From Acidimicrobiia bacterium (lineage in GTDB: Bacteria > Acidobacteriota > Vicinamibacteria > Vicinamibacterales > UBA2999), in NCBI GenBank assembly GCA_016871275.1, contig VFZG01000003.1, positions 62,001 to 126,000 of the forward strand: a stretch of 64,000 nt of DNA, read 5' to 3'. Within the stretch, counting starts at the first letter, position 1. The number at the start of each line of letters is the position of its first letter. Position numbers and translations under genes: made by a program. Under the pieces are notes generated by a model, which saw nothing but the letters and a program-made list of their open reading frames with translations, was not told where the DNA came from and did no database searches. Shown piece by piece: positions 1-64,000 of this stretch.

Positions 1-438
1 GAACGCATCGCCGGCGACCGAGGCCGGGCTGTCTTCTTCCTGGCGAATCGAGGTGATCAGCGTCTCACGCCGGGTCGCAATTTCCTGATCCGCGAAGCAC
101 GGGTGCCGCGCCGCATCGGCCGCCAGCGCCAGCACCGCCTGGAAGTCATCGGCAAGACAGGTCGCCGCGATGGCCATCTGGTGGCGGCCGGCGATGACCG
201 AAAGGGATGCGCCGCGGCCGTCGAGCTCGTCGGCAATCGCGTCGGCGGACCGCGTCACCGTGCCGCGATCGAGCACGCGGGCGCACAGCGCCGCCGTGCC
301 TTCGCGGTCCGGCGCGTCGTTGAAGGCGCCGGTGCGCACGCCTACCAGCGTGCTCACCGTTGGATTGGTGTGATTGGCCTTGGTGACGACGGTGACGCCG
401 TTGGCGAGCGTCACGCTCGTGGCTTGCAGTCCCGGCAC
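1..438 (-). CDS. M16 (pitrilysin-like) peptidase, inactive-type subunit, 3' end outside window
   Basis: I translated the reverse strand directly; the frame is open from a GTG at 438 to the window edge, giving about 146 residues. It starts PGLQATSVTLANGVTVV, the usual M16 opening strand. Where active M16 enzymes carry HxxEH, it reads GTAALCARVLDRGT, so the zinc ligands are absent. The later segment with ETLITSIRQEEDSPA matches the family's helix after the active site. It is therefore probably the non-catalytic half of a two-gene M16 pair whose active partner is the gene ending at 4436. A TAAGAT hexamer ends 7 nt before the GTG, suggesting a leaderless start. Family is firm; exact role is inferred. 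Confidence 0.75.
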   Translation of the reverse strand, partial: MPGLQATSVTLANGVTVVTKANHTNPTVSTLVGVRTGAFNDAPDREGTAALCARVLDRGTVTRSADAIADELDGRGASLSVIAGRHQMAIAATCLADDFQAVLALAADAARHPCFADQEIATRRETLITSIRQEEDSPASVAGDAF

Positions 439-445
439 GCCTCGA

Positions 446-451
446 ATCTTA
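446..451 (-). promoter_or_regulatory. -10-like TAAGAT for a leaderless start
   Basis: TAAGAT on the minus strand leaves 7 nt before the GTG at 438, so transcription would begin at or next to the start codon. No Shine-Dalgarno sequence precedes that GTG. Confidence 0.45.
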
Positions 452-485
452 GTGCACGCCGGAGTAGAATCGCCGCGGATACCCT

Positions 486-971
486 GTGGCAACCAGGAAG
501 CAGATCGCAGGTCTTGCCGGCATCGCGGTGCTCGTCGTTGCCGCGGCCACCTACACGTTCGTCACGCCGTACAACCGTATCGCCGGGATCAGGATAGGCG
601 GCACCCTTACGGCGCCGCCGGCTGACTTTACAGCGGCCTTCAAGCGGTCGGTCGGGCAGATCAAGACCGGTGGGTTTCCACCATTCGTCGTCAATGTGTC
701 GCTTGTCCCCTACAAGGACGGTTTCATCACCTCCACGCGGCCCGATGGTGGCTATTGGTCGGCTCGAGCCAGGCGCGCCCCGAACGGCTACGTGCGCAGC
801 GGAGACTCGACGTTTGCCATGAAAGCCACCGAGGTGGTGGGCGAGGCCAAGATCCCGTATCTGACGGCGATGTTCGGGCCCGACATGAATCGGCGGCTGT
901 CGGGCGGTGTCATCATCGGCGAATCCGAGCCGGTCGGGGAATGGCAGCTCTTCCTGTGGACGGCGCGCTAG
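486..971 (+). CDS. Small membrane-anchored protein, paralogue of the convergent neighbour
   Basis: 161 residues from a GTG. Residues about 6-26 form one hydrophobic segment, followed by a globular domain with conserved-looking patches RIGG.LTA, GFPPFV, TRPD.GYW, PNG, EVVGEA.IPYL and a C-terminal WTAR. The same patches occur in the same order in the neighbouring gene on the opposite strand, so the two are paralogues. I do not recognise the family. The single N-terminal segment suggests a membrane-anchored or exported protein. A TAGAAT hexamer at 465-470 could be its -10. Its stop codon touches the stop of its paralogue. Confidence 0.7.
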   Translation: MATRKQIAGLAGIAVLVVAAATYTFVTPYNRIAGIRIGGTLTAPPADFTAAFKRSVGQIKTGGFPPFVVNVSLVPYKDGFITSTRPDGGYWSARARRAPNGYVRSGDSTFAMKATEVVGEAKIPYLTAMFGPDMNRRLSGGVIIGESEPVGEWQLFLWTAR

Positions 972-986
972 CTAGCGCGCCGTCCA
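957..986. repeat. 30-bp perfect palindrome across two stop codons
   Basis: Positions 957-971 are the exact reverse complement of 972-986, centred on the junction TAG|CTA. It exists because both convergent paralogues end in the same codons for WTAR plus TAG. As RNA it could form a long hairpin from either side, so it may serve as a two-way transcript 3' end, though no T-run follows. Confidence 0.85.
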
Positions 987-1463
987 GTAGAACACTTCCC
1001 AGGTGTGGAGCGGCTCGTTCACGCCGGGAATGATCTCGCCGTTGAAGTCGTAGCGCATCGGCATCTTGTACTTGGCGCCGTACTTTTCCAGATACGGAAT
1101 GCGGGCCTCGCCGACGACTTCCTTGCCGCTCAACGCATACGTGCGATCACCGATCCGCAGCCACCCGTTCGGACGGGTCCGCACGCGCCGGGCCCAATAG
1201 CCGTTGTCGGGCCTCGTGGCGGTGATGATCCCGCCGCCTTCGGCGACGTACCACACGTGAATGACGAACGGAGGAAAGCCGTCCAGCTTGAGCAGTGCCA
1301 CCCGCCCGCCGTTGACCGAGCCCCAGTCGCCGGGGGCCGCCGTCAACTCGCCGCCGATCCGTACGCCTGGAAATCTGGTGTACGGGGCGCTGAACACGTA
1401 GTAGACCAATCCCAGTGCCACTGCCGAGCCAACCACGATCGCGGCCCATTTGACCTTTGACAT
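972..1463 (-). CDS. Small membrane-anchored protein, paralogue of the convergent neighbour
   Basis: 163 residues from ATG at 1463, chosen because GAGGAAG sits 6 nt upstream; a TTG 18 bp earlier is less likely. Residues about 5-26 are a hydrophobic anchor. The body repeats the patches of the 486-971 protein: APYTRFPGVRIGGELTA, GFPPFV, TRPDNGYW, RPNGW, EVVGEARIPYL and terminal WTAR. It lies 24 bp downstream of the CDP-alcohol phosphotransferase gene and is probably the last gene of that operon. Function unknown. Confidence 0.7.
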   Translation of the reverse strand: MSKVKWAAIVVGSAVALGLVYYVFSAPYTRFPGVRIGGELTAAPGDWGSVNGGRVALLKLDGFPPFVIHVWYVAEGGGIITATRPDNGYWARRVRTRPNGWLRIGDRTYALSGKEVVGEARIPYLEKYGAKYKMPMRYDFNGEIIPGVNEPLHTWEVFYWTAR

Positions 1464-1487
1464 CGGAGTCTTCCTCAACAAGTCGGA

Positions 1488-2030
1488 TCATCCAACACTG
1501 GCGTTGGTTTGCAGCGGCGCCACGGCCCGATCGGCGATCGACGCCGTGGTCGTCAACACCAGCAGGACCGCACACGGGCGCACGAGCTGGCGCGCCAGCT
1601 CGCTCAGGGCCGGCACGCCGAGCGCGGCGATGGCGACCATCACGAGCGGCACGAAATAGCCGATGCCATTCCACCGCCCCAGCACACTCATACGCAGTTG
1701 TCGTTGCCGGTGCAGAAAGTACGAATCGAGCGCGTACTGGCTGAAGGCGACAACGACCAGCACCGGCAGCACCGCCGGCAGCAGGCCCGCCAGCGCCGCC
1801 CCCGCAAGTCCCGACGTCACGAACAGACAGTCGGTGGTGTGATCGAACAGCATCCCCCGCGGCGACGCCGATCCGCGGCGACGCGCCACCCGGCCATCCA
1901 GCAGATCGCTGGCGATCGCCACGGTCATCAGCGCCACCAGCAGCCAGGCCGGCACGGCGTCTGGCCGGGAAAACGCCCACGCGGCCGGCACCACCGCGAC
2001 CAACCGAAGGCTCGTGATCGCGTGCGCCAT
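1488..2030 (-). CDS. CDP-alcohol phosphatidyltransferase family membrane enzyme
   Basis: 180 residues. The family signature D-x2-DG-x2-AR-x8-G-x3-D-x3-D is complete in SDLLDGRVAR...GMLFDHTTD, residues about 41-66, so metal binding and catalysis should be intact. Several hydrophobic segments surround it. These enzymes join a CDP-activated lipid or alcohol to an alcohol acceptor in the cytoplasmic membrane; which acceptor cannot be told here. Its ATG shares one base with the TGA of the upstream gene (TGATG), so translation is likely coupled. Could be a PgsA- or inositol-type enzyme. Confidence 0.85.
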   Translation of the reverse strand: MAHAITSLRLVAVVPAAWAFSRPDAVPAWLLVALMTVAIASDLLDGRVARRRGSASPRGMLFDHTTDCLFVTSGLAGAALAGLLPAVLPVLVVVAFSQYALDSYFLHRQRQLRMSVLGRWNGIGYFVPLVMVAIAALGVPALSELARQLVRPCAVLLVLTTTASIADRAVAPLQTNASVG

Positions 2031-3010
2031 CAGGTGCCGAACATCTCTCGGCGCGCGCGCCGCAGGAACACCAGGCCGAGCAACGCATTGAAGAGCACGA
2101 AGAAGTTGTGCTGGACGAACCCGAACGCCGCCATCTGTCCGGCGTTGTCCGGAAACAGCACCACCCACAGCGTGACCGCCACGGCGCGCATGGGCGTCGG
2201 CACCGTGGCGGCGAAGAAGATCACCGGCAGGAACGGGAACAGCGTCAGCAACGACGCGTCGACGCCGAACAGTCTGAGCGCAATCGTGTACACCACGGCG
2301 GCGCCGATCAGCGCCGGCGAGCGCACCAGGAAGAACGCCGCGTAGTGCCACGGCCTGGCATGGCGAAACGCGTGGAAGATGCGCTGGTTCCTGATCCGGT
2401 TGTCCGGCAGGATGGTGCCATTGAAATAGAGCATCCAGAGCGTGAGCACCACGGCACCGCCCAGGCCAATCCACGGAATCCAGCCGAACACGTCGGGAAG
2501 CGCGCTCCCTCCCAGGAAGAAGCCGACCACGGCCCAGACCATCAGGTAGAACACTTCGCCGAACATGATGAACAGCATCACCGATGCGACTTCCCATGCC
2601 GGAACGCCGTCGCGCCGATTCAGGTAGAGCGCCATCGCGCCCTTCCCCACCTGCTCACTCAGCAGCGAGATGATGTAGGCGCTGGCGCGAATCGGCAGAA
2701 TGTCTCGGTAGCGGATGTTCTGGTCGACAAACCAGTTCAGGACGCTGGTCGTGACGCGCGTATCCACGAGAAAATAGAAGCCTGAGTACGCCACCATCAG
2801 AGCGAGCCAGGGTGCCCAGGCGACGCCTCTGAACACCTGCTGCATGTAGGGCACGAGCGTCATGCCCTCGCGCGCCGCCGCTGCGTCCAACCGCAAGTAC
2901 AACAGGTAGAAGCAGCCGGTCGTGACGGCCAGGACCAGCGCCCGCTGCGGCAGGCCCGGCCGCTTCGACATCGGCGCGTCGACCGGCGCGGGCGAGGCCA
3001 CTTCGGTCAT
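2030..3010 (-). CDS. Polytopic membrane protein, possibly LPG-synthase transmembrane (UPF0104)-like
   Basis: 326 residues with roughly eight hydrophobic segments after a short Pro-rich N-terminus. The central piece [20 protein letters not shown] resembles the G.G...raylL..r.g.p motif of the lysylphosphatidylglycerol synthase transmembrane (flippase-like) family, but the match is by eye only. It overlaps the upstream epimerase by ATGA and the downstream phosphotransferase by one base, so the three are co-expressed. Together with the CDP-alcohol enzyme it may belong to a lipid or glycolipid modification pathway. Confidence 0.6.
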
Positions 3011-3909
3011 GCCGCGTTGCGCCAGGCTGCCACGAGCTTGCCGAGCGTCTCCGATAGCGGTGTCAGCGATACACCAAGTTCCCGGTCGGCGTTGTGCTGG
3101 ACGGTTTCACTGGTGGTGATCACGTCGATGACCGTTGGCGTCACTCCGCCACCCGTGAGCCGGCTGGTGATTGCGGCTGCTAGCTTGGCCCCCCAGATGG
3201 GCACGCTCTGATACGCCAGCGAGCGGCCGGTCAAGCCGGCGACTCGCTCGATCAGGCCGCGGTAGGAGACAGGCTCGGGACCGGCCAACTCGTGAACGTG
3301 GACGCCGGGCAGGCGCCGGCGGCAGGCGCCGAGGATCGCCTCGCTCAGGTCATCGACGTCGAGCGGACGCATCAGGTAACCACCACCGCCGAGCAATCTC
3401 GCCGTGCCGCCGCTGACCGCTCGCATGATCGCCGCCGCACCGGCGGTTTCCGGTCCCAGCAGGATCGGCGTCCGGATGATCGTCGCGTCGAGACCGGATT
3501 GTTCAACGGCACGCTCACCGGCGCCCTTGGAGCGTCGATACCGGTTCGCCGATTCCGGGTCGGCGCCGAGTGCGCTCACCAGGACCAGGTGGGACACGCT
3601 CGCGAGGCGGCAGGCGTCGACGGCCGTCTCCGTCGCGGCCACGTTGGCACGCTCGTAGGTCGCACTCCGGCTTTCGATCAAGATGCCCGCAAGGTGAACC
3701 ACCGACGACGCCCCGGCCATGGCGCGGGCCAGACCGTCGGCGTCGTCACTGCTGACGATGCGCACGTCGAGGAGTGGGCGGGCCGGAAGCGCCGCGGCGG
3801 CGCGCTCGGAGCGGACGGTCGCAACCGCGTGAATGCCGGCGTCCTTCGCGACGTGCGCCAGCAGGTTCCTGCCGACGCTCCCGTTCGCACCCGTAATGAC
3901 GATTCGCAC
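3007..3909 (-). CDS. NAD(P)-binding epimerase/NmrA-like atypical SDR
   Basis: 300 residues from a GTG at 3909. The N-terminus MRIVITGANGSVGRN carries the Rossmann TGxxGxxG motif; SSVVHLAGI and VLVSALGA follow at the usual SDR spacing. The expected YxxxK is replaced by YRRSKGAGE, with Tyr and Lys still three apart. Extended and atypical SDRs of this type include ubiquinone-complex NDUFA9-like and sugar-epimerase proteins; the substrate is not evident. It is first in a coupled run with the membrane protein and CDP-alcohol phosphotransferase. Confidence 0.75.
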   Translation of the reverse strand: MRIVITGANGSVGRNLLAHVAKDAGIHAVATVRSERAAAALPARPLLDVRIVSSDDADGLARAMAGASSVVHLAGILIESRSATYERANVAATETAVDACRLASVSHLVLVSALGADPESANRYRRSKGAGERAVEQSGLDATIIRTPILLGPETAGAAAIMRAVSGGTARLLGGGGYLMRPLDVDDLSEAILGACRRRLPGVHVHELAGPEPVSYRGLIERVAGLTGRSLAYQSVPIWGAKLAAAITSRLTGGGVTPTVIDVITTSETVQHNADRELGVSLTPLSETLGKLVAAWRNAA

Positions 3910-3935
3910 GCGAGACGGTGGCGGCGGTTCGACGA

Positions 3936-4421
3936 CTACTTCCTCGATGGCTCGAAACGATAGACCAGGTAACTGATTGGCCCATCGAGCTGGCTGAAGC
4001 TGTGCGGCAGGCCGGCGGGGATGATGATGATGTCGCCGGGTCCGACCTTCCGGCTGTCGCCGCCGATTCGGGTGCCGGTCTGTCCCATGCCCGCGTTGAA
4101 CCGGCTCAGGTCAATTGGCTTGGCGCCGCCGAGCGACCCGCCGGTCACGATGGTGCCCGATCCAGACAGGATGTAATAGGTTTCGGTGACGTAGTCATGA
4201 ACGAGGGCGTTGGCTTCCGGCTTGGTGCGGTGCAGCATCGCCACCGAAGCCTTGCCGCCGAGCACGTCGGCCAGTTTGATCGGCTGATCGACGACGTTTT
4301 TCGCGATCTGCTCCGTCAGGGTGGCTTCGTGCTCGCCCTTGGTGATGAACACGGCGGGCGCCTGTGCCGACGGGGCTTGCTCAACCGACAGCGCAAGCAG
4401 GAGGGCAAGGATGCTGGGCAT
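3936..4421 (-). CDS. Exported cupin-domain protein
   Basis: 161 residues. The first about 20 residues are a signal peptide ending near AQAPA. The cupin barrel is seen in HDYVTETYYILSGSG followed by PGDIIIIPAGLPHSF, giving His/Glu/His metal-ligand candidates. Such proteins bind a metal and small ligands in the periplasm; the reaction is unknown. It lies 14 bp downstream of the M16 peptidase gene. A TAGAGT hexamer ends 6 nt before the ATG, consistent with a leaderless transcript of its own. Confidence 0.75.
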   Translation of the reverse strand: MPSILALLLALSVEQAPSAQAPAVFITKGEHEATLTEQIAKNVVDQPIKLADVLGGKASVAMLHRTKPEANALVHDYVTETYYILSGSGTIVTGGSLGGAKPIDLSRFNAGMGQTGTRIGGDSRKVGPGDIIIIPAGLPHSFSQLDGPISYLVYRFEPSRK

Positions 4422-4427
4422 CCGCGC

Positions 4428-4433
4428 ACTCTA
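4428..4433 (-). promoter_or_regulatory. -10-like TAGAGT for a leaderless start
   Basis: Minus-strand TAGAGT ends 6 nt before the ATG at 4421, overlapping the stop region of the upstream M16 gene. No ribosome site precedes the ATG. Confidence 0.35.
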
Positions 4434-4435
4434 CA

Positions 4436-5755
4436 CTAAACCGAGGGTCCTTGCCCGCCGCCATCAACGCCCGGCCGACGGGCCGCAGTCGATTCGAACC
4501 ACCCAATCGTGCGATTGGACGGCGCCAGGTATCGCTGCGCGGCGGCCTGTACCTGGTCGGCCGTCACGGCAGCCAGGCGCTCTCGCAGTGAGTGATAGGC
4601 ACGCCACGACGCGATCGTCTCGAAGTAGCCGATCTGGTGCGCGATATCGGTGACGCTGGCGCCGTCGTAGACGAAGCGGGCGCGAAGCTGCGCCTGCACT
4701 TTCGTCAGCTCGTCGGCGCTGATGCCGTCGCGGCGCAGCTGGTCGAGTTCGGTGAGCACGGCTTCTTCGATCGCGGCCAGCGACTGGCCCTCGGCCACCG
4801 CGGCGTTGATGCCATACAGGAACGGATGCTGCGTCGGCATCAGCGACCCGCTCACCGCCGACGCCAGCCCGTTGTCGACCAGCGCGCGATACAGCCGCGC
4901 GCTGCGTTGCGGGCGCGACACGCCACCGCCGGACCAGATGTTCAGCCCCGCGGCGCCGTTCAGCACCGCGTCGGCCACCAGCAATGGAAAAAACGCGTCG
5001 TCTTCGAACGCCGGCGCGTGAAACGACGCCTTCCAGTAGGCGGTGGTCCCGGGCTTGCGCAGCACGACGCGCCGCTCCGCCTGCTGCTCGGGCTCGATCA
5101 GCATGGTGCGCGCCGGCACCGATCCGGGGGCAATGCCGCCGAAGTGCTGCTCGACCTGTCTCAGCGTGGCGTCCGGGTCGATGTCGCCGACCACCACCAG
5201 CGTCGCGTTCGACGGCACGTAGTACTTGCGGTAGTGACCGTAGAGATCGTCACGCGTCATGGTCTGCAGGTCGGACAGCCAGCCGATGGTCGGGTGGCGG
5301 TAGGGGTGCACCTTGAACGCGGCGGCGGTCACCTCGTTGTCGAGCAGATGCTCGGGGTCGTTCTCGCCGCCCTGCAGCTCGGAAATGATGACGGTGCGCT
5401 CCGACTCGCAATCCGCCGGATCGTAGAGGCACCCGTCCATGCGCTCGGCCTCGATGAACAACATCCGGTCGAGGGAATCCTTCGACGCCGTCTCGAGGTA
5501 CGTCGTCTGATCGATCCAGGTGTAGCCGTTCCAGCTGCCGCCGAACTTCTCGATGATGCCCTTGACCTGGTCGCGAGGAATGTTGCGCGTGCCCTTGAAG
5601 TTCATGTGCTCGCACCAGTGCGACACGCCGGTCAGGCCGGGGCCCTCGTCCTTCGAGCCGACGCGGTACCAGCACCACACCGAGGCCAGCGGCGCCGTGT
5701 GCACCTCTTGGATCAGGACCTTGAGGCCATTGCCGAGCACCGTCTCACGAACCAC
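4436..5755 (-). CDS. M16 family zinc metallopeptidase, active-type subunit
   Basis: 439 residues from GTG at 5755; the frame is open further upstream but that would run into ileS. It opens VRETVLGNGLKVLIQEV and carries the inverse zinc motif HWCEH (HxxEH) with the third ligand Glu about 75 residues later in ERTVIISELQGGEND, so it should be catalytic. Length fits the single-unit processing-peptidase type. In many bacteria the active and inactive M16 genes are adjacent; here the likely partner lies 4 kb away at the window edge. Diverges from ileS with only 28 bp between starts. Confidence 0.9.
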   Translation of the reverse strand: MVRETVLGNGLKVLIQEVHTAPLASVWCWYRVGSKDEGPGLTGVSHWCEHMNFKGTRNIPRDQVKGIIEKFGGSWNGYTWIDQTTYLETASKDSLDRMLFIEAERMDGCLYDPADCESERTVIISELQGGENDPEHLLDNEVTAAAFKVHPYRHPTIGWLSDLQTMTRDDLYGHYRKYYVPSNATLVVVGDIDPDATLRQVEQHFGGIAPGSVPARTMLIEPEQQAERRVVLRKPGTTAYWKASFHAPAFEDDAFFPLLVADAVLNGAAGLNIWSGGGVSRPQRSARLYRALVDNGLASAVSGSLMPTQHPFLYGINAAVAEGQSLAAIEEAVLTELDQLRRDGISADELTKVQAQLRARFVYDGASVTDIAHQIGYFETIASWRAYHSLRERLAAVTADQVQAAAQRYLAPSNRTIGWFESTAARRPGVDGGGQGPSV

Positions 5756-5765
5756 CCCGCCACAG

Positions 5766-5771
5766 TACAAT
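5766..5771 (+). promoter_or_regulatory. -10-like TACAAT in the M16/ileS divergent gap
   Basis: TACAAT ends 12 nt before the ileS ATG; on the minus strand the same bases read ATTGTA and TATTGT, 10 nt before the M16 GTG. Both genes must be driven from inside or beyond this 28-bp gap. Confidence 0.35.
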
Positions 5772-5783
5772 AATTGGGTAGTC

Positions 5784-8552
5784 ATGGCGGACTGGAAAGA
5801 CACCTGTAACCTGCCGCGGACCGCCTTCTCCATGAAGGCGAACCTGCAGACGACCGAGCCGGACACCGTCGCCCGCTGGGACGCGATCGACCTCTACGGC
5901 AAGATTCGCGCAGCCCGCAAGGGCGCAACCCGATACCAGCTGCACGATGGTCCGCCGTACGCCAACGGCGAGATCCACATGGGTCACGCGCTCAACAAGA
6001 TCCTGAAGGACCTGGTCGTAAAGTCCCACAACATGCTGGGCTTCGATGCACCGTACATTCCAGGCTGGGACTGCCACGGACTGCCAATCGAGCTGAAGGT
6101 CGACCGCGAGCTGGGACCGAAGAAGAAGCAGATGAGCACGGCCGAGTTCCGGCGTGCCTGCCGCGCCTACGCGGAGAAGTACGTCGACATCCAGCGCCGC
6201 GACTTCAAGCGGCTCGGCGTGATCGGCAACTGGGACGCCCCCTACAAGACGCTCGAGTTCGAATACCAGGCCGCGATCGTCCGCGCCCTTGGCAAGTTCG
6301 TCGAGCAGGGCATGGTCTACAAGGGCAAGAAGCCCGTGCACTGGTGCACGCAGTGCCGCACGGCGCTGGCCGAAGCCGAAGTCGAGTACGAGGCGCACGT
6401 TTCTCCGTCGATCTACGTGGAGTTTCCGCTCTCGGATAACGGCACGGCCGACGTCGCGAAGCGGGTGCCGGAACTGGCCGGCAAGAGCGTGTCGGTACTG
6501 ATCTGGACGACGACCCCCTGGACCATCCCCAACAACCTGGCGATCGCGTTCCATCCCGCGTTCCAGTACGCCGCCTACGACGTCGACGGCAAGGCCGTCA
6601 TCGTCGCCAAGGACCTTGCCGAAGTGGTGGGCGCCAAGATCGGCAGGACGCTCGTCAATCCGCTGGCGGTGTTCGACGGCACCGCGATGGCAGGTGTGGC
6701 GTTCCGTCATCCGCTCTACTCGCGCGATTCGCTCGGCGTGCTCGGCGACTACGTCACGCTCGACGCCGGCACCGGCGCGGTACACACCGCGCCGGGTCAC
6801 GGTGCCGACGACTACAAGACCGGTGTGCGTTACGGCCTCGAGATCTATGCGCCGCTCGATGCCGGCGGGCACTACAACGAGTCGGTCGAGCTGTTTGCCG
6901 GGTTGAAGGTGTGGGACGCGAACCCGAAGGTTGAGGCAGCGCTCAAGGAGCGCGGCCGCCTGTGGCATCGCGAGGACTTCCATCACCAGTACCCGCACTG
7001 CTGGCGCTGCCACCACCCGGTCATCTTCCTGGCCACGTCGCAGTGGTTCATCGCCATGGAGGCGAAGCAGCTGCGCGAGCGCGCCTTGCAGTCGATCGAT
7101 GCGACGCGCTTCATCCCGGACTGGGGCCAGGCGCGCATCCACGGCATGATCGCCAACCGGCCCGACTGGTGCATCTCGCGCCAGCGCGTCTGGGGTGTGC
7201 CGATTCCGGCGATGGATTGCGCCAGGTGCGGTAGGCCGGTGCTCACCAAGGCACTGGTCGACAAGGCCGCCTCGGTGTTCGACGTCTACGGCGCCGACGC
7301 CTGGTACGAGCGCCCGGTCGAGGAGTTCATCCCCGACGGCATGACGTGCGCCGAATGCGGCGGCACCGAGTTCGAGCGCGAAGGCAACATCCTCGACGTC
7401 TGGTTCGACTCCGGTTCGAGCCACGAGGCCGTGCTGCCGTTCCGCGAGGATCACGCGTGGCCGGCCGACATCTATCTCGAGGGCAGCGACCAGCACCGCG
7501 GCTGGTTCCACAGCTCGCTGCTGGTTGGGGTCGGCACCCGTGGCCGCGCGCCGTTCAACCAGGTGCTGACGCACGGCTTCGTCATGGACGAACGCGGCCG
7601 CAAGATGTCCAAGTCGCTCGGCAATACCGTGGCGCCCCAGGACGTCATCAAGCAGAGCGGCGCGGAAATCCTGCGGCTGTGGGTGTCGATGGTCGATTAC
7701 CGCTACGACATCAACATCGGCAAGGAAGTGCTCACGCGCACGGTTGAAAGCTATCGCAAGTTCCGCAACGTGATCCGCGTGCTGGTCGCCAACCTCTACG
7801 ACTTCGATCCCAAGGACGACAGCGTCCCGAAGGCACAGCTGCTGGAGATCGATCGCTGGGCGCTGGCCCGCTACGCTGAAGCAGCGGAGAGAATCGTCAA
7901 GGCCTACGAGGACTACGACTATCCCGCCATCTTCCAGGCGGCCAATCAACTGATCACCGTCGACCTGAGCGCGTTCTACGTCGACGTGACCAAGGACCGC
8001 ATGTATACCTTCGGCGCCAAGTCCGAGGCGCGCCGCTCCGGCCAGACGGCGATGTACATCATCGTCGACGGCCTCTCTCGCCTGCTGGCGCCGGTCCTGT
8101 CGGTGACGATGGATGAGTTGTGGCGGCTGTTGCCGGGCACGCGCGAGGAATCGGTGCACATGGCGCTGTTCCCAGTGGACCTGGACCAGTGGCAGGACGC
8201 GACGTTACTCGATCGGTGGGCCGGACTGGCTGCCGTGCGCGACCAGGTCAACCTGCAGCTCGAGGAGAAACGGCAGGACAAGACCATCGCGGCCAACCTG
8301 TCCGCACGCGTCGCGATCGGGGCCGAGGGCGACACCGCGACGCTGCTCCACGAGTACCGCGACTTCCTGCCGACGTTGTTCGGCGTGTCGGACGTCGAGC
8401 TGACGGCCGGCAATCGCGTGACGGTGGAACGCGCCGCGGGGACGAAGTGCGAACGCTGCTGGCGATACGTAGCGGCGGTGAGCAGCGGGCCCGATCAGAC
8501 GGGCCTCTGTCCGCGGTGCGTGGCAGCGCTCGCCGAACCGGTGAGCCTGTAG
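5784..8552 (+). CDS. ileS: Isoleucyl-tRNA synthetase
   Basis: 922 residues, full length for a bacterial IleRS. The class I HIGH box appears as HMGH (GEIHMGHALNKI) and KMSKS as GRKMSKSLGN. The CP1 editing domain region includes the characteristic TPWTIPNN. The C-terminus ends in a CxxC...CxxC zinc knuckle (CERCWRY, CPRC). It charges tRNA-Ile with isoleucine in the cytoplasm. It heads a four-gene overlapping run with lspA, lgt and rluD; ileS-lspA adjacency is common in bacteria. Start ATG at 5784 chosen because it follows the divergent M16 start and fits the family N-terminus. Confidence 0.97.
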   Translation: MADWKDTCNLPRTAFSMKANLQTTEPDTVARWDAIDLYGKIRAARKGATRYQLHDGPPYANGEIHMGHALNKILKDLVVKSHNMLGFDAPYIPGWDCHGLPIELKVDRELGPKKKQMSTAEFRRACRAYAEKYVDIQRRDFKRLGVIGNWDAPYKTLEFEYQAAIVRALGKFVEQGMVYKGKKPVHWCTQCRTALAEAEVEYEAHVSPSIYVEFPLSDNGTADVAKRVPELAGKSVSVLIWTTTPWTIPNNLAIAFHPAFQYAAYDVDGKAVIVAKDLAEVVGAKIGRTLVNPLAVFDGTAMAGVAFRHPLYSRDSLGVLGDYVTLDAGTGAVHTAPGHGADDYKTGVRYGLEIYAPLDAGGHYNESVELFAGLKVWDANPKVEAALKERGRLWHREDFHHQYPHCWRCHHPVIFLATSQWFIAMEAKQLRERALQSIDATRFIPDWGQARIHGMIANRPDWCISRQRVWGVPIPAMDCARCGRPVLTKALVDKAASVFDVYGADAWYERPVEEFIPDGMTCAECGGTEFEREGNILDVWFDSGSSHEAVLPFREDHAWPADIYLEGSDQHRGWFHSSLLVGVGTRGRAPFNQVLTHGFVMDERGRKMSKSLGNTVAPQDVIKQSGAEILRLWVSMVDYRYDINIGKEVLTRTVESYRKFRNVIRVLVANLYDFDPKDDSVPKAQLLEIDRWALARYAEAAERIVKAYEDYDYPAIFQAANQLITVDLSAFYVDVTKDRMYTFGAKSEARRSGQTAMYIIVDGLSRLLAPVLSVTMDELWRLLPGTREESVHMALFPVDLDQWQDATLLDRWAGLAAVRDQVNLQLEEKRQDKTIAANLSARVAIGAEGDTATLLHEYRDFLPTLFGVSDVELTAGNRVTVERAAGTKCERCWRYVAAVSSGPDQTGLCPRCVAALAEPVSL

Positions 8553-9049
8553 TGCTGGCGTCCCGGCGGCTCGAAATCTTCGTCACCGCCTCGATCGTGG
8601 TCCTCGATCAGATCACCAAGGCCATGATCCGGCCGATGCTGGCTCTGCACGAGAGCCAGGAAGTCATTCCGGGCTTGCTCGATTTGACCCGTGTGCACAA
8701 CACCGGCGCCGCGTTCGGTCTGCTGAACGCGGCGGAGTTTCCGTTCAAGGCGGTGGTGATGTCGCTGGTCGCGTGCATCGCCCTCGCCGGAGTGGCGTGG
8801 TACGCCGCCACGGTGCCCCTGTCAGACCGCCTGGCGCGGATCGGCATTGCCGGCGTCCTCGGCGGGGCGATCGGCAACCTGATCGACCGCGCCGGCACCG
8901 GCTACGTGCTGGACTTCGTGGATATCTACTGGGGCACCTGGCACTTCTGGGCGTTCAACGTGGCCGACGCCGCCATCTCCATTGGCGTCGTCTTCATGAT
9001 TCTCGATATCCTTGGAATAGGTAGGCGCAGTGCATCCAATCCTGTTTAA
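8552..9049 (+). CDS. lspA: Lipoprotein signal peptidase (signal peptidase II)
   Basis: 165 residues from a GTG that shares its G with the ileS stop (TAGTG). Four hydrophobic segments and the catalytic regions NTGAAFG, GNLIDRAGTGYVLDF and FNVADAAI are present, including both Asp of the aspartyl dyad. It removes the signal peptide from prolipoproteins after Lgt has added diacylglyceryl, at the inner membrane. It overlaps lgt by 20 bp, so the two successive steps of lipoprotein maturation are co-translated. Confidence 0.95.
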   Translation: MLASRRLEIFVTASIVVLDQITKAMIRPMLALHESQEVIPGLLDLTRVHNTGAAFGLLNAAEFPFKAVVMSLVACIALAGVAWYAATVPLSDRLARIGIAGVLGGAIGNLIDRAGTGYVLDFVDIYWGTWHFWAFNVADAAISIGVVFMILDILGIGRRSASNPV

Positions 9050-9851
9050 CGCTGGTCCCGTCACCATCTACTCCTACGGCGTACTGTTGGCCTCGGCCTA
9101 CCTGCTGGGCCTGTGGCTGGCGGTGAGGCGCGCGCGCGCGGCCGGCGTCGATGCCAACCGGATCATGGACCTCCTGATCTGGGTGATCATCGCCGCGCTG
9201 GTCGGCGCCAAGGCGCTGCTGTTGATCGTCGACTTCCGCCACTTCACGAGCAGCTGGCAGGAGTTCACCACGCTGCTGCGCTCGGGCGGCGTGTTCTACG
9301 GCGGCCTGATTGCGGCCATCGCCGTGTGCATCTGGCAGCTCAGGACCTACCGCCTGCCGCTGTGGAAGTCGGGCGACCTGTTTGCGCCGGGCATCGCGCT
9401 GGGCTACATGGTGGGCCGCCTTGGCTGCCTGATGGCCGGCTGCTGCTACGGCAAGCCGACCGATGTGGCATGGGCCGTCACCTTCACCGATCCGGCGGCC
9501 AACTTCAACGTCGGCACGCCGCTGAACGTGGCGCTGCATCCGACGCAGCTCTACGAAGCCGGCGCCGGGCTCCTCATCCTCGTGGCGCTGCTGATCCTCG
9601 AGAAGCGGCCCGGGCATTTCGCGGGCCGCACCTTCTGGAGTTTCTCGTTCCTGTACGCGGTGCTGCGCTTCATCATCGAGTTCTTCCGCGGCGACGATCG
9701 CGGCATGGTGATGAACATGGTGTCGACGTCGCAGGCCATTTCGATCGTGCTCGCGCCGCTCAGCCTGCTGATGTTGTGGTACCTGAGCCGGCCCGAGCGG
9801 CCCGCCGAGCCGGAGCTGCCGGCCAGCCCGCGCAAGCCACGGTTTGTCTAA
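9030..9851 (+). CDS. lgt: Prolipoprotein diacylglyceryl transferase
   Basis: 273 residues from a GTG inside the end of lspA. The protein is polytopic and contains GVFYGGLIAAI and the Lgt signature GRLGCLMAGCCYGKPTD with the family's essential Arg. It transfers diacylglyceryl from phosphatidylglycerol to the lipobox Cys. Its clients in this window include the TPR lipoprotein with LAGC at 22.8 kb and the HEAT/cyclophilin protein with LSGC near 44.8 kb. The C-terminus is Pro/Arg-rich. Confidence 0.95.
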   Translation: MHPILFNAGPVTIYSYGVLLASAYLLGLWLAVRRARAAGVDANRIMDLLIWVIIAALVGAKALLLIVDFRHFTSSWQEFTTLLRSGGVFYGGLIAAIAVCIWQLRTYRLPLWKSGDLFAPGIALGYMVGRLGCLMAGCCYGKPTDVAWAVTFTDPAANFNVGTPLNVALHPTQLYEAGAGLLILVALLILEKRPGHFAGRTFWSFSFLYAVLRFIIEFFRGDDRGMVMNMVSTSQAISIVLAPLSLLMLWYLSRPERPAEPELPASPRKPRFV

Positions 9852-10845
9852 GCTCGAGTTCACGGCCGACGCCGATCACGCCGGTGATCGGCTCGATCGG
9901 TTCCTCACGTCGCAGATTCCCGACCGCTCGCGGTCGCAGATCCAGCGGCTGATCGAGAACGGGCACGTGACGCACTCGCGCTACCGGAGTGCCAAGGCCA
10001 ACAACGACATTCGCGAGGGCGATGTCATCGGTGTCGAGCTGCCGGAGACTGCACCGACGGCCGCGGAGCCGGAAGACATCCCGCTGGAGATTCTGTTCAG
10101 CGACGCCGACGTCGTGGTGGTCAACAAGCCGGCCGGCATGGTCGTGCATCCAGCGGCCGGCAACGCCTCGGGCACGCTGGTCAACGCGCTGTTGCATCAC
10201 GTCAGGGACCTCAGCGGCATTGGCGGCGAGCGGCGGCCAGGCATCGTGCATCGGCTCGACAAGGGCACCTCCGGCGTGATGGTCGTCGCCAAGCACGACG
10301 CGGCCCACCAGGAACTCGCTCGCCAGTTCCACGATCGGGAAGTCGAGAAGGAGTATGTCGCGCTGGCATGGGGGCTGGTCCAGCAGCGCAAGCGCATCAA
10401 CGCCGCCATCGGGCGCGATCCGAAGAACCGCCTCAAGATGACGACGCGCCGGGCCAACCGGGCGCGCAACGCCGTCACGCGCGTGACGTGGGCGCGCGAT
10501 CTCCAGGGCGTGACGCTGCTCCGCATCGCCATCGCCACCGGACGCACCCATCAGATTCGCGTGCACCTCAGCGACATCGGGCATCCGATCGTCGGCGACG
10601 CGCTCTACGGCGGCCTGCACAAGAGCATGCCCCAGCGCCTGCGGCCGGTGCTGAGGCTGACGCGGCCCTTTCTCCACGCGGAGCGGCTCGCGTTCACGCA
10701 TCCGCGTACGCACGAACGCCTCGAGTTCACGGCGAACCTGCCGCCCGACCTCGAGGCGATCCTGATGGCGCTGGTGCCCGCAGACAAATACGCGACCATC
10801 TTCGCGCGCGACAGTGCCGGCACCAACAACGGCGCGCTGGAGTGA
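9844..10845 (+). CDS. rluD: 23S rRNA pseudouridine synthase, RluD type
   Basis: 333 residues from a TTG overlapping the lgt end by 8 bp. An N-terminal S4 RNA-binding domain (about residues 10-75, DRLDRFLTSQIPDRSRSQIQ) precedes the RluA-family catalytic domain with HRLDKGTSG, which holds the catalytic Asp, and GRTHQIRVH. RluD-type enzymes convert uridines in helix 69 of 23S rRNA. Other RluA-family members look similar, so exact target is inferred from the S4 domain. Its TGA directly abuts the stop of the convergent peptidase E gene. Confidence 0.9.
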   Translation: MSKLEFTADADHAGDRLDRFLTSQIPDRSRSQIQRLIENGHVTHSRYRSAKANNDIREGDVIGVELPETAPTAAEPEDIPLEILFSDADVVVVNKPAGMVVHPAAGNASGTLVNALLHHVRDLSGIGGERRPGIVHRLDKGTSGVMVVAKHDAAHQELARQFHDREVEKEYVALAWGLVQQRKRINAAIGRDPKNRLKMTTRRANRARNAVTRVTWARDLQGVTLLRIAIATGRTHQIRVHLSDIGHPIVGDALYGGLHKSMPQRLRPVLRLTRPFLHAERLAFTHPRTHERLEFTANLPPDLEAILMALVPADKYATIFARDSAGTNNGALE

Positions 10846-11649
10846 CTAGCTGATCATCTCCGGCTCCATCACCTTCTCCACGACCTTTCCGCCGTCGACG
10901 CTGACGTAGTAGACCTTGGCCGCCGCGCGGGTGTGCACCACCCGCTTGACGGTGTTGTCCTCGAAGTAGATGCCGGCGTCGTTGTCGCAGGCGTAGCCGG
11001 GCTTCATCTGCCCCGACAGGATCATCTTCTGGTAGAGCGGCCGGCGGCCAGGTTCGGCGTCGTAGTGCGGCGAGTGGCTGCCCTGCAGGAAGCCGAGGCA
11101 ATCCACCTTCGACAGCTCCTTCGGCCGCGAGTCGGTGGTGCCGTGCTCGAACCAGCATAGCGAGCCGGCGCTGGCGCCGCCGAGCACGATGCCGCGATCC
11201 CACGCCTGCTTGAGAATCGCGTCAATGCCGTGCGCCTTCCAGATCACCTGCTGGTTGAGCGTGTTTCCGCCGGAGCAGACAATGCCGTCAACCGACAACA
11301 GCACTTCTTCCCAGGTGCGCGTCTGGGTATAGCTGGCGATGAAGCTGACCTGGTGCGACGGCTCGACATTCAGCGGCGCGCAGAAGCGATACCAGTTGAT
11401 GATCCCGGTCGGTGAATCCGCGGATGCGGTCGGCAGGTACAGCAGCTTCGGCCGCGGCTTGCCGGTGAGCTGCGCCAGGTAGCGGATGAAGGCCGTTCCG
11501 TAGCCGCCGCCGGCGATCAGAATCTTGCGCGTCGACGCCGGACGCGGTTGCAATCCGTCTTCGAGCGGCGATGCGCCGAGCGACCGATCGGCAAACGTGG
11601 CGACGAGCGAACCGGCCACGGACGATTTCAGGAACTCACGACGTTTCAT
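10846..11649 (-). CDS. Tat-exported peptidase E (S51)/cyanophycinase-like protein
   Basis: 267 residues from ATG at 11649. It begins with a twin-arginine signal, KRREFLKSSVAGSLVA. The nucleophile motif is GGASAGSLCW, typical of the Ser-protease class I amidotransferase-like fold of family S51, with GGGYGTAF near the start and a later Cys-Asp-Asn-Asp patch. S51 members cleave Asp-X dipeptides or cyanophycin; extracytoplasmic forms are common in soil bacteria. A TATTCT hexamer ends 7 nt before ATG, suggesting leaderless translation. The stop abuts the rluD stop. Confidence 0.8.
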   Translation of the reverse strand: MKRREFLKSSVAGSLVATFADRSLGASPLEDGLQPRPASTRKILIAGGGYGTAFIRYLAQLTGKPRPKLLYLPTASADSPTGIINWYRFCAPLNVEPSHQVSFIASYTQTRTWEEVLLSVDGIVCSGGNTLNQQVIWKAHGIDAILKQAWDRGIVLGGASAGSLCWFEHGTTDSRPKELSKVDCLGFLQGSHSPHYDAEPGRRPLYQKMILSGQMKPGYACDNDAGIYFEDNTVKRVVHTRAAAKVYYVSVDGGKVVEKVMEPEMIS

Positions 11650-11656
11650 AGAGCGA

Positions 11657-11662
11657 AGAATA
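11657..11662 (-). promoter_or_regulatory. -10-like TATTCT for a leaderless start
   Basis: Minus-strand TATTCT ends 7 nt before the ATG at 11649. No Shine-Dalgarno sequence is visible between them. Confidence 0.35.
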
Positions 11663-11669
11663 CAACAAC

Positions 11670-12314
11670 CTACGCGTGGCCGGCCCACGCGCGATCGCCG
11701 GGCAAGTGCGGCGCGCAGGGATCGTATCGGCCGGGCGCTTCGATATACCGCAGCGCCTGCGTCATGCCGATCTCCGACGTGAAGAAGCCGAGCAGCGCCA
11801 ACTCCTTCATCATCCGGAAGTAGTGCGCCGGCTCGTCAGTCGGCGGCGCCGGCGTGAAGGGCGCGCGCGTGGGCGGCGGCTCCTGTCGCGCGTCCATCAC
11901 CGACTTCTGTTCGCGATCGAGCGCCTGCACGACGGCCAGCCGCTGGGCCGGCGTCGCGCTCATGAATGCCACGCCGTTGGCGCGCCGGCACTCGTCGTCG
12001 ACCTGCTTCAGCCCGTCGCGAAACACCGCCTGGGCGCGATCGGCGTAGACGTCGGTCACCATCAGCGCCATGAACGCGCCGGTCTTGGCCGCCCTGGCGC
12101 CCGGTGTTGATGTTTGCGGAAGGATGGTCTCCGCGATCTCATCGAGCAGCGCCACGTCTGCGGCGGTGAAGGCCCCGATGCCCTGCGACATCGCCGCCGC
12201 CCGCGCCGCCTCGTGGAACGTGAAGGCGGCCAGCGATTCGCCGCCCACGAGCGCCGCGCCGCCAAGCAGCGCCGTCACGCGCTGGAGGACGTCGCGTCGA
12301 GTGATGTCGTTCAT
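11670..12314 (-). CDS. Gluconate 2-dehydrogenase subunit 3 family protein, Tat-exported
   Basis: 214 residues from ATG at 12314, overlapping the GMC gene by ATGA. The N-terminus MNDITRRDVLQRV plus a hydrophobic stretch is a twin-arginine signal. FTAADVALLDEIAETILPQTSTPGA is the typical opening of the gluconate_2-dh3 family. This small subunit normally escorts the flavin subunit through Tat and forms the periplasmic dehydrogenase with it. The GMC partner has no signal of its own, which fits co-export. Confidence 0.85.
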   Translation of the reverse strand: MNDITRRDVLQRVTALLGGAALVGGESLAAFTFHEAARAAAMSQGIGAFTAADVALLDEIAETILPQTSTPGARAAKTGAFMALMVTDVYADRAQAVFRDGLKQVDDECRRANGVAFMSATPAQRLAVVQALDREQKSVMDARQEPPPTRAPFTPAPPTDEPAHYFRMMKELALLGFFTSEIGMTQALRYIEAPGRYDPCAPHLPGDRAWAGHA

Positions 12315-13990
12315 AGGTTGCCTCGCTTCAGTTCCTCGACGGCAAACGCCGAGGCGCGCGCGGTGAAGGCCATGTAGCCCAGCGACGGGTTGTGGCAGGC
12401 CGACGAAGTCATGAACGATCCGTCGGTGACGAACACGTTCGGGCAGTCCCACACCTGGTTGTGGCCGTTCAGCACCGAGGTCTTCGGATCGCGGCCCATG
12501 CGGGCCGTTCCCATTTCGTGAATGCCCATGCCCGGCGAGTATCCGCTGTCGGTCACCCGGACGCTTCTGACGCCCGCCGCCTCGAGCATCTCCGCCATGT
12601 CGTTCATCATGTCGATGCGCATCAGGCGTTCGTTCTCGCCGGTGGCGCAATCGATCGCCAGCACCGGCATTCCCCACTTGTCCGTCTTGGTACGGTCGAG
12701 AAACGCGCGGTTGGCGTGGTTCGGCAACATTTCGCCGAAGCCGGTGCCACCGACCGACCACGGTCCAGGAGTCGCCGCGGCATCCTTGAACGCGCCACCA
12801 ACGCCGAGTTCGGCCACCATGCGCTGCCATCCCTGACGATTGGCGCTTCCCTGGTAGCCAAAACCGCGCAGGTATGCGCGCTTATCGCCAAACAGGTTCC
12901 TGAAGCGCGGAATGTAAAAGCCGTTGGGTCGGCGGCCGTAGACCGTCTTGTCCTTCGGCTCGTCTGAAATGCCGCTGGCGCCGCAGCGGAAGTGGTGGTC
13001 CATCAGGTTGTGGCCGAGCTCACCGGAGCTGCTGCCCAGTCCATCGGGCCACACGTCGGTGGCCGATCGCATCAGCAGCCACGTGGAATTGAGCGTCGAC
13101 GCGCACAGAAAGACGACGCGCGCGCGGTACTCGGTGGTCGCATGGGTGATCGCGTCCATCACCCTGACGCCGCCCGCGCGCTTGCGATCGCGGTCGTAGA
13201 TCACTTCGGTCGCAATCGCGTTGGTTCTCAACGTCAGGCGTCCCGTCGCCGCCGCAAATGGCAGCGTCGAGGCCTGCGTGCTGAAATACGATCCCGACGG
13301 GCAGCCAAGCGCGCACGCGTTGCGGTATTGGCATCGCCCTCGGCCCGGCAGCGGCTGCGTCAGGTTGGCAACGCGTCCCGGGATCATCCGCCGCCGCTCA
13401 AAGCGCGCCGCGATCCGGGTGGCGATCGCCTCTTCGGCGCAGTTCAACGGCATGGCCGGCTGAAACTGGCCATCCGGCAGTTGCGGCAGCCGCTCGATCG
13501 ATCCCGACACGCCGGCGTGCTGTTCAACGTGGTCGTACCACGGCGCAATGTCCGCGTAGCGCACCGGCCAATCGACCGCGACGCCCTCGCGATCGTTGGC
13601 CTCGAAGTCCAGATCGCTGAGGCGGTAGCTCTGGCGGCCCCAGGTCAGCGAGCGGCCGCCAAGGTGGTAGCCGCGATACCAGTCGAAGCGCTTGATCTCG
13701 GTATACGGCGACTCCTGCTCGTTGACCCACCAGTCGAGGTTTTTTTCATTGAGCGGATAATCGCGGCGCAGGACCGGATAGGCCTCGACCATCGCGCGCG
13801 TGCGTCCGGCCCGGTATGGGTACTCCCACGGGCCTTTCCGCGCGTTCTTGTAGTCCTTCTGGTGTTCGACGTTGCGCCCGCGTTCGAGGAGCAGCACCCG
13901 CAGCCCGCGCTCGGTCAGCTCCTTGGCCGCCCAGCCCCCGGAAATCCCCGAGCCCACGACGATGGCGTCAAATGTTTCGGACTGGCGCAT
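12311..13990 (-). CDS. GMC-family FAD-dependent oxidoreductase (sugar/alcohol dehydrogenase)
   Basis: 559 residues. The FAD-binding Rossmann motif GSGISGGWAAKELTERG is at residues about 12-28 with ERG as the ribose-binding acid. The C-terminal GMC signature HEMGTARMG and the active-site SACHNPSLGYMAFTARA are present. With the small subunit it likely oxidises a sugar or polyol in the periplasm and passes electrons to the respiratory chain, possibly through a cytochrome encoded elsewhere. GAGG lies 7 nt upstream of ATG. Diverges from the isomerase-like gene across 43 bp. Confidence 0.9.
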   Translation of the reverse strand: MRQSETFDAIVVGSGISGGWAAKELTERGLRVLLLERGRNVEHQKDYKNARKGPWEYPYRAGRTRAMVEAYPVLRRDYPLNEKNLDWWVNEQESPYTEIKRFDWYRGYHLGGRSLTWGRQSYRLSDLDFEANDREGVAVDWPVRYADIAPWYDHVEQHAGVSGSIERLPQLPDGQFQPAMPLNCAEEAIATRIAARFERRRMIPGRVANLTQPLPGRGRCQYRNACALGCPSGSYFSTQASTLPFAAATGRLTLRTNAIATEVIYDRDRKRAGGVRVMDAITHATTEYRARVVFLCASTLNSTWLLMRSATDVWPDGLGSSSGELGHNLMDHHFRCGASGISDEPKDKTVYGRRPNGFYIPRFRNLFGDKRAYLRGFGYQGSANRQGWQRMVAELGVGGAFKDAAATPGPWSVGGTGFGEMLPNHANRAFLDRTKTDKWGMPVLAIDCATGENERLMRIDMMNDMAEMLEAAGVRSVRVTDSGYSPGMGIHEMGTARMGRDPKTSVLNGHNQVWDCPNVFVTDGSFMTSSACHNPSLGYMAFTARASAFAVEELKRGNL

Positions 13991-14019
13991 GGCGACCTCG
14001 GTTCGTGGGGGCTATCGTA

Positions 14020-14025
14020 TAAGAT
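14020..14025 (+). promoter_or_regulatory. -10-like TAAGAT for a leaderless start
   Basis: TAAGAT, overlapping TATAAG, ends 8 nt before the ATG at 14034. There is no ribosome site in the 8 nt, so the mRNA is probably leaderless. Confidence 0.45.
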
Positions 14026-14033
14026 TTGGCGCC

Positions 14034-14921
14034 ATGACGGATCCGAACCGGATTCGACGGCGGGACATCCTCCATGCAGGCGGCCTGGCCCTGGCCGGCC
14101 GTGCCGCGCTCGCTGTGCCCGCTGTGCCTTCTGTGGCCCAGCCCGCGGCAAAGGCGGTCGTGCGTGGCCGCATCCGCCAGTCGGTGAGCCGCTGGTGCTA
14201 CAACAAGATTCCCATGCCCGAGTTCTGCCGGGCCGTCGCGGCCATGGGGCTCACGGCCATCGATCTCCTCGAAGAACCCGAGTGGAAGATCGCGCAGGAT
14301 TTCGGATTGATCTGTTCGATGGGCTACGGCGGCGGCGGCTCAATCCGCGATGGCCTCAACAATCCCGCCAATCACGATTCAATCGTCAGGAACCTGATTG
14401 CGGCAATGCCGCGGGCCAAGGCGCTCGGCGTGCCGAACCTGATCACCTTCTTCGGCAACCGGCAGGGACGCGGCGATCGCGAAGCCATCGATAACTGCGT
14501 GGCCGCACTCAATCGCATCAAGGCCGCGGCCGAAGACCACGGCATCACCATCTGCATCGAACTCCTCAACAGCAAGGTCGATCATAAGGACTACCAGGGC
14601 GATCGCACGCCGTTCGGCGTCGAGGTGGTGTCGGCGGTCAATTCTCCGCGCATCAAGCTGCTCTACGACATCTACCACATGCAAATCATGGAGGGCGATG
14701 TGATCAGGACCATCACGACCCACCATGCCCATATCGCCCACTACCACACCGGCGGCGTGCCCGGACGAAACGAGTTGGACGACACGCAGGAGTTGCAGTG
14801 GGCGTCGATCTGCCGTGCCATCGTCGACACCGGCTTCACGGGATTCCTCGCGCACGAGTTCGTGCCGAAGCGCGAGCCGCTGACCTCGCTTCGCGAAGCG
14901 GTCGCGCTCTGCGATGTTTAG
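14034..14921 (+). CDS. Exported hydroxypyruvate isomerase-like TIM-barrel protein
   Basis: 295 residues. A Tat signal (RIRRRDILHAGGLALAGRAAL) is followed by a xylose-isomerase-like barrel: CRAVAAMGLTAIDLLE, ICIELLNSKVDH, IKLLYDIYHMQIMEGD, IAHYHTGGVPGRNE and FLAHEFVPK. These carry the Glu/Asp/His/Glu metal-ligand set of the Hyi/sugar-phosphate isomerase group. Being exported, it probably acts on a free sugar acid or sugar rather than a phosphate. The divergent GMC dehydrogenase suggests a shared periplasmic sugar pathway; that link is inference. Confidence 0.8.
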   Translation: MTDPNRIRRRDILHAGGLALAGRAALAVPAVPSVAQPAAKAVVRGRIRQSVSRWCYNKIPMPEFCRAVAAMGLTAIDLLEEPEWKIAQDFGLICSMGYGGGGSIRDGLNNPANHDSIVRNLIAAMPRAKALGVPNLITFFGNRQGRGDREAIDNCVAALNRIKAAAEDHGITICIELLNSKVDHKDYQGDRTPFGVEVVSAVNSPRIKLLYDIYHMQIMEGDVIRTITTHHAHIAHYHTGGVPGRNELDDTQELQWASICRAIVDTGFTGFLAHEFVPKREPLTSLREAVALCDV

Positions 14922-14937
14922 CGGATAACCTTGTCGC

Positions 14938-15462
14938 ATGGACTCGGAACTGCTCGCCCGCACCACCGTTCACACGGGCCGCTATCTCACGGTTGAAGTC
15001 GATGTCGTCAAGTTGCCCAGCGGCCACACCGTCGACATGGACATCGTCCGGCACCCGGGCTCGGTCGTGCTGCTGCCGGTGCCCGAGCCGGGCAAGATCA
15101 TCCTCGTCCGGCAGTATCGCTACACGATCGATCGCTGGATCTGGGAGCTGCCGGCCGGCACGTTGAAGCCTGGCGAGGCGCCCGACGCGGCGGCGGCACG
15201 CGAATGCGAGGAGGAGATCGGACTCGCGCCAGGAAGGGTCACCCGCCTCGGCGGCTACTACCCGACGCCCGGATTTTGCGACGAGATCATGACCTACTAC
15301 CGTTGCGAGGCTCTGCAACCGCCGCCGGCAGACTCCACGGCGAAGGCCGATGATGACGAGGACATCGAGCCGAGGGTGTTCAGCCTCGATGAAGCCCGAG
15401 CGCTGGTGCAATCCGGCGAAATCGTCGATCTGAAGACGCTCGCCGGACTGACCCTGGTGTAG
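14938..15462 (+). CDS. Nudix hydrolase, ADP-ribose pyrophosphatase type
   Basis: 174 residues. The Nudix box G-x5-E-x7-REUxEExGU is exact: GTLKPGE then seven residues then RECEEEIGL, about residues 79-101. WELPAGTL and YPTPGFCDE are typical of the NudF/ADP-ribose branch. It would hydrolyse ADP-ribose or similar nucleoside diphosphates in the cytoplasm. It begins 16 bp after the isomerase-like gene and its stop abuts the lon stop with no spacer. Confidence 0.9.
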   Translation: MDSELLARTTVHTGRYLTVEVDVVKLPSGHTVDMDIVRHPGSVVLLPVPEPGKIILVRQYRYTIDRWIWELPAGTLKPGEAPDAAAARECEEEIGLAPGRVTRLGGYYPTPGFCDEIMTYYRCEALQPPPADSTAKADDDEDIEPRVFSLDEARALVQSGEIVDLKTLAGLTLV

Positions 15463-17919
<2,457 letters not shown>

Positions 17920-17940
17920 GATTGCCGGCCCTCCCGGGCC

Positions 17941-18024
17941 GGGAGAAGTGAGAAGGGAGAAGTATGAAGTGAGAAGAACAGTGCTTCTACTTCTTACTTT
18001 TGACGTCTCACTTCCTGCTTCTTT
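17941..18024. repeat. Heptad array 1: 12 consecutive 7-bp units, purine then pyrimidine
   Basis: Twelve units in strict 7-bp register between lon and dksA. The first six are GTGAGAA-like (exact at 17948 and 17969) and the last six CTTCTTA/CGTCTCA-like, so the halves are roughly reverse complements and can fold as a hairpin. The same design recurs at six other gaps in this window. Confidence 0.8.
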
Positions 18025-18046
18025 AGGGGGAGCCGGAGGCGGGGTG

Positions 18047-18082
18047 TTTCATGGACCCCGCCGTCCGGCGGAGCCCATGAAA
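18047..18082. repeat. Symmetric 36-bp interrupted palindrome
   Basis: Arms TTTCATGG (18047-18054) and CCATGAAA (18075-18082) enclose a 3/3 internal loop and an inner stem CCGCCG/CGGCGG (18058-18063, 18066-18071). It lies between dksA and lon, directly after the heptad array. No T-run follows, so it is more REP-like than a classical terminator. Confidence 0.7.
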
Positions 18083-18099
18083 TCTAGGACGCCGGGTTG

Positions 18100-18561
18100 T
18101 TATCCGCGCATGTCGAAGCCGAGCGAGGCCGATCCGCGACGAGCCTGAATCCGCTCGCGCTGCTGGGCCATTTCGCGGGCCTCTTCGCAATCCTTGCAGC
18201 GGACCGCGAAGGGCAGTGCCCGCAACCGCGGCTGTGCAATCTCCTCGCCGCACTCGAAGCAGTTCCCGTAGGTGCCCTCTTCGAGCCGGGCGAGTGCTTC
18301 GTTGATCTTGTTCAACGTCTCCGCCTTCATCTGGATGAGGGCGAATTCGATGTCTTCCTGGATGTCGACCTCCGAGGTCTCACCCGGGTCGAGGACCTCG
18401 TGGTCTTTGTCGGCGCCTTCGGCGCGCACGTCGCGGATCTTGCCCTGCACTTCGTTCATGATCTCGCGCTGGCGCTCGGTGAGCATCCGCTTCAATTCTT
18501 CGTACCGCTCGCCAATCGGCGCTTCGATGACTGCTGCCTTCTTCTTCGCTTTGGCCGCCAT
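18100..18561 (-). CDS. DksA/TraR-family C4 zinc-finger protein
   Basis: 153 residues. A Lys-rich start, a long helical region (RYEELKRMLTERQREIMNEVQ...) and a C-terminal C4 finger, CFEC...CKDC, at about residues 99-123. DksA-type proteins enter the RNA polymerase secondary channel and modulate initiation with ppGpp. The Asp-rich coiled-coil tip of E. coli DksA is not obviously conserved, so it may be a regulator of the wider family. AGGAG sits 9 nt upstream of ATG. A relA/spoT gene lies 2 kb away. Confidence 0.85.
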   Translation of the reverse strand: MAAKAKKKAAVIEAPIGERYEELKRMLTERQREIMNEVQGKIRDVRAEGADKDHEVLDPGETSEVDIQEDIEFALIQMKAETLNKINEALARLEEGTYGNCFECGEEIAQPRLRALPFAVRCKDCEEAREMAQQRERIQARRGSASLGFDMRG

Positions 18562-18997
18562 GACTCAGCCGCTCCTTCTGCCTCCCCCACTGGTTAGGTC
18601 CGGCCTCCTGGCCGTCGAACCGTGGGAGTTATGAAAAACGCCCCGCCTTGCGACTCACTGTAAGCAAGAGCGATGCCTATGAATCTGACCGAACCCGGAA
18701 ATCGAACCACTGTTACGAGCGCTAGAAATGAAGACTGGGGATATGAACCGGAAATTTGCTGGAGCCTCCCACCGGCCTTCCAGGTGGGTCTGACTGCCCC
18801 GGTCTTCCACGTCTATCGCGTTTATCTACAACGACTTAACGCTGCCTTTGCGTTGTCTGACTCAGCGGGCCGAACACCGTTCACTTGCCTATTAGACGCC
18901 GCAGAGCCGATTTTGGTTCTCGGTCTCTCTGTCACTAATTATGGACACCGTAGAACCGGCAAAGGGTAGCACAGATGTGTGGACGGTGGCAAGAATT
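18562..18997. other. Low-GC intergenic stretch with hairpins and an ambiguous 98-codon frame
   Basis: I count about 160 G+C in 300 bases (53%) for 18661-18960, against about two thirds around it. On the plus strand 18730-18740 pairs with 18797-18807 over 11 bp with one U.G pair (a C-A mismatch if minus), enclosing stems CCGG/CUGG and CCCACC/GGTGGG; a further AACGC/GCGTT hairpin lies at 18838-18854. A plus-strand frame 18673-18969 is open for 98 codons but has no strong ribosome site, no codon bias like its neighbours and no family I recognise. A structured RNA or acquired DNA is possible. Confidence 0.45.
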
Positions 18998-19107
18998 ACC
19001 CGCCTTCGCTCAAGGCGCTGCGGGTGGGCAGGCTCCGCCCGGCTTTCCATGCCCTCAGTCGGCCTTGCGAAGGTGGCCCGCCTAAGCTCGAAGAGCGAAG
19101 GAGGGGT
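18998..19107. repeat. MITE-like element with terminal inverted repeats
   Basis: The 14-base end ACCCGCCTTCGCTC at 18998-19011 is matched by GAGCGAAGGAGGGGT at 19093-19107, its reverse complement apart from one changed and one extra base. The 110-bp interior is GC-rich with smaller stems. No second full copy is in the window. Confidence 0.55.
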
Positions 19108-19124
19108 AAAGTTGACACGGCAAG

Positions 19125-19769
19125 ATGGCGTGTCCACTGTGTCGGAAAAGACCCACCAGGCGCTTGTGCCCGGCCAAGCGAGAGGAAATCTGCACGGTCT
19201 GCTGCGCAACAAAGCGGCTCGCCGAGATCGCCTGCCCGGAGGACTGCCGTTACCTCCAAACGGCCCAGCGGCACCCCCCTGCCGTCGTCAAGAAGCAGAT
19301 CGATCACGATGTCACGGTGCTGATGGCGTCGATAGGCCGGCTGTCCGAGCCGCAACTGCAGGTCTTCTTTCTCGTTCAGTCGATGGTGCTCGCCTACAGG
19401 CCAGAGGGGCTGAGTCGGCTGACCGACAGCGATGTCGCCCTGGCGGCCGGCGCCCTCGCCGCCTCCTTTGAAACCGCGAGCAAAGGCGTGATCTTCGAGG
19501 AGGCCACATCTTCGGTTCCAGCCGAGGATCTTCGAAAGACGCTGAAGCCCGTGCTGGAAGAAATCACCAGGAATGGCGGCTCGAGGGCCCAGCGCGAGGT
19601 TGCGGTGGTGATGAGGGCCATCGAGCGCGGCGCGAAACACGAGGGGGGCTTCATCCCGGACGGCGAAACCGTCTACCTGGAGCTGGTCGGCCGGGTCTTC
19701 CAGCAGCGGCCGAAGTCGCCGGACGGCGGGCCCGGAGACGGCGGCAAGCCGTTGATCGTCACGCCGTGA
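19125..19769 (+). CDS. Cys-rich N-terminal zinc-binding-like protein of unknown function
   Basis: 214 residues. The first about 42 residues carry seven Cys: CPLC, a single Cys, CTVCC and CPEDC, suggestive of a zinc ribbon like the SEC-C or PBSX-type knuckles. The remainder is helical (VVKKQIDHDVTVLMASIGRL..., DVALAAGALAASFETASKG) with a Gly/Pro-rich tail. I do not recognise the family. ATG at 19125 was chosen because it starts the Cys cluster. It sits 39 bp before rpmB and may be ribosome-associated by context only. Confidence 0.65.
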   Translation: MACPLCRKRPTRRLCPAKREEICTVCCATKRLAEIACPEDCRYLQTAQRHPPAVVKKQIDHDVTVLMASIGRLSEPQLQVFFLVQSMVLAYRPEGLSRLTDSDVALAAGALAASFETASKGVIFEEATSSVPAEDLRKTLKPVLEEITRNGGSRAQREVAVVMRAIERGAKHEGGFIPDGETVYLELVGRVFQQRPKSPDGGPGDGGKPLIVTP

Positions 19770-19808
19770 TAGAATTTTCCGTTTCCGGTACTCAGGAGTT
19801 TTTGAACC

Positions 19809-20000
19809 ATGGCAATGCGATGTGAAATCTGCGGCAAGGGTCCGGTCGTGGGCCGCCGTGTCTCCCACGCCCACAATGTGCGTCCCCGTCGTTTCGAACC
19901 GAACCTCCAGACGGTCAAGGCGGTCGTCAACGGCGCCAGCAAGCGCGTGCGCGTCTGCACCCGCTGCATCCGCTCGAACAAGATCACCAAAGCGGCCTGA
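19809..20000 (+). CDS. rpmB: 50S ribosomal protein L28
   Basis: 63 residues, the usual length. It begins MAMRCEICGKGPVVGRRVSH and ends with RVRVCTRCIRSNKI, so it is the zinc-binding (C+) form with CxxC pairs at about residues 5-8 and 50-53. AGGAG is present 13 nt upstream of ATG with a T-rich spacer. Its TGA overlaps the ridA ATG by one base. Confidence 0.95.
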   Translation: MAMRCEICGKGPVVGRRVSHAHNVRPRRFEPNLQTVKAVVNGASKRVRVCTRCIRSNKITKAA

Positions 20001-20380
20001 TGAAGGAGCTGGTCACGGCCGCGGGAGTGCCGGCGGCCATCGGGCCGTATTCGCCTGCCGTCAAGGTGGGCAACATGCTGTTCCTGTCGGGGTCGATTCC
20101 ACTCGATCCGGCCACGGGCCAGCTGGTCGACGGCGGCATCAAGGAGCAGACGGCCCGCGTGCTGGACAACATCCAGGGGCTGCTGGCCGCTGCGGGCGCG
20201 GACTTCACCAACGTGGTCCGCACCACGGTGTTCATGGTCGACCTGGGTGAGTTCGCGGCAATGAACGAGGTCTACGCGAGCTACTTCGCGCCCCCCTACC
20301 CGGCGCGCTCCACCGTGCAGGTCGTGAAGCTGCCCCGTGACGTGCGCGTCGAAATCGACGTTATCGCCGTATTGAAGTGA
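20000..20380 (+). CDS. ridA: RidA family enamine/imine deaminase
   Basis: 126 residues. AAGVPAAIGPYSPAVKVGNMLFLSG is the RidA opening and PPYPARSTVQV contains the Arg that binds the substrate carboxylate. It hydrolyses reactive enamines and imines made by PLP enzymes. The TGATG overlap with rpmB couples translation. Its TGA stop lies inside the first unit of heptad array 2. Confidence 0.92.
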   Translation: MKELVTAAGVPAAIGPYSPAVKVGNMLFLSGSIPLDPATGQLVDGGIKEQTARVLDNIQGLLAAAGADFTNVVRTTVFMVDLGEFAAMNEVYASYFAPPYPARSTVQVVKLPRDVRVEIDVIAVLK

Positions 20381-20422
20381 GAAGTCAGAAGAGAGAGGAG
20401 AGAGCTTCCCACTTCCCACTTC
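20374..20422. repeat. Heptad array 2: seven 7-bp units between convergent ridA and relA/spoT
   Basis: GAAGTGA, GAAGTCA, GAAGAGA, GAGGAGA, GAGCTTC, CCACTTC, CCACTTC in register. Purine units turn into pyrimidine units, so it can fold back. The first unit supplies the ridA TGA. Confidence 0.75.
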
Positions 20423-20425
20423 CTG

Positions 20426-22597
20426 TTACCTTCGCTCCGGGATAGGCGCCGTCCTCTCGACATTCAGCACCCCCTCGACGCCACGCAGGGACTTGATTAC
20501 CTGCTCGAGGTGTTTCACGTCCTTGATCTCAACCGTGACATCGATGCGCCCGCGCTGATCGCCAGTGCGCGCCTCGACGTTGGTGATGTTGGTGTTGATG
20601 TCGGCGATGCGCTGGCTCAACTGCGCCAGCATGCCCTTCCGATCCTCCACGACGATCGCCAGCCGCACCGTGTACGGCTGGATGTCGCTGCCCTTGTCCC
20701 ACTCGACGTCGATCTTGCGCTGCGGGTCGTACGACAGGTTGACCACGTTGGTGCACTTCGCCGAGTGCACCGACACCCCCTTGCCGCGCGTGATGTAGCC
20801 CACGATCCGCTCGCCGCGGATCGGGTTGCAACACTTCGCCCGGAACACCATCACATCGTCGGCGCCGCGCACCTTGATGCGGTCGGGCTCCGAGCCCGGG
20901 CGCAGCACGCGCTTGACCGCGGCGACCACCGGATGGTCCGGCGCCTGTTCCTTGAGCTGGTTGTGCGGAACAATCTTGTCGAGGATCACCCGCGGCGACA
21001 CCTTGCCGTAGCCGATCTGCGCCAGCAGATCTTCCGGTTTCGGGGTGGCGAACTCCGCGAGCACCCTGGCGATGTCGCCTTCGAGCAGCTTCGCGCCGTT
21101 CAAGCCGAAGCGCCGCGCTTCCTTGTCGAACACCCGCTTGCCGAGCTCGACGGCTCGATCCTTCTCCTCGACCTGGATCAGGTGCTTGATCTTGTTGCGG
21201 GCGCGCGACGTAACGGCGAAATTGAGCCAGTCGCGGCTCGGCTTGTGCGACGCGTTACGGATGATCTCAACGATGTCGCCGTTCTTGAGACGCGTGCGCA
21301 GCGGCACCATGCGGCCGTTGACGCGGGCGCCGACGCACTGGTGGCCGACGTCGGTGTGAATCGCGTAGGCGAAATCAATGGCGGTCGAACCCTTCGGCAG
21401 CACCTTCACCGTGCCGCGCGGCGTGAAGGTGTAGACCTCCTCCGGGTAGAGATCGATCTTCAGATTCGACAGGAACTCCTGCGGATCGCGGACTTCCTGC
21501 TGCCACTCGAGCAGCTGGCGCAGCCACTGGAAGTACTGTTCGTCGCGTTGCGCGCCGACCCGCCCCTCTTTGTACTTCCAATGCGCGGCAATGCCTTCCT
21601 CGGCGAGGCCGTGCATCTCCTCGGTGCGAATCTGCACCTCGAACGGAAAGCCGCGATCGCTGATCACCGAGGTGTGCAGCGACTGGTAGCCGTTGGGCCG
21701 CGGCATGGCGATGAAGTCCTTGATGCGCCCGGGCACCGGCGACCACGTCTGGTGGATGATGCCCAGCGCCGCGTAACAGTCCTTCACCGACGGCGTGACG
21801 ACGCGCAGGGCCACGAAGTCGTAGACCTGCTCGAGATCGATCTTCTGCGCCTTCAGCTTCAGCCAGATGCTGTAGAGACGCTTGACGCGACCGTCGATGC
21901 TGAGCACCGGCACCTGGGCGTCGTGCAGCTTGCTGCGGATCTCCGAGGACAGCTCCTCGATCATCCCCAGCATGCCACGGCGTTTCGCGTCCACGCGGCC
22001 CTTCAGCGACTGGTAGCCGGCCGGTTCGAGATGGCGGAACGACAGCTCCTCGAGCTCGTTCTTGATGCGGCTCATGCCGAGGCGGTTGGCGATCGGCGCG
22101 TAGATGTCGAGCGTTTCCTGCGACACCCGCGCCCGCTTGTCATCCGGAATGTGCTGCAGGGTGCGCATGTTGTGGAGCCGATCGGCGAGCTTGACGAGAA
22201 TCACGCGGATGTCGTCGACCATCGCCAGCAGCATCTTGCGGAAGTTCTCGGCCTGCCGCTCCTCGGTGGAGGAAAACGGAATCGCGCCGATCTTGGTCAC
22301 GCCTTCGACGATATGCGCGACGTCTTCGCCGAACAGGTCACGAATCTTCTGCGGCGCGGTAAGGGTGTCTTCGACCACGTCGTGCAGCAGCCCGGCGGCA
22401 ATGCAGACCGCGTCCAGCTTCATATCCGCGAGGATGTCGGCCACTTCGAGCGGGTGAACCAGGTACGGCTCGCCGGAATGGCGGATCTGTCCCCTGTGCT
22501 CCAGGGCCGAGAACACGTAGGCCTTGCGGAGCAGTTCAAGATCGGCGTCCGGACTGTAGCCCTGGACCTTGTCGAGCAGATCCTCGAAGCGAATCAT
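20426..22597 (-). CDS. spoT: Bifunctional (p)ppGpp synthetase/hydrolase
   Basis: 723 residues, full Rel length. The HD hydrolase domain has HPLEVADIL and LLHDVVEDT; the synthetase domain has GRIKDFIAMPRPNGYQSLHT, whose RxKD motif is that of bifunctional Rel/SpoT enzymes rather than monofunctional RelA. A TGS domain (YTFTPRGTVKVLPKGSTAIDFAYAIHT begins it) and a C-terminal ACT domain follow. It makes and degrades the alarmone (p)ppGpp, the partner signal of DksA-type proteins such as the one at 18.1 kb. Only one Rel homologue is seen here. Confidence 0.95.
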   Translation of the reverse strand: MIRFEDLLDKVQGYSPDADLELLRKAYVFSALEHRGQIRHSGEPYLVHPLEVADILADMKLDAVCIAAGLLHDVVEDTLTAPQKIRDLFGEDVAHIVEGVTKIGAIPFSSTEERQAENFRKMLLAMVDDIRVILVKLADRLHNMRTLQHIPDDKRARVSQETLDIYAPIANRLGMSRIKNELEELSFRHLEPAGYQSLKGRVDAKRRGMLGMIEELSSEIRSKLHDAQVPVLSIDGRVKRLYSIWLKLKAQKIDLEQVYDFVALRVVTPSVKDCYAALGIIHQTWSPVPGRIKDFIAMPRPNGYQSLHTSVISDRGFPFEVQIRTEEMHGLAEEGIAAHWKYKEGRVGAQRDEQYFQWLRQLLEWQQEVRDPQEFLSNLKIDLYPEEVYTFTPRGTVKVLPKGSTAIDFAYAIHTDVGHQCVGARVNGRMVPLRTRLKNGDIVEIIRNASHKPSRDWLNFAVTSRARNKIKHLIQVEEKDRAVELGKRVFDKEARRFGLNGAKLLEGDIARVLAEFATPKPEDLLAQIGYGKVSPRVILDKIVPHNQLKEQAPDHPVVAAVKRVLRPGSEPDRIKVRGADDVMVFRAKCCNPIRGERIVGYITRGKGVSVHSAKCTNVVNLSYDPQRKIDVEWDKGSDIQPYTVRLAIVVEDRKGMLAQLSQRIADINTNITNVEARTGDQRGRIDVTVEIKDVKHLEQVIKSLRGVEGVLNVERTAPIPERR

Positions 22598-22812
22598 GAC
22601 AACTTGTTACCTAATTGTTTATCGGTTTGACGCCCGAATACCTGTGATTGGTGTCTAAACTAGCAGGGCAAGACCGCGTCCGGATACCCGCGTCTCAGTT
22701 ATCTTGCGGGCCATTCTGGAAGCCAGATATACTCTGCAGCTTGCCTGCCCCTCCGGAGCGTTGGGGCGGAGGCGGCCGGCTCCTGGACGGGTCTTTCTTG
22801 AGGAGAATGTTA

Positions 22813-23772
22813 ATGAGAATGCGGTCTTCGGCAGCGTATTTGGCGCTGTTTATCGGGCTGAGCGTCACGCTGGCCGGTTGCGGATACGTGAGTGAAATCC
22901 GCGCTATGAAGGCGTTCAAGGACGGCAACAAGGCCTACGCATCCAGCGATTGGCGCGTGGCGGTCAACAAATACGAAGCAGCGGCTGCGCTGGCCCAGTC
23001 TCAACCCGACTGCCAGTGGTGCCCGGCGATTTGGTTCTACCTGGGCAACTCGTACGACAACCTCTATCGTCCTGCCCGCAAGGGTGAACCGGCCAACGAC
23101 GCGCTGCTCCAGAAGGCGGTCGACAACTACACGGTGGCCAGCGAGAAGCTGACCGAGGAAACCGTTCCGAAGCGCTCGCTCGCGCTGGAATTCCTCGTCG
23201 CGACTTACGGCCCCGACAAGCTTGCCGACCCGACGCAGGCCGAGCCGGTCGTGCAGCGCATGATTCAGCTCGCGCCGAACGAGCCGACCAACTACTTCCA
23301 GCTCGCCAAGATCTATGAAGACTCGGGCGAGTACCAGCTCGCCGAGGAGACCTACCTGAAGGGCCGCGACGCCAAGCCGTCCGACCCCATGGTGTACCTG
23401 ACCGTGGCCGGCTACTACAACCGCCAGGGCGACTTCGACAAGCTGATTCAGAACATCCGCAAGAACATCGAGCTCGAGCCGAACAACCCGGAAGCGCACT
23501 ATCGTCTGGCGACCTACAGCTGGGACAAGGCGTCGCGCGATTTCCGTCTCACCGACAGCCAGAAGAGGGAGATCATCCTCGACGGCCTCAACTCCGTCGA
23601 CAAGGCGCTCTCGCTCAATCCGGATTACATCGAGGCGATGACCTACAAAGGTCTGTTGCTCCGCACCCAGGCGCTGATTGAGAAGGACCCCAAGAAGCAG
23701 CAGGACCTGATCCGTGAGGGCACGGCGCTGGGCGACAAGGCCAACGCGATGCGAAAGGCACGCCAGGGCTAA
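22813..23772 (+). CDS. TPR-repeat lipoprotein
   Basis: 319 residues from ATG at 22813, which has AGGAG 7 nt upstream; a closer ATG 6 bp earlier would leave too little spacing. The signal ends in LAGC, a lipobox, so Cys about 21 is the lipidated residue. Residues about 30-310 are tetratricopeptide-like helices (KAFKDGNKAYASSDWRVAVNKYEAA, AETYLKGRDAKPSDPMVY, NIELEPNNPEAHYRLAT). Probably an outer-membrane or periplasmic scaffold. A strong terminator follows 48 bp after the stop. Confidence 0.85.
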   Translation: MRMRSSAAYLALFIGLSVTLAGCGYVSEIRAMKAFKDGNKAYASSDWRVAVNKYEAAAALAQSQPDCQWCPAIWFYLGNSYDNLYRPARKGEPANDALLQKAVDNYTVASEKLTEETVPKRSLALEFLVATYGPDKLADPTQAEPVVQRMIQLAPNEPTNYFQLAKIYEDSGEYQLAEETYLKGRDAKPSDPMVYLTVAGYYNRQGDFDKLIQNIRKNIELEPNNPEAHYRLATYSWDKASRDFRLTDSQKREIILDGLNSVDKALSLNPDYIEAMTYKGLLLRTQALIEKDPKKQQDLIREGTALGDKANAMRKARQG

Positions 23773-23819
23773 CTCGGTCGATCGCCCAAAGTGATCGATC
23801 AGCGCGGAAAGTCAATGGA

Positions 23820-23858
23820 ACGGGCCGGTTGCGCAACTTGCGCACCGGCCCGTTTTTT
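23820..23858 (+). terminator. Rho-independent terminator of the TPR lipoprotein gene
   Basis: Stem ACGGGCCGGT(T)GCGCA with TGCGCACCGGCCCGT, 15 bp with one bulged T and a 3-nt loop, followed by six T at 23853-23858. Confidence 0.93.
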
Positions 23859-23919
23859 CTTTTACCTGCACGTCACCCCCGAGTGATAATTTCAGGTGCA
23901 GTTTCAGGAGTCCACTTGC

Positions 23920-26900
23920 ATGAAGATTTCGTTGACTAGGCTTGTCTTGTCCCTCGTCACGGTGGGCATGTTTGCGATCAGCGCTGCAGCGCAGGTGACC
24001 ACCGGTTCACTCAGCGGCAAAATTCAGAACGAAAAACTGGAGGCCGTGTCGGGCGCGAGCGTGATCGCGATCCACCTGCCGTCCGGCACGACCTACGAAA
24101 CCACGTCCCGCACGGACGGCCGTTTCGTCATCCTCAACATGCGCGTCGGCGGGCCGTACTCGGTCACCGCGGCGTTCAGCGGCACCGGCGCGGCGGCGTT
24201 CGCGCCCAACACGCAGGAGAACGTCGAGATCAACCTCGGCGTGGCCACCGACCTGGCGTTCACGGTTCGGGAGATCGCGGTCACCGAGACGGTAACGGTG
24301 ACGGCGCAAAGCGACGCGGTGTTCGCGTCGAACCGCACCGGCGCGGCCACCGCCGTGACCCGCGACGAGATGGCGCTGCTGCCAACCATCACCAACCGCC
24401 TCGAGTCGTTCGCGCGGCTGACGCCGGCGATGGGAGGCAGCATGTCGTTCGCCGGCCAGGACAACCGCATGAACAACATCACGGTGGACGGCTCCTACTT
24501 CAACAACTCGTTCGGCCTCGGCAGCCAGCCGGGCGACCGCACCGGCGTGGCGCCCATTTCGATGGACGCGATCGAGCAGCTGCAAATCAACATCGCCCCG
24601 TTCGACGTGCGCTCGGGCAACTTCGTGGGCGCCGGCGTCAACAGCGTGACCCGCAGCGGCACCAACGCGTTCCGCGGCTCGGCGTTCTACCAGTTCCGCG
24701 ACCAGGGCCTGGTCGGCACCGAGGCCAAGGACCTGACCGTCAACGTCGGCACGTTCACCTTCAAGAACTACGGCGGCTGGGCGGCCGGGCCGATCATCAA
24801 GAACCGGCTGTTCTTTTTCGGCAACGGCGAGAAGGAAGAGACCGAGCAGCCGGGCACCACGTTCCGCGCCAACCGCGGCGGCGAGGCGGTGGCCGGCAGC
24901 ACCACGCGCGTGCTGGCCTCGGACCTCACCGCGCTCAGCAGCTTCCTGCGGCAGCGCTACGGCTACGAGACCGGGCCGTTCGCCGACTACCAGCACCTCA
25001 CGCCGGGGCGCCGGCTGCTGGCCAAGTTCGACCTCAACGTCAACAACCGCAACAAGCTGAGCTTCCGCTACAACCAGCTGGATTCCGACACCGACGTCCT
25101 GCTGTCGAACTCATCGTCGCTCGGCTTTGGCAGCCGCCGCACCAACACCACGGGCCTGAACTTCCAGAACTCGAACTACCAGATTCTCGAAAACATCAAG
25201 TCGGGCGTGGCCGAACTTAACACCGTGATCGGCTCGACCATGTCGAACTCGCTGATCGTCGGCTTCTCCTCGCACGACGAGAGCCGCGCCACTCGCGGGA
25301 CGTTCTTTCCCATGGTGGACATCCTCGAGCAGGGCACGGTCTACACGACGTTCGGCTTCGAGCCGTTCACGCCCAACAACGAGCTGCGCTACCAGACGTT
25401 CCAACTACAGAACAACTTCACCAAGTTCGCCGACAAGCACTCCTACACGGCCGGCTTCAGCTTTGAACGCTACAACTCGGAGAACGTGTTCTTCCCCGGG
25501 TCGCAAAGCGTCTACGTCTACAACTCGCTGCAGGACTTCTACGACGACGCCAACCGAGTGCGCCCGGTCACCCTCAACCGCTTCCAGGTCCGCTACATGA
25601 ACATCCCCGGGCTGGACAAGCCGCTGCAGCCGCTCGAGGTGGACTACATGGGCGCCTACGCCCAGGATGAGTGGACCGTCACCGACAAGCTCAAGGTGAT
25701 CGCCGGCATCCGATTCGACGTGCCGCGGTTCGGGGCCACCGGCTTCGCCAATGCCAACGCCAACGCCCTGACGTTCCGCGACGAGACCGGCGCCAGCGTC
25801 CAGTACGACACCGGCAAGCTGCCTGACGCCAACCTGCTGTGGTCGCCGCGCGTCGGCTTCAACATGGACCTCAGCGAGAACCGCAGCACGCAGCTCCGCG
25901 GCGGCACGGGGGTCTTCACGGGCAAGCCGCTGTTCGTGTGGATCTCCAACCAGATCGGCAACACCGGGGTGCTGACCGGATTCGTCCAGAACAACAACAG
26001 CACGGCCAACCCGTTCAATCCCGACCCGAACGCCTACAAGCCGACCAGCGTCACCGGCGCGCCGGCCACCAGCTACGAGCTGGCGCTGACGGATCCGGAT
26101 TTCAAGTTCCCGCAGGTGTGGCGCACCAACCTGGCCGTCGATCACCGCCTGCCCTGGGGCATCACCGGCACGGCGGAGTTCATCTACAACCGCGACGTCA
26201 ACGGCATCTATTACATTCAGGCCAACCTGCCGGTGCCGCAGAGCAGCTTCACCGGTGCCGACAAGCGCCCGCGGTGGACCAGCAACCGCATCAACAACAC
26301 CCCGGGCAACCAGGTATCCAACGCCACGGTGATGAAGAACCAGAACGTCGGCCGCTCCTGGAACACCGTGTTCTCGGCGCGCAAGAACATGACCTCCGGC
26401 ATGCTGCAGGCCGCCTACAACTACGGCGAGAGCAAGAACACCGTGGATCCGGGCTCGATTGCGTTCGGCTCGTGGTCGAACAACGCCCATGCGGGCGACC
26501 CGAACAACCCGGGCCTGTCCTACGCCGGCGCGTCGCCGGGCCACCGCTTTTTCCTGACGGGCTCGTACCGCAAGGAGTACTTCGGCTTCGGCGCCACCTC
26601 AATCTCGGCCTTCTGGGAGTCGCGCACCATCGGCAACACCAGCTACACGTTCGCTGGCGACATGAACGGCGATGGCGGCTTCAACGACCTGATCTACATT
26701 CACCGCAACCAGGGCGAGATGAATTTCCAGGCCTTCACCGCCGGCGGCCGGACCTTTACGGCCGCGGAACAGTCCGCGGCGTGGGACGCCTACATCGCCC
26801 AGGATCCCTACCTGAGCAAGCGCCGCGGCGAATACGCGGTGCGCGGCGCGGTGTTCCTGCCGCGGTTCCACCGCCTCGACGTCGGCCTCACGCAGGACGT

Positions 26901-27171
26901 GTTCACCACGTTCGGCGGCGAGCGGCACCGCTTCCAGTTCCGCGTGGACCTGATCAACTTCGGCAACCTGATCAACAAGCACTGGGGAGTGGCCCAGCGC
27001 CTGGTGTCGAACCAGCCGCTCACCAACCCGGCCGTGGACGCCAACGGCGCCTCCACCTACCGCCTGCGGGTGGTCAGCAACCAGCTGCTGTCGAAGAGCT
27101 ACGAGCAGACCGCGGACCTCAGCGACGTCTACCGCGTGATGTTCAGCGTGAAATACTTCTTCGGGTCGTAG
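23920..27171 (+). CDS. Oar-like TonB-dependent outer-membrane receptor with carboxypeptidase-regulatory N-terminus
   Basis: 1083 residues. ATG at 23920 has AGGAG 9 nt upstream and starts a signal peptide ending AISAAAQ. Residues about 30-115 form the Ig-like carboxypeptidase regulatory domain (GSLSGKIQNEKLEAVSGASV...), then a plug domain (ITVDGSYFNNSFGLGSQPGD, APFDVRSGNFVGAGVNSVTRSGTN) and a long beta-barrel ending KYFFGS with a terminal-aromatic pattern. This architecture is expanded in Acidobacteriota. It would import a large nutrient or handle surface protein, energised by the TonB system at 29-32 kb. Substrate unknown. Confidence 0.92.
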   Translation: MKISLTRLVLSLVTVGMFAISAAAQVTTGSLSGKIQNEKLEAVSGASVIAIHLPSGTTYETTSRTDGRFVILNMRVGGPYSVTAAFSGTGAAAFAPNTQENVEINLGVATDLAFTVREIAVTETVTVTAQSDAVFASNRTGAATAVTRDEMALLPTITNRLESFARLTPAMGGSMSFAGQDNRMNNITVDGSYFNNSFGLGSQPGDRTGVAPISMDAIEQLQINIAPFDVRSGNFVGAGVNSVTRSGTNAFRGSAFYQFRDQGLVGTEAKDLTVNVGTFTFKNYGGWAAGPIIKNRLFFFGNGEKEETEQPGTTFRANRGGEAVAGSTTRVLASDLTALSSFLRQRYGYETGPFADYQHLTPGRRLLAKFDLNVNNRNKLSFRYNQLDSDTDVLLSNSSSLGFGSRRTNTTGLNFQNSNYQILENIKSGVAELNTVIGSTMSNSLIVGFSSHDESRATRGTFFPMVDILEQGTVYTTFGFEPFTPNNELRYQTFQLQNNFTKFADKHSYTAGFSFERYNSENVFFPGSQSVYVYNSLQDFYDDANRVRPVTLNRFQVRYMNIPGLDKPLQPLEVDYMGAYAQDEWTVTDKLKVIAGIRFDVPRFGATGFANANANALTFRDETGASVQYDTGKLPDANLLWSPRVGFNMDLSENRSTQLRGGTGVFTGKPLFVWISNQIGNTGVLTGFVQNNNSTANPFNPDPNAYKPTSVTGAPATSYELALTDPDFKFPQVWRTNLAVDHRLPWGITGTAEFIYNRDVNGIYYIQANLPVPQSSFTGADKRPRWTSNRINNTPGNQVSNATVMKNQNVGRSWNTVFSARKNMTSGMLQAAYNYGESKNTVDPGSIAFGSWSNNAHAGDPNNPGLSYAGASPGHRFFLTGSYRKEYFGFGATSISAFWESRTIGNTSYTFAGDMNGDGGFNDLIYIHRNQGEMNFQAFTAGGRTFTAAEQSAAWDAYIAQDPYLSKRRGEYAVRGAVFLPRFHRLDVGLTQDVFTTFGGERHRFQFRVDLINFGNLINKHWGVAQRLVSNQPLTNPAVDANGASTYRLRVVSNQLLSKSYEQTADLSDVYRVMFSVKYFFGS

Positions 27172-27212
27172 AGGCGGTGGGGCCTTGAGGCTGTGAGGCC
27201 CTGAGGTAATAG

Positions 27213-27232
27213 GGGCGCACTTTAGTGCGCCC
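27213..27232. repeat. Perfect 9-bp inverted repeat GGGCGCACT/AGTGCGCCC
   Basis: GGGCGCACT, two T, AGTGCGCCC directly upstream of the terminator of the receptor gene. It follows an 8-bp periodic stretch (GAGGCTGT, GAGGCCCT, GAGGTAAT) at 27187-27210. Confidence 0.7.
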
Positions 27233-27243
27233 GATCATCCGAG

Positions 27244-27271
27244 GGCGGGGGCTTGAACCCCCGCCATTTTT
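27244..27271 (+). terminator. Rho-independent terminator of the receptor gene
   Basis: Eight-bp stem GGCGGGGG/CCCCCGCC with a 6-nt loop and a TTTTT run at 27267-27271. It ends only 20 bp before the next start codon. Confidence 0.9.
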
Positions 27272-27279
27272 CTTTGGGC

Positions 27280-27285
27280 TAAGAT
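27280..27285 (+). promoter_or_regulatory. -10-like TAAGAT for a leaderless start
   Basis: TAAGAT ends 6 nt before the ATG at 27292, and the preceding terminator leaves no room for an mRNA leader. The best leaderless case in the window. Confidence 0.55.
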
Positions 27286-27291
27286 CTGCCC

Positions 27292-29061
27292 ATGACGAAG
27301 ACCGCCCGCGCCGTGGCCGTCCTTGCCGTCGTCAGCCTGCCCGCATCCTCAATGGTGTCCGGCTTCAGTCGAACGGACCAGGAACTCGGCACCATCGACT
27401 TCCCGACCTCGGGCTCACCCGCCGCTCAGCCCCACTTCATCAAGGGCGTGCTGTTGATGCACAGCTTCGAGTACGACGATGCGCGCGAGGCGTTCGTCGC
27501 GGCGCAGAACGCCGACCCGGCATTCGCCATGGCCTACTGGGGCGAGGCCATGACCTACAACCACCCGGTGTGGCAGCGCACCTCTCCGGACCTTGCCAGA
27601 GCCGCGCTCGCGAAGCTGGCGCCGACCGCCGAGGCGCGCCGAGCCGTGGCGCCGACCGAGAAGGAGCAAGGCTGGATCGGCGCCGTTGAACGGTTGTACG
27701 GATCGGGGGAGAAGCTCGCGCGCGATCTCTCGTACGCCGACGCGATGAAGACGATGCACGAGAGGTATCCGAATGATGATGAAGTGAAATCCTTCTACGC
27801 GCTCGCGATTCTCGGCACCAGCCACGGCGGCCGCGACGTCTCGATCTACATGCGGGCCGCCGCGCTGGTCGAGCAGGTCTACTCGAAGAACCCCCAACAT
27901 CCGGGCGCGGCCCACTACCTGATTCACGCCTACGACGATCCGGTGCACGCGCCGCTCGGCCTGCGCTACGCCGATGCCTACTCGAAGATTGCCCCGGACG
28001 CGTCGCACGCGCTGCACATGCCGTCGCACATCTACGTGGCGATGGGCATGTGGGATGAATCCGGGTCGATCAACGAGCGCTCGGTGAAAGCCGCCGACGC
28101 GCGTCGTGAGGCCCGCAAGCTCGAGGTCGACCAGCGCGGCTTCCACGCGCTGCTGTGGCTGGTCTACAGCTACACGCAGCAGGGACGTTACGAGGACGCA
28201 CGCGGCGTGCTGGCGCAGATCGAGGTTGCCGCGAAGGAGAGCGGCTCCGAGCGCACGCGCAGCCACCTTGCGCTGGCGCGAGCCGCCTGGCTGATCGAGA
28301 CCCGCAAGTGGGGTGAAGCCAAGGCGCCGGTGCCATCAACGGACCTGGCCAAAGGCACCGCCATCGCGGATCTGTTTGCGATCGGATTCGCCGCGGTGCG
28401 CTCGGGCAATCGGGCCGGCGCGGCCAACGCAATGGCGCAAATGGCGGCGGTCATGGCGGAGACGCCCGTCAATGGCGCACCCGTGCGAAGCACCCCAGGG
28501 GGCACCGCCAAGCCCGGTATCCGCCCAATCGCGCCGGGTCCCCAGGCGGTTCCTGGACCCGGCCCCCAGGCACCGGGCACCGAGGCACCGCATCAGCATG
28601 CGCCGCAGGCGGCTACCGGGCTGCCGACCGCTGGGGGCGGCGCCGACCCGCGCATTCCCCAGGTCATGGCGCAGCAACTCGAGGCCGCCATCCTCTTCTC
28701 CGAGGGCCGGCGCGAAGAGGCCCTGGTGCTCGCCCGCCAGGCCGCCGTTGTCGAGGCCGGCCTGGCCTTCGAATTTGGTCCGCCGGTGCCGGTCAAGCCG
28801 GTCAACGAGCAGGTGGGCGAAATGCTGATGGATCTGCGCCGTCCCAGGGAGGCGATGGAGGCGTTCGAACTGTCGCTCAAGCGCACACCCGGCCGCGCCC
28901 TGTCGCTGCTGGGCCTGGCTCGGGCGGCGGCCGCCGCCAGGGACGCAGCAACCGCCCAAAGGGCCTACCGCGAGCTGCGAGAGGTGTGGAGGAAGGCAGA
29001 CAAGACGCTTCCTGAATTGAAGGAAGTGGGAGCCCAGGCGCCGAAGTCGAGTTCGTACTGA
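27292..29061 (+). CDS. Exported TPR-repeat protein
   Basis: 589 residues with a hydrophobic N-terminal signal (about residues 1-22). Two helical repeat blocks (about 45-385 and 455-585) include AREAFVAAQNADPAFAMAYWGEAMTYNHPVW, a pattern I associate with exported TPR proteins of Acidobacteriota. They are joined by a Pro/Gly/Ala-rich linker at about 395-450. The substrate or partner is unknown. It sits between an Oar-like receptor and the TonB operon and is probably transcribed alone, because a terminator precedes it. Confidence 0.75.
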   Translation: MTKTARAVAVLAVVSLPASSMVSGFSRTDQELGTIDFPTSGSPAAQPHFIKGVLLMHSFEYDDAREAFVAAQNADPAFAMAYWGEAMTYNHPVWQRTSPDLARAALAKLAPTAEARRAVAPTEKEQGWIGAVERLYGSGEKLARDLSYADAMKTMHERYPNDDEVKSFYALAILGTSHGGRDVSIYMRAAALVEQVYSKNPQHPGAAHYLIHAYDDPVHAPLGLRYADAYSKIAPDASHALHMPSHIYVAMGMWDESGSINERSVKAADARREARKLEVDQRGFHALLWLVYSYTQQGRYEDARGVLAQIEVAAKESGSERTRSHLALARAAWLIETRKWGEAKAPVPSTDLAKGTAIADLFAIGFAAVRSGNRAGAANAMAQMAAVMAETPVNGAPVRSTPGGTAKPGIRPIAPGPQAVPGPGPQAPGTEAPHQHAPQAATGLPTAGGGADPRIPQVMAQQLEAAILFSEGRREEALVLARQAAVVEAGLAFEFGPPVPVKPVNEQVGEMLMDLRRPREAMEAFELSLKRTPGRALSLLGLARAAAAARDAATAQRAYRELREVWRKADKTLPELKEVGAQAPKSSSY

Positions 29062-29108
29062 GGGCTTAGGGGCTGAGGACGGAGGGGCGTGGGGGCCGTA
29101 CAATAAGA

Positions 29109-29133
29109 CGGCCGCTCCGTTTGGGAGCGGCCG
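29109..29133. terminator. Hairpin in the convergent gap, likely shared transcript end
   Basis: A perfect 10-bp stem CGGCCGCTCC/GGAGCGGCCG with a 5-nt loop lies between the TPR gene (+) and the exbD operon (-). The minus side is followed by a weak TCTTATT tract, so it may end the exbD operon. Confidence 0.6.
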
Positions 29134-29187
29134 CCTGGCGTGATTCGGTTGGACCCGAATCGGCGGAACAAACGAATCGGTGCCCGA

Positions 29188-29667
29188 TCAGTTGCCGCCG
29201 ACGCGTCCGGGCGCGGCCGCGGCGCGGCGCATGCCCTCGGTGATGATGCCGACCTTCTCGACGCCGGCGCCCTTGGCGGCGTCGATCACTTCGACGATGT
29301 CGCCGTAGCGCAGGCCGCCGTCGGCCGCGATGAACAGGGTCTTGTCCTTGCGCTCTTCGTAAATCCTGCGCAGGCGATCCTCGAGCTCGGCCACCTGGAC
29401 GTCGGACTTGTTGATCGACAGCTTCCGATCGGCGGTGTACTCGATCACGATTTGCGAGACGTCGACCTGCGTCTGGTTGGCGCTCTTGGTTTCGGCCGGC
29501 AGGTTCACGTCCAGTCCGCGCTGCGACAGCGGCAGGGCGGCCATGAAGATGACCAGCAGTACGAGCAGCACGTCGATCATCGGCGTGATGTTCATGTCCG
29601 CCGAGACTTCGAGCTTCTTGGCGGTAATGACCCGATCGGCGCCGTGGTGCTGGTGAGCGTGAGCCAT
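29188..29667 (-). CDS. exbD: Biopolymer transport protein ExbD/TolR (second copy)
   Basis: 159 residues. One N-terminal transmembrane helix follows DMNITPMIDVLLVLLVIFM, which contains the conserved Asp used for proton flow, then a periplasmic domain. With ExbB it converts the proton gradient into TonB motion. Last gene of the tonB-exbB-exbD-exbD operon, 3 bp after the first exbD. The His-rich start MAHAHQHHGAD is unusual. Confidence 0.92.
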   Translation of the reverse strand: MAHAHQHHGADRVITAKKLEVSADMNITPMIDVLLVLLVIFMAALPLSQRGLDVNLPAETKSANQTQVDVSQIVIEYTADRKLSINKSDVQVAELEDRLRRIYEERKDKTLFIAADGGLRYGDIVEVIDAAKGAGVEKVGIITEGMRRAAAAPGRVGGN

Positions 29668-29670
29668 GGC

Positions 29671-30111
29671 TTATCTCCCCCCGCCCATCAGGCCGGTGCG
29701 GTTCTTCGGATCGGTGATGAGACCCATGTCTTCGATGCCGCCGGCGCGCAGTTCGTCCATGGCGTCCATCACCGCCCCGTAGCGCGCTTCCTCATCGGCC
29801 TTGATCAGGATGATGCGCTCTTTCTTGTTCTCGAGCACTTCCTCGACTCTTTGCCGCAGCTCTTCCTTGCGGACCGGCAGGCCGTTCAAAAAGTAGCGGT
29901 CGCTGCGATCGACCGCGACCACCGTCTGGTCCTGGGTTTCAGGCTTTTCCGCGGTATTCGCGGCCAGCGGCAGCCTCACGTCCGCGCCCTTCTGCAGCAG
30001 CGGCGCCACGATCATCATGATGATGAGCAGCACCAGCATGACGTCCACCAGGGGCGTGACGTTGATGTCCGATTTGACTCCGCCTTTGGAGCCGCCGACG
30101 TCCATTGACAT
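29671..30111 (-). CDS. exbD: Biopolymer transport protein ExbD/TolR (first copy)
   Basis: 146 residues. DINVTPLVDVMLVLLIIMMIV gives the single transmembrane helix with its conserved Asp. It differs clearly from the neighbouring copy, so the pair may form a hetero-oligomer rather than being a recent duplication; paired exbD genes occur in Acidobacteriota and Bacteroidota TonB clusters. Heptad array 3 separates it from exbB. Confidence 0.92.
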   Translation of the reverse strand: MSMDVGGSKGGVKSDINVTPLVDVMLVLLIIMMIVAPLLQKGADVRLPLAANTAEKPETQDQTVVAVDRSDRYFLNGLPVRKEELRQRVEEVLENKKERIILIKADEEARYGAVMDAMDELRAGGIEDMGLITDPKNRTGLMGGGR

Positions 30112-30127
30112 GGCAATTACTCCCTAC

Positions 30128-30204
30128 AAAGTGAGAAGTGAGAAGTCGAAAGTGAGAAGCATGAATCGGCCTCTCACTTCTCCCTTCCAACTCCTGACTT
30201 CCTT
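30128..30204. repeat. Heptad array 3: eleven 7-bp units inside the exb operon
   Basis: Units such as AAAGTGA, GAAGTGA, GAAGTCG, AAAGTGA, then CCTCTCA, CTTCTCC, CTTCCTT, all in 7-bp register. The last base overlaps the exbB stop codon. It occupies most of the 92-bp exbB-exbD gap. Confidence 0.8.
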
Positions 30205-30977
30205 TACGACGTCTTCTTGATGAAATAGTCGACCATCTCCGACGACGAGTTGTCCATCTCGACGTTGAAGAACTCGAGCTTGCCCGAGAGGTAGTTGTAG
30301 AACCACACCGCCGGGATGGCCACGAACAGGCCGAGCGCGGTTTCGACGAGCGCTTCGGCGATACCGGCGGAGACGGCGCCAATGCCGCCCGAGCCCGACG
30401 AAGCGATTCCGACGAATGCGTTGATGACGCCGACGACCGTGCCGAGCAGACCGACGAACGGCGCGGTCGCGCCAATGGTCGCCAAGCCTGACACGCCCTT
30501 TTTCAGGTCGTTCGAGGTCAGCGCGGTGGCGCGCTGGATCGAGCGGCGAACGGTGTCGAGCAGGTCTTCACGCGACAGGTTGGCGCCGCTCTCGTGCTGG
30601 AACTGGTACTCCTGGAGGCCGGCGAGCACGACCTTCGCGAGGTGGCTGTAACGGTACTCCTTGGCGGCCGACAGCGCGATCGCTTCCTTCAGGCGGCCTT
30701 CCTTGAGGTGCTTGGCCACCAGCGGCGCGTACATCTTCGACTGTTTGGTAGCCTGATTGAACGTGTAGATGCGCTCAATCGCGACGCCCACCGACCAGAA
30801 CGACATGATGAACAGCACGATGGCGACCGCCCACGCGGCAGCACCCATCTGCTCGAACATGCCCACCCAATCGAGGCCGCCGCCGGGGGCCTCCTGCGCA
30901 AACGCGGGAGCGCCCACGAGCATTATCGCAAACGCGGCACCGGCAATCCGACCGAACTGAAGCTTCCGACCTTCCAT
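30204..30977 (-). CDS. exbB: ExbB/TolQ/MotA family proton channel
   Basis: 257 residues. A signal-like start, a second helix near AAWAVAIVLFIMSFWSV, and two helices in the C-terminal half with the GLLGTVVGVINAFVGIASSG motif typical of the family. A ribosome site GGAGG is 5 nt upstream of ATG. It pairs with the two ExbD proteins downstream. Confidence 0.93.
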   Translation of the reverse strand: MEGRKLQFGRIAGAAFAIMLVGAPAFAQEAPGGGLDWVGMFEQMGAAAWAVAIVLFIMSFWSVGVAIERIYTFNQATKQSKMYAPLVAKHLKEGRLKEAIALSAAKEYRYSHLAKVVLAGLQEYQFQHESGANLSREDLLDTVRRSIQRATALTSNDLKKGVSGLATIGATAPFVGLLGTVVGVINAFVGIASSGSGGIGAVSAGIAEALVETALGLFVAIPAVWFYNYLSGKLEFFNVEMDNSSSEMVDYFIKKTS

Positions 30978-31034
30978 CGCATTCCTCCAAAAAAAGAACG
31001 GTTGGTCCGCCTGGAGACGGACCTGACAACTGCC

Positions 31035-31748
<714 letters not shown>

Positions 31749-31796
31749 TAAATCCTCCTCAACTTCGTATTCATCCTTCGAGTCCCCTCGAGATAC

Positions 31797-31815
31797 CCCC
31801 GAGCCTGTCGAAGGG
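31797..31815. repeat. Dispersed 19-bp repeat, copy A
   Basis: CCCCGAGCCTGTCGAAGGG. Its reverse complement matches 17 of 19 bases of the copy at 52189-52207. Similar CCTTCGACA.GCTCAGG words are common between genes in several phyla. Confidence 0.7.
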
Positions 31816-31988
31816 TCACTAGAAGACCGTCGATTATCCCTTCGACGTTGGCCGGACGCAAGCGCTTCGGCCAGGGGGTCAAAAGGGGGCGTGTCTTCCG
31901 ATTAGACACCGGATTTCCGGGTGTGCTCCCTACAAAGCGCGTTCAAGTTTCCGTTGCAAAGCCGCTACAGCACCAGAGAAACGAAAGA

Positions 31989-32013
31989 GGTCAGGTACGA
32001 GCCGCACCTGACC
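31989..32013. repeat. Hairpin GGTCAGGT/ACCTGACC
   Basis: Perfect 8-bp arms with a 9-nt loop in the tonB-hppA gap, positioned between the tonB upstream region and the end of hppA. Confidence 0.6.
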
Positions 32014-32136
32014 CCTCGGACGCCCGGCGATTCTAGTCGGGCGGCAAACCCACCGTCAACAGTCTAGACACCGAAAACGCATCGAAATTACGCATGGTTA
32101 CGAAACATTACAAGGTCCGTCAGGTGTTTTACCGCC

Positions 32137-34617
<2,481 letters not shown>

Positions 34618-34633
34618 CTCGTCGTCGTCTCCC

Positions 34634-34682
34634 TTGACTCTTGCCTATCGACTCTTGCCTGTCGACGCTTGACCGTTGACTG
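34634..34682. repeat. Heptad array 4: seven units across the DUF502 stop and hppA leader
   Basis: TTGACTC, TTGCCTA, TCGACTC, TTGCCTG, TCGACGC, TTGACCG, TTGACTG in 7-bp register (plus strand). It covers the last codons and stop of the DUF502 gene and the region upstream of hppA. Its sequence differs from the GAAGTGA family but the period is the same. Confidence 0.75.
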
Positions 34683-35253
34683 CCGGCGGCAGTGCCATAC
34701 CACCAGTCAGGAAAATCCGAATGCCTTCTTCCACCGACAAATCCGGGTAGAACGCCTGCGACCGCGGGTAGACGGCCACGTCACCCAGGTACAGGTGATT
34801 GGTCGGCACGTACACCGCGATCATCGCTTCCGGTCCCGCACCCGCGCCACGATCGATCGTGAACTCGCGCGTCAGGAACCCTATCACCATCCCGCGCCGC
34901 GGGTCGTCCACGATCACGACCTTCTTGAAGCCCGACTCGCTGTCGGGCGAGAACGCCGCGACCAGCTGCTTCACCGGCGCGTAGACCGTCTTGAACAGCG
35001 GCACGTTCAGCAGCCATTGTTCGGCGCGCTGCAGGATACGCCGTCCGATCACGTTGGTCGCCACGGCGCCGACCAGCAGGATGAAACCCGTGGTCATCAG
35101 CACGCCGAGGCCGGGCACTTCCCGTCCGAGCAGGTAGATCGACAGCGGCCGCGCCACACCATCGATGAACCGGAACGTCCACCACAGGGTCACGACGGTG
35201 ATCAGCAGCGGCACCGTCACGACCAGCCCGGTCAGAAAACTACGCCGCAGCAT
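34645..35253 (-). CDS. DUF502 family membrane protein
   Basis: 202 residues. Two transmembrane helices (about 8-28, 52-74) bracket FRFIDGVARPLSIYL; the soluble domain has VPLFKTVYAPVKQLVAAF, VVIVDDPRRGMVIGFLT and AVYVPTNHLYLGDVAVYP, typical of DUF502. The molecular role of the family is unknown to me. Its last residues and stop lie in heptad array 4. Confidence 0.88.
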   Translation of the reverse strand: MLRRSFLTGLVVTVPLLITVVTLWWTFRFIDGVARPLSIYLLGREVPGLGVLMTTGFILLVGAVATNVIGRRILQRAEQWLLNVPLFKTVYAPVKQLVAAFSPDSESGFKKVVIVDDPRRGMVIGFLTREFTIDRGAGAGPEAMIAVYVPTNHLYLGDVAVYPRSQAFYPDLSVEEGIRIFLTGGMALPPAVNGQASTGKSR

Positions 35254-35259
35254 TGCTTA

Positions 35260-35276
35260 CCGGGCCTCCGGCCCGG
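35260..35276. repeat. Short GC hairpin CCGGGCC/GGCCCGG
   Basis: Seven-bp arms, 3-nt loop, in the 38-bp gap between uppP and the DUF502 gene. A near copy (CCGGCCC/GGGCCGG) sits before lon at 17925-17942. Confidence 0.5.
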
Positions 35277-35291
35277 ACCGACTGCATCGCA

Positions 35292-36101
35292 TTACCCCGC
35301 CAACAACCAGATCACCGTGAAGGCAGCCAGGGCGAACCGGTAATACGCGAATCCCGCCAGCGAATGCGCCGCAAGGTATCGCACGAAACACTTCACGGTG
35401 GTGTAGCCGACGAGGGCCGATACCACCAGGCCGACGGCGAGAATCGTCACGGGCAAACCCGCCATCCCCACCTCCGACAGATCAAGCGCTTCCTTCGCCG
35501 CCGCGGCCACGATCGCCGGCAGGCTCATCAGGAAGATGAACCGCGCCGCCGACGCGCGCTCGACATGCAGCAGCATGGCCAGCGTCAGGGTGGCACCCGA
35601 CCGCGACACCCCCGGCGCCAGTGCCAGCGCCTGCGCGCATCCCACCGCCAACGCCTCGCCAAACCCCAGCGTCCGCGCGTCACGCGACTTCCGTCCGACA
35701 CGCTCGGCGAATATCAGCCCGACGCCGCCGAGGGCCAGCGTCACCGCCACGACCAGCGGCGAACGCAATTGCCCTTCAATCGCGTCGGCGAACAACCCGC
35801 CGACGATCACAATCGGAATCGTGCCGGCGATGATCAACCGGCCGAGCCGCTCGTACTCACCGTCGCGGCCGGTCACCGCGCCCGGCGCCGACGCGATCAG
35901 CCGCGCCACGTCGGCGCGGAAGAATGCCACCACCGCCAGCAGCGTGCCGACGTGACACGCCACGTCGAACGCGATCCCGAACCGTCCCGGATCCCAGCCG
36001 AAGAACGCGCGGGCCAGGATCAGGTGACCCGAGCTCGAGACGGGCAGAAACTCGGTGAGCCCCTGCACGACGCCGAGCAACGCAGCCGCGAGGAGATCCA
36101 C
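35292..36101 (-). CDS. uppP: Undecaprenyl-diphosphatase
   Basis: 269 residues with about eight transmembrane helices. The two BacA/UppP motifs are present: QGLTEFLPVSSSGHLIL near the start and LAPGVSRSGATL near residue 165. It removes a phosphate from undecaprenyl diphosphate so the carrier can be reused for peptidoglycan and surface polysaccharide. It connects to ddl at 40 kb and the nucleotide-sugar genes at 51-53 kb by pathway. Confidence 0.95.
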   Translation of the reverse strand: MDLLAAALLGVVQGLTEFLPVSSSGHLILARAFFGWDPGRFGIAFDVACHVGTLLAVVAFFRADVARLIASAPGAVTGRDGEYERLGRLIIAGTIPIVIVGGLFADAIEGQLRSPLVVAVTLALGGVGLIFAERVGRKSRDARTLGFGEALAVGCAQALALAPGVSRSGATLTLAMLLHVERASAARFIFLMSLPAIVAAAAKEALDLSEVGMAGLPVTILAVGLVVSALVGYTTVKCFVRYLAAHSLAGFAYYRFALAAFTVIWLLAG

Positions 36102-36153
36102 TGGCGGTTACAAACTCGCCCGCAAGCTCTGCGCCTGTCGTGCCATCTGTGGC

Positions 36154-37089
36154 CTACACCGCCTTCCGGGCACCCTGCGTCCGGCCCCTGGCCTGCCTGG
36201 TGCCAAGGATGATGGCGATCGACGACGCGATGAAAATAGTTGAGTAGGTGCCGCTGACGACGCCGACCAGCATCGTGAACGCAAACGCTTCGAGCACCTC
36301 GCCGCCGAACAGGTACAGCGCCAGCACCGCCAGGAACGTCGTGCCCGCGGTGATGATGGTGCGGCTCAGCGTCTGGTTGACGCTCTCGTTGACCACCCGC
36401 TCGAGCGACTCGCGCCGCCGGCTGCGCAGGTTCTCGCGCACGCGGTCGAAAATGACGATGGTGTCGTTGACCGAGTAGCCGGTAATCGTCAGCAGGGCCG
36501 CGACCACGTTCAGCGACAGGTCATAGCCCATGAAGAACAGGAATGCGACCGTGACCATGATGTCGTGGAAGGTGGCTGCGATCGCGCCGATGGCGAAGGC
36601 GAAGCGGAACCGCAGGCCGATGTAAATGGTGATGCCGATAATCGACGCCAGCACGGCGTAGATACCGCGGCGCTGCAGGTCGGCGCCAATCACCGGGCCG
36701 ACGAGATCCTGGCTGAGCACCTCGATCTTGCCGAGGCTGGCCTTCGCCAGAGCGTCGGTGACCGCGCGGGCGTTCTGGTCCAGCGACGCGCCGTCCTCCT
36801 GGATCAGCTGCGGGAGGCGGATCACTTTCTGGTTCTGCGCGGGATCGCCGTAGCTCTGGATGACCTGCTCGCCTGGAATCGCGGCGACGATCGCCTGCCG
36901 GACCTGATCGTCGCTGACCGGCTGCTCGAACTTGACGACCATGATCGTGCCGCCCGAGAAGTCGATGCCCAGCGGAATGCCCCGGCTCACGCCATAGCCG
37001 ATGCCGGCGAGGACGACGACGGTCGACAGAATCAGCGCGTGCCAGCGCCACTTGATAAAGTCGTAGTTTGCGTTTTCGAAGAGAGCCAT
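36154..37089 (-). CDS. secF: Protein translocase subunit SecF
   Basis: 311 residues. Six transmembrane helices; GIDFSGGT is the SecD/F family motif at about residue 42, and GYSVNDTIVIFDRVREN is the conserved helix motif. With SecD it uses the proton gradient to complete protein export. It starts 3 bp after secD. Confidence 0.96.
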   Translation of the reverse strand: MALFENANYDFIKWRWHALILSTVVVLAGIGYGVSRGIPLGIDFSGGTIMVVKFEQPVSDDQVRQAIVAAIPGEQVIQSYGDPAQNQKVIRLPQLIQEDGASLDQNARAVTDALAKASLGKIEVLSQDLVGPVIGADLQRRGIYAVLASIIGITIYIGLRFRFAFAIGAIAATFHDIMVTVAFLFFMGYDLSLNVVAALLTITGYSVNDTIVIFDRVRENLRSRRRESLERVVNESVNQTLSRTIITAGTTFLAVLALYLFGGEVLEAFAFTMLVGVVSGTYSTIFIASSIAIILGTRQARGRTQGARKAV

Positions 37090-37092
37090 AGA

Positions 37093-38652
37093 TTAGATCG
37101 ACAGCTTCTGCACGTTGCGGCCGGTCAGCGTCGCCTCGAACATCGTGCGGGAAACGAAATAGGCGGTGAACACGTTGGACAACAGGCCGATCGTCAACGT
37201 CAACGCGAAGCCGCGAATCGAGCTGGTGCCGAAGTTGAACAGGAACGCGGCGGCAATCAGCGACGCCACGTGGGTGTCGAGAATCGTCAGCAGCACGCGA
37301 TCGAAGCCGGCGGCCACCGCCTGCTTGACGCCCTTGGCGGTCCGCAGCTCTTCTTTGATGCGCTCGAAGATCAGCACGTTCGAGTCGACGCCCATGCCGA
37401 TGGTCAAAATGAAACCGGCAATGCCGGGCAGCGTCATGGTCGCGCCCGCGTAGGCCATCAGACCGAGCAGGATGATCAGGTTCGCGCCAATCGCGATCAG
37501 CGCGTTGATGCCCGCCGCCTTGTAGTAGAACAGCATGAACAGCGTGACCAGCAGCAGGCCGCCGGCGGCCGCCGTCACCCCGGCACGAATCGAATCGGCG
37601 CCGAGCGACGGGCCGACCGTGCGTTCTTCGAGGTAGGTGAGGTTCGCCGGCAGCGCACCGGAGCGCAGCTTCAACGACAGGTCCTGCGTTTCCTGGTTGG
37701 TGAAGTTGCCGGTGATCCGGCCCTCGTCGTCGATGCGTGACTGGATGACCGGCGCCGACTGCACGCGGTTGTCGAGGACAATCGCGAGCTGGCGGCCGAT
37801 GTTGTTCTGCGTGAAGGTGCCGAACTTCCGCGCGCCGTCGTTGTTGAGCGAGAAGCTCACCGCCGGACGGTTGTTCTCGTCCAGGGTCGGTCGCGCGTTG
37901 CGCAGGTCGCGGCCGGTGACCGCCGGAACGCGGCGAACCACGTAGTAACCCGTGCTGGCGGCCTGCCCCGGGCCAGCTTCGATCACGCCCGGCAGAATCT
38001 GCATGTCCGGCGCAACGCTGCCGCCCAGCACCGCGCGCGCCGCGGCTTCATCCGAGAAAGGACCCTGCTCGACCTGCTTGAGCTCGAGCTGGGCGGTCGA
38101 ACGAATGATGTCCTTGGCACGGCCGACGTCGGTCACGCCCGGCAGCTGCACCATGATCTGGTCGGCGGCGGTGTGACGCGCAATCACCGGCTCGGCGACG
38201 CCAAGCTCGTTGACGCGACGCTCGATGGTCTGCAGCGCCTGGTTCACGGTGTCTTCCCGCAGCTGCACCACGAGGTTGGGGCGCAGGGTGAAGGTGTAGG
38301 CGCCGCCGCTGCCTGAACCGCGTTCGTAGTTGGTTTCGACTTCGGCCAGCTGGTTGCGGAACTCGGCGTCACGCTCGGGCGGGATGCCACTGACCGTGAA
38401 CGACGTCGCGTTGCCGACGGTCATCGCACCGACCGGGATGTTGTTCGTCTTGAGCAATTCCGCCAGCCGATCGGCGGTGGTCTGTGTCTCGAGCCGCAGC
38501 GCATCGTCGGTCTGCACGCGCAGCACCAGCTGCACGCCTCCCTTCAAGTCGAGGCCCAGCTTGACCTTCTGATCGGGGGGGTAGAACGCAAACACCGCCA
38601 GTCCGAGGACGGCAACGATTGACAGAAATTTCCAACGAAAATTCTTCGCCAT
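37093..38652 (-). CDS. secD: Protein translocase subunit SecD
   Basis: 519 residues. LGLDLKGGVQL opens the protein, a large periplasmic P1 domain follows, and six helices close it with GIAGFILTIGMGVDSNVLIFERIKEE. Partner of SecF and the YajC subunit upstream. The order tgt-yajC-secD-secF is conserved in many bacteria. Confidence 0.96.
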   Translation of the reverse strand: MAKNFRWKFLSIVAVLGLAVFAFYPPDQKVKLGLDLKGGVQLVLRVQTDDALRLETQTTADRLAELLKTNNIPVGAMTVGNATSFTVSGIPPERDAEFRNQLAEVETNYERGSGSGGAYTFTLRPNLVVQLREDTVNQALQTIERRVNELGVAEPVIARHTAADQIMVQLPGVTDVGRAKDIIRSTAQLELKQVEQGPFSDEAAARAVLGGSVAPDMQILPGVIEAGPGQAASTGYYVVRRVPAVTGRDLRNARPTLDENNRPAVSFSLNNDGARKFGTFTQNNIGRQLAIVLDNRVQSAPVIQSRIDDEGRITGNFTNQETQDLSLKLRSGALPANLTYLEERTVGPSLGADSIRAGVTAAAGGLLLVTLFMLFYYKAAGINALIAIGANLIILLGLMAYAGATMTLPGIAGFILTIGMGVDSNVLIFERIKEELRTAKGVKQAVAAGFDRVLLTILDTHVASLIAAAFLFNFGTSSIRGFALTLTIGLLSNVFTAYFVSRTMFEATLTGRNVQKLSI

Positions 38653-38655
38653 GAT

Positions 38656-41237
<2,582 letters not shown>

Positions 41238-41239
<2 letters not shown>

Positions 41240-41268
41240 AGTGAGAAGTGAGAAGTGAGAAGTGAGAA
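41238..41268. repeat. Heptad array 5: four exact GAAGTGA units
   Basis: Four perfect copies plus GAA. The array starts inside the ddl TGA and contains the GTG start codon (41262) of the next gene. It is the most regular of the heptad arrays and, with exact units, the most likely to change copy number. Confidence 0.9.
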
Positions 41269-42176
41269 CAAGCGCCGCGGTATTGCTGCTCCTGTCGCTT
41301 ACGACCTCTCTTGTCTCGTTTCCGCCGCAGGGCATTAGTGGCGCGGCGGCGGTGGCGCGCGCCTACGATCTGATCCTCGACGCCGACTTCGATGGCTTGA
41401 CGAAGGCCCTGCCGGCCACCTGTCCGCCGGCGCCGATGGTCGCCTGCCGCGGGCTCGAGGCCCTGAGCCTGTGGTGGCAGATCCTGATCGACCTCGACAA
41501 CCGCCAGCTCGACCGCACGTTCCTGAGCACGGTGAATGCCGCAATCAGCGAGGCCGAACGATTCGCGGCCGCCGAACCCAATCGCGCCGAAGCCTGGTTT
41601 TACGTCGGCGCCGCCTACGGCGCGCGGGCGCAGTTCCGCTCCTATCGCTACGAGCGTCTGGCCGCGGCGCGCGACGGCAAGCGGATCAAAAAGGCCCTCG
41701 AGAAGGCGCTCGCGCTCGATCCCTCCATGCACGACGCCGAGTTCGGCATCGGCATGTACCGCTACTACGCCGGCGTGGCGCCGGCGCTCTTCCGGTTCCT
41801 GCGCATCCTGCTGCTGCTGCCGGGCGGCGACCGAGAAGACGGGCTGCGCCAGCTCGAACGCGCCGGCACGCAGGGTCAGCTGGTGCGCGGTGAAGCGCAG
41901 TTCCAGACCCACGTGCTGTATCTCTGGTACGAGAAGAAATGGCCGCAGGCCCTCGCCATCATCAAGAGCCTGCAGGCACGCCATCCTCGCAATCCGCTGT
42001 TCCGGCAGATCGAAGCGGAGATCCTCGACCGCTACTTCCACGATCCTGCCGCGAGCCTCACCGCCTCCGAGCAGTTGCTCGCGCTCGCCGAATCGCGCGC
42101 GGTGTTCCGCCCCGACATCGCCGAACGCGTCGCCCGGCGCAACATCGCGAAGCAATCGAAAGCGCTCAAGCGGTAG
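41262..42176 (+). CDS. Exported TPR-like protein
   Basis: 304 residues from a GTG within the heptad array; a signal peptide spans about residues 1-25. The body is helical with TPR character: AEAWFYVGAAYGARAQFRSYR, ALALDPSMHDAEFGIGMYRY, ILDRYFHDPAASLTASEQLL. No catalytic motif. The start overlaps the repeat, so array length could alter initiation. The function is unknown. Confidence 0.7.
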   Translation: MRTSAAVLLLLSLTTSLVSFPPQGISGAAAVARAYDLILDADFDGLTKALPATCPPAPMVACRGLEALSLWWQILIDLDNRQLDRTFLSTVNAAISEAERFAAAEPNRAEAWFYVGAAYGARAQFRSYRYERLAAARDGKRIKKALEKALALDPSMHDAEFGIGMYRYYAGVAPALFRFLRILLLLPGGDREDGLRQLERAGTQGQLVRGEAQFQTHVLYLWYEKKWPQALAIIKSLQARHPRNPLFRQIEAEILDRYFHDPAASLTASEQLLALAESRAVFRPDIAERVARRNIAKQSKALKR

Positions 42177-42286
42177 GTCCTACAGAATCGTGCGCGCCGA
42201 TCCGAGATTGATGATGAAGGTGTGATGGTGCGATCGATCGGCGGCTCGAGACGGGGCGTCTGGTGGCTACAACAAACGCTTTGTGC

Positions 42287-42314
42287 TTGACAACCGATTT
42301 TTCTCATCCATAAT
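42287..42314 (+). promoter_or_regulatory. Sigma-70-type promoter of the microgene locus
   Basis: TTGACA at 42287-42292 (perfect) and CATAAT at 42309-42314 (5 of 6), 16-bp spacer. Predicted start near 42321, giving a leader of about 117 nt that contains GAAGAG/CTCTTC and CTGCC/GGCAG hairpins. It is the clearest -35/-10 pair I found. Confidence 0.8.
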
Positions 42315-42437
42315 CTACATCTGGTATGAGGGAGGACGGCTCAGGCCACTGGTTGTGAAGAGGTAAAAACTCTTCGAACACCCAAGGTCAATCAGCGGCT
42401 GCCATCAGGCAGAGTCACCCCCCATCAGGAGAGAACA

Positions 42438-42482
42438 ATGGCGAAGAAGGCTAAGAAGGCGAAGAAGGCCAAGAAGCGCTAA
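42438..42482 (+). CDS. Lys/Ala-rich micropeptide 1 (14 residues)
   Basis: Codes MAKKAKKAKKAKKR. AGGAG at 42427-42431 lies 6 nt before ATG, the best ribosome site in the region. A perfect -35 promoter lies upstream and a terminator directly downstream. Charge is about +9 with a regular AKK period, like the tails of histone H1-like and HU-tail proteins, so DNA or RNA binding is a guess. The second copy at 42670 is near identical at protein level but differs at synonymous positions (GCT/GCG/GCC, AAG/AAA), which argues for translation. Confidence 0.7.
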   Translation: MAKKAKKAKKAKKR

Positions 42483-42492
42483 GCCGCTTACA

Positions 42493-42524
42493 GGGGCGGT
42501 TCTTACAAGACTGCCCCACCCTTT
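42493..42524 (+). terminator. Terminator after micropeptide 1
   Basis: GGGGCGGT (42493-42500) pairs with ACTGCCCC (42510-42517) with one G.U pair, followed by CTTTT at 42521-42525. Weaker than the second terminator, so readthrough is possible. Confidence 0.6.
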
Positions 42525-42532
42525 TCCATTTT

Positions 42533-42551
42533 GCGCACGCATCGCGTGCGC
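42533..42551. repeat. Perfect hairpin GCGCACGC/GCGTGCGC between the microgenes
   Basis: Eight-bp arms with a 3-nt loop ATC, 9 bp after the T-run of the first terminator. Confidence 0.6.
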
Positions 42552-42669
42552 GCAGAGGCGCGAAGACGAGAGGCCGGCACCGGCGACGCTGAGTGCCAGG
42601 CGGCAGAGGCCGAGCGGTGTGGCGGCCAGTGCTTCACGCATAACCCAACCTGAAGGGGGGGATTCGACG

Positions 42670-42717
42670 ATGGCGAAGAAGGCGAAGAAGGCTGCGAAAA
42701 AGGCGAAGAAGCGCTAA
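42670..42717 (+). CDS. Lys/Ala-rich micropeptide 2 (15 residues)
   Basis: Codes MAKKAKKAAKKAKKR. A G-rich ribosome site (AAGGGGGG, 42653-42660) lies 9 nt before ATG. Compared with micropeptide 1 it has one extra residue yet keeps the same start and KKR end. It has its own strong terminator. Only a weak CATAAC at 42639-42644 could be a -10, so it may be read through from the first gene or have its own weak promoter. The role is unknown. Confidence 0.7.
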   Translation: MAKKAKKAAKKAKKR

Positions 42718-42739
42718 CGCTTCATCAGCCGTTGGTTTG

Positions 42740-42770
42740 AAAAGGGAGCGCTGGTCGCTCCCTTTTCTTT
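42740..42770 (+). terminator. Rho-independent terminator after micropeptide 2
   Basis: Perfect 11-bp stem AAAAGGGAGCG/CGCTCCCTTTT with a 5-nt loop, followed by CTTTT. It also separates the locus from the convergent HEAT/cyclophilin gene. Confidence 0.92.
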
Positions 42771-42799
42771 TGCCTGGGTGGGAACTTAGGAAACGCCGT

Positions 42800-44881
42800 C
42801 TACTGGCCGATCCAGTTGACGCCGTCCCACACCCGGATGCGCTCGATGGTGTCCCACTGCTGCAGGCGATCGACCACGTCCATTCCCGAAACCACCTGCC
42901 CGAACACCGTGTATCGGCCGTCGAGATGCGGCTGCGGTGAGTGCGTGATGAAGAACTGGCTGCCGCCGGTGTCGGCCCACTCGAGCGCCATGCCCACCGT
43001 GCCTCGGAGGTAGGGCCGCTGGTTGATCTCGTCGCGAATCGTGTATCCCGGACCGCCACCGCCGTCGCCGCGCGGATCGCCGTCCTGCACCACGAAGTCG
43101 GGCACCACCCGATGCAGCGGCACGCCCCGGAAGTAGTTCTTGCGCACCAACGCCATGAAGTTCGCGACCGTGCGCGGCGCATCCAGCACGGCCAGCTCGA
43201 ACTGAATCGTGCCCTTGCTGGTGTCGATGTAGGCCTGCGGCGAGTATGGCGGCGACACCATCGTATCCACGGCGGCCAGCTCCGGCACCGGCGGCGGCGG
43301 CGCCGGGCGCATGGCCGACACGTCCGCCGCCGGGTCCATTCGCCGCCGGTGTTCCGCAGCGCGGAGGCGGACCGCCCAGTCTCGATCGGCCAGCGCCGTC
43401 GTCAGCACCGGCCGGGCCGCCGCCGGGTCCATCGCCACAAGCGCGTCGAGCGCGGCCGTGCGGGCGCTGTACAAGCCATCGCGCTGTGACGTCTTGAATG
43501 CTTCGGTCAGCGACGCGGTGGCGTTGGCCGCCTTGACCGTCGCCAGGCCGCGAGCGGCCGCCGCACGCACCACGACGTCCTCGGCCTGCAGCCTGGCCCG
43601 CAACTCCTCCGCCGCCTTCGGTGCGCCGACCTTGGCCAGTGCATCGAGCACCGCCGGGATCACCCGCTGGTCCTCATCCTTCAGCATGGCCGTCAGCGGC
43701 GCCTCCGCACGCTCGCGATCGAGGTCGCCCAGCGTCCGGGCCAGCGAGGCGCGCACCGACCAATGCGCGTCGGGGTCCAGGCTTGAGATGGCGGACACGA
43801 ACGTGTCGACATCGGTCTTCGCGAGCGCGTTGAGCGCCGCCCCGCGCACCGATGGCCACGAGGCCGATACGAGATCGATCAACAGCTCCACCGAGTGCGG
43901 ATCCCTGAGCTGCGCCAGGGCGGTGACGGCCTCGAGCTGCAGGTTCTGCTCGACCTTCGGCGATGCGATGAGCCGCCGCATCACGGCGCCGCTGCGCGCG
44001 TCTCCAAGGCCGGCCAGCGCGCGCACGGCCTGAATGCGGACCGCCAGCGGCTGCGCGGCATCCTCCACGGCGGCCAGCAGCGGCGCCACCGCGCGTTGAT
44101 CCTTGGACGCCCCCAGCCCCCGGGCGGCAAACGCCCGCGTCAACTGCCCGTCGCCGGCCAGCAGGTCGAGCAGCACTCCTGCCGCGCGCGGATCGTTCAC
44201 TCGCTGAATCGCATAGGCGATCGGCCACCAGCGGCTGGTCGGGCGGCCTTCACGATCGAGGAATGCGGAGGCGAGCCCGTCGTAGGACCCGAGCCGCACC
44301 AGTGCAAACGCACCAAGGCGCACCGCTTCGACGGCCGGCGCCTTTGGATATCCCATGTCGTCGGGATGGATCCCCTTCAGCACCCCGCTGCTGATGTGCG
44401 CGTAGATCATGTTGGTGATCGGCTGCGCAGCCGCCTGGTGGGCGATCGAGCCGAGCGCTTCGGCCGCGCGGCCCTGGATCATCGGATCGGCGTCGCTCAG
44501 GGCCGTGATCAGCACCGGCGCGGCGGACGCGTCGCCGATCAATCCGAGGGCGAACACCGCCATCTGCCGCACTTCGGCATCGGTTTCCGACTGCAGCGCG
44601 GTGGTCAGGCCGGCCATGCCCTCGGGCAGACGCACGCGGCCGATGGCCAGGGCGGCGCGGCGGCGCACGCGCGCTTCCGCGTCGCTCAGCATCGCTACCA
44701 GGTCCCCGCCGCCGCCCCGCAGCTGCCGTTGGTCTTCGAGCTGCAGGATCCAGCGCATCTTCTGATCGAAGGCCGCGACCGGTGTCGGCGGCGCCACCAC
44801 CGGAGCGGCGGTTGGGGCGCAGCCGCTCAGCAGCAGCCAGGGCCACAGCAGGCGCAGCAGGCTCAGGCGTGTTCGGTTCAT
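42800..44881 (-). CDS. HEAT-repeat/cyclophilin fusion lipoprotein
   Basis: 693 residues from ATG at 44881, ATGA-coupled to the upstream enolase gene. A lipobox (LLLSGC, Cys about 21) marks a lipoprotein. Residues about 60-510 are HEAT/PBS-lyase-like helical repeats (DAEARVRRRAALAIGRVR, DPMIQGRAAEALGSIA). Residues about 535-693 are a cyclophilin-type peptidyl-prolyl isomerase with LHRVVPDFVVQDGDPRGDG and GSQFFITH, keeping the catalytic Arg. A membrane-anchored chaperone with a built-in scaffold is the likely role. Confidence 0.88.
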   Translation of the reverse strand: MNRTRLSLLRLLWPWLLLSGCAPTAAPVVAPPTPVAAFDQKMRWILQLEDQRQLRGGGGDLVAMLSDAEARVRRRAALAIGRVRLPEGMAGLTTALQSETDAEVRQMAVFALGLIGDASAAPVLITALSDADPMIQGRAAEALGSIAHQAAAQPITNMIYAHISSGVLKGIHPDDMGYPKAPAVEAVRLGAFALVRLGSYDGLASAFLDREGRPTSRWWPIAYAIQRVNDPRAAGVLLDLLAGDGQLTRAFAARGLGASKDQRAVAPLLAAVEDAAQPLAVRIQAVRALAGLGDARSGAVMRRLIASPKVEQNLQLEAVTALAQLRDPHSVELLIDLVSASWPSVRGAALNALAKTDVDTFVSAISSLDPDAHWSVRASLARTLGDLDRERAEAPLTAMLKDEDQRVIPAVLDALAKVGAPKAAEELRARLQAEDVVVRAAAARGLATVKAANATASLTEAFKTSQRDGLYSARTAALDALVAMDPAAARPVLTTALADRDWAVRLRAAEHRRRMDPAADVSAMRPAPPPPVPELAAVDTMVSPPYSPQAYIDTSKGTIQFELAVLDAPRTVANFMALVRKNYFRGVPLHRVVPDFVVQDGDPRGDGGGGPGYTIRDEINQRPYLRGTVGMALEWADTGGSQFFITHSPQPHLDGRYTVFGQVVSGMDVVDRLQQWDTIERIRVWDGVNWIGQ

Positions 44882-45981
44882 AAGCTCAAGTGCCGCAGCG
44901 TTGCCATAGCGATGCGCTCGCTCACGATGTTCACGCCGATTCCAGGTCCCTGCGGCACCGCGATCGTCCCATCCTTCGCGATGTCGATGGCCGGCTCGAT
45001 GAGGTCGGGCTGGTAGTAGCGCCGGCTGGCGGCGATGTCCCCGGGCAGCGAGAAATTCGGCAGGCTGGCGAGGTGAATGTTGTGGGCGCGGCCAATGCCG
45101 CTCTCGAGCATGCCGCCGTGCCACACCGCAATCCCGTGTGACGCGCACAGGTCGTGCAGCTCGATGGACGCCTGGTGGCCGCCCACCCGTCCCGGCTTGA
45201 TGTTGATGATCCGGCATGCCTTCGCGTCGATGGCGTCGCGCGCGATGCGGACGGTGTGAATCGACTCATCAAGGCATACCGGAGTCGTGATGCGCGCCTG
45301 CAGCACCGCGTGGTCCATCACATCGTCATAATCGAGCGGCTGTTCGATCAGCAGCAGGTCGTGCGGGTCGAGCCGCGCGAGCAGCGCCGCATCGTCCAGC
45401 GAGTAGGCCGCGTTGGCGTCGACCTGCAGCGGGATGTTGCCGAACCTGGCGCGCACGCGCTCGACGGCTTCGATATCCCAGCCGGGCTTGATCTTGATCT
45501 TGATCCGTTGGTAGCCGGCGGACAGCTCCCTGTCAATCTTCTCCAGCAGTTGATCGAACGAGTCCTGGATGCCGATCGACACGCCGGACGCAATGCGCCG
45601 GCGCGTGCCGCCGAGGACGGTCGCGAGCGGCTGGCCCTGCATGCGGGCGTAGAGATCCCACATCGCCATTTCCACGCCGGCCTTGGCCATGTTGTGGCCG
45701 CGGATGCGCTTCAGCGCCGCATACACGTCGCGCGGGTGCTCGAAGCGCGTGCCGATGATCAGCGGCGCGATGAATCCCGCGATGATGTGCCAGACGGTTT
45801 CGGTGGTCTCGCTGCTGTAATACGGATTGGCCTCGGCGACGGACTCGCCCCAGCCTTCATGGCCGTCCCCCACCACGCGAACCAGGACGAAGGTGCGGTC
45901 GTACGAACGTCCGAAGCTCGTTTCGAAGAACTGCACGAGGGGAAGACGGCAGAGGAACAACTCGATCTTCTCTACGGTCAC
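44878..45981 (-). CDS. o-Succinylbenzoate synthase / N-acylamino acid racemase-like enolase
   Basis: 367 residues from GTG at 45981, preferred over a TTG 9 bp earlier because of the -10-like hexamer. Enolase superfamily (MLE subgroup) with KIKIKPG (catalytic Lys pair), VDANAAY, LLIEQPL, LDES and GGMLESGIGRAHN metal ligands and lid. The menaquinone enzyme MenC and N-succinylamino-acid racemases share this sequence type; no men genes are nearby, so the reaction is unresolved. Diverges from the kinase gene by 26 bp. Confidence 0.82.
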   Translation of the reverse strand: MTVEKIELFLCRLPLVQFFETSFGRSYDRTFVLVRVVGDGHEGWGESVAEANPYYSSETTETVWHIIAGFIAPLIIGTRFEHPRDVYAALKRIRGHNMAKAGVEMAMWDLYARMQGQPLATVLGGTRRRIASGVSIGIQDSFDQLLEKIDRELSAGYQRIKIKIKPGWDIEAVERVRARFGNIPLQVDANAAYSLDDAALLARLDPHDLLLIEQPLDYDDVMDHAVLQARITTPVCLDESIHTVRIARDAIDAKACRIINIKPGRVGGHQASIELHDLCASHGIAVWHGGMLESGIGRAHNIHLASLPNFSLPGDIAASRRYYQPDLIEPAIDIAKDGTIAVPQGPGIGVNIVSERIAMATLRHLSL

Positions 45982-45989
45982 GCCTACCA

Positions 45990-45997
45990 ACTATACT
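45990..45997. promoter_or_regulatory. Bidirectional promoter with overlapping -10 elements
   Basis: ACTATACT reads TATACT on the plus strand (45992-45997, 10 nt before GTG 46008) and TATAGT on the minus strand (45995-45990, 8 nt before GTG 45981). One near-palindromic -10 may therefore drive both leaderless genes. Confidence 0.55.
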
Positions 45998-46007
45998 CGG
46001 CAGCGCA

Positions 46008-46661
46008 GTGGCCTTTCACTATCTCGCCATCGAGGGCCCGATTGGGGCCGGCAAGACGCACCTGGCCGAACGGCTGGCGACGAAGCTCGAGGCGACCACG
46101 GTGCTCGAGGACACCGAGAACCCGTTCCTCGCCGACTTCTACGCGGACCGGCCCGGATCGGCGCTGCAGGCGCAGCTGTTCTACCTGCTCAACCGCCACC
46201 GGCAGCTCACCGGCAAGCGCCAGGCCGATCTGTTCCTGCAGACGACGATCTGCGACTACGTCTTCGACAAGGACAAGATCTTCGCCTACCTGAATCTCGA
46301 CGACAACGAGCTGTTCATCTACCAGCGGCTGTTCGACCTGCTGGCGCGTGACGTGCCCGCCCCCGACCTGGTGGTCTACCTGCAGGCGCCGACCGAGCTG
46401 CTGATGGCACGCCTGCGCAGGCGTGCCACCGATCCAGAGCGGCTGGAGCTCGCCGAGCCGCTGCCGCTGCCCTCCGAGGAGTACGTGCGCGAGTTGAACG
46501 AGGCCTACCAGCACTTCTTCTTCCACTACACCGCGACACCGCTGCTGGTGGTGGAAACCTCGGAGTTCGATCCCGAATCTGACGATGCGGCCCTTGATGA
46601 GCTGGTCAAGCAGATCAAAGGCATGGGGAAGGGAACGCGCTACTACGTCGCGCGGAAGTAA
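46008..46661 (+). CDS. Deoxynucleoside kinase
   Basis: 217 residues. P-loop GPIGAGKT at residues about 10-17, then a lid-type C-terminal half with RLRRRATDPERLE. It resembles the deoxyadenosine/deoxyguanosine kinase family; the DRS-type motif appears as CDYVFDK. It phosphorylates salvaged deoxynucleosides. A start GTG at 46008 follows the bidirectional -10. Heptad array 6 starts 3 bp after the stop. Confidence 0.88.
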   Translation: MAFHYLAIEGPIGAGKTHLAERLATKLEATTVLEDTENPFLADFYADRPGSALQAQLFYLLNRHRQLTGKRQADLFLQTTICDYVFDKDKIFAYLNLDDNELFIYQRLFDLLARDVPAPDLVVYLQAPTELLMARLRRRATDPERLELAEPLPLPSEEYVRELNEAYQHFFFHYTATPLLVVETSEFDPESDDAALDELVKQIKGMGKGTRYYVARK

Positions 46662-46664
46662 GCG

Positions 46665-46706
46665 GTCAGAAGAGAGAAGTACTTCTGACTTCTCACTTCT
46701 GACTTT
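46665..46706. repeat. Heptad array 6: six units between the kinase and accD
   Basis: GTCAGAA, GAGAGAA, GTACTTC, TGACTTC, TCACTTC, TGACTTT in register; the purine and pyrimidine halves are inverted and pair as a hairpin around AGAAGT/ACTTCT. Confidence 0.75.
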
Positions 46707-46723
46707 GATACGATTTCAAGGAT

Positions 46724-47587
46724 ATGGCCTGGTTCAAGAAGGCGCGCAAGCCGATTGCCGCGCCCGCCAAAACCAGCCGGGTTCCCGAAGGTTTGTGGGT
46801 GAAGTGTCCGGAATGCGACACCGTCATCTACACCAAGGATCTCGTCAAGAACCTTCACGTCTGCGGCAAGTGCGCGCATCACTTCCGGCTCAGTGCGACC
46901 GAACGGTTGAAAACGCTGTTCGACGATGAGCGATGGGAGGAGGTGGCGCCGAACCTGGCGTCGAGCGATCCACTGAAGTTCACCGACACCAAGCAGTACA
47001 AGTCGCGCCTGGCCGCCACGCAGAAATCCACCGGCCAGAAGGACGCGGTGATCGTCGCCGTCGGCCGCATCAACGGCGTCGAGGCGGTGATCGCGTCGAT
47101 GGAGTACAGCTTCATCGGCGGCTCGATGGGCGTGGTGGTCGGCGAGAAGATCGTGCGCGGCATCGAGCTGGCGCTCGACCGCCGCCTGCCGGTGCTGATC
47201 GTGTCGTGTTCCGGCGGCGCGCGCATGATGGAAGGCGCGCTGTCGCTGATGCAGATGGCGAAGATCTCGGCGGCGCTGGCTCGCCTCGATCGTGCCCGCC
47301 TGCCCTACATTTCAATCCTCACGGATCCCACCACCGGCGGCGTGACCGCCAGCTTCGCGATGCTCGGCGACCTGAACCTGGCCGAGCCAAAGGCGCTGAT
47401 CGGCTTTGCCGGCCCACGCGTCATCGAGCAGACCATTCGTCAGAAGCTGCCGGACGGCTTTCAGCGCAGCGAGTTCCTGCTCGAGCGCGGCATGCTCGAC
47501 CTGGTGGTCGATCGCCGCGAGATGAAGGCCACCATCGCGCGGGCGCTGACGTTCATGTACCAACCGCCGGCGGCCCAGGGCCATTGA
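46724..47587 (+). CDS. accD: Acetyl-CoA carboxylase carboxyltransferase subunit beta
   Basis: 287 residues. The N-terminal C4 zinc ribbon is CPECDTVIY...CGKC, and the carboxyltransferase core has FIGGSMGVVVGEKI and SCSGGARMMEGALSLMQMAK. It transfers carboxyl from carboxybiotin to acetyl-CoA for fatty-acid synthesis with AccA. AAGGAT lies 1 nt before ATG. Overlaps folC by 4 bp; accD-folC is a frequent order. Confidence 0.96.
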   Translation: MAWFKKARKPIAAPAKTSRVPEGLWVKCPECDTVIYTKDLVKNLHVCGKCAHHFRLSATERLKTLFDDERWEEVAPNLASSDPLKFTDTKQYKSRLAATQKSTGQKDAVIVAVGRINGVEAVIASMEYSFIGGSMGVVVGEKIVRGIELALDRRLPVLIVSCSGGARMMEGALSLMQMAKISAALARLDRARLPYISILTDPTTGGVTASFAMLGDLNLAEPKALIGFAGPRVIEQTIRQKLPDGFQRSEFLLERGMLDLVVDRREMKATIARALTFMYQPPAAQGH

Positions 47588-48843
47588 CGCCGCACCAACG
47601 CCTCTTCGCCCTCGAACAGTTCGGCATCAAGCTCGGGCTCGACAACATCCGCGTCATCCTCGCCTCGCTCGGGCATCCCGAATGCGCCTATCGCTCGATT
47701 CACATCGCCGGCACGAACGGCAAGGGCTCGGTGGCGGCCATGGTCGAGCGCGGGCTGCGGGCAGCCGGATGGAAAACCGGCCGCTATACCTCGCCCCATC
47801 TCGATCGCGTCGAGGAGCGCGTGGCGATCGACGGGACGCCGATCGATCGCCCGACCTTCGCACAGGTCACCTCGGATGTGTTCGACGCGGTCGATGCCGC
47901 CCGTGCCAGGGGCGACCTGACCGTCACGCCGACATTTTTCGAAGTCTCGACCGCGGTCGCGTTCGAGATTTTCAAACGCGCCGGTATCGATGTCGCCATC
48001 GTCGAGGTCGGCCTGGGTGGGCGCTACGACGCGACCAACGTGCTGACGCCCGCCATCACGGCGATCACGTCGATCGCCTTCGATCACGAACGGCACCTGG
48101 GGTCGACGCTGTCGGCGATCGCGTTCGAGAAGGCCGGGATCGCCAAGCGCGGCGTGCCGCTGGTGATCGGCAGGTTGCCGCCCGAAGCGGCACAGCGCGT
48201 TCGCGGGGTGGCGCATGAGGTCGAAGCGCCGGTGTTCGAAGCGCCGGCCAGCCCGACCGATCCGACCTATCCGTCGCTCCGCGGTCTGACGCTGGCCCTG
48301 CCCGGCCGCCACCAACTCGAAAACGCCACGGTGGCGGTGGCCATCCTCGAGCGTTGGTCGGTGATGGTCCGGCATGTGCCGGCCGAAGCCGTCGTGACCG
48401 GCCTGACGGAGTGTGAGTGGCCGGCGCGGCTCGAGTGGCTGCGGGTGCCGCCGATGAACGGCGAATTGTTGATCGATGCGGCGCACAATCCGGCCGGGGC
48501 GGCGGCGCTGGCGTCGTACCTCCAGGACATGCGAAGCGAAGCGCTGCCGATAGTGTTCGCGGCGATGCGCGACAAGGATCTGCGGGGCATGATCGCCGCC
48601 CTCGAGCCGGTGGCGGCGGCGTTTGTCACCACCACGGTGCCTCATGCGCGGGCGCGCAGCGCGGAACAGCTGGCGGCCGAGATTCGCTCGATGGTGCGGG
48701 TTCCAGTTGAGCCGGCCGAGTCGGCGACCGCGGCCGTGGATCGCGCGCTGGAGTGGTCGCGGCGCGCGGTCGCGTGTGGCTCGATCTACATGATTGGCCC
48801 GCTTCGCGCTCGCCTGCTCGAAGCCGGCGCCACTCGCGTTTAG
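47584..48843 (+). CDS. folC: Folylpolyglutamate/dihydrofolate synthase
   Basis: 419 residues from a TTG inside the end of accD. ATP-binding GTNGKGSVAAM at about residue 43, VGLGGRYDATNV, and the C-terminal domain with DAAHNPAGA are diagnostic of FolC. It adds glutamate to folates. The frame stays open upstream across accD but has no start fitting the family. The stop TAG at 48841-48843 is also the first three bases of the lptD -10-like element. Confidence 0.93.
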   Translation: MTPHQRLFALEQFGIKLGLDNIRVILASLGHPECAYRSIHIAGTNGKGSVAAMVERGLRAAGWKTGRYTSPHLDRVEERVAIDGTPIDRPTFAQVTSDVFDAVDAARARGDLTVTPTFFEVSTAVAFEIFKRAGIDVAIVEVGLGGRYDATNVLTPAITAITSIAFDHERHLGSTLSAIAFEKAGIAKRGVPLVIGRLPPEAAQRVRGVAHEVEAPVFEAPASPTDPTYPSLRGLTLALPGRHQLENATVAVAILERWSVMVRHVPAEAVVTGLTECEWPARLEWLRVPPMNGELLIDAAHNPAGAAALASYLQDMRSEALPIVFAAMRDKDLRGMIAALEPVAAAFVTTTVPHARARSAEQLAAEIRSMVRVPVEPAESATAAVDRALEWSRRAVACGSIYMIGPLRARLLEAGATRV

Positions 48844-48846
48844 AAT
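48841..48846 (+). promoter_or_regulatory. -10-like TAGAAT for a leaderless start
   Basis: TAGAAT, overlapping the folC stop codon, ends 7 nt before the ATG at 48854. An ATG at 48845 lies inside it and is the weaker start. Confidence 0.45.
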
Positions 48847-48853
48847 GATCGTG

Positions 48854-51139
48854 ATGTTGATCGGGATTTGTCTGGTCGCCGCCCTGGTGCTCGCGCCGGC
48901 GCACGCCGACGCCCAGAACCTGCGTGGCTGGCTGCAGAAGAGCTTCCTCGCCGAGCAGGTCGATGCCGATCGCATCCGGCTGACGAGCGAAGTCGAGATC
49001 GAAGGCGAACCCGGCTCGCCCAATGCCGGACAGAAGTTTTTCGCCGACGAACTGCAGATGAACACGAAGACGGGCGAGCTCATCGCAATCGGCAACGTCG
49101 TCTTCCAGACGCCGGAGGCGCGCATTTCGGCCGACAGCGTGACGTTCAATACCAAGACGCAGCAGGGCGCCTTCAAGAACGCCAGCGGCATCGCGCAGCT
49201 CGGCGAGCGTGGCGAGCGCAATCGCAGCATGTTCGGCACGCTGGAGCCGGACGTCTATTTCTGGGCCGAGACGCTGGAGAAGTTCGGCCGCGACAAGTAT
49301 CGAATCAGGAAAGGCGGGTTCACGACGTGCGTGCAGCCGACGCCGCGCTGGCAGATCGTCAGCGACACCGCCACGCTGGACCTCCATGACTACGTCATCA
49401 TGCGAAACGCCGTGGTGCAGGTGAAGGACGTGCCGGTGTTCTACATGCCGCTGCTCTACTACCCGATCCGGGACGACGACCGGTCGACGGGCTTGCTGCT
49501 GCCTTTGTACGGGACGTCGCTGGCGACTGGCAACTCAATCAGCAACGCGTTCTTCTGGGCGATCAACCGCAGCCACGACGCAACGTTCTTCCACGACTGG
49601 ATGTTCTCGCGCGGCCAGGGACTCGGCGTCGAGTACCGCTACCTGATGGGCCCGCGCGCACAGGCAGACCTGCGCTACTACTGGCTTGACGAGAAGGAAA
49701 CCCTCATCAATGGCCTGACGAGGCAGCCGCGGCGCAGCACGTCGGTGCGCGGAGGACTGAGCCAGAACCTGCCGTTCGGTCTGTCAGCGCGCGCGCGGGT
49801 GGATTACTTCTCGGACGTCACGGTGCAGCAGACCTACAGCCATGACTTCGCGTCGGCTTCGCAAAGCGTGCGCACCGCGCAAGGCGGGATTTCCGGATCC
49901 TGGGGCAATCTCTCGGTCAATGGCACCTACAATCGAACCGAATATTTCTATGGCGTGAACTACTCGACGCTGTCCGGGCAGACACCGGGGCTGTCGGCGC
50001 TGCTGAGCGGCGTAAAGCTGGCCGGCTTACCGGTGTTTGCGACATTGACGGCCGAGACCGCTCAGAGTGTATACGTCACGCGGTCGGGAACGACGGTACA
50101 GGACCTGACACTGCGGAAGACGGAGGTCGTGCCTTCGCTCAGGGCGCCATTGAGCACCCTGCCGTTTCTGCAGGTCAACGCGACCGCTTCCTACCGACGG
50201 ACGTCCTTCAGCGAAAGTCTCGCGGCAGACTTGCGGACCCAGATCGAGGAACCCATTACCCGGGCGTACTCGGATCTCGGGGTTGCCGTGGTCGGTCCGG
50301 TCTTCTCCAGAGTGTTCAACCCGAACAACGCGGTCGCCGATCGCCTCAAACACGTCATCGAGCCGTCGTTCTCGATATCCAAGCGCAGCGAGATTGCGAA
50401 CCAGAGCCGCATTCCAAGCGTCTCCGCCACCGACATTACCGTCGGCGGCGTAACCCAGATGACCTACGGGCTGACCAACCGGCTCCTGGTCCGCAAAGAG
50501 AGGGCCGGGGAGCCGGCGGCAAGCGCGCCGCGAGAGTTCCTGAGCGTGTCGATCCGTCAGAGCTACTACACTGACAAGACGGCCAGCCAGTTCGACAATT
50601 CGTACTCCTACGGGTATTACTATCGCGCCGCCAACGCTTTGTCGCCGGTGTCGCTGGCTGTGCGTGCGACACCGACGGCCCCGATGTCGTTCGATTATCG
50701 TGTCGAGTACGATCCGGTGGCCCTTCCGGACGGACCGAAGTTTCTCGGCATGAGTGCGAACGCTCAGTTCCGGACGCCGAACGTCGACGTGTCCGGCGGC
50801 TGGAACCGCACGGCTTTCAGTTTCGGGTCCTACATCAACTCGAACAACTTCATCCAGGGCCAAGCGGACCTGAAACTCAAGCAAAGCCGGTTCGGGGGTG
50901 TGGTGGGACTGAATTACGACATCGGCAGGCAGACGCTGATCACTCAGCGGTACGTGGGATTCTACAACGCACAGTGCTGCGGTATTTCGTTCGAGTACCA
51001 ATCGATCAACTACCCGAATAACGGATATTTCCTGATCCCACAGGACCGACGGTTCAACATGTCATTCACGCTGGCGGGGGTGGGCTCGTTCTCCAACTTC
51101 TTCGGAGCGTTCGGGGTAGGCACCGGGGCGAGACGATAG
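48854..51139 (+). CDS. lptD: LPS-assembly outer-membrane protein LptD
   Basis: 761 residues. A signal peptide (about 1-20) is followed by an LptA/OstA-like domain (RIRLTSEVEIEGE..., GELIAIGNVVF) and a large beta-barrel with RLKHVIEPSFSIS and AQCCGISFEY, matching the LptD disulfide region. With LptE it inserts LPS in the outer membrane, so the organism is a diderm that makes LPS. Start ATG at 48854 fits the signal peptide and the -10-like element. Neighbouring sugar-nucleotide genes could serve the O-antigen. Confidence 0.93.
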   Translation: MLIGICLVAALVLAPAHADAQNLRGWLQKSFLAEQVDADRIRLTSEVEIEGEPGSPNAGQKFFADELQMNTKTGELIAIGNVVFQTPEARISADSVTFNTKTQQGAFKNASGIAQLGERGERNRSMFGTLEPDVYFWAETLEKFGRDKYRIRKGGFTTCVQPTPRWQIVSDTATLDLHDYVIMRNAVVQVKDVPVFYMPLLYYPIRDDDRSTGLLLPLYGTSLATGNSISNAFFWAINRSHDATFFHDWMFSRGQGLGVEYRYLMGPRAQADLRYYWLDEKETLINGLTRQPRRSTSVRGGLSQNLPFGLSARARVDYFSDVTVQQTYSHDFASASQSVRTAQGGISGSWGNLSVNGTYNRTEYFYGVNYSTLSGQTPGLSALLSGVKLAGLPVFATLTAETAQSVYVTRSGTTVQDLTLRKTEVVPSLRAPLSTLPFLQVNATASYRRTSFSESLAADLRTQIEEPITRAYSDLGVAVVGPVFSRVFNPNNAVADRLKHVIEPSFSISKRSEIANQSRIPSVSATDITVGGVTQMTYGLTNRLLVRKERAGEPAASAPREFLSVSIRQSYYTDKTASQFDNSYSYGYYYRAANALSPVSLAVRATPTAPMSFDYRVEYDPVALPDGPKFLGMSANAQFRTPNVDVSGGWNRTAFSFGSYINSNNFIQGQADLKLKQSRFGGVVGLNYDIGRQTLITQRYVGFYNAQCCGISFEYQSINYPNNGYFLIPQDRRFNMSFTLAGVGSFSNFFGAFGVGTGARR

Positions 51140-51141
51140 GC

Positions 51142-51147
51142 TAAACT
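51142..51147 (+). promoter_or_regulatory. -10-like TAAACT before the dTDP-glucose dehydratase gene
   Basis: TAAACT lies 3 bp after the lptD stop and ends 9 nt before GTG 51157. Confidence 0.4.
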
Positions 51148-51156
51148 CATGGGGTC

Positions 51157-52182
51157 GTGACCTCACGGATGATCAAGCTCCTCGTCACCGGCGGAGCCGG
51201 CTTCATTGGCAGCAATTTCGTTCGCTACGCGCTGCACGCGCATCCTGACTGGCACGTCACCAATCTCGATAAGCTGACCTACGCAGGGCGTAGGGAAAAC
51301 CTGCACGACGTGATGGACAACCCGCGTCACACGTTCGTGCACGGTGACATCTGCGACGCGGCGGTGGCGGGCCCGCTGGTCGAAGCCGCGCACTACGTCG
51401 TGCACTTCGCCGCCGAAACGCACGTCGATCGCTCGATCATGGCGGCCGGCGATTTCATCAAGACCGACGTCGAAGGCTCATTCGTGCTGCTCGAAGCGGC
51501 GCGACGCAGTCCGAACCTGAAGCGGTTCGTGCAGATCTCGACGGACGAAGTCTACGGCAGCGTGCCGGAGGGATCGAGCGTCGAGACCGATGAACTGAAA
51601 CCGCGCAATCCCTACGCGGCCAGCAAGGCCGGCGCGGATCGCCTGGCCTACAGCTACTGGGCGACGCACGACGTGCCGGTGATCGTCACGCGCGCCTCGA
51701 ACAACTACGGTCCCTACCAGTTTCCCGAGAAGATCCTGCCGCTGTTCGTCACCAACCTGATGGACAACATCCCGGTGCCGCTCTACGGCGACGGCGGCAA
51801 CATCCGCGACTGGCTGCACGTGCTCGATCACTGCCGAGGCATCGACCTGCTGCTGCACTCCGGCGTCAACGGCGAGGTCTACAACATCGGCGGCGGCAAC
51901 GAGGTGAAGAACATCGACCTCACGCACCGGGTGTTGAAGCTGTCCAACAAGGGCACCGAGCTCATCAAGCCGGTGCAGGATCGCAAGGGCCACGATCGCC
52001 GCTACAGCCTGAGCAGCGCCAAGCTGAAAGCCATGGGATGGGCGCCGCAAGTGCCCTTCGAGCAGGGCCTCGCCGAGACGGTGGCGTGGTACCAGCAGAA
52101 CGAGTGGTGGTGGCGTCCCATCAAGGAGCGCGATCCCAACTACCGGGCCTACATGGACGCGCAGTACGGCAAGCGGGGTTGA
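51157..52182 (+). CDS. rfbB: dTDP-glucose 4,6-dehydratase
   Basis: 341 residues. Extended SDR: TGGAGFIGSNFVR, HFAAETHVDRSI, STDEVYGS and YAASKAGADR, which holds the catalytic Tyr and Lys. It converts dTDP-glucose to the 4-keto-6-deoxy intermediate used for rhamnose and other surface sugars. Its TGA overlaps the next gene start (TGATG). Other rml genes are not in the window. Confidence 0.92.
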   Translation: MTSRMIKLLVTGGAGFIGSNFVRYALHAHPDWHVTNLDKLTYAGRRENLHDVMDNPRHTFVHGDICDAAVAGPLVEAAHYVVHFAAETHVDRSIMAAGDFIKTDVEGSFVLLEAARRSPNLKRFVQISTDEVYGSVPEGSSVETDELKPRNPYAASKAGADRLAYSYWATHDVPVIVTRASNNYGPYQFPEKILPLFVTNLMDNIPVPLYGDGGNIRDWLHVLDHCRGIDLLLHSGVNGEVYNIGGGNEVKNIDLTHRVLKLSNKGTELIKPVQDRKGHDRRYSLSSAKLKAMGWAPQVPFEQGLAETVAWYQQNEWWWRPIKERDPNYRAYMDAQYGKRG

Positions 52183-53162
52183 TGGCGACCCTTCGACACG
52201 CTCAGGGCCATGGTGAGCGACGTCGAGCCACGATTCTCGTGACCGGTGCGGCCGGCTTCGTCGGCAGCCATCTGCTCGAGCTTCTCGAACAGCACAGCGA
52301 CGACGACATCATCGCGTGGCTGCGGCCCGGCACCGAGCCGCTGGTCGCCGGCAGGCGGGTCATGTGGCTGGGCGTCGAAATGCACGATCGCGAGGCGATC
52401 GCCGCGGCGCTGGCGTCCGCCCCGCCGTCGCAGATCTACCACCTCGCCGGGGTGCCGCATGTGGGCGATTCGTGGGGCTACGTCCACGAAACCTTCGCCG
52501 GCAACGTGCTCTGCACGCACCACCTGTTCGCGGCGCTGCGTGAGCTCCAGCTCTCGCCGCGCGTGCTCGTCACCAGCACCGCGTTTGTGTATCAGCCGCA
52601 GGCTCGCGCCATTGTCGAAAGCGACACCGTGCGGCCCAACAGTCCCTACGGCACCAGCAAGGTCGCGCAGGAAATGATCAGCGTGCGGGCGTGGCAGGAC
52701 GATGGCATTCCGGCGCTGATTGCCAGATCGTTCAACCACGTCGGCCCCCGGCAGTCACCGGCGTTCGTGGCGTCGAGCATCGCGAAACAGATCGCGGAGA
52801 TCGAAGCGGGCCAGAGGCCCGCCACGCTGCAGATGGGCAACATGGACTCGCAGCGCGACATCATGGACGTCCGCGACACCGTGCGCGCGTACCACGCGAT
52901 GATGGCGTCGGCGACTCCGGGGCAACCGTACAACGTGTGCTCCGGAAGGCCGCTGCCGATTCGAGAGCTGGTGGACCTGATGCGCTCCAAGGCGCGCGTG
53001 CCGATCACGGTCGAGCAGGACCCCGCCAGATTCCGGCCGATTGATACGCCGCTGGTGCTGGGCGATCACGGCCGGCTCACCAAAGACACCGGCTGGACTC
53101 CCTCGATTCCGCTCGAGAAAACGGTCGAAGATCTCCTGTCCTCTTGGCGGCAGCGCCCTTGA
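52182..53162 (+). CDS. GDP-4-keto-6-deoxymannose reductase-like epimerase/dehydratase
   Basis: 326 residues. Rossmann motif TGAAGFVGSH, VTSTAFVYQ, YGTSKVAQE (Tyr-Lys pair) and RSFNHVGPRQSPAFVASS, a stretch typical of GDP-4-dehydro-6-deoxymannose reductases. It would finish a 6-deoxyhexose such as GDP-rhamnose. The first 15 residues are encoded by a dispersed repeat (52189-52207), so the natural N-terminus may have been extended; homologues would begin near residue 16. Confidence 0.82.
   Translation: MATLRHAQGHGERRRATILVTGAAGFVGSHLLELLEQHSDDDIIAWLRPGTEPLVAGRRVMWLGVEMHDREAIAAALASAPPSQIYHLAGVPHVGDSWGYVHETFAGNVLCTHHLFAALRELQLSPRVLVTSTAFVYQPQARAIVESDTVRPNSPYGTSKVAQEMISVRAWQDDGIPALIARSFNHVGPRQSPAFVASSIAKQIAEIEAGQRPATLQMGNMDSQRDIMDVRDTVRAYHAMMASATPGQPYNVCSGRPLPIRELVDLMRSKARVPITVEQDPARFRPIDTPLVLGDHGRLTKDTGWTPSIPLEKTVEDLLSSWRQRP
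52189..52207. repeat. Dispersed 19-bp repeat, copy B, within a coding start
   Basis: CCCTTCGACACGCTCAGGG, whose reverse complement matches 17 of 19 bases of the copy at 31797-31815. It encodes residues about 3-9 of the epimerase. Confidence 0.7.
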
Positions 53163-53217
53163 CTGGCGAATAAACAGCGAAAATAATGCGGGGTCGGCCC
53201 ACGAACGGGAAATCGCC

Positions 53218-54216
53218 ATGGCCACGCACCCGCTGCTCTTCGACCTCGGCTCATCCCCGACAACTCGCGACGTCGCCAGCCTGATCAGGAACGGCGGCCT
53301 GTCAGCGCTGCCGGACGCGCGCCGGCGTGGTGACGCGGCCACCTACCAGGAAGTCCGCTGCCGTTCGGCATTGAACCGCTGCAAGGGCATGCCGTTCATG
53401 AAGTGGACGCTGAACCCGTATCGCGGCTGCACCCACGGCTGCCACTACTGCTTCGCGCGGAAATACCAGCATCAACTGGAGCTCAATGCCGGCGATGACT
53501 TCGCGTCGGTGATCTTCGTGAAGACCAACTTCGTCGAGGTCCTCAGGCGTGAGCTCGACAGACCGTCGTGGGACCGGGAGAACATCGGCTTGGGGACTGC
53601 AACCGATCCGTACCAGCCGATTGAAGGCACCTACCAGATCTCGCGCGGCGTGCTGCAGGTGCTCGCCCAGGCCGCGACGCCGGTCGGGATTGTCACCAAG
53701 GGACCCCTGATCGTTCGCGACAAGGACGTGCTGCAGGAGCTGTCGTCGCGGACCGAGTGCCGCGTGCACATCAGCATTCCGACGGTCGACGAAGACGCCT
53801 GGGACCGTCTCGAACCCGGCGTGGCGCACCCGGCGCAACGGCTCCGAGCCGTGCGTCAGCTGGTGGACGCCGGGATTGACTGCGGCGTGTTGATGGCGCC
53901 GATGGTCCCCGGCTTCTCCACCCACCCGGCAAAGATCGAGCGCACCGTCAAGGCGATTGCCGACAGCGGCGCGCGCTCGCTGGGCGCGATGGTGATGCAC
54001 CTCGAGGGCGGCACGCGCGATCACTTCATGTCGGTGATCAGCCGCGAGTACCCGCACATGTCGGCGCGCTACCAGCAGCTCTACGCCAGCAAATACGTCG
54101 CGAAGGACTACGACCGCAAGGTGCAGGAAGTGGTGTCGCTGATGCGTGAGCGGTACGGTCTCAGCCCACGCCGGAAGAAGGCGCCAGCAGGGAGCGCAAC
54201 ACGGCCGCGATCGTAG
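53218..54216 (+). CDS. Radical SAM protein, spore-photoproduct-lyase/Rv2578c-like
   Basis: 332 residues from ATG at 53218. The radical-SAM cluster motif CxxxCxxC is in GCTHGCHYCFARKYQHQ, preceded by KWTLNPYRGC, the signature of the SplB-related family seen in non-sporeformers. Later motifs are GTATDPYQPIEG and TKGPLIVRDKDVL. It may repair DNA or modify another substrate. Its last 56 bp overlap the convergent M20 peptidase gene. Confidence 0.85.
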   Translation: MATHPLLFDLGSSPTTRDVASLIRNGGLSALPDARRRGDAATYQEVRCRSALNRCKGMPFMKWTLNPYRGCTHGCHYCFARKYQHQLELNAGDDFASVIFVKTNFVEVLRRELDRPSWDRENIGLGTATDPYQPIEGTYQISRGVLQVLAQAATPVGIVTKGPLIVRDKDVLQELSSRTECRVHISIPTVDEDAWDRLEPGVAHPAQRLRAVRQLVDAGIDCGVLMAPMVPGFSTHPAKIERTVKAIADSGARSLGAMVMHLEGGTRDHFMSVISREYPHMSARYQQLYASKYVAKDYDRKVQEVVSLMRERYGLSPRRKKAPAGSATRPRS

Positions 54217-55342
54217 CGGCCCTCGGGACGAGGGCGTCAATCTCGACGTGTTCGTGCATGGCATGAGCGCCGTCGCCAATCGCACCGAATCCGTCGAGCG
54301 TGGGAATACCCACGGCCGCCGTGAAGTTGCCGTCTGAGCCGCCGCCCGCCGCGCCTTCGTCAAGCGCCACTCCGATTTCGGCCGCTGCCGCCTTCGCCAG
54401 CTCGAACAGCTTCACGACAGCGGCGGTCCGCTCCAGCGGCGGGCGCTCGAATCCACCGGTCACGAACAGTTCAGCGCCGGGCAGCTGCGGCCGAAGCGCG
54501 TGCATCGCCCGCTGCACGCGTTCGGCGTCGGCGCGGGTGATGGCGCGCGCGTCGATGGTGGCACGCGCGTCCGCGGGCACGACATTGACGCGCGTGCCGC
54601 CCGACATCACGCCCGCGGTCAGCGTCACGCCGTTGGCGGGATCCTGCAACGCCTCGATCGCCACGAGCTGGCGCGCCAGCTCCCGAATGGCGCTGACGCC
54701 CTTGCCCGGGTCCAGGCCCGCGTGCGCAGACACGCCTTTCGCGACCATCTCGAACTGCCCGACGCCCTTGCGGCTGGTCTTGAGCGCGCCGCCGGGCAGC
54801 GACGGTTCGAAGACCAGCACCGCCGCGCTGTTCGACGCTTCCGACTCGATCAGCGCCCGTGAGGTGGCGCTGCCGATCTCTTCATCGGTGGTCCACAGCA
54901 TCACGATCTGTGCATCGCCAAGCCCCCCGGCCTCATGCACCACGCGCGTGGCCAGGGTGGCGAGCCCGATGCCGGCCTTCATATCGAAGACGCCCGGGCC
55001 GTGCAGCCGGCCGCCGTCCCGCTTGATCGGCATGGTGGCGAGCGTCCCGATCGGCCAGACGGTATCGAAATGGCCGAGCAGCAGGATCTGCCGAGATCCG
55101 GCACCAACGCGCGCGCGGAGATGATGGCCCGCCTTCGCCGTGGCCCCGGCGGGCAGGAGGGCAGCAGCGGGTGGAATGCGCGTCACGTCGGCGCCGATCG
55201 CGCTCAGCCTGGCGGCCAGCTCATCGCCGCAGCGGTTGACGGCCACCGGATCGTCGCTCGGTGACTCGATCGACACCAGCGCCTCGATGAATTCCAGCAG
55301 CCATGGCTGATGAGCGCGGCACGTGTCCAGAAATGCGTCCAA
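54161..55342 (-). CDS. M20 family metallopeptidase (glutamate carboxypeptidase-like)
   Basis: 393 residues from a TTG at 55342. Zinc ligands and catalytic residues are recognisable: LLGHFDTVWP, GPGVFDMKAG, TTDEEIGS and HAMHEHV, plus the dimerisation insert. Closest to carboxypeptidase G2-type enzymes that remove C-terminal glutamate. Shares a near-palindromic promoter with the divergent secreted protein; the start codons are 19 bp apart. Confidence 0.87.
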   Translation of the reverse strand: MDAFLDTCRAHQPWLLEFIEALVSIESPSDDPVAVNRCGDELAARLSAIGADVTRIPPAAALLPAGATAKAGHHLRARVGAGSRQILLLGHFDTVWPIGTLATMPIKRDGGRLHGPGVFDMKAGIGLATLATRVVHEAGGLGDAQIVMLWTTDEEIGSATSRALIESEASNSAAVLVFEPSLPGGALKTSRKGVGQFEMVAKGVSAHAGLDPGKGVSAIRELARQLVAIEALQDPANGVTLTAGVMSGGTRVNVVPADARATIDARAITRADAERVQRAMHALRPQLPGAELFVTGGFERPPLERTAAVVKLFELAKAAAAEIGVALDEGAAGGGSDGNFTAAVGIPTLDGFGAIGDGAHAMHEHVEIDALVPRAATIAAVLRSLLAPSSGVG

Positions 55343-55349
55343 GCAGGCC

Positions 55350-55357
55350 TATAATAA
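55350..55357. promoter_or_regulatory. Bidirectional promoter with palindromic -10
   Basis: TATAAT at 55350-55355 (perfect) ends 6 nt before GTG 55362 on the plus strand. On the minus strand TATTAT at 55357-55352 ends 9 nt before the TTG of the M20 gene. Both genes must be leaderless or nearly so. Confidence 0.6.
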
Positions 55358-55361
55358 GTCG

Positions 55362-55883
55362 GTGCTGCGATTGTCCGGTGCTGTGATGTTGAGTCTGTGC
55401 GCCACCCTGGCGGCTGCGCAGACACCGCGGCCTTTTCCTCAGCCGAGCGCGCCGAAGCCGCAACCCCCGCCGGCCGCCACCACGCCCGCTCCGCTCCCGA
55501 CTCCGGCGGCGGCGCCGCGGACGGACGGCAGTCCAGGAGAGGCCGAGCTCGGCGCACCAATCTATCCGTCCGCCGTCTTCCTGACGTCTTACGATGCGGG
55601 ACGCGGGCAGCGCTTCTACATCTTCGGCGCCAACGTGCCGTACGCCGACCTGGTCAGCTACTACAAGACGGTGTTGAAGAAGGGCGGCGATGAACTGTTC
55701 GAGACGCCGCCCACCCACCAGTTCGAGACGGTGCGGTTCCGGAACGAGACGATGGCGTTTCCGCCGAGCGTGACGATCAAGGACTACGCGTCCGGCGGAT
55801 CGGCGGGATATCCGAATCCGAAACCAAACGGGACGCCGGCCCGGTTTTCCACCCTGATCCAGATCGTCCCGGCCCCGAAGTAG
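55362..55883 (+). CDS. Exported Pro-rich protein of unknown function
   Basis: 173 residues from GTG at 55362, fixed by the perfect TATAAT 6 nt upstream; upstream in-frame starts would overlap the promoter. A signal peptide ends at LAAAQT, then an about 45-residue Pro/Ala-rich spacer and a globular domain with GAPIYPSAVFLTSYDAGRGQ and YFGANVPYADLVSYYKTVLKKGG-like text. I cannot name the family. Its TAG abuts the thiC stop. Confidence 0.7.
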   Translation: MLRLSGAVMLSLCATLAAAQTPRPFPQPSAPKPQPPPAATTPAPLPTPAAAPRTDGSPGEAELGAPIYPSAVFLTSYDAGRGQRFYIFGANVPYADLVSYYKTVLKKGGDELFETPPTHQFETVRFRNETMAFPPSVTIKDYASGGSAGYPNPKPNGTPARFSTLIQIVPAPK

Positions 55884-59926
<4,043 letters not shown>

Positions 59927-59927
59927 C

Positions 59928-59948
59928 GGGCTACGGGCTGCGGGCTAC
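59928..59948. repeat. Heptad array 7: GGGCTAC, GGGCTGC, GGGCTAC
   Basis: Three 7-bp units between convergent hrpB and the M1 peptidase; the third unit holds the M1 stop codon. Sequence differs from the GAAGTGA arrays. Confidence 0.65.
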
Positions 59949-61612
59949 GGCAGCCGGCCGTTGGCGTCGAGAACCTGCACGTTCACGTAGAACAACTCGG
60001 TCGCCACCTTGAAGGCGTCCTTCCCTGCCGCCCACTCCATCGATTTCCAGTCAGCGGCCGGCTGAATCACCCGCCACTTCGCGGGATCGCCGACCTTGAT
60101 GGGCAGCGCGAAGCCGCGCTCGTCGGCTCTCCAGCGATAGGACACCCGCCTGGCGGCCTCATCGAACGTCAGCTCCAGCACCGGCAGGTCGGCGCGGCGC
60201 AGGTACTGGTCGAAGATCGGTGTCATGTCCCGCTTCAGTTCGGCACTGAAGAAGCCCGCCAGGTCCTCGGTCATGATGTTCTGGTACTTGAACCTGTCGT
60301 AGGTGTCGCGCATCAGCTTCCACCACCGCGCGTCGTCGTTGACGGCGTTGCGCAGCGTGTCCAGGAACAGCGCCCCCTTGAAGTACATGTCCTGGTTCGG
60401 CGTGCGGTGGATGCCGCGCTGCGTGATGATGGGTTCGCGGTTGCCGACCTTCGACTTGTAGCCGTTGGCGTATTTGATGGCATCCTCGCGACCGAACAAC
60501 GCCTCGACGTAAATGAACTCGAGATAGTTGCACCAGCCTTCCTGGATCCACATGTCGGAGACGTCCGCAGCGGAGATCGAGTTGCCGTACCACTCGTGCG
60601 CGCTCTCGTGAATGATGATGAAGTCGAACTTCAGGCTGACGCCGACGCCGGTCCAATCGCGCTCGAGATAGCCGTTGGCGTAGCGGTTGCCGTAGGTCAC
60701 GGCGCTCTGGTGCTCCATGCCCGAGTACGGCACTTCAATCAGCTTGAAGCCGTCTTTCGGGAATGGATAGGGACCGATGTGCTTCTCGAAGGCCTCCAGC
60801 ATCGGCTTCGCCTGCGCGAACTGGACTTTGGCCTTCTCCAGGTTCCCCGGCAGCACGAAATAGTCCATCGTCAAATTGCCGTGCACCTCGGCGAAGTGCG
60901 CATACTCGGCGATGTTGAGCGAGACGTTGTAGGAGTTGATTGGATAGTGCACGCGGTAGTCCCAGCGCGTGTAGCCGTCACCGAGATCGGTCTTGCCCAT
61001 GAAGCGGCCATTCGAGACGTTGGTCAGCCCGTTGGGCACGGCGACGCGGATGTCGGCGCCGTCGTTCGGCTCGTCGCGCCACTGGTCCTTGCTCGGCCAC
61101 CACGACGCGGACCCCTCACCCTCGTTGGCGGTGTTGATCCAGTGCCTGCCGTCGGGCGTGGTCCGGAATGCCAGCGCGCCGAAGCGGCCTTCCTCTCGGG
61201 GCTGACCGGAGTAGTGAAACTCAATCGAATAGGTGCGTCCGTTGCGCAGCGTCTCCGGGAAATCAATGTAGACCGTGTTGTGGTCGCGCTGGTAGTTCAG
61301 CGCCTGCGCGCCCATCACGACCTTCTCGACCGTGTAATTCGAGAACAACTCCAGCTGGATCCGGTTGTCGTCCCTGAGCATCTTGAAGCGAACGGTGTTC
61401 TTGCCCGAGATGAACTTCTTTTCCGGGTTGACCCTGATGTCGAGGTCGTAGTGCAGCAGGTCGTTGTTGGCGCGATACCGGCCGTATTCGCCGCGCAGGA
61501 TGTCGGTCCGCGACGGCGCTCTCATGGTGCTGGGCGGCTGGGGCTTCTGTTGGGCGGCCGCGTCGGACGCGGCACCGAGAACCATCAGGAATACGAGGGC
61601 TGCTGAACGCAT
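59945..61612 (-). CDS. M1 family zinc aminopeptidase
   Basis: 555 residues. A signal peptide (about 1-19) precedes a domain with HWINTANEGEGSASWWPSKD and the catalytic site HESAHEWYGNSI...WIQEGW, the HExxH-x18-E zinc motif. An exopeptidase exported to the periplasm or outside. It lacks the usual GAMEN motif in exact form (GMEHQ is present: PYSGMEHQSAV). ATG at 61612 has TAAAAT ending 6 nt upstream, a leaderless-type start. Confidence 0.88.
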   Translation of the reverse strand: MRSAALVFLMVLGAASDAAAQQKPQPPSTMRAPSRTDILRGEYGRYRANNDLLHYDLDIRVNPEKKFISGKNTVRFKMLRDDNRIQLELFSNYTVEKVVMGAQALNYQRDHNTVYIDFPETLRNGRTYSIEFHYSGQPREEGRFGALAFRTTPDGRHWINTANEGEGSASWWPSKDQWRDEPNDGADIRVAVPNGLTNVSNGRFMGKTDLGDGYTRWDYRVHYPINSYNVSLNIAEYAHFAEVHGNLTMDYFVLPGNLEKAKVQFAQAKPMLEAFEKHIGPYPFPKDGFKLIEVPYSGMEHQSAVTYGNRYANGYLERDWTGVGVSLKFDFIIIHESAHEWYGNSISAADVSDMWIQEGWCNYLEFIYVEALFGREDAIKYANGYKSKVGNREPIITQRGIHRTPNQDMYFKGALFLDTLRNAVNDDARWWKLMRDTYDRFKYQNIMTEDLAGFFSAELKRDMTPIFDQYLRRADLPVLELTFDEAARRVSYRWRADERGFALPIKVGDPAKWRVIQPAADWKSMEWAAGKDAFKVATELFYVNVQVLDANGRLP

Positions 61613-61618
61613 GGCTGA

Positions 61619-61624
61619 ATTTTA
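61619..61624 (-). promoter_or_regulatory. -10-like TAAAAT for a leaderless start
   Basis: Minus-strand TAAAAT (5 of 6 matches) ends 6 nt before the M1 peptidase ATG at 61612. Confidence 0.5.
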
Positions 61625-61757
61625 CCTTTGCTCGGCCCCACCAAGTCTCGCCACGCGAGCGCTCGCTGAAGGCCGGCCGCGAGCAGCTGGCGTCAGTTGT
61701 GGAATCGGTCAATCTGTGGACTAGTCTAGCCAGGCACCCTGATACCTGCGATAAGGC

Positions 61758-62621
61758 ATGCGCTTCTGCAAGCTTATCGTCGTCGCAATCGTGGTGCTCA
61801 CCAGCACCGGCGTCGGCTCAATGTATTACCTGGCCGGACAGCAGGCTGGACCGGCGATCACGATCGCTGCCCCGGCGAGGTTCATCGGCCGCGCCCCGCC
61901 GATCGATCACAAACCGTGCGTCAAGCGCTTCGTGGACTCGAACATTCCGATCGATCAGCGGTGCCTCGATCGCGTCGTGCCCGCCATCGCCGCTGCGACA
62001 CCGGACCTGAAGATCGACACCACTTCCCCGGAAGGTCGGCTCAAGGCCTTCCTGGAGATCAACGGCAACCTGCGCAAGAAGAACGGCGACATCATCGCGT
62101 CGCTCGCCGCGAACAGCGCGCCGAGGATGTTGTGGCGCGAGGCGTTCGCGCAGATGGGCAATTCACAAGTCGAGTCGCGCGTCGCCGATCGCCGCGCCTA
62201 CTTCTTCGGCAACCAGGAAATCGATCGCCAGGTACACCTCGGCTTCGACCTGGCCACCGTGCAGCAGGCGCCCGTGCATGCTTCGAACACCGGCACGGTG
62301 GTGTTCGCCGACTACCTGGGCATTTACGGCAACTGCGTGGTCCTCGATCCCGGGCTCGGCGTGCAGACGCTCTACGCACACCTGTCAAGCATCGGCGTCA
62401 AGGTCGGCGACACGATCACCAAGGGGCAAGAACTGGACCGCACCGGCATCACCGGCCTGGCGGGCGGCGATCACCTGCACTTCACCATCCTGCTGCAGGG
62501 CGTGGCGGTCAACCCGGTCGAGTGGTGGGACGCCCACTGGCTGCAGGACCGCGTCACGCGGAAGATTGCCGAGGCGAGCCTCGCGAGAGCTACGGCGGGC
62601 AGGCCGGCCCCGCCGCGCTAG
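61758..62621 (+). CDS. M23 family (LytM-type) metallopeptidase
   Basis: 287 residues. A transmembrane or signal helix (about residues 5-27) precedes an N-terminal region with one Cys pair. The LytM domain at about 150-260 has HLGFDLA (HxGxD) and HLHF, both zinc motifs, so it should cleave peptidoglycan cross-bridges or act as an LytM-like activator. Its TAG is shared as CTAG with the stop of the opposite-strand gene. Confidence 0.88.
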   Translation: MRFCKLIVVAIVVLTSTGVGSMYYLAGQQAGPAITIAAPARFIGRAPPIDHKPCVKRFVDSNIPIDQRCLDRVVPAIAAATPDLKIDTTSPEGRLKAFLEINGNLRKKNGDIIASLAANSAPRMLWREAFAQMGNSQVESRVADRRAYFFGNQEIDRQVHLGFDLATVQQAPVHASNTGTVVFADYLGIYGNCVVLDPGLGVQTLYAHLSSIGVKVGDTITKGQELDRTGITGLAGGDHLHFTILLQGVAVNPVEWWDAHWLQDRVTRKIAEASLARATAGRPAPPR

Positions 62622-63502
62622 CGAACCGTCACGCTGACGTCGTGCGGCGTGTGGATGCTGGCATCCTCCGCGTAGGCGCGCAGGAGGTAATTGCCGGGCT
62701 TGTCGAAGGTGATCTTCGCCGTCGCCTTGCCATCCACCACGCGGATGACGCGCGGTTCGAACTGCGCGACACCGGGACCGCGCCACTGCACCCAGCTGAC
62801 CCTCAGCGAGTCGTTCAGCGGCCGCTCGGCAGGACGCTCCTTGATGCCGGCGACACTGGCGCCGCGATCGACGCGCGGACGCGGATAGCCGTCATCCTCG
62901 ATCGACAACGTCAGCGAGAGCGGCTGCCCCACCGTGGCTTCCTGTTTCGGCGGCGGATTGACCACCTTCGGCGCAGCGTTCAGAGGTTCATCGAAATCCA
63001 CGGCAGTGCGGCTGCCGCGGTTCGCGGAGATCGTGCCCTGATCCACTTCCCACACCGGCCAGAGCGAGCCGAACGCCTTCTGCGTGACGCCGTTCGCCGT
63101 CACGGTCCAGACCAGGTCGCGATCTTTCGGAAAATTGGCCGGCACGACCACCTTGAAGGCAAAACGCGAACGCCGTGGTTCGAAGACCTCGGTCTGGCCC
63201 ATGTCCTCGCCGTTGAAGCCGTTGTTCGGGCCGACGGGCACGTTCAATCGTTCCTCGTAGTTGCGATTCAGGTAGCCGAACCACATCGAATAGGTGCCGT
63301 CGGGGTTCTTCTCCCACCCTTCGAACACCGGCTGTACACTCTGGCCGCGCGCGTAACGGACGGTGTTGTTGTAGATCTCCGAACCGGCCGCGGACGTCGA
63401 GCCAATCGCCGGCGCGCCGACCGGCTGTTGCGCGCCGGTGCCCACAGCGCCGGCCACCAGGCCGGCGCACACCACGCCAAGCGCGTATCGGGTGATGGTC
63501 AT
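62618..63502 (-). CDS. Exported protein of unknown function
   Basis: 294 residues with a signal peptide (about 1-24, AGAVGTGAQQ). It contains WEKNPDGTYSMWFGYLNRNYEE and ends in a beta-rich domain KITFDKPGNYLLRAYAEDAS resembling Ig-like or bacterial-Ig folds. It overlaps the upstream fragment by ATGA, so the two are coupled. The repeated aromatic/Gly text suggests a periplasmic or surface partner of the monooxygenase-like protein. Confidence 0.65.
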   Translation of the reverse strand: MTITRYALGVVCAGLVAGAVGTGAQQPVGAPAIGSTSAAGSEIYNNTVRYARGQSVQPVFEGWEKNPDGTYSMWFGYLNRNYEERLNVPVGPNNGFNGEDMGQTEVFEPRRSRFAFKVVVPANFPKDRDLVWTVTANGVTQKAFGSLWPVWEVDQGTISANRGSRTAVDFDEPLNAAPKVVNPPPKQEATVGQPLSLTLSIEDDGYPRPRVDRGASVAGIKERPAERPLNDSLRVSWVQWRGPGVAQFEPRVIRVVDGKATAKITFDKPGNYLLRAYAEDASIHTPHDVSVTVR

Positions 63503-64000
63503 TGCTGCTGCGACGCCGAGGTGCGGGCAGCATTCCGTTCAGCCACCATCCGCTTGTAGTCCGCCTCGTCCAGATAGGTCCACGTCACCCACGAGAACGC
63601 CATCTCGTCCATCGTCCGCTGGCCGTAGCCGATCCAGTTGCGCGGATCGGGATTGCTGCGGTTCTCGGCGGTGTTGTCGTGCCAGAGGATGGTGTGCAAC
63701 ACCGTTCCAGCAGGCAGCAGCGGCGTGGAGTCGTCGGTGTAGTTGTAGACCTTGTGCCAGTTGAAGTCGAAATACATGCAGTTCAGCGTCTGGGCGCGGC
63801 CGGACGGCAGAATCGCCTCCACGCACATGCGCTTGCCGCGATTATGCATGTGGGCCTGGAGCGCGGTGACGCGCGCCGGCTTGGTGAACGTGTAGTAGCC
63901 GTCATGGCGCGTGACGGTGTTCCCCGGGATGTCGAGCTCTTCGTGCGCGTTGGCGATCTGCAGCGAGATCTGGTGATACTTGGGCTTGTAGCCCTTCGGA
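63499..64000 (-). CDS. Cu2-monooxygenase-like C-terminal domain protein, 5' end outside window
   Basis: The frame is open beyond 64000 (I translated back to PKGYKPKYHQISLQIANAHEE). The visible C-terminal part has ALQAHMHNRGKRMCVEAILPSG, MYFDFNWHKVYNY and PLLPAGTVLHTILWHDNTAEN, matching the ascorbate-dependent type II copper monooxygenase C-terminal domain seen in fused cytochrome or redoxin proteins of Acidobacteriota and Planctomycetota. HMH is the copper-site candidate. The domain order upstream cannot be seen. ATGA-coupled to the next gene. Confidence 0.7.
   Translation of the reverse strand, partial: PKGYKPKYHQISLQIANAHEELDIPGNTVTRHDGYYTFTKPARVTALQAHMHNRGKRMCVEAILPSGRAQTLNCMYFDFNWHKVYNYTDDSTPLLPAGTVLHTILWHDNTAENRSNPDPRNWIGYGQRTMDEMAFSWVTWTYLDEADYKRMVAERNAARTSASQQQ

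Follow-up and report, generated by a model that had tools for sequence, protein, structure and literature searches.

Among described systems, those closest to the two micro-genes analysed here are lysine-rich proteins of low complexity. Hc2 of Chlamydia (PF07382 / NF038052) shares with the micropeptides the lysine-rich repeats whose number sets the length of the product, but it comprises 165-237 aa according to PMC2848022, as against 14-65 aa for the micropeptides. When six members of 23-65 aa were scanned with the H1-like profiles (a minimum of 20 residues excluded the peptides of 14-15 aa), none passed; the 65-aa member reached 19.1 of 40 bits with PF07382, 19.4 of 135 with NF038052, and 17.0 of 80 with NF038053. 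Judged from the sequences, membership of the H1-like family fails on profile score and length, and the composition is that of H1-like tails. Lys/Ala-rich low-complexity repeats without a folded domain, as found in H1-like proteins, characterise the 139 composition-filtered ORFs collected here, and by their composition the peptides are presumably disordered.

AlgP of Pseudomonas aeruginosa has the same H1-tail-like composition and offers a natural model for the binding of polyanions, i.e., DNA and polyphosphate. PMC9239181 describes this H1-like protein as associating with polyphosphate granules in Pseudomonas and as carrying a KPAA-rich C-terminal domain of 154 residues within a longer protein. 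Whereas this tail is attached to a protein, the micropeptide is a stand-alone tail. A similar tail is encoded in the same genome as the micro-genes (locus L291):

C80:2386-2664, - strand, SWIB/MDM2-domain protein (PF02201) with the N-tail MAKKAKKAAKPRK, nearly equal to the micropeptides

Six AKKAKK-coding sites exist in the whole genome, five within the two micro-ORFs and one in the N-tail of this protein, which is present in 19 of the 35 genomes of the order searched. The MAKKAKKAAK start of the SWIB tails is nearly identical to the micropeptides in two genomes (G000 and G007), but the tails are joined to a SWIB domain, unlike the free micropeptides, and no co-variation between tail and micropeptide across genomes was seen with 14 tails. 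Type I toxin-antitoxin systems differ, as they pair an antisense RNA with a toxin that is a short hydrophobic membrane peptide, and the micropeptides of the window, their start Met aside, consist of K, A, and R. Small ribosomal proteins such as bTHX, bS22, and bL37 are ribosome-bound and constant in length and sequence; the range of 14-65 aa found here makes membership of this kind less likely. No description of these micro-genes appears among the titles and abstract openings listed by literature searches. One small-protein catalogue reaches frames of 30 nt, with a recovery that falls drastically for sequences of 20 residues according to PMC11364881, and may include these frames.

Two micro-ORFs and their expression signals

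The window, i.e., the whole stretch of 64,000 nucleotides that was analysed, contains two tiny frames that a first-pass annotation had proposed as twin micro-genes, and both are present with the peptides that it had given. The features of the unit and, last, the convergent gene downstream of it are listed below; counts refer to 82 loci from 82 genomes, own genome included, that were selected by this promoter.

42280..42286, + strand, motif TTTGTGC adjoining the -35 box on its 5' side (63 of 82 loci; TTTATGC in 7, TTTCTGC in 4)
42287..42292, + strand, -35 box TTGACA (80 of 82 loci)
42311..42316, + strand, probable -10 box TAATCT with an 18-nt spacer (75 of 82 loci have TAATCT at this distance)
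42323..42437, + strand, 5' leader A, its putative start about 7 nt after the -10 box
42427..42433, + strand, Shine-Dalgarno site of ORF1, AGGAGAG, type A (AGGAG; the first ORF is preceded by type A in 56 of 56 multi-ORF loci)
42438..42482, + strand, ORF1, MAKKAKKAKKAKKR, 14 aa
42493..42525, + strand, hairpin and short T-run 3' of ORF1, terminator or attenuator (fold -16.0 kcal/mol)
42530..42669, + strand, leader B between the copies, with a GUGCC-AGGC-GGCAG hairpin that part of the order shares
42652..42661, + strand, Shine-Dalgarno site of ORF2, GAAGGGGGGG, type B (as for 48 of 57 later ORFs)
42670..42717, + strand, ORF2, MAKKAKKAAKKAKKR, 15 aa
42739..42775, + strand, intrinsic terminator ending the unit (terminator scan; fold -23.2 kcal/mol, z -3.8)
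42800-44875, - strand, fusion of a HEAT-repeat protein with a cyclophilin-type prolyl isomerase (HEAT-cyclophilin)

Beyond the start Met, both peptides contain K, A, and R only, with nine positive side chains on 14-15 residues (+9). They are the sole frames on either strand of the window that pass a filter for K/A/R-rich micro-frames (an ATG followed by 10-60 codons, a K/A/R content of 90% or more, and a K content of 35% or more), and no frame passed it when the window was dinucleotide-shuffled 100 times and the region 42177-42799 2000 times. Both frames are real genes.

A complete expression unit, as had been claimed, exists. The promoter scan of 41500-43600 found one site where 0.2 were expected. 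Of the TTGACA-16-CATAAT promoter originally described, the TTGACA at 42287 stands, and the CATAAT (42309-42314) was probably read 2 nt off TAATCT. In other orders of the class, 14 of the 15 loci with micro-ORFs have a homologous promoter consisting of TTGACA, 17-18 nt, TAnnCT, 8 nt, and TATG or TGCATG, with the counterpart TTGACA, 18 nt, TAATCT, ACATCTGG, and TATG in the window. Because TAnnCT at 17-18 nt is conserved there, the -10 box of the window is probably TAATCT. The promoter, usually with TTTGTGC upstream, suggests strong and perhaps regulated transcription.

Both predicted ribosome sites are present as well. Type B, found before ORF2, matches the sites before micro-ORFs in two families of other orders, where most f16 loci and the f17 loci have GAAAGGGGGGAT or a sequence near it; another type occurs in family f19. 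Of the two terminators claimed, the second is strong (42739-42767). The first, a hairpin at 42493-42517 followed by ACCCTTTT, is missing from the terminator-scan output in this genome, where its T-run is short, yet a laxer scan of the two-ORF loci detects a hairpin with T-run after ORF1 in 46 of 55 and after ORF2 in 53 of 55, compared with 28 of 417 control stretches. No promoter-like site before ORF2 appears in the promoter-scan output. As a terminator follows ORF1 and no promoter-like site is listed before ORF2, partial read-through is suggested.

Distribution of the unit and selection on the peptides

A DNA query covering 42286-42774 matched 86 of 99 genomes (own genome and 98 relatives), some in the lysine-coding part alone. 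Ninety loci were taken into the promoter scan; seven without the promoter were left out (L011, cut at the contig start, as well as L090 and L092-L096), and the promoter match of L091, with 9 mismatches, was dropped as spurious. All 82 remaining loci encode at least one lysine-rich MAK... micro-ORF within 900 nt, which is not a measure of how many genomes have the unit since these loci were selected by the promoter. The micro-ORF filter let through frames that began with MAK and had 30% K or more; without the MAK condition, the same loci still show lysine-rich frames. Absence of the locus from relatives, or frames broken by indels beside conserved flanking hairpins, had been named as what would speak against the micro-genes, and at the level of the unit the opposite was found, i.e., a homologous locus with an intact frame. 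Two micro-ORFs are present in 55 loci, one in 26 (contig ends truncate some of these), and three in one, the triplet of L081 with 22, 18, and 21 aa. In L024, L038, and L051 one longer frame (39, 65, and 48 aa) replaces two short ones and, with first frames only considered, the first frame has 37-60 aa in L159, L181, L204, and L210.

Several lineages have a degenerate ORF1 or have lost it, with promoter, leader, and one later ORF still in place, and each copy is therefore dispensable alone. Single-ORF loci, some of them cut, are split between 13 with a type-A and 13 with a type-B Shine-Dalgarno site, a distribution which indicates that in promoter-bearing loci either copy can be absent but never both.

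The start region, searched with 31 nt and up to 3 mismatches, occurs in single copy in 94 of 193 genomes of the class, i.e., in 94 of 162 from the own order and 0 of 31 from other orders. Of the 68 own-order genomes without a match, 30 were searched further and 20 of 30 returned loci were examined: 11 have a diverged promoter and a micro-ORF, and 9 have no micro-ORF. Two of these 9 (L136 and L145) are cut on that side; the other seven belong to family f8, in which no micro-ORF was found in the flanking sequence present. In the GTDB species set, 74 records contained an exact match to a 21-nt query, 71 titled Acidobacteria or a subgroup and three titled otherwise. After 45 records identical to used loci or too near the record end had been dropped, all 29 further loci contained a micro-ORF. 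The element is also present in MAGs titled 'Cyanobacteria', 'Acidimicrobiia', and 'Bifidobacterium breve' (L162, L180, and L185), titles that are probably mislabels. Luteitalea is placed by NCBI in the Vicinamibacterales, Vicinamibacteria, Acidobacteriota, and to judge from its relatives the window is taken to come from this order. With regard to a viral origin, the start region has no exact match in viral_contigs.

Downstream of the unit, the convergent gene for the HEAT-cyclophilin is present in 78 of 82 loci according to clustering and direct tblastn, and in three of the remaining four loci the sequence stops 21-153 nt past the last ORF. The upstream neighbour in the window codes for a protein of 304 aa with a TPR match below the Pfam cut-off, and direct tblastn finds a relative in 51 of 82 loci. 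Frame clustering had placed this gene family in 76 of 82 loci, but the cluster had merged other frames and the count of 51 was used; the lower count leaves the downstream gene, the coding signal, and the class-wide promoter untouched.

HEAT-cyclophilin relatives occur in 29 of 31 genomes of the other orders of the class, and 27 of 30 loci anchored by this gene were examined. Lysine-rich micro-ORFs lie within the fetched 1.5 kb in 15 of the 27, several loci having two (MPAKKKAAKKATKKKK, MAAKKAAKKAAKKKK, and similar). Among the 12 without one, nine belong to family f18, in which no micro-ORF was found in the 1.5 kb beside the HEAT-cyclophilin gene, L120 is cut before that flank, and in G103 the unit lies about 3 kb from the HEAT-cyclophilin gene. 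As none was found in the nine f18 and the seven f8 loci, the unit is dispensable in some lineages and not universally essential. On these sequence comparisons the unit spans orders of the class, with losses. It is a vertically inherited, genuine micro-gene pair.

In the wider phylum, a query derived from f16 matched 154 of 396 genomes, own class included; outside the class, among the matches listed, essentially the lysine-coding part and not the leader is covered. Longer lysine-rich proteins from elsewhere in the Acidobacteriota share K/A/T-rich stretches with the micropeptides but differ in size, with frames of at least 50 aa in 20 of the 27 outside-class loci examined. Another part of the phylum has a short unit, conserved in 11 of 14 genomes of family f48 searched, and 10 of the 11 loci contain a K/A frame of 20-25 aa, for instance MPAKKKAAKKSTKKAKKGKK, preceded by a Shine-Dalgarno site; in the three of these ten that were inspected in full, a terminator is present. 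By eye, the conserved f48 leader (L261-L270) has a possible pairing between CUGUCA and UGACAG around the Shine-Dalgarno site. Similar frames of 19-23 aa occur in f67 and f74 (L276, L277, and L279) and, GTG-started, in f59. The units of these four families may be homologous or convergent.

The 139 ORFs of the 82 loci contain 51.5% K, 31.1% A, 5.7% G, and 5.1% R, and 122 of them end in KKR; the MAK start and the K/A-richness are partly due to the ORF filter, which required both. Peptide length varies from 14 to 65 aa by changes in frame, and the interior is of low complexity. Such variable length combined with similar composition and ends suits a function based on charge rather than on a lock-and-key fit.

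That the codons vary synonymously, as the first-pass annotation had argued in favour of selection on the peptide, is borne out by pN/pS values (Nei-Gojobori proportions, same-length pairs with unequal-length ones left out, pairs not independent). Between ORF1 and ORF2 of the same locus, pS is 0.505 and pN 0.070 (27 pairs, ratio 0.138), and within-family orthologues give 0.286 for 96 pairs of first ORFs and 0.291 for 85 pairs of last ORFs. When the orthologue pairs are shifted to frames +1 and +2, the ratio is 0.79 and 1.08, respectively. The peptide is under purifying selection. In 15 of the 55 two-ORF loci, the peptides of ORF1 and ORF2 are identical although their coding sequences differ at 3-8 nucleotides, which makes recent gene conversion less likely. 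After within-family shuffling of partners, which controls for kinship at the family level and not below (family f1 contributes 33 of the 55 loci), identical pairs numbered 8.0 on average and 13 at most, and none of 5000 shuffles reached 15.

Pairing in the leader RNA

An alignment of 57 of the 68 type-A leaders (A1) was used to draw a structure in which a 5' hairpin (P1) exposes the loop GCUCAGC, which pairs with GCUGAGC located 5' of the ribosome site (P2). In A1, 79.8% of the P1 cells and 84.6% of the P2 cells are paired, and a third helix is weak (57.5%); for the whole structure, 76.7% of the cells are paired compared with at most 45.8% in slid versions. Covariation amounts to 0.182 against 0.123 after shuffling, a value that none of 500 shuffles and no slid version attained, with the reservation that the structure was drawn by eye from the same sequences and that related sequences can beat all shuffles without structure. 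RNAalifold gave no consensus structure for the 57 leaders. In 14 new leaders, 81 of 84 cells of P1 are paired, where slid versions reach no more than 54 of 84, and so are 88 of 121 cells of P2, where they reach no more than 42 of 108. P1 is mismatched in the window and most of its genus and largely intact in L002 and L003; P2 is kept in the window (42338-42342 with 42412-42416) and lengthened in the predicted fold. These comparisons give moderate support to a leader with RNA pairing of its own.

Two further candidates were rejected. Occlusion of the type-B Shine-Dalgarno site by a C-run of leader B shows no excess, the pairing probability at 61 sites being 0.70 against 0.73 after shuffling. 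A 5' mini-frame that opens with ATG or GTG at about +4 of the putative transcript has its stop after 9 or 10 codons in 61 of 82 loci, but its pN/pS of 1.39, compared with 0.76 and 0.75 in the other two frames, indicates no coding selection. In f16 (L098, L099, L100, L104, and L231-L233), a leader hairpin with a conserved loop near GUCACCCGACAUGUUGA is, by eye, unlike the leader of the window's order.

Possible roles of the micropeptides

The genes are established, and what they do we infer from the features described above. With moderate confidence, we favour a stand-alone pair of polycation micro-genes, with a conserved promoter and control by a leader RNA, whose products would bind nucleic acid or another polyanion. 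The unit would be strongly transcribed from the conserved promoter; some transcripts would stop after ORF1 and the remainder read on to ORF2, which would provide two levels of product. The leader would tune the supply of peptide, and the peptide would bind a polyanion, such as chromosomal DNA, RNA, or polyphosphate, by its charge, for which the Lys/Ala-rich tails of bacterial H1-like proteins might serve as a model. Binding to the nucleoid or to RNA is our best guess, in view of composition, length variation, and resemblance to H1-like tails.

It seems unlikely that the unit mainly yields a regulatory or dual-function RNA, with the structured transcript of about 480 nt as chief product and the peptides as accessories. 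The transcript as a whole folds better than its shuffles (z -6.3), the DNA matches reaching farthest are those of the start region (query 1-73, about 76-97% identity over 29-76 nt across the order), and lineages without ORF1 retain promoter and start region. However, no examined unit with the promoter is without an intact frame, the pN/pS values of 0.14-0.29 compared with 0.79 and 1.08 in the other frames of orthologues reveal coding selection, and between orders of the class the leader changes while the type of peptide is constant. A search of 42150-42850 against Rfam 15 gave 8 matches at E<=10, none of which reached its family's gathering score (the best with 22.8 of 50 bits).

Tiny, strongly basic products whose near-identical copies are retained within genomes would also fit a small peptide that associates with the ribosome or serves as an RNA chaperone and has a specific site to bind, as with bTHX, bS22, or bL37. 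We consider this role improbable: a fixed ribosomal site would constrain length and side chains more tightly, whereas the micropeptides range from 14 to 65 aa, have a low-complexity interior, and are missing in some lineages. A service as bulk counter-ion for another polyanion, i.e., polyphosphate or a cell-surface polymer, or as an exported cationic antimicrobial appears quite improbable. The products are pure polycations, and the association of AlgP with polyphosphate granules reported in PMC9239181 provides a precedent for the former; export is opposed by the lack, by eye, of a hydrophobic stretch in the sequence and by the two adjoining genes of the window, the 304-aa gene and the HEAT-cyclophilin gene, neither of which serves processing or export. 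A terminator behind short Lys-rich frames also recalls a leader peptide or attenuator for a downstream gene, but this is very improbable: the next downstream gene, that of the HEAT-cyclophilin, is convergent in 78 of 82 loci, where nothing is left to be regulated in cis, and the unit ends with the second terminator. A chance low-complexity frame, such as repetitive codons and simple expansion could yield, is refuted by its absence from all 100 window and 2000 region shuffles and by conservation in relatives.

Extending the favoured reading of a polyanion-binding micro-gene pair, one might tentatively envisage a phylum-wide 'micro-histone-tail' class in the Acidobacteriota, in which twin polycations of about 14-30 residues and lineage-specific sensing leader RNAs would form a self-regulated charge buffer. 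The copies would co-evolve, the leaders would sense how much peptide or free nucleic acid is available, and the buffer would serve the nucleoid or RNA; the f48 units, of the MPAKKKAAKKSTKKAKKGKK type with conserved leader and Shine-Dalgarno site, would be either members of this class or convergent inventions.

Genes as short as these are often omitted by annotation, and their products are too short and repetitive for database searches. The present case demonstrates that a 14-residue lysine-alanine peptide can be the product of a real, selected gene in a bacterial class, with promoter, place, codons, and peptide conserved, and it provides a test case for the dosing of a potentially toxic polycation. 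If binding to DNA or RNA is true, the micropeptides would be among the smallest proteins that pack nucleic acids and would constitute a natural minimal model of the tails of histone H1-like proteins.
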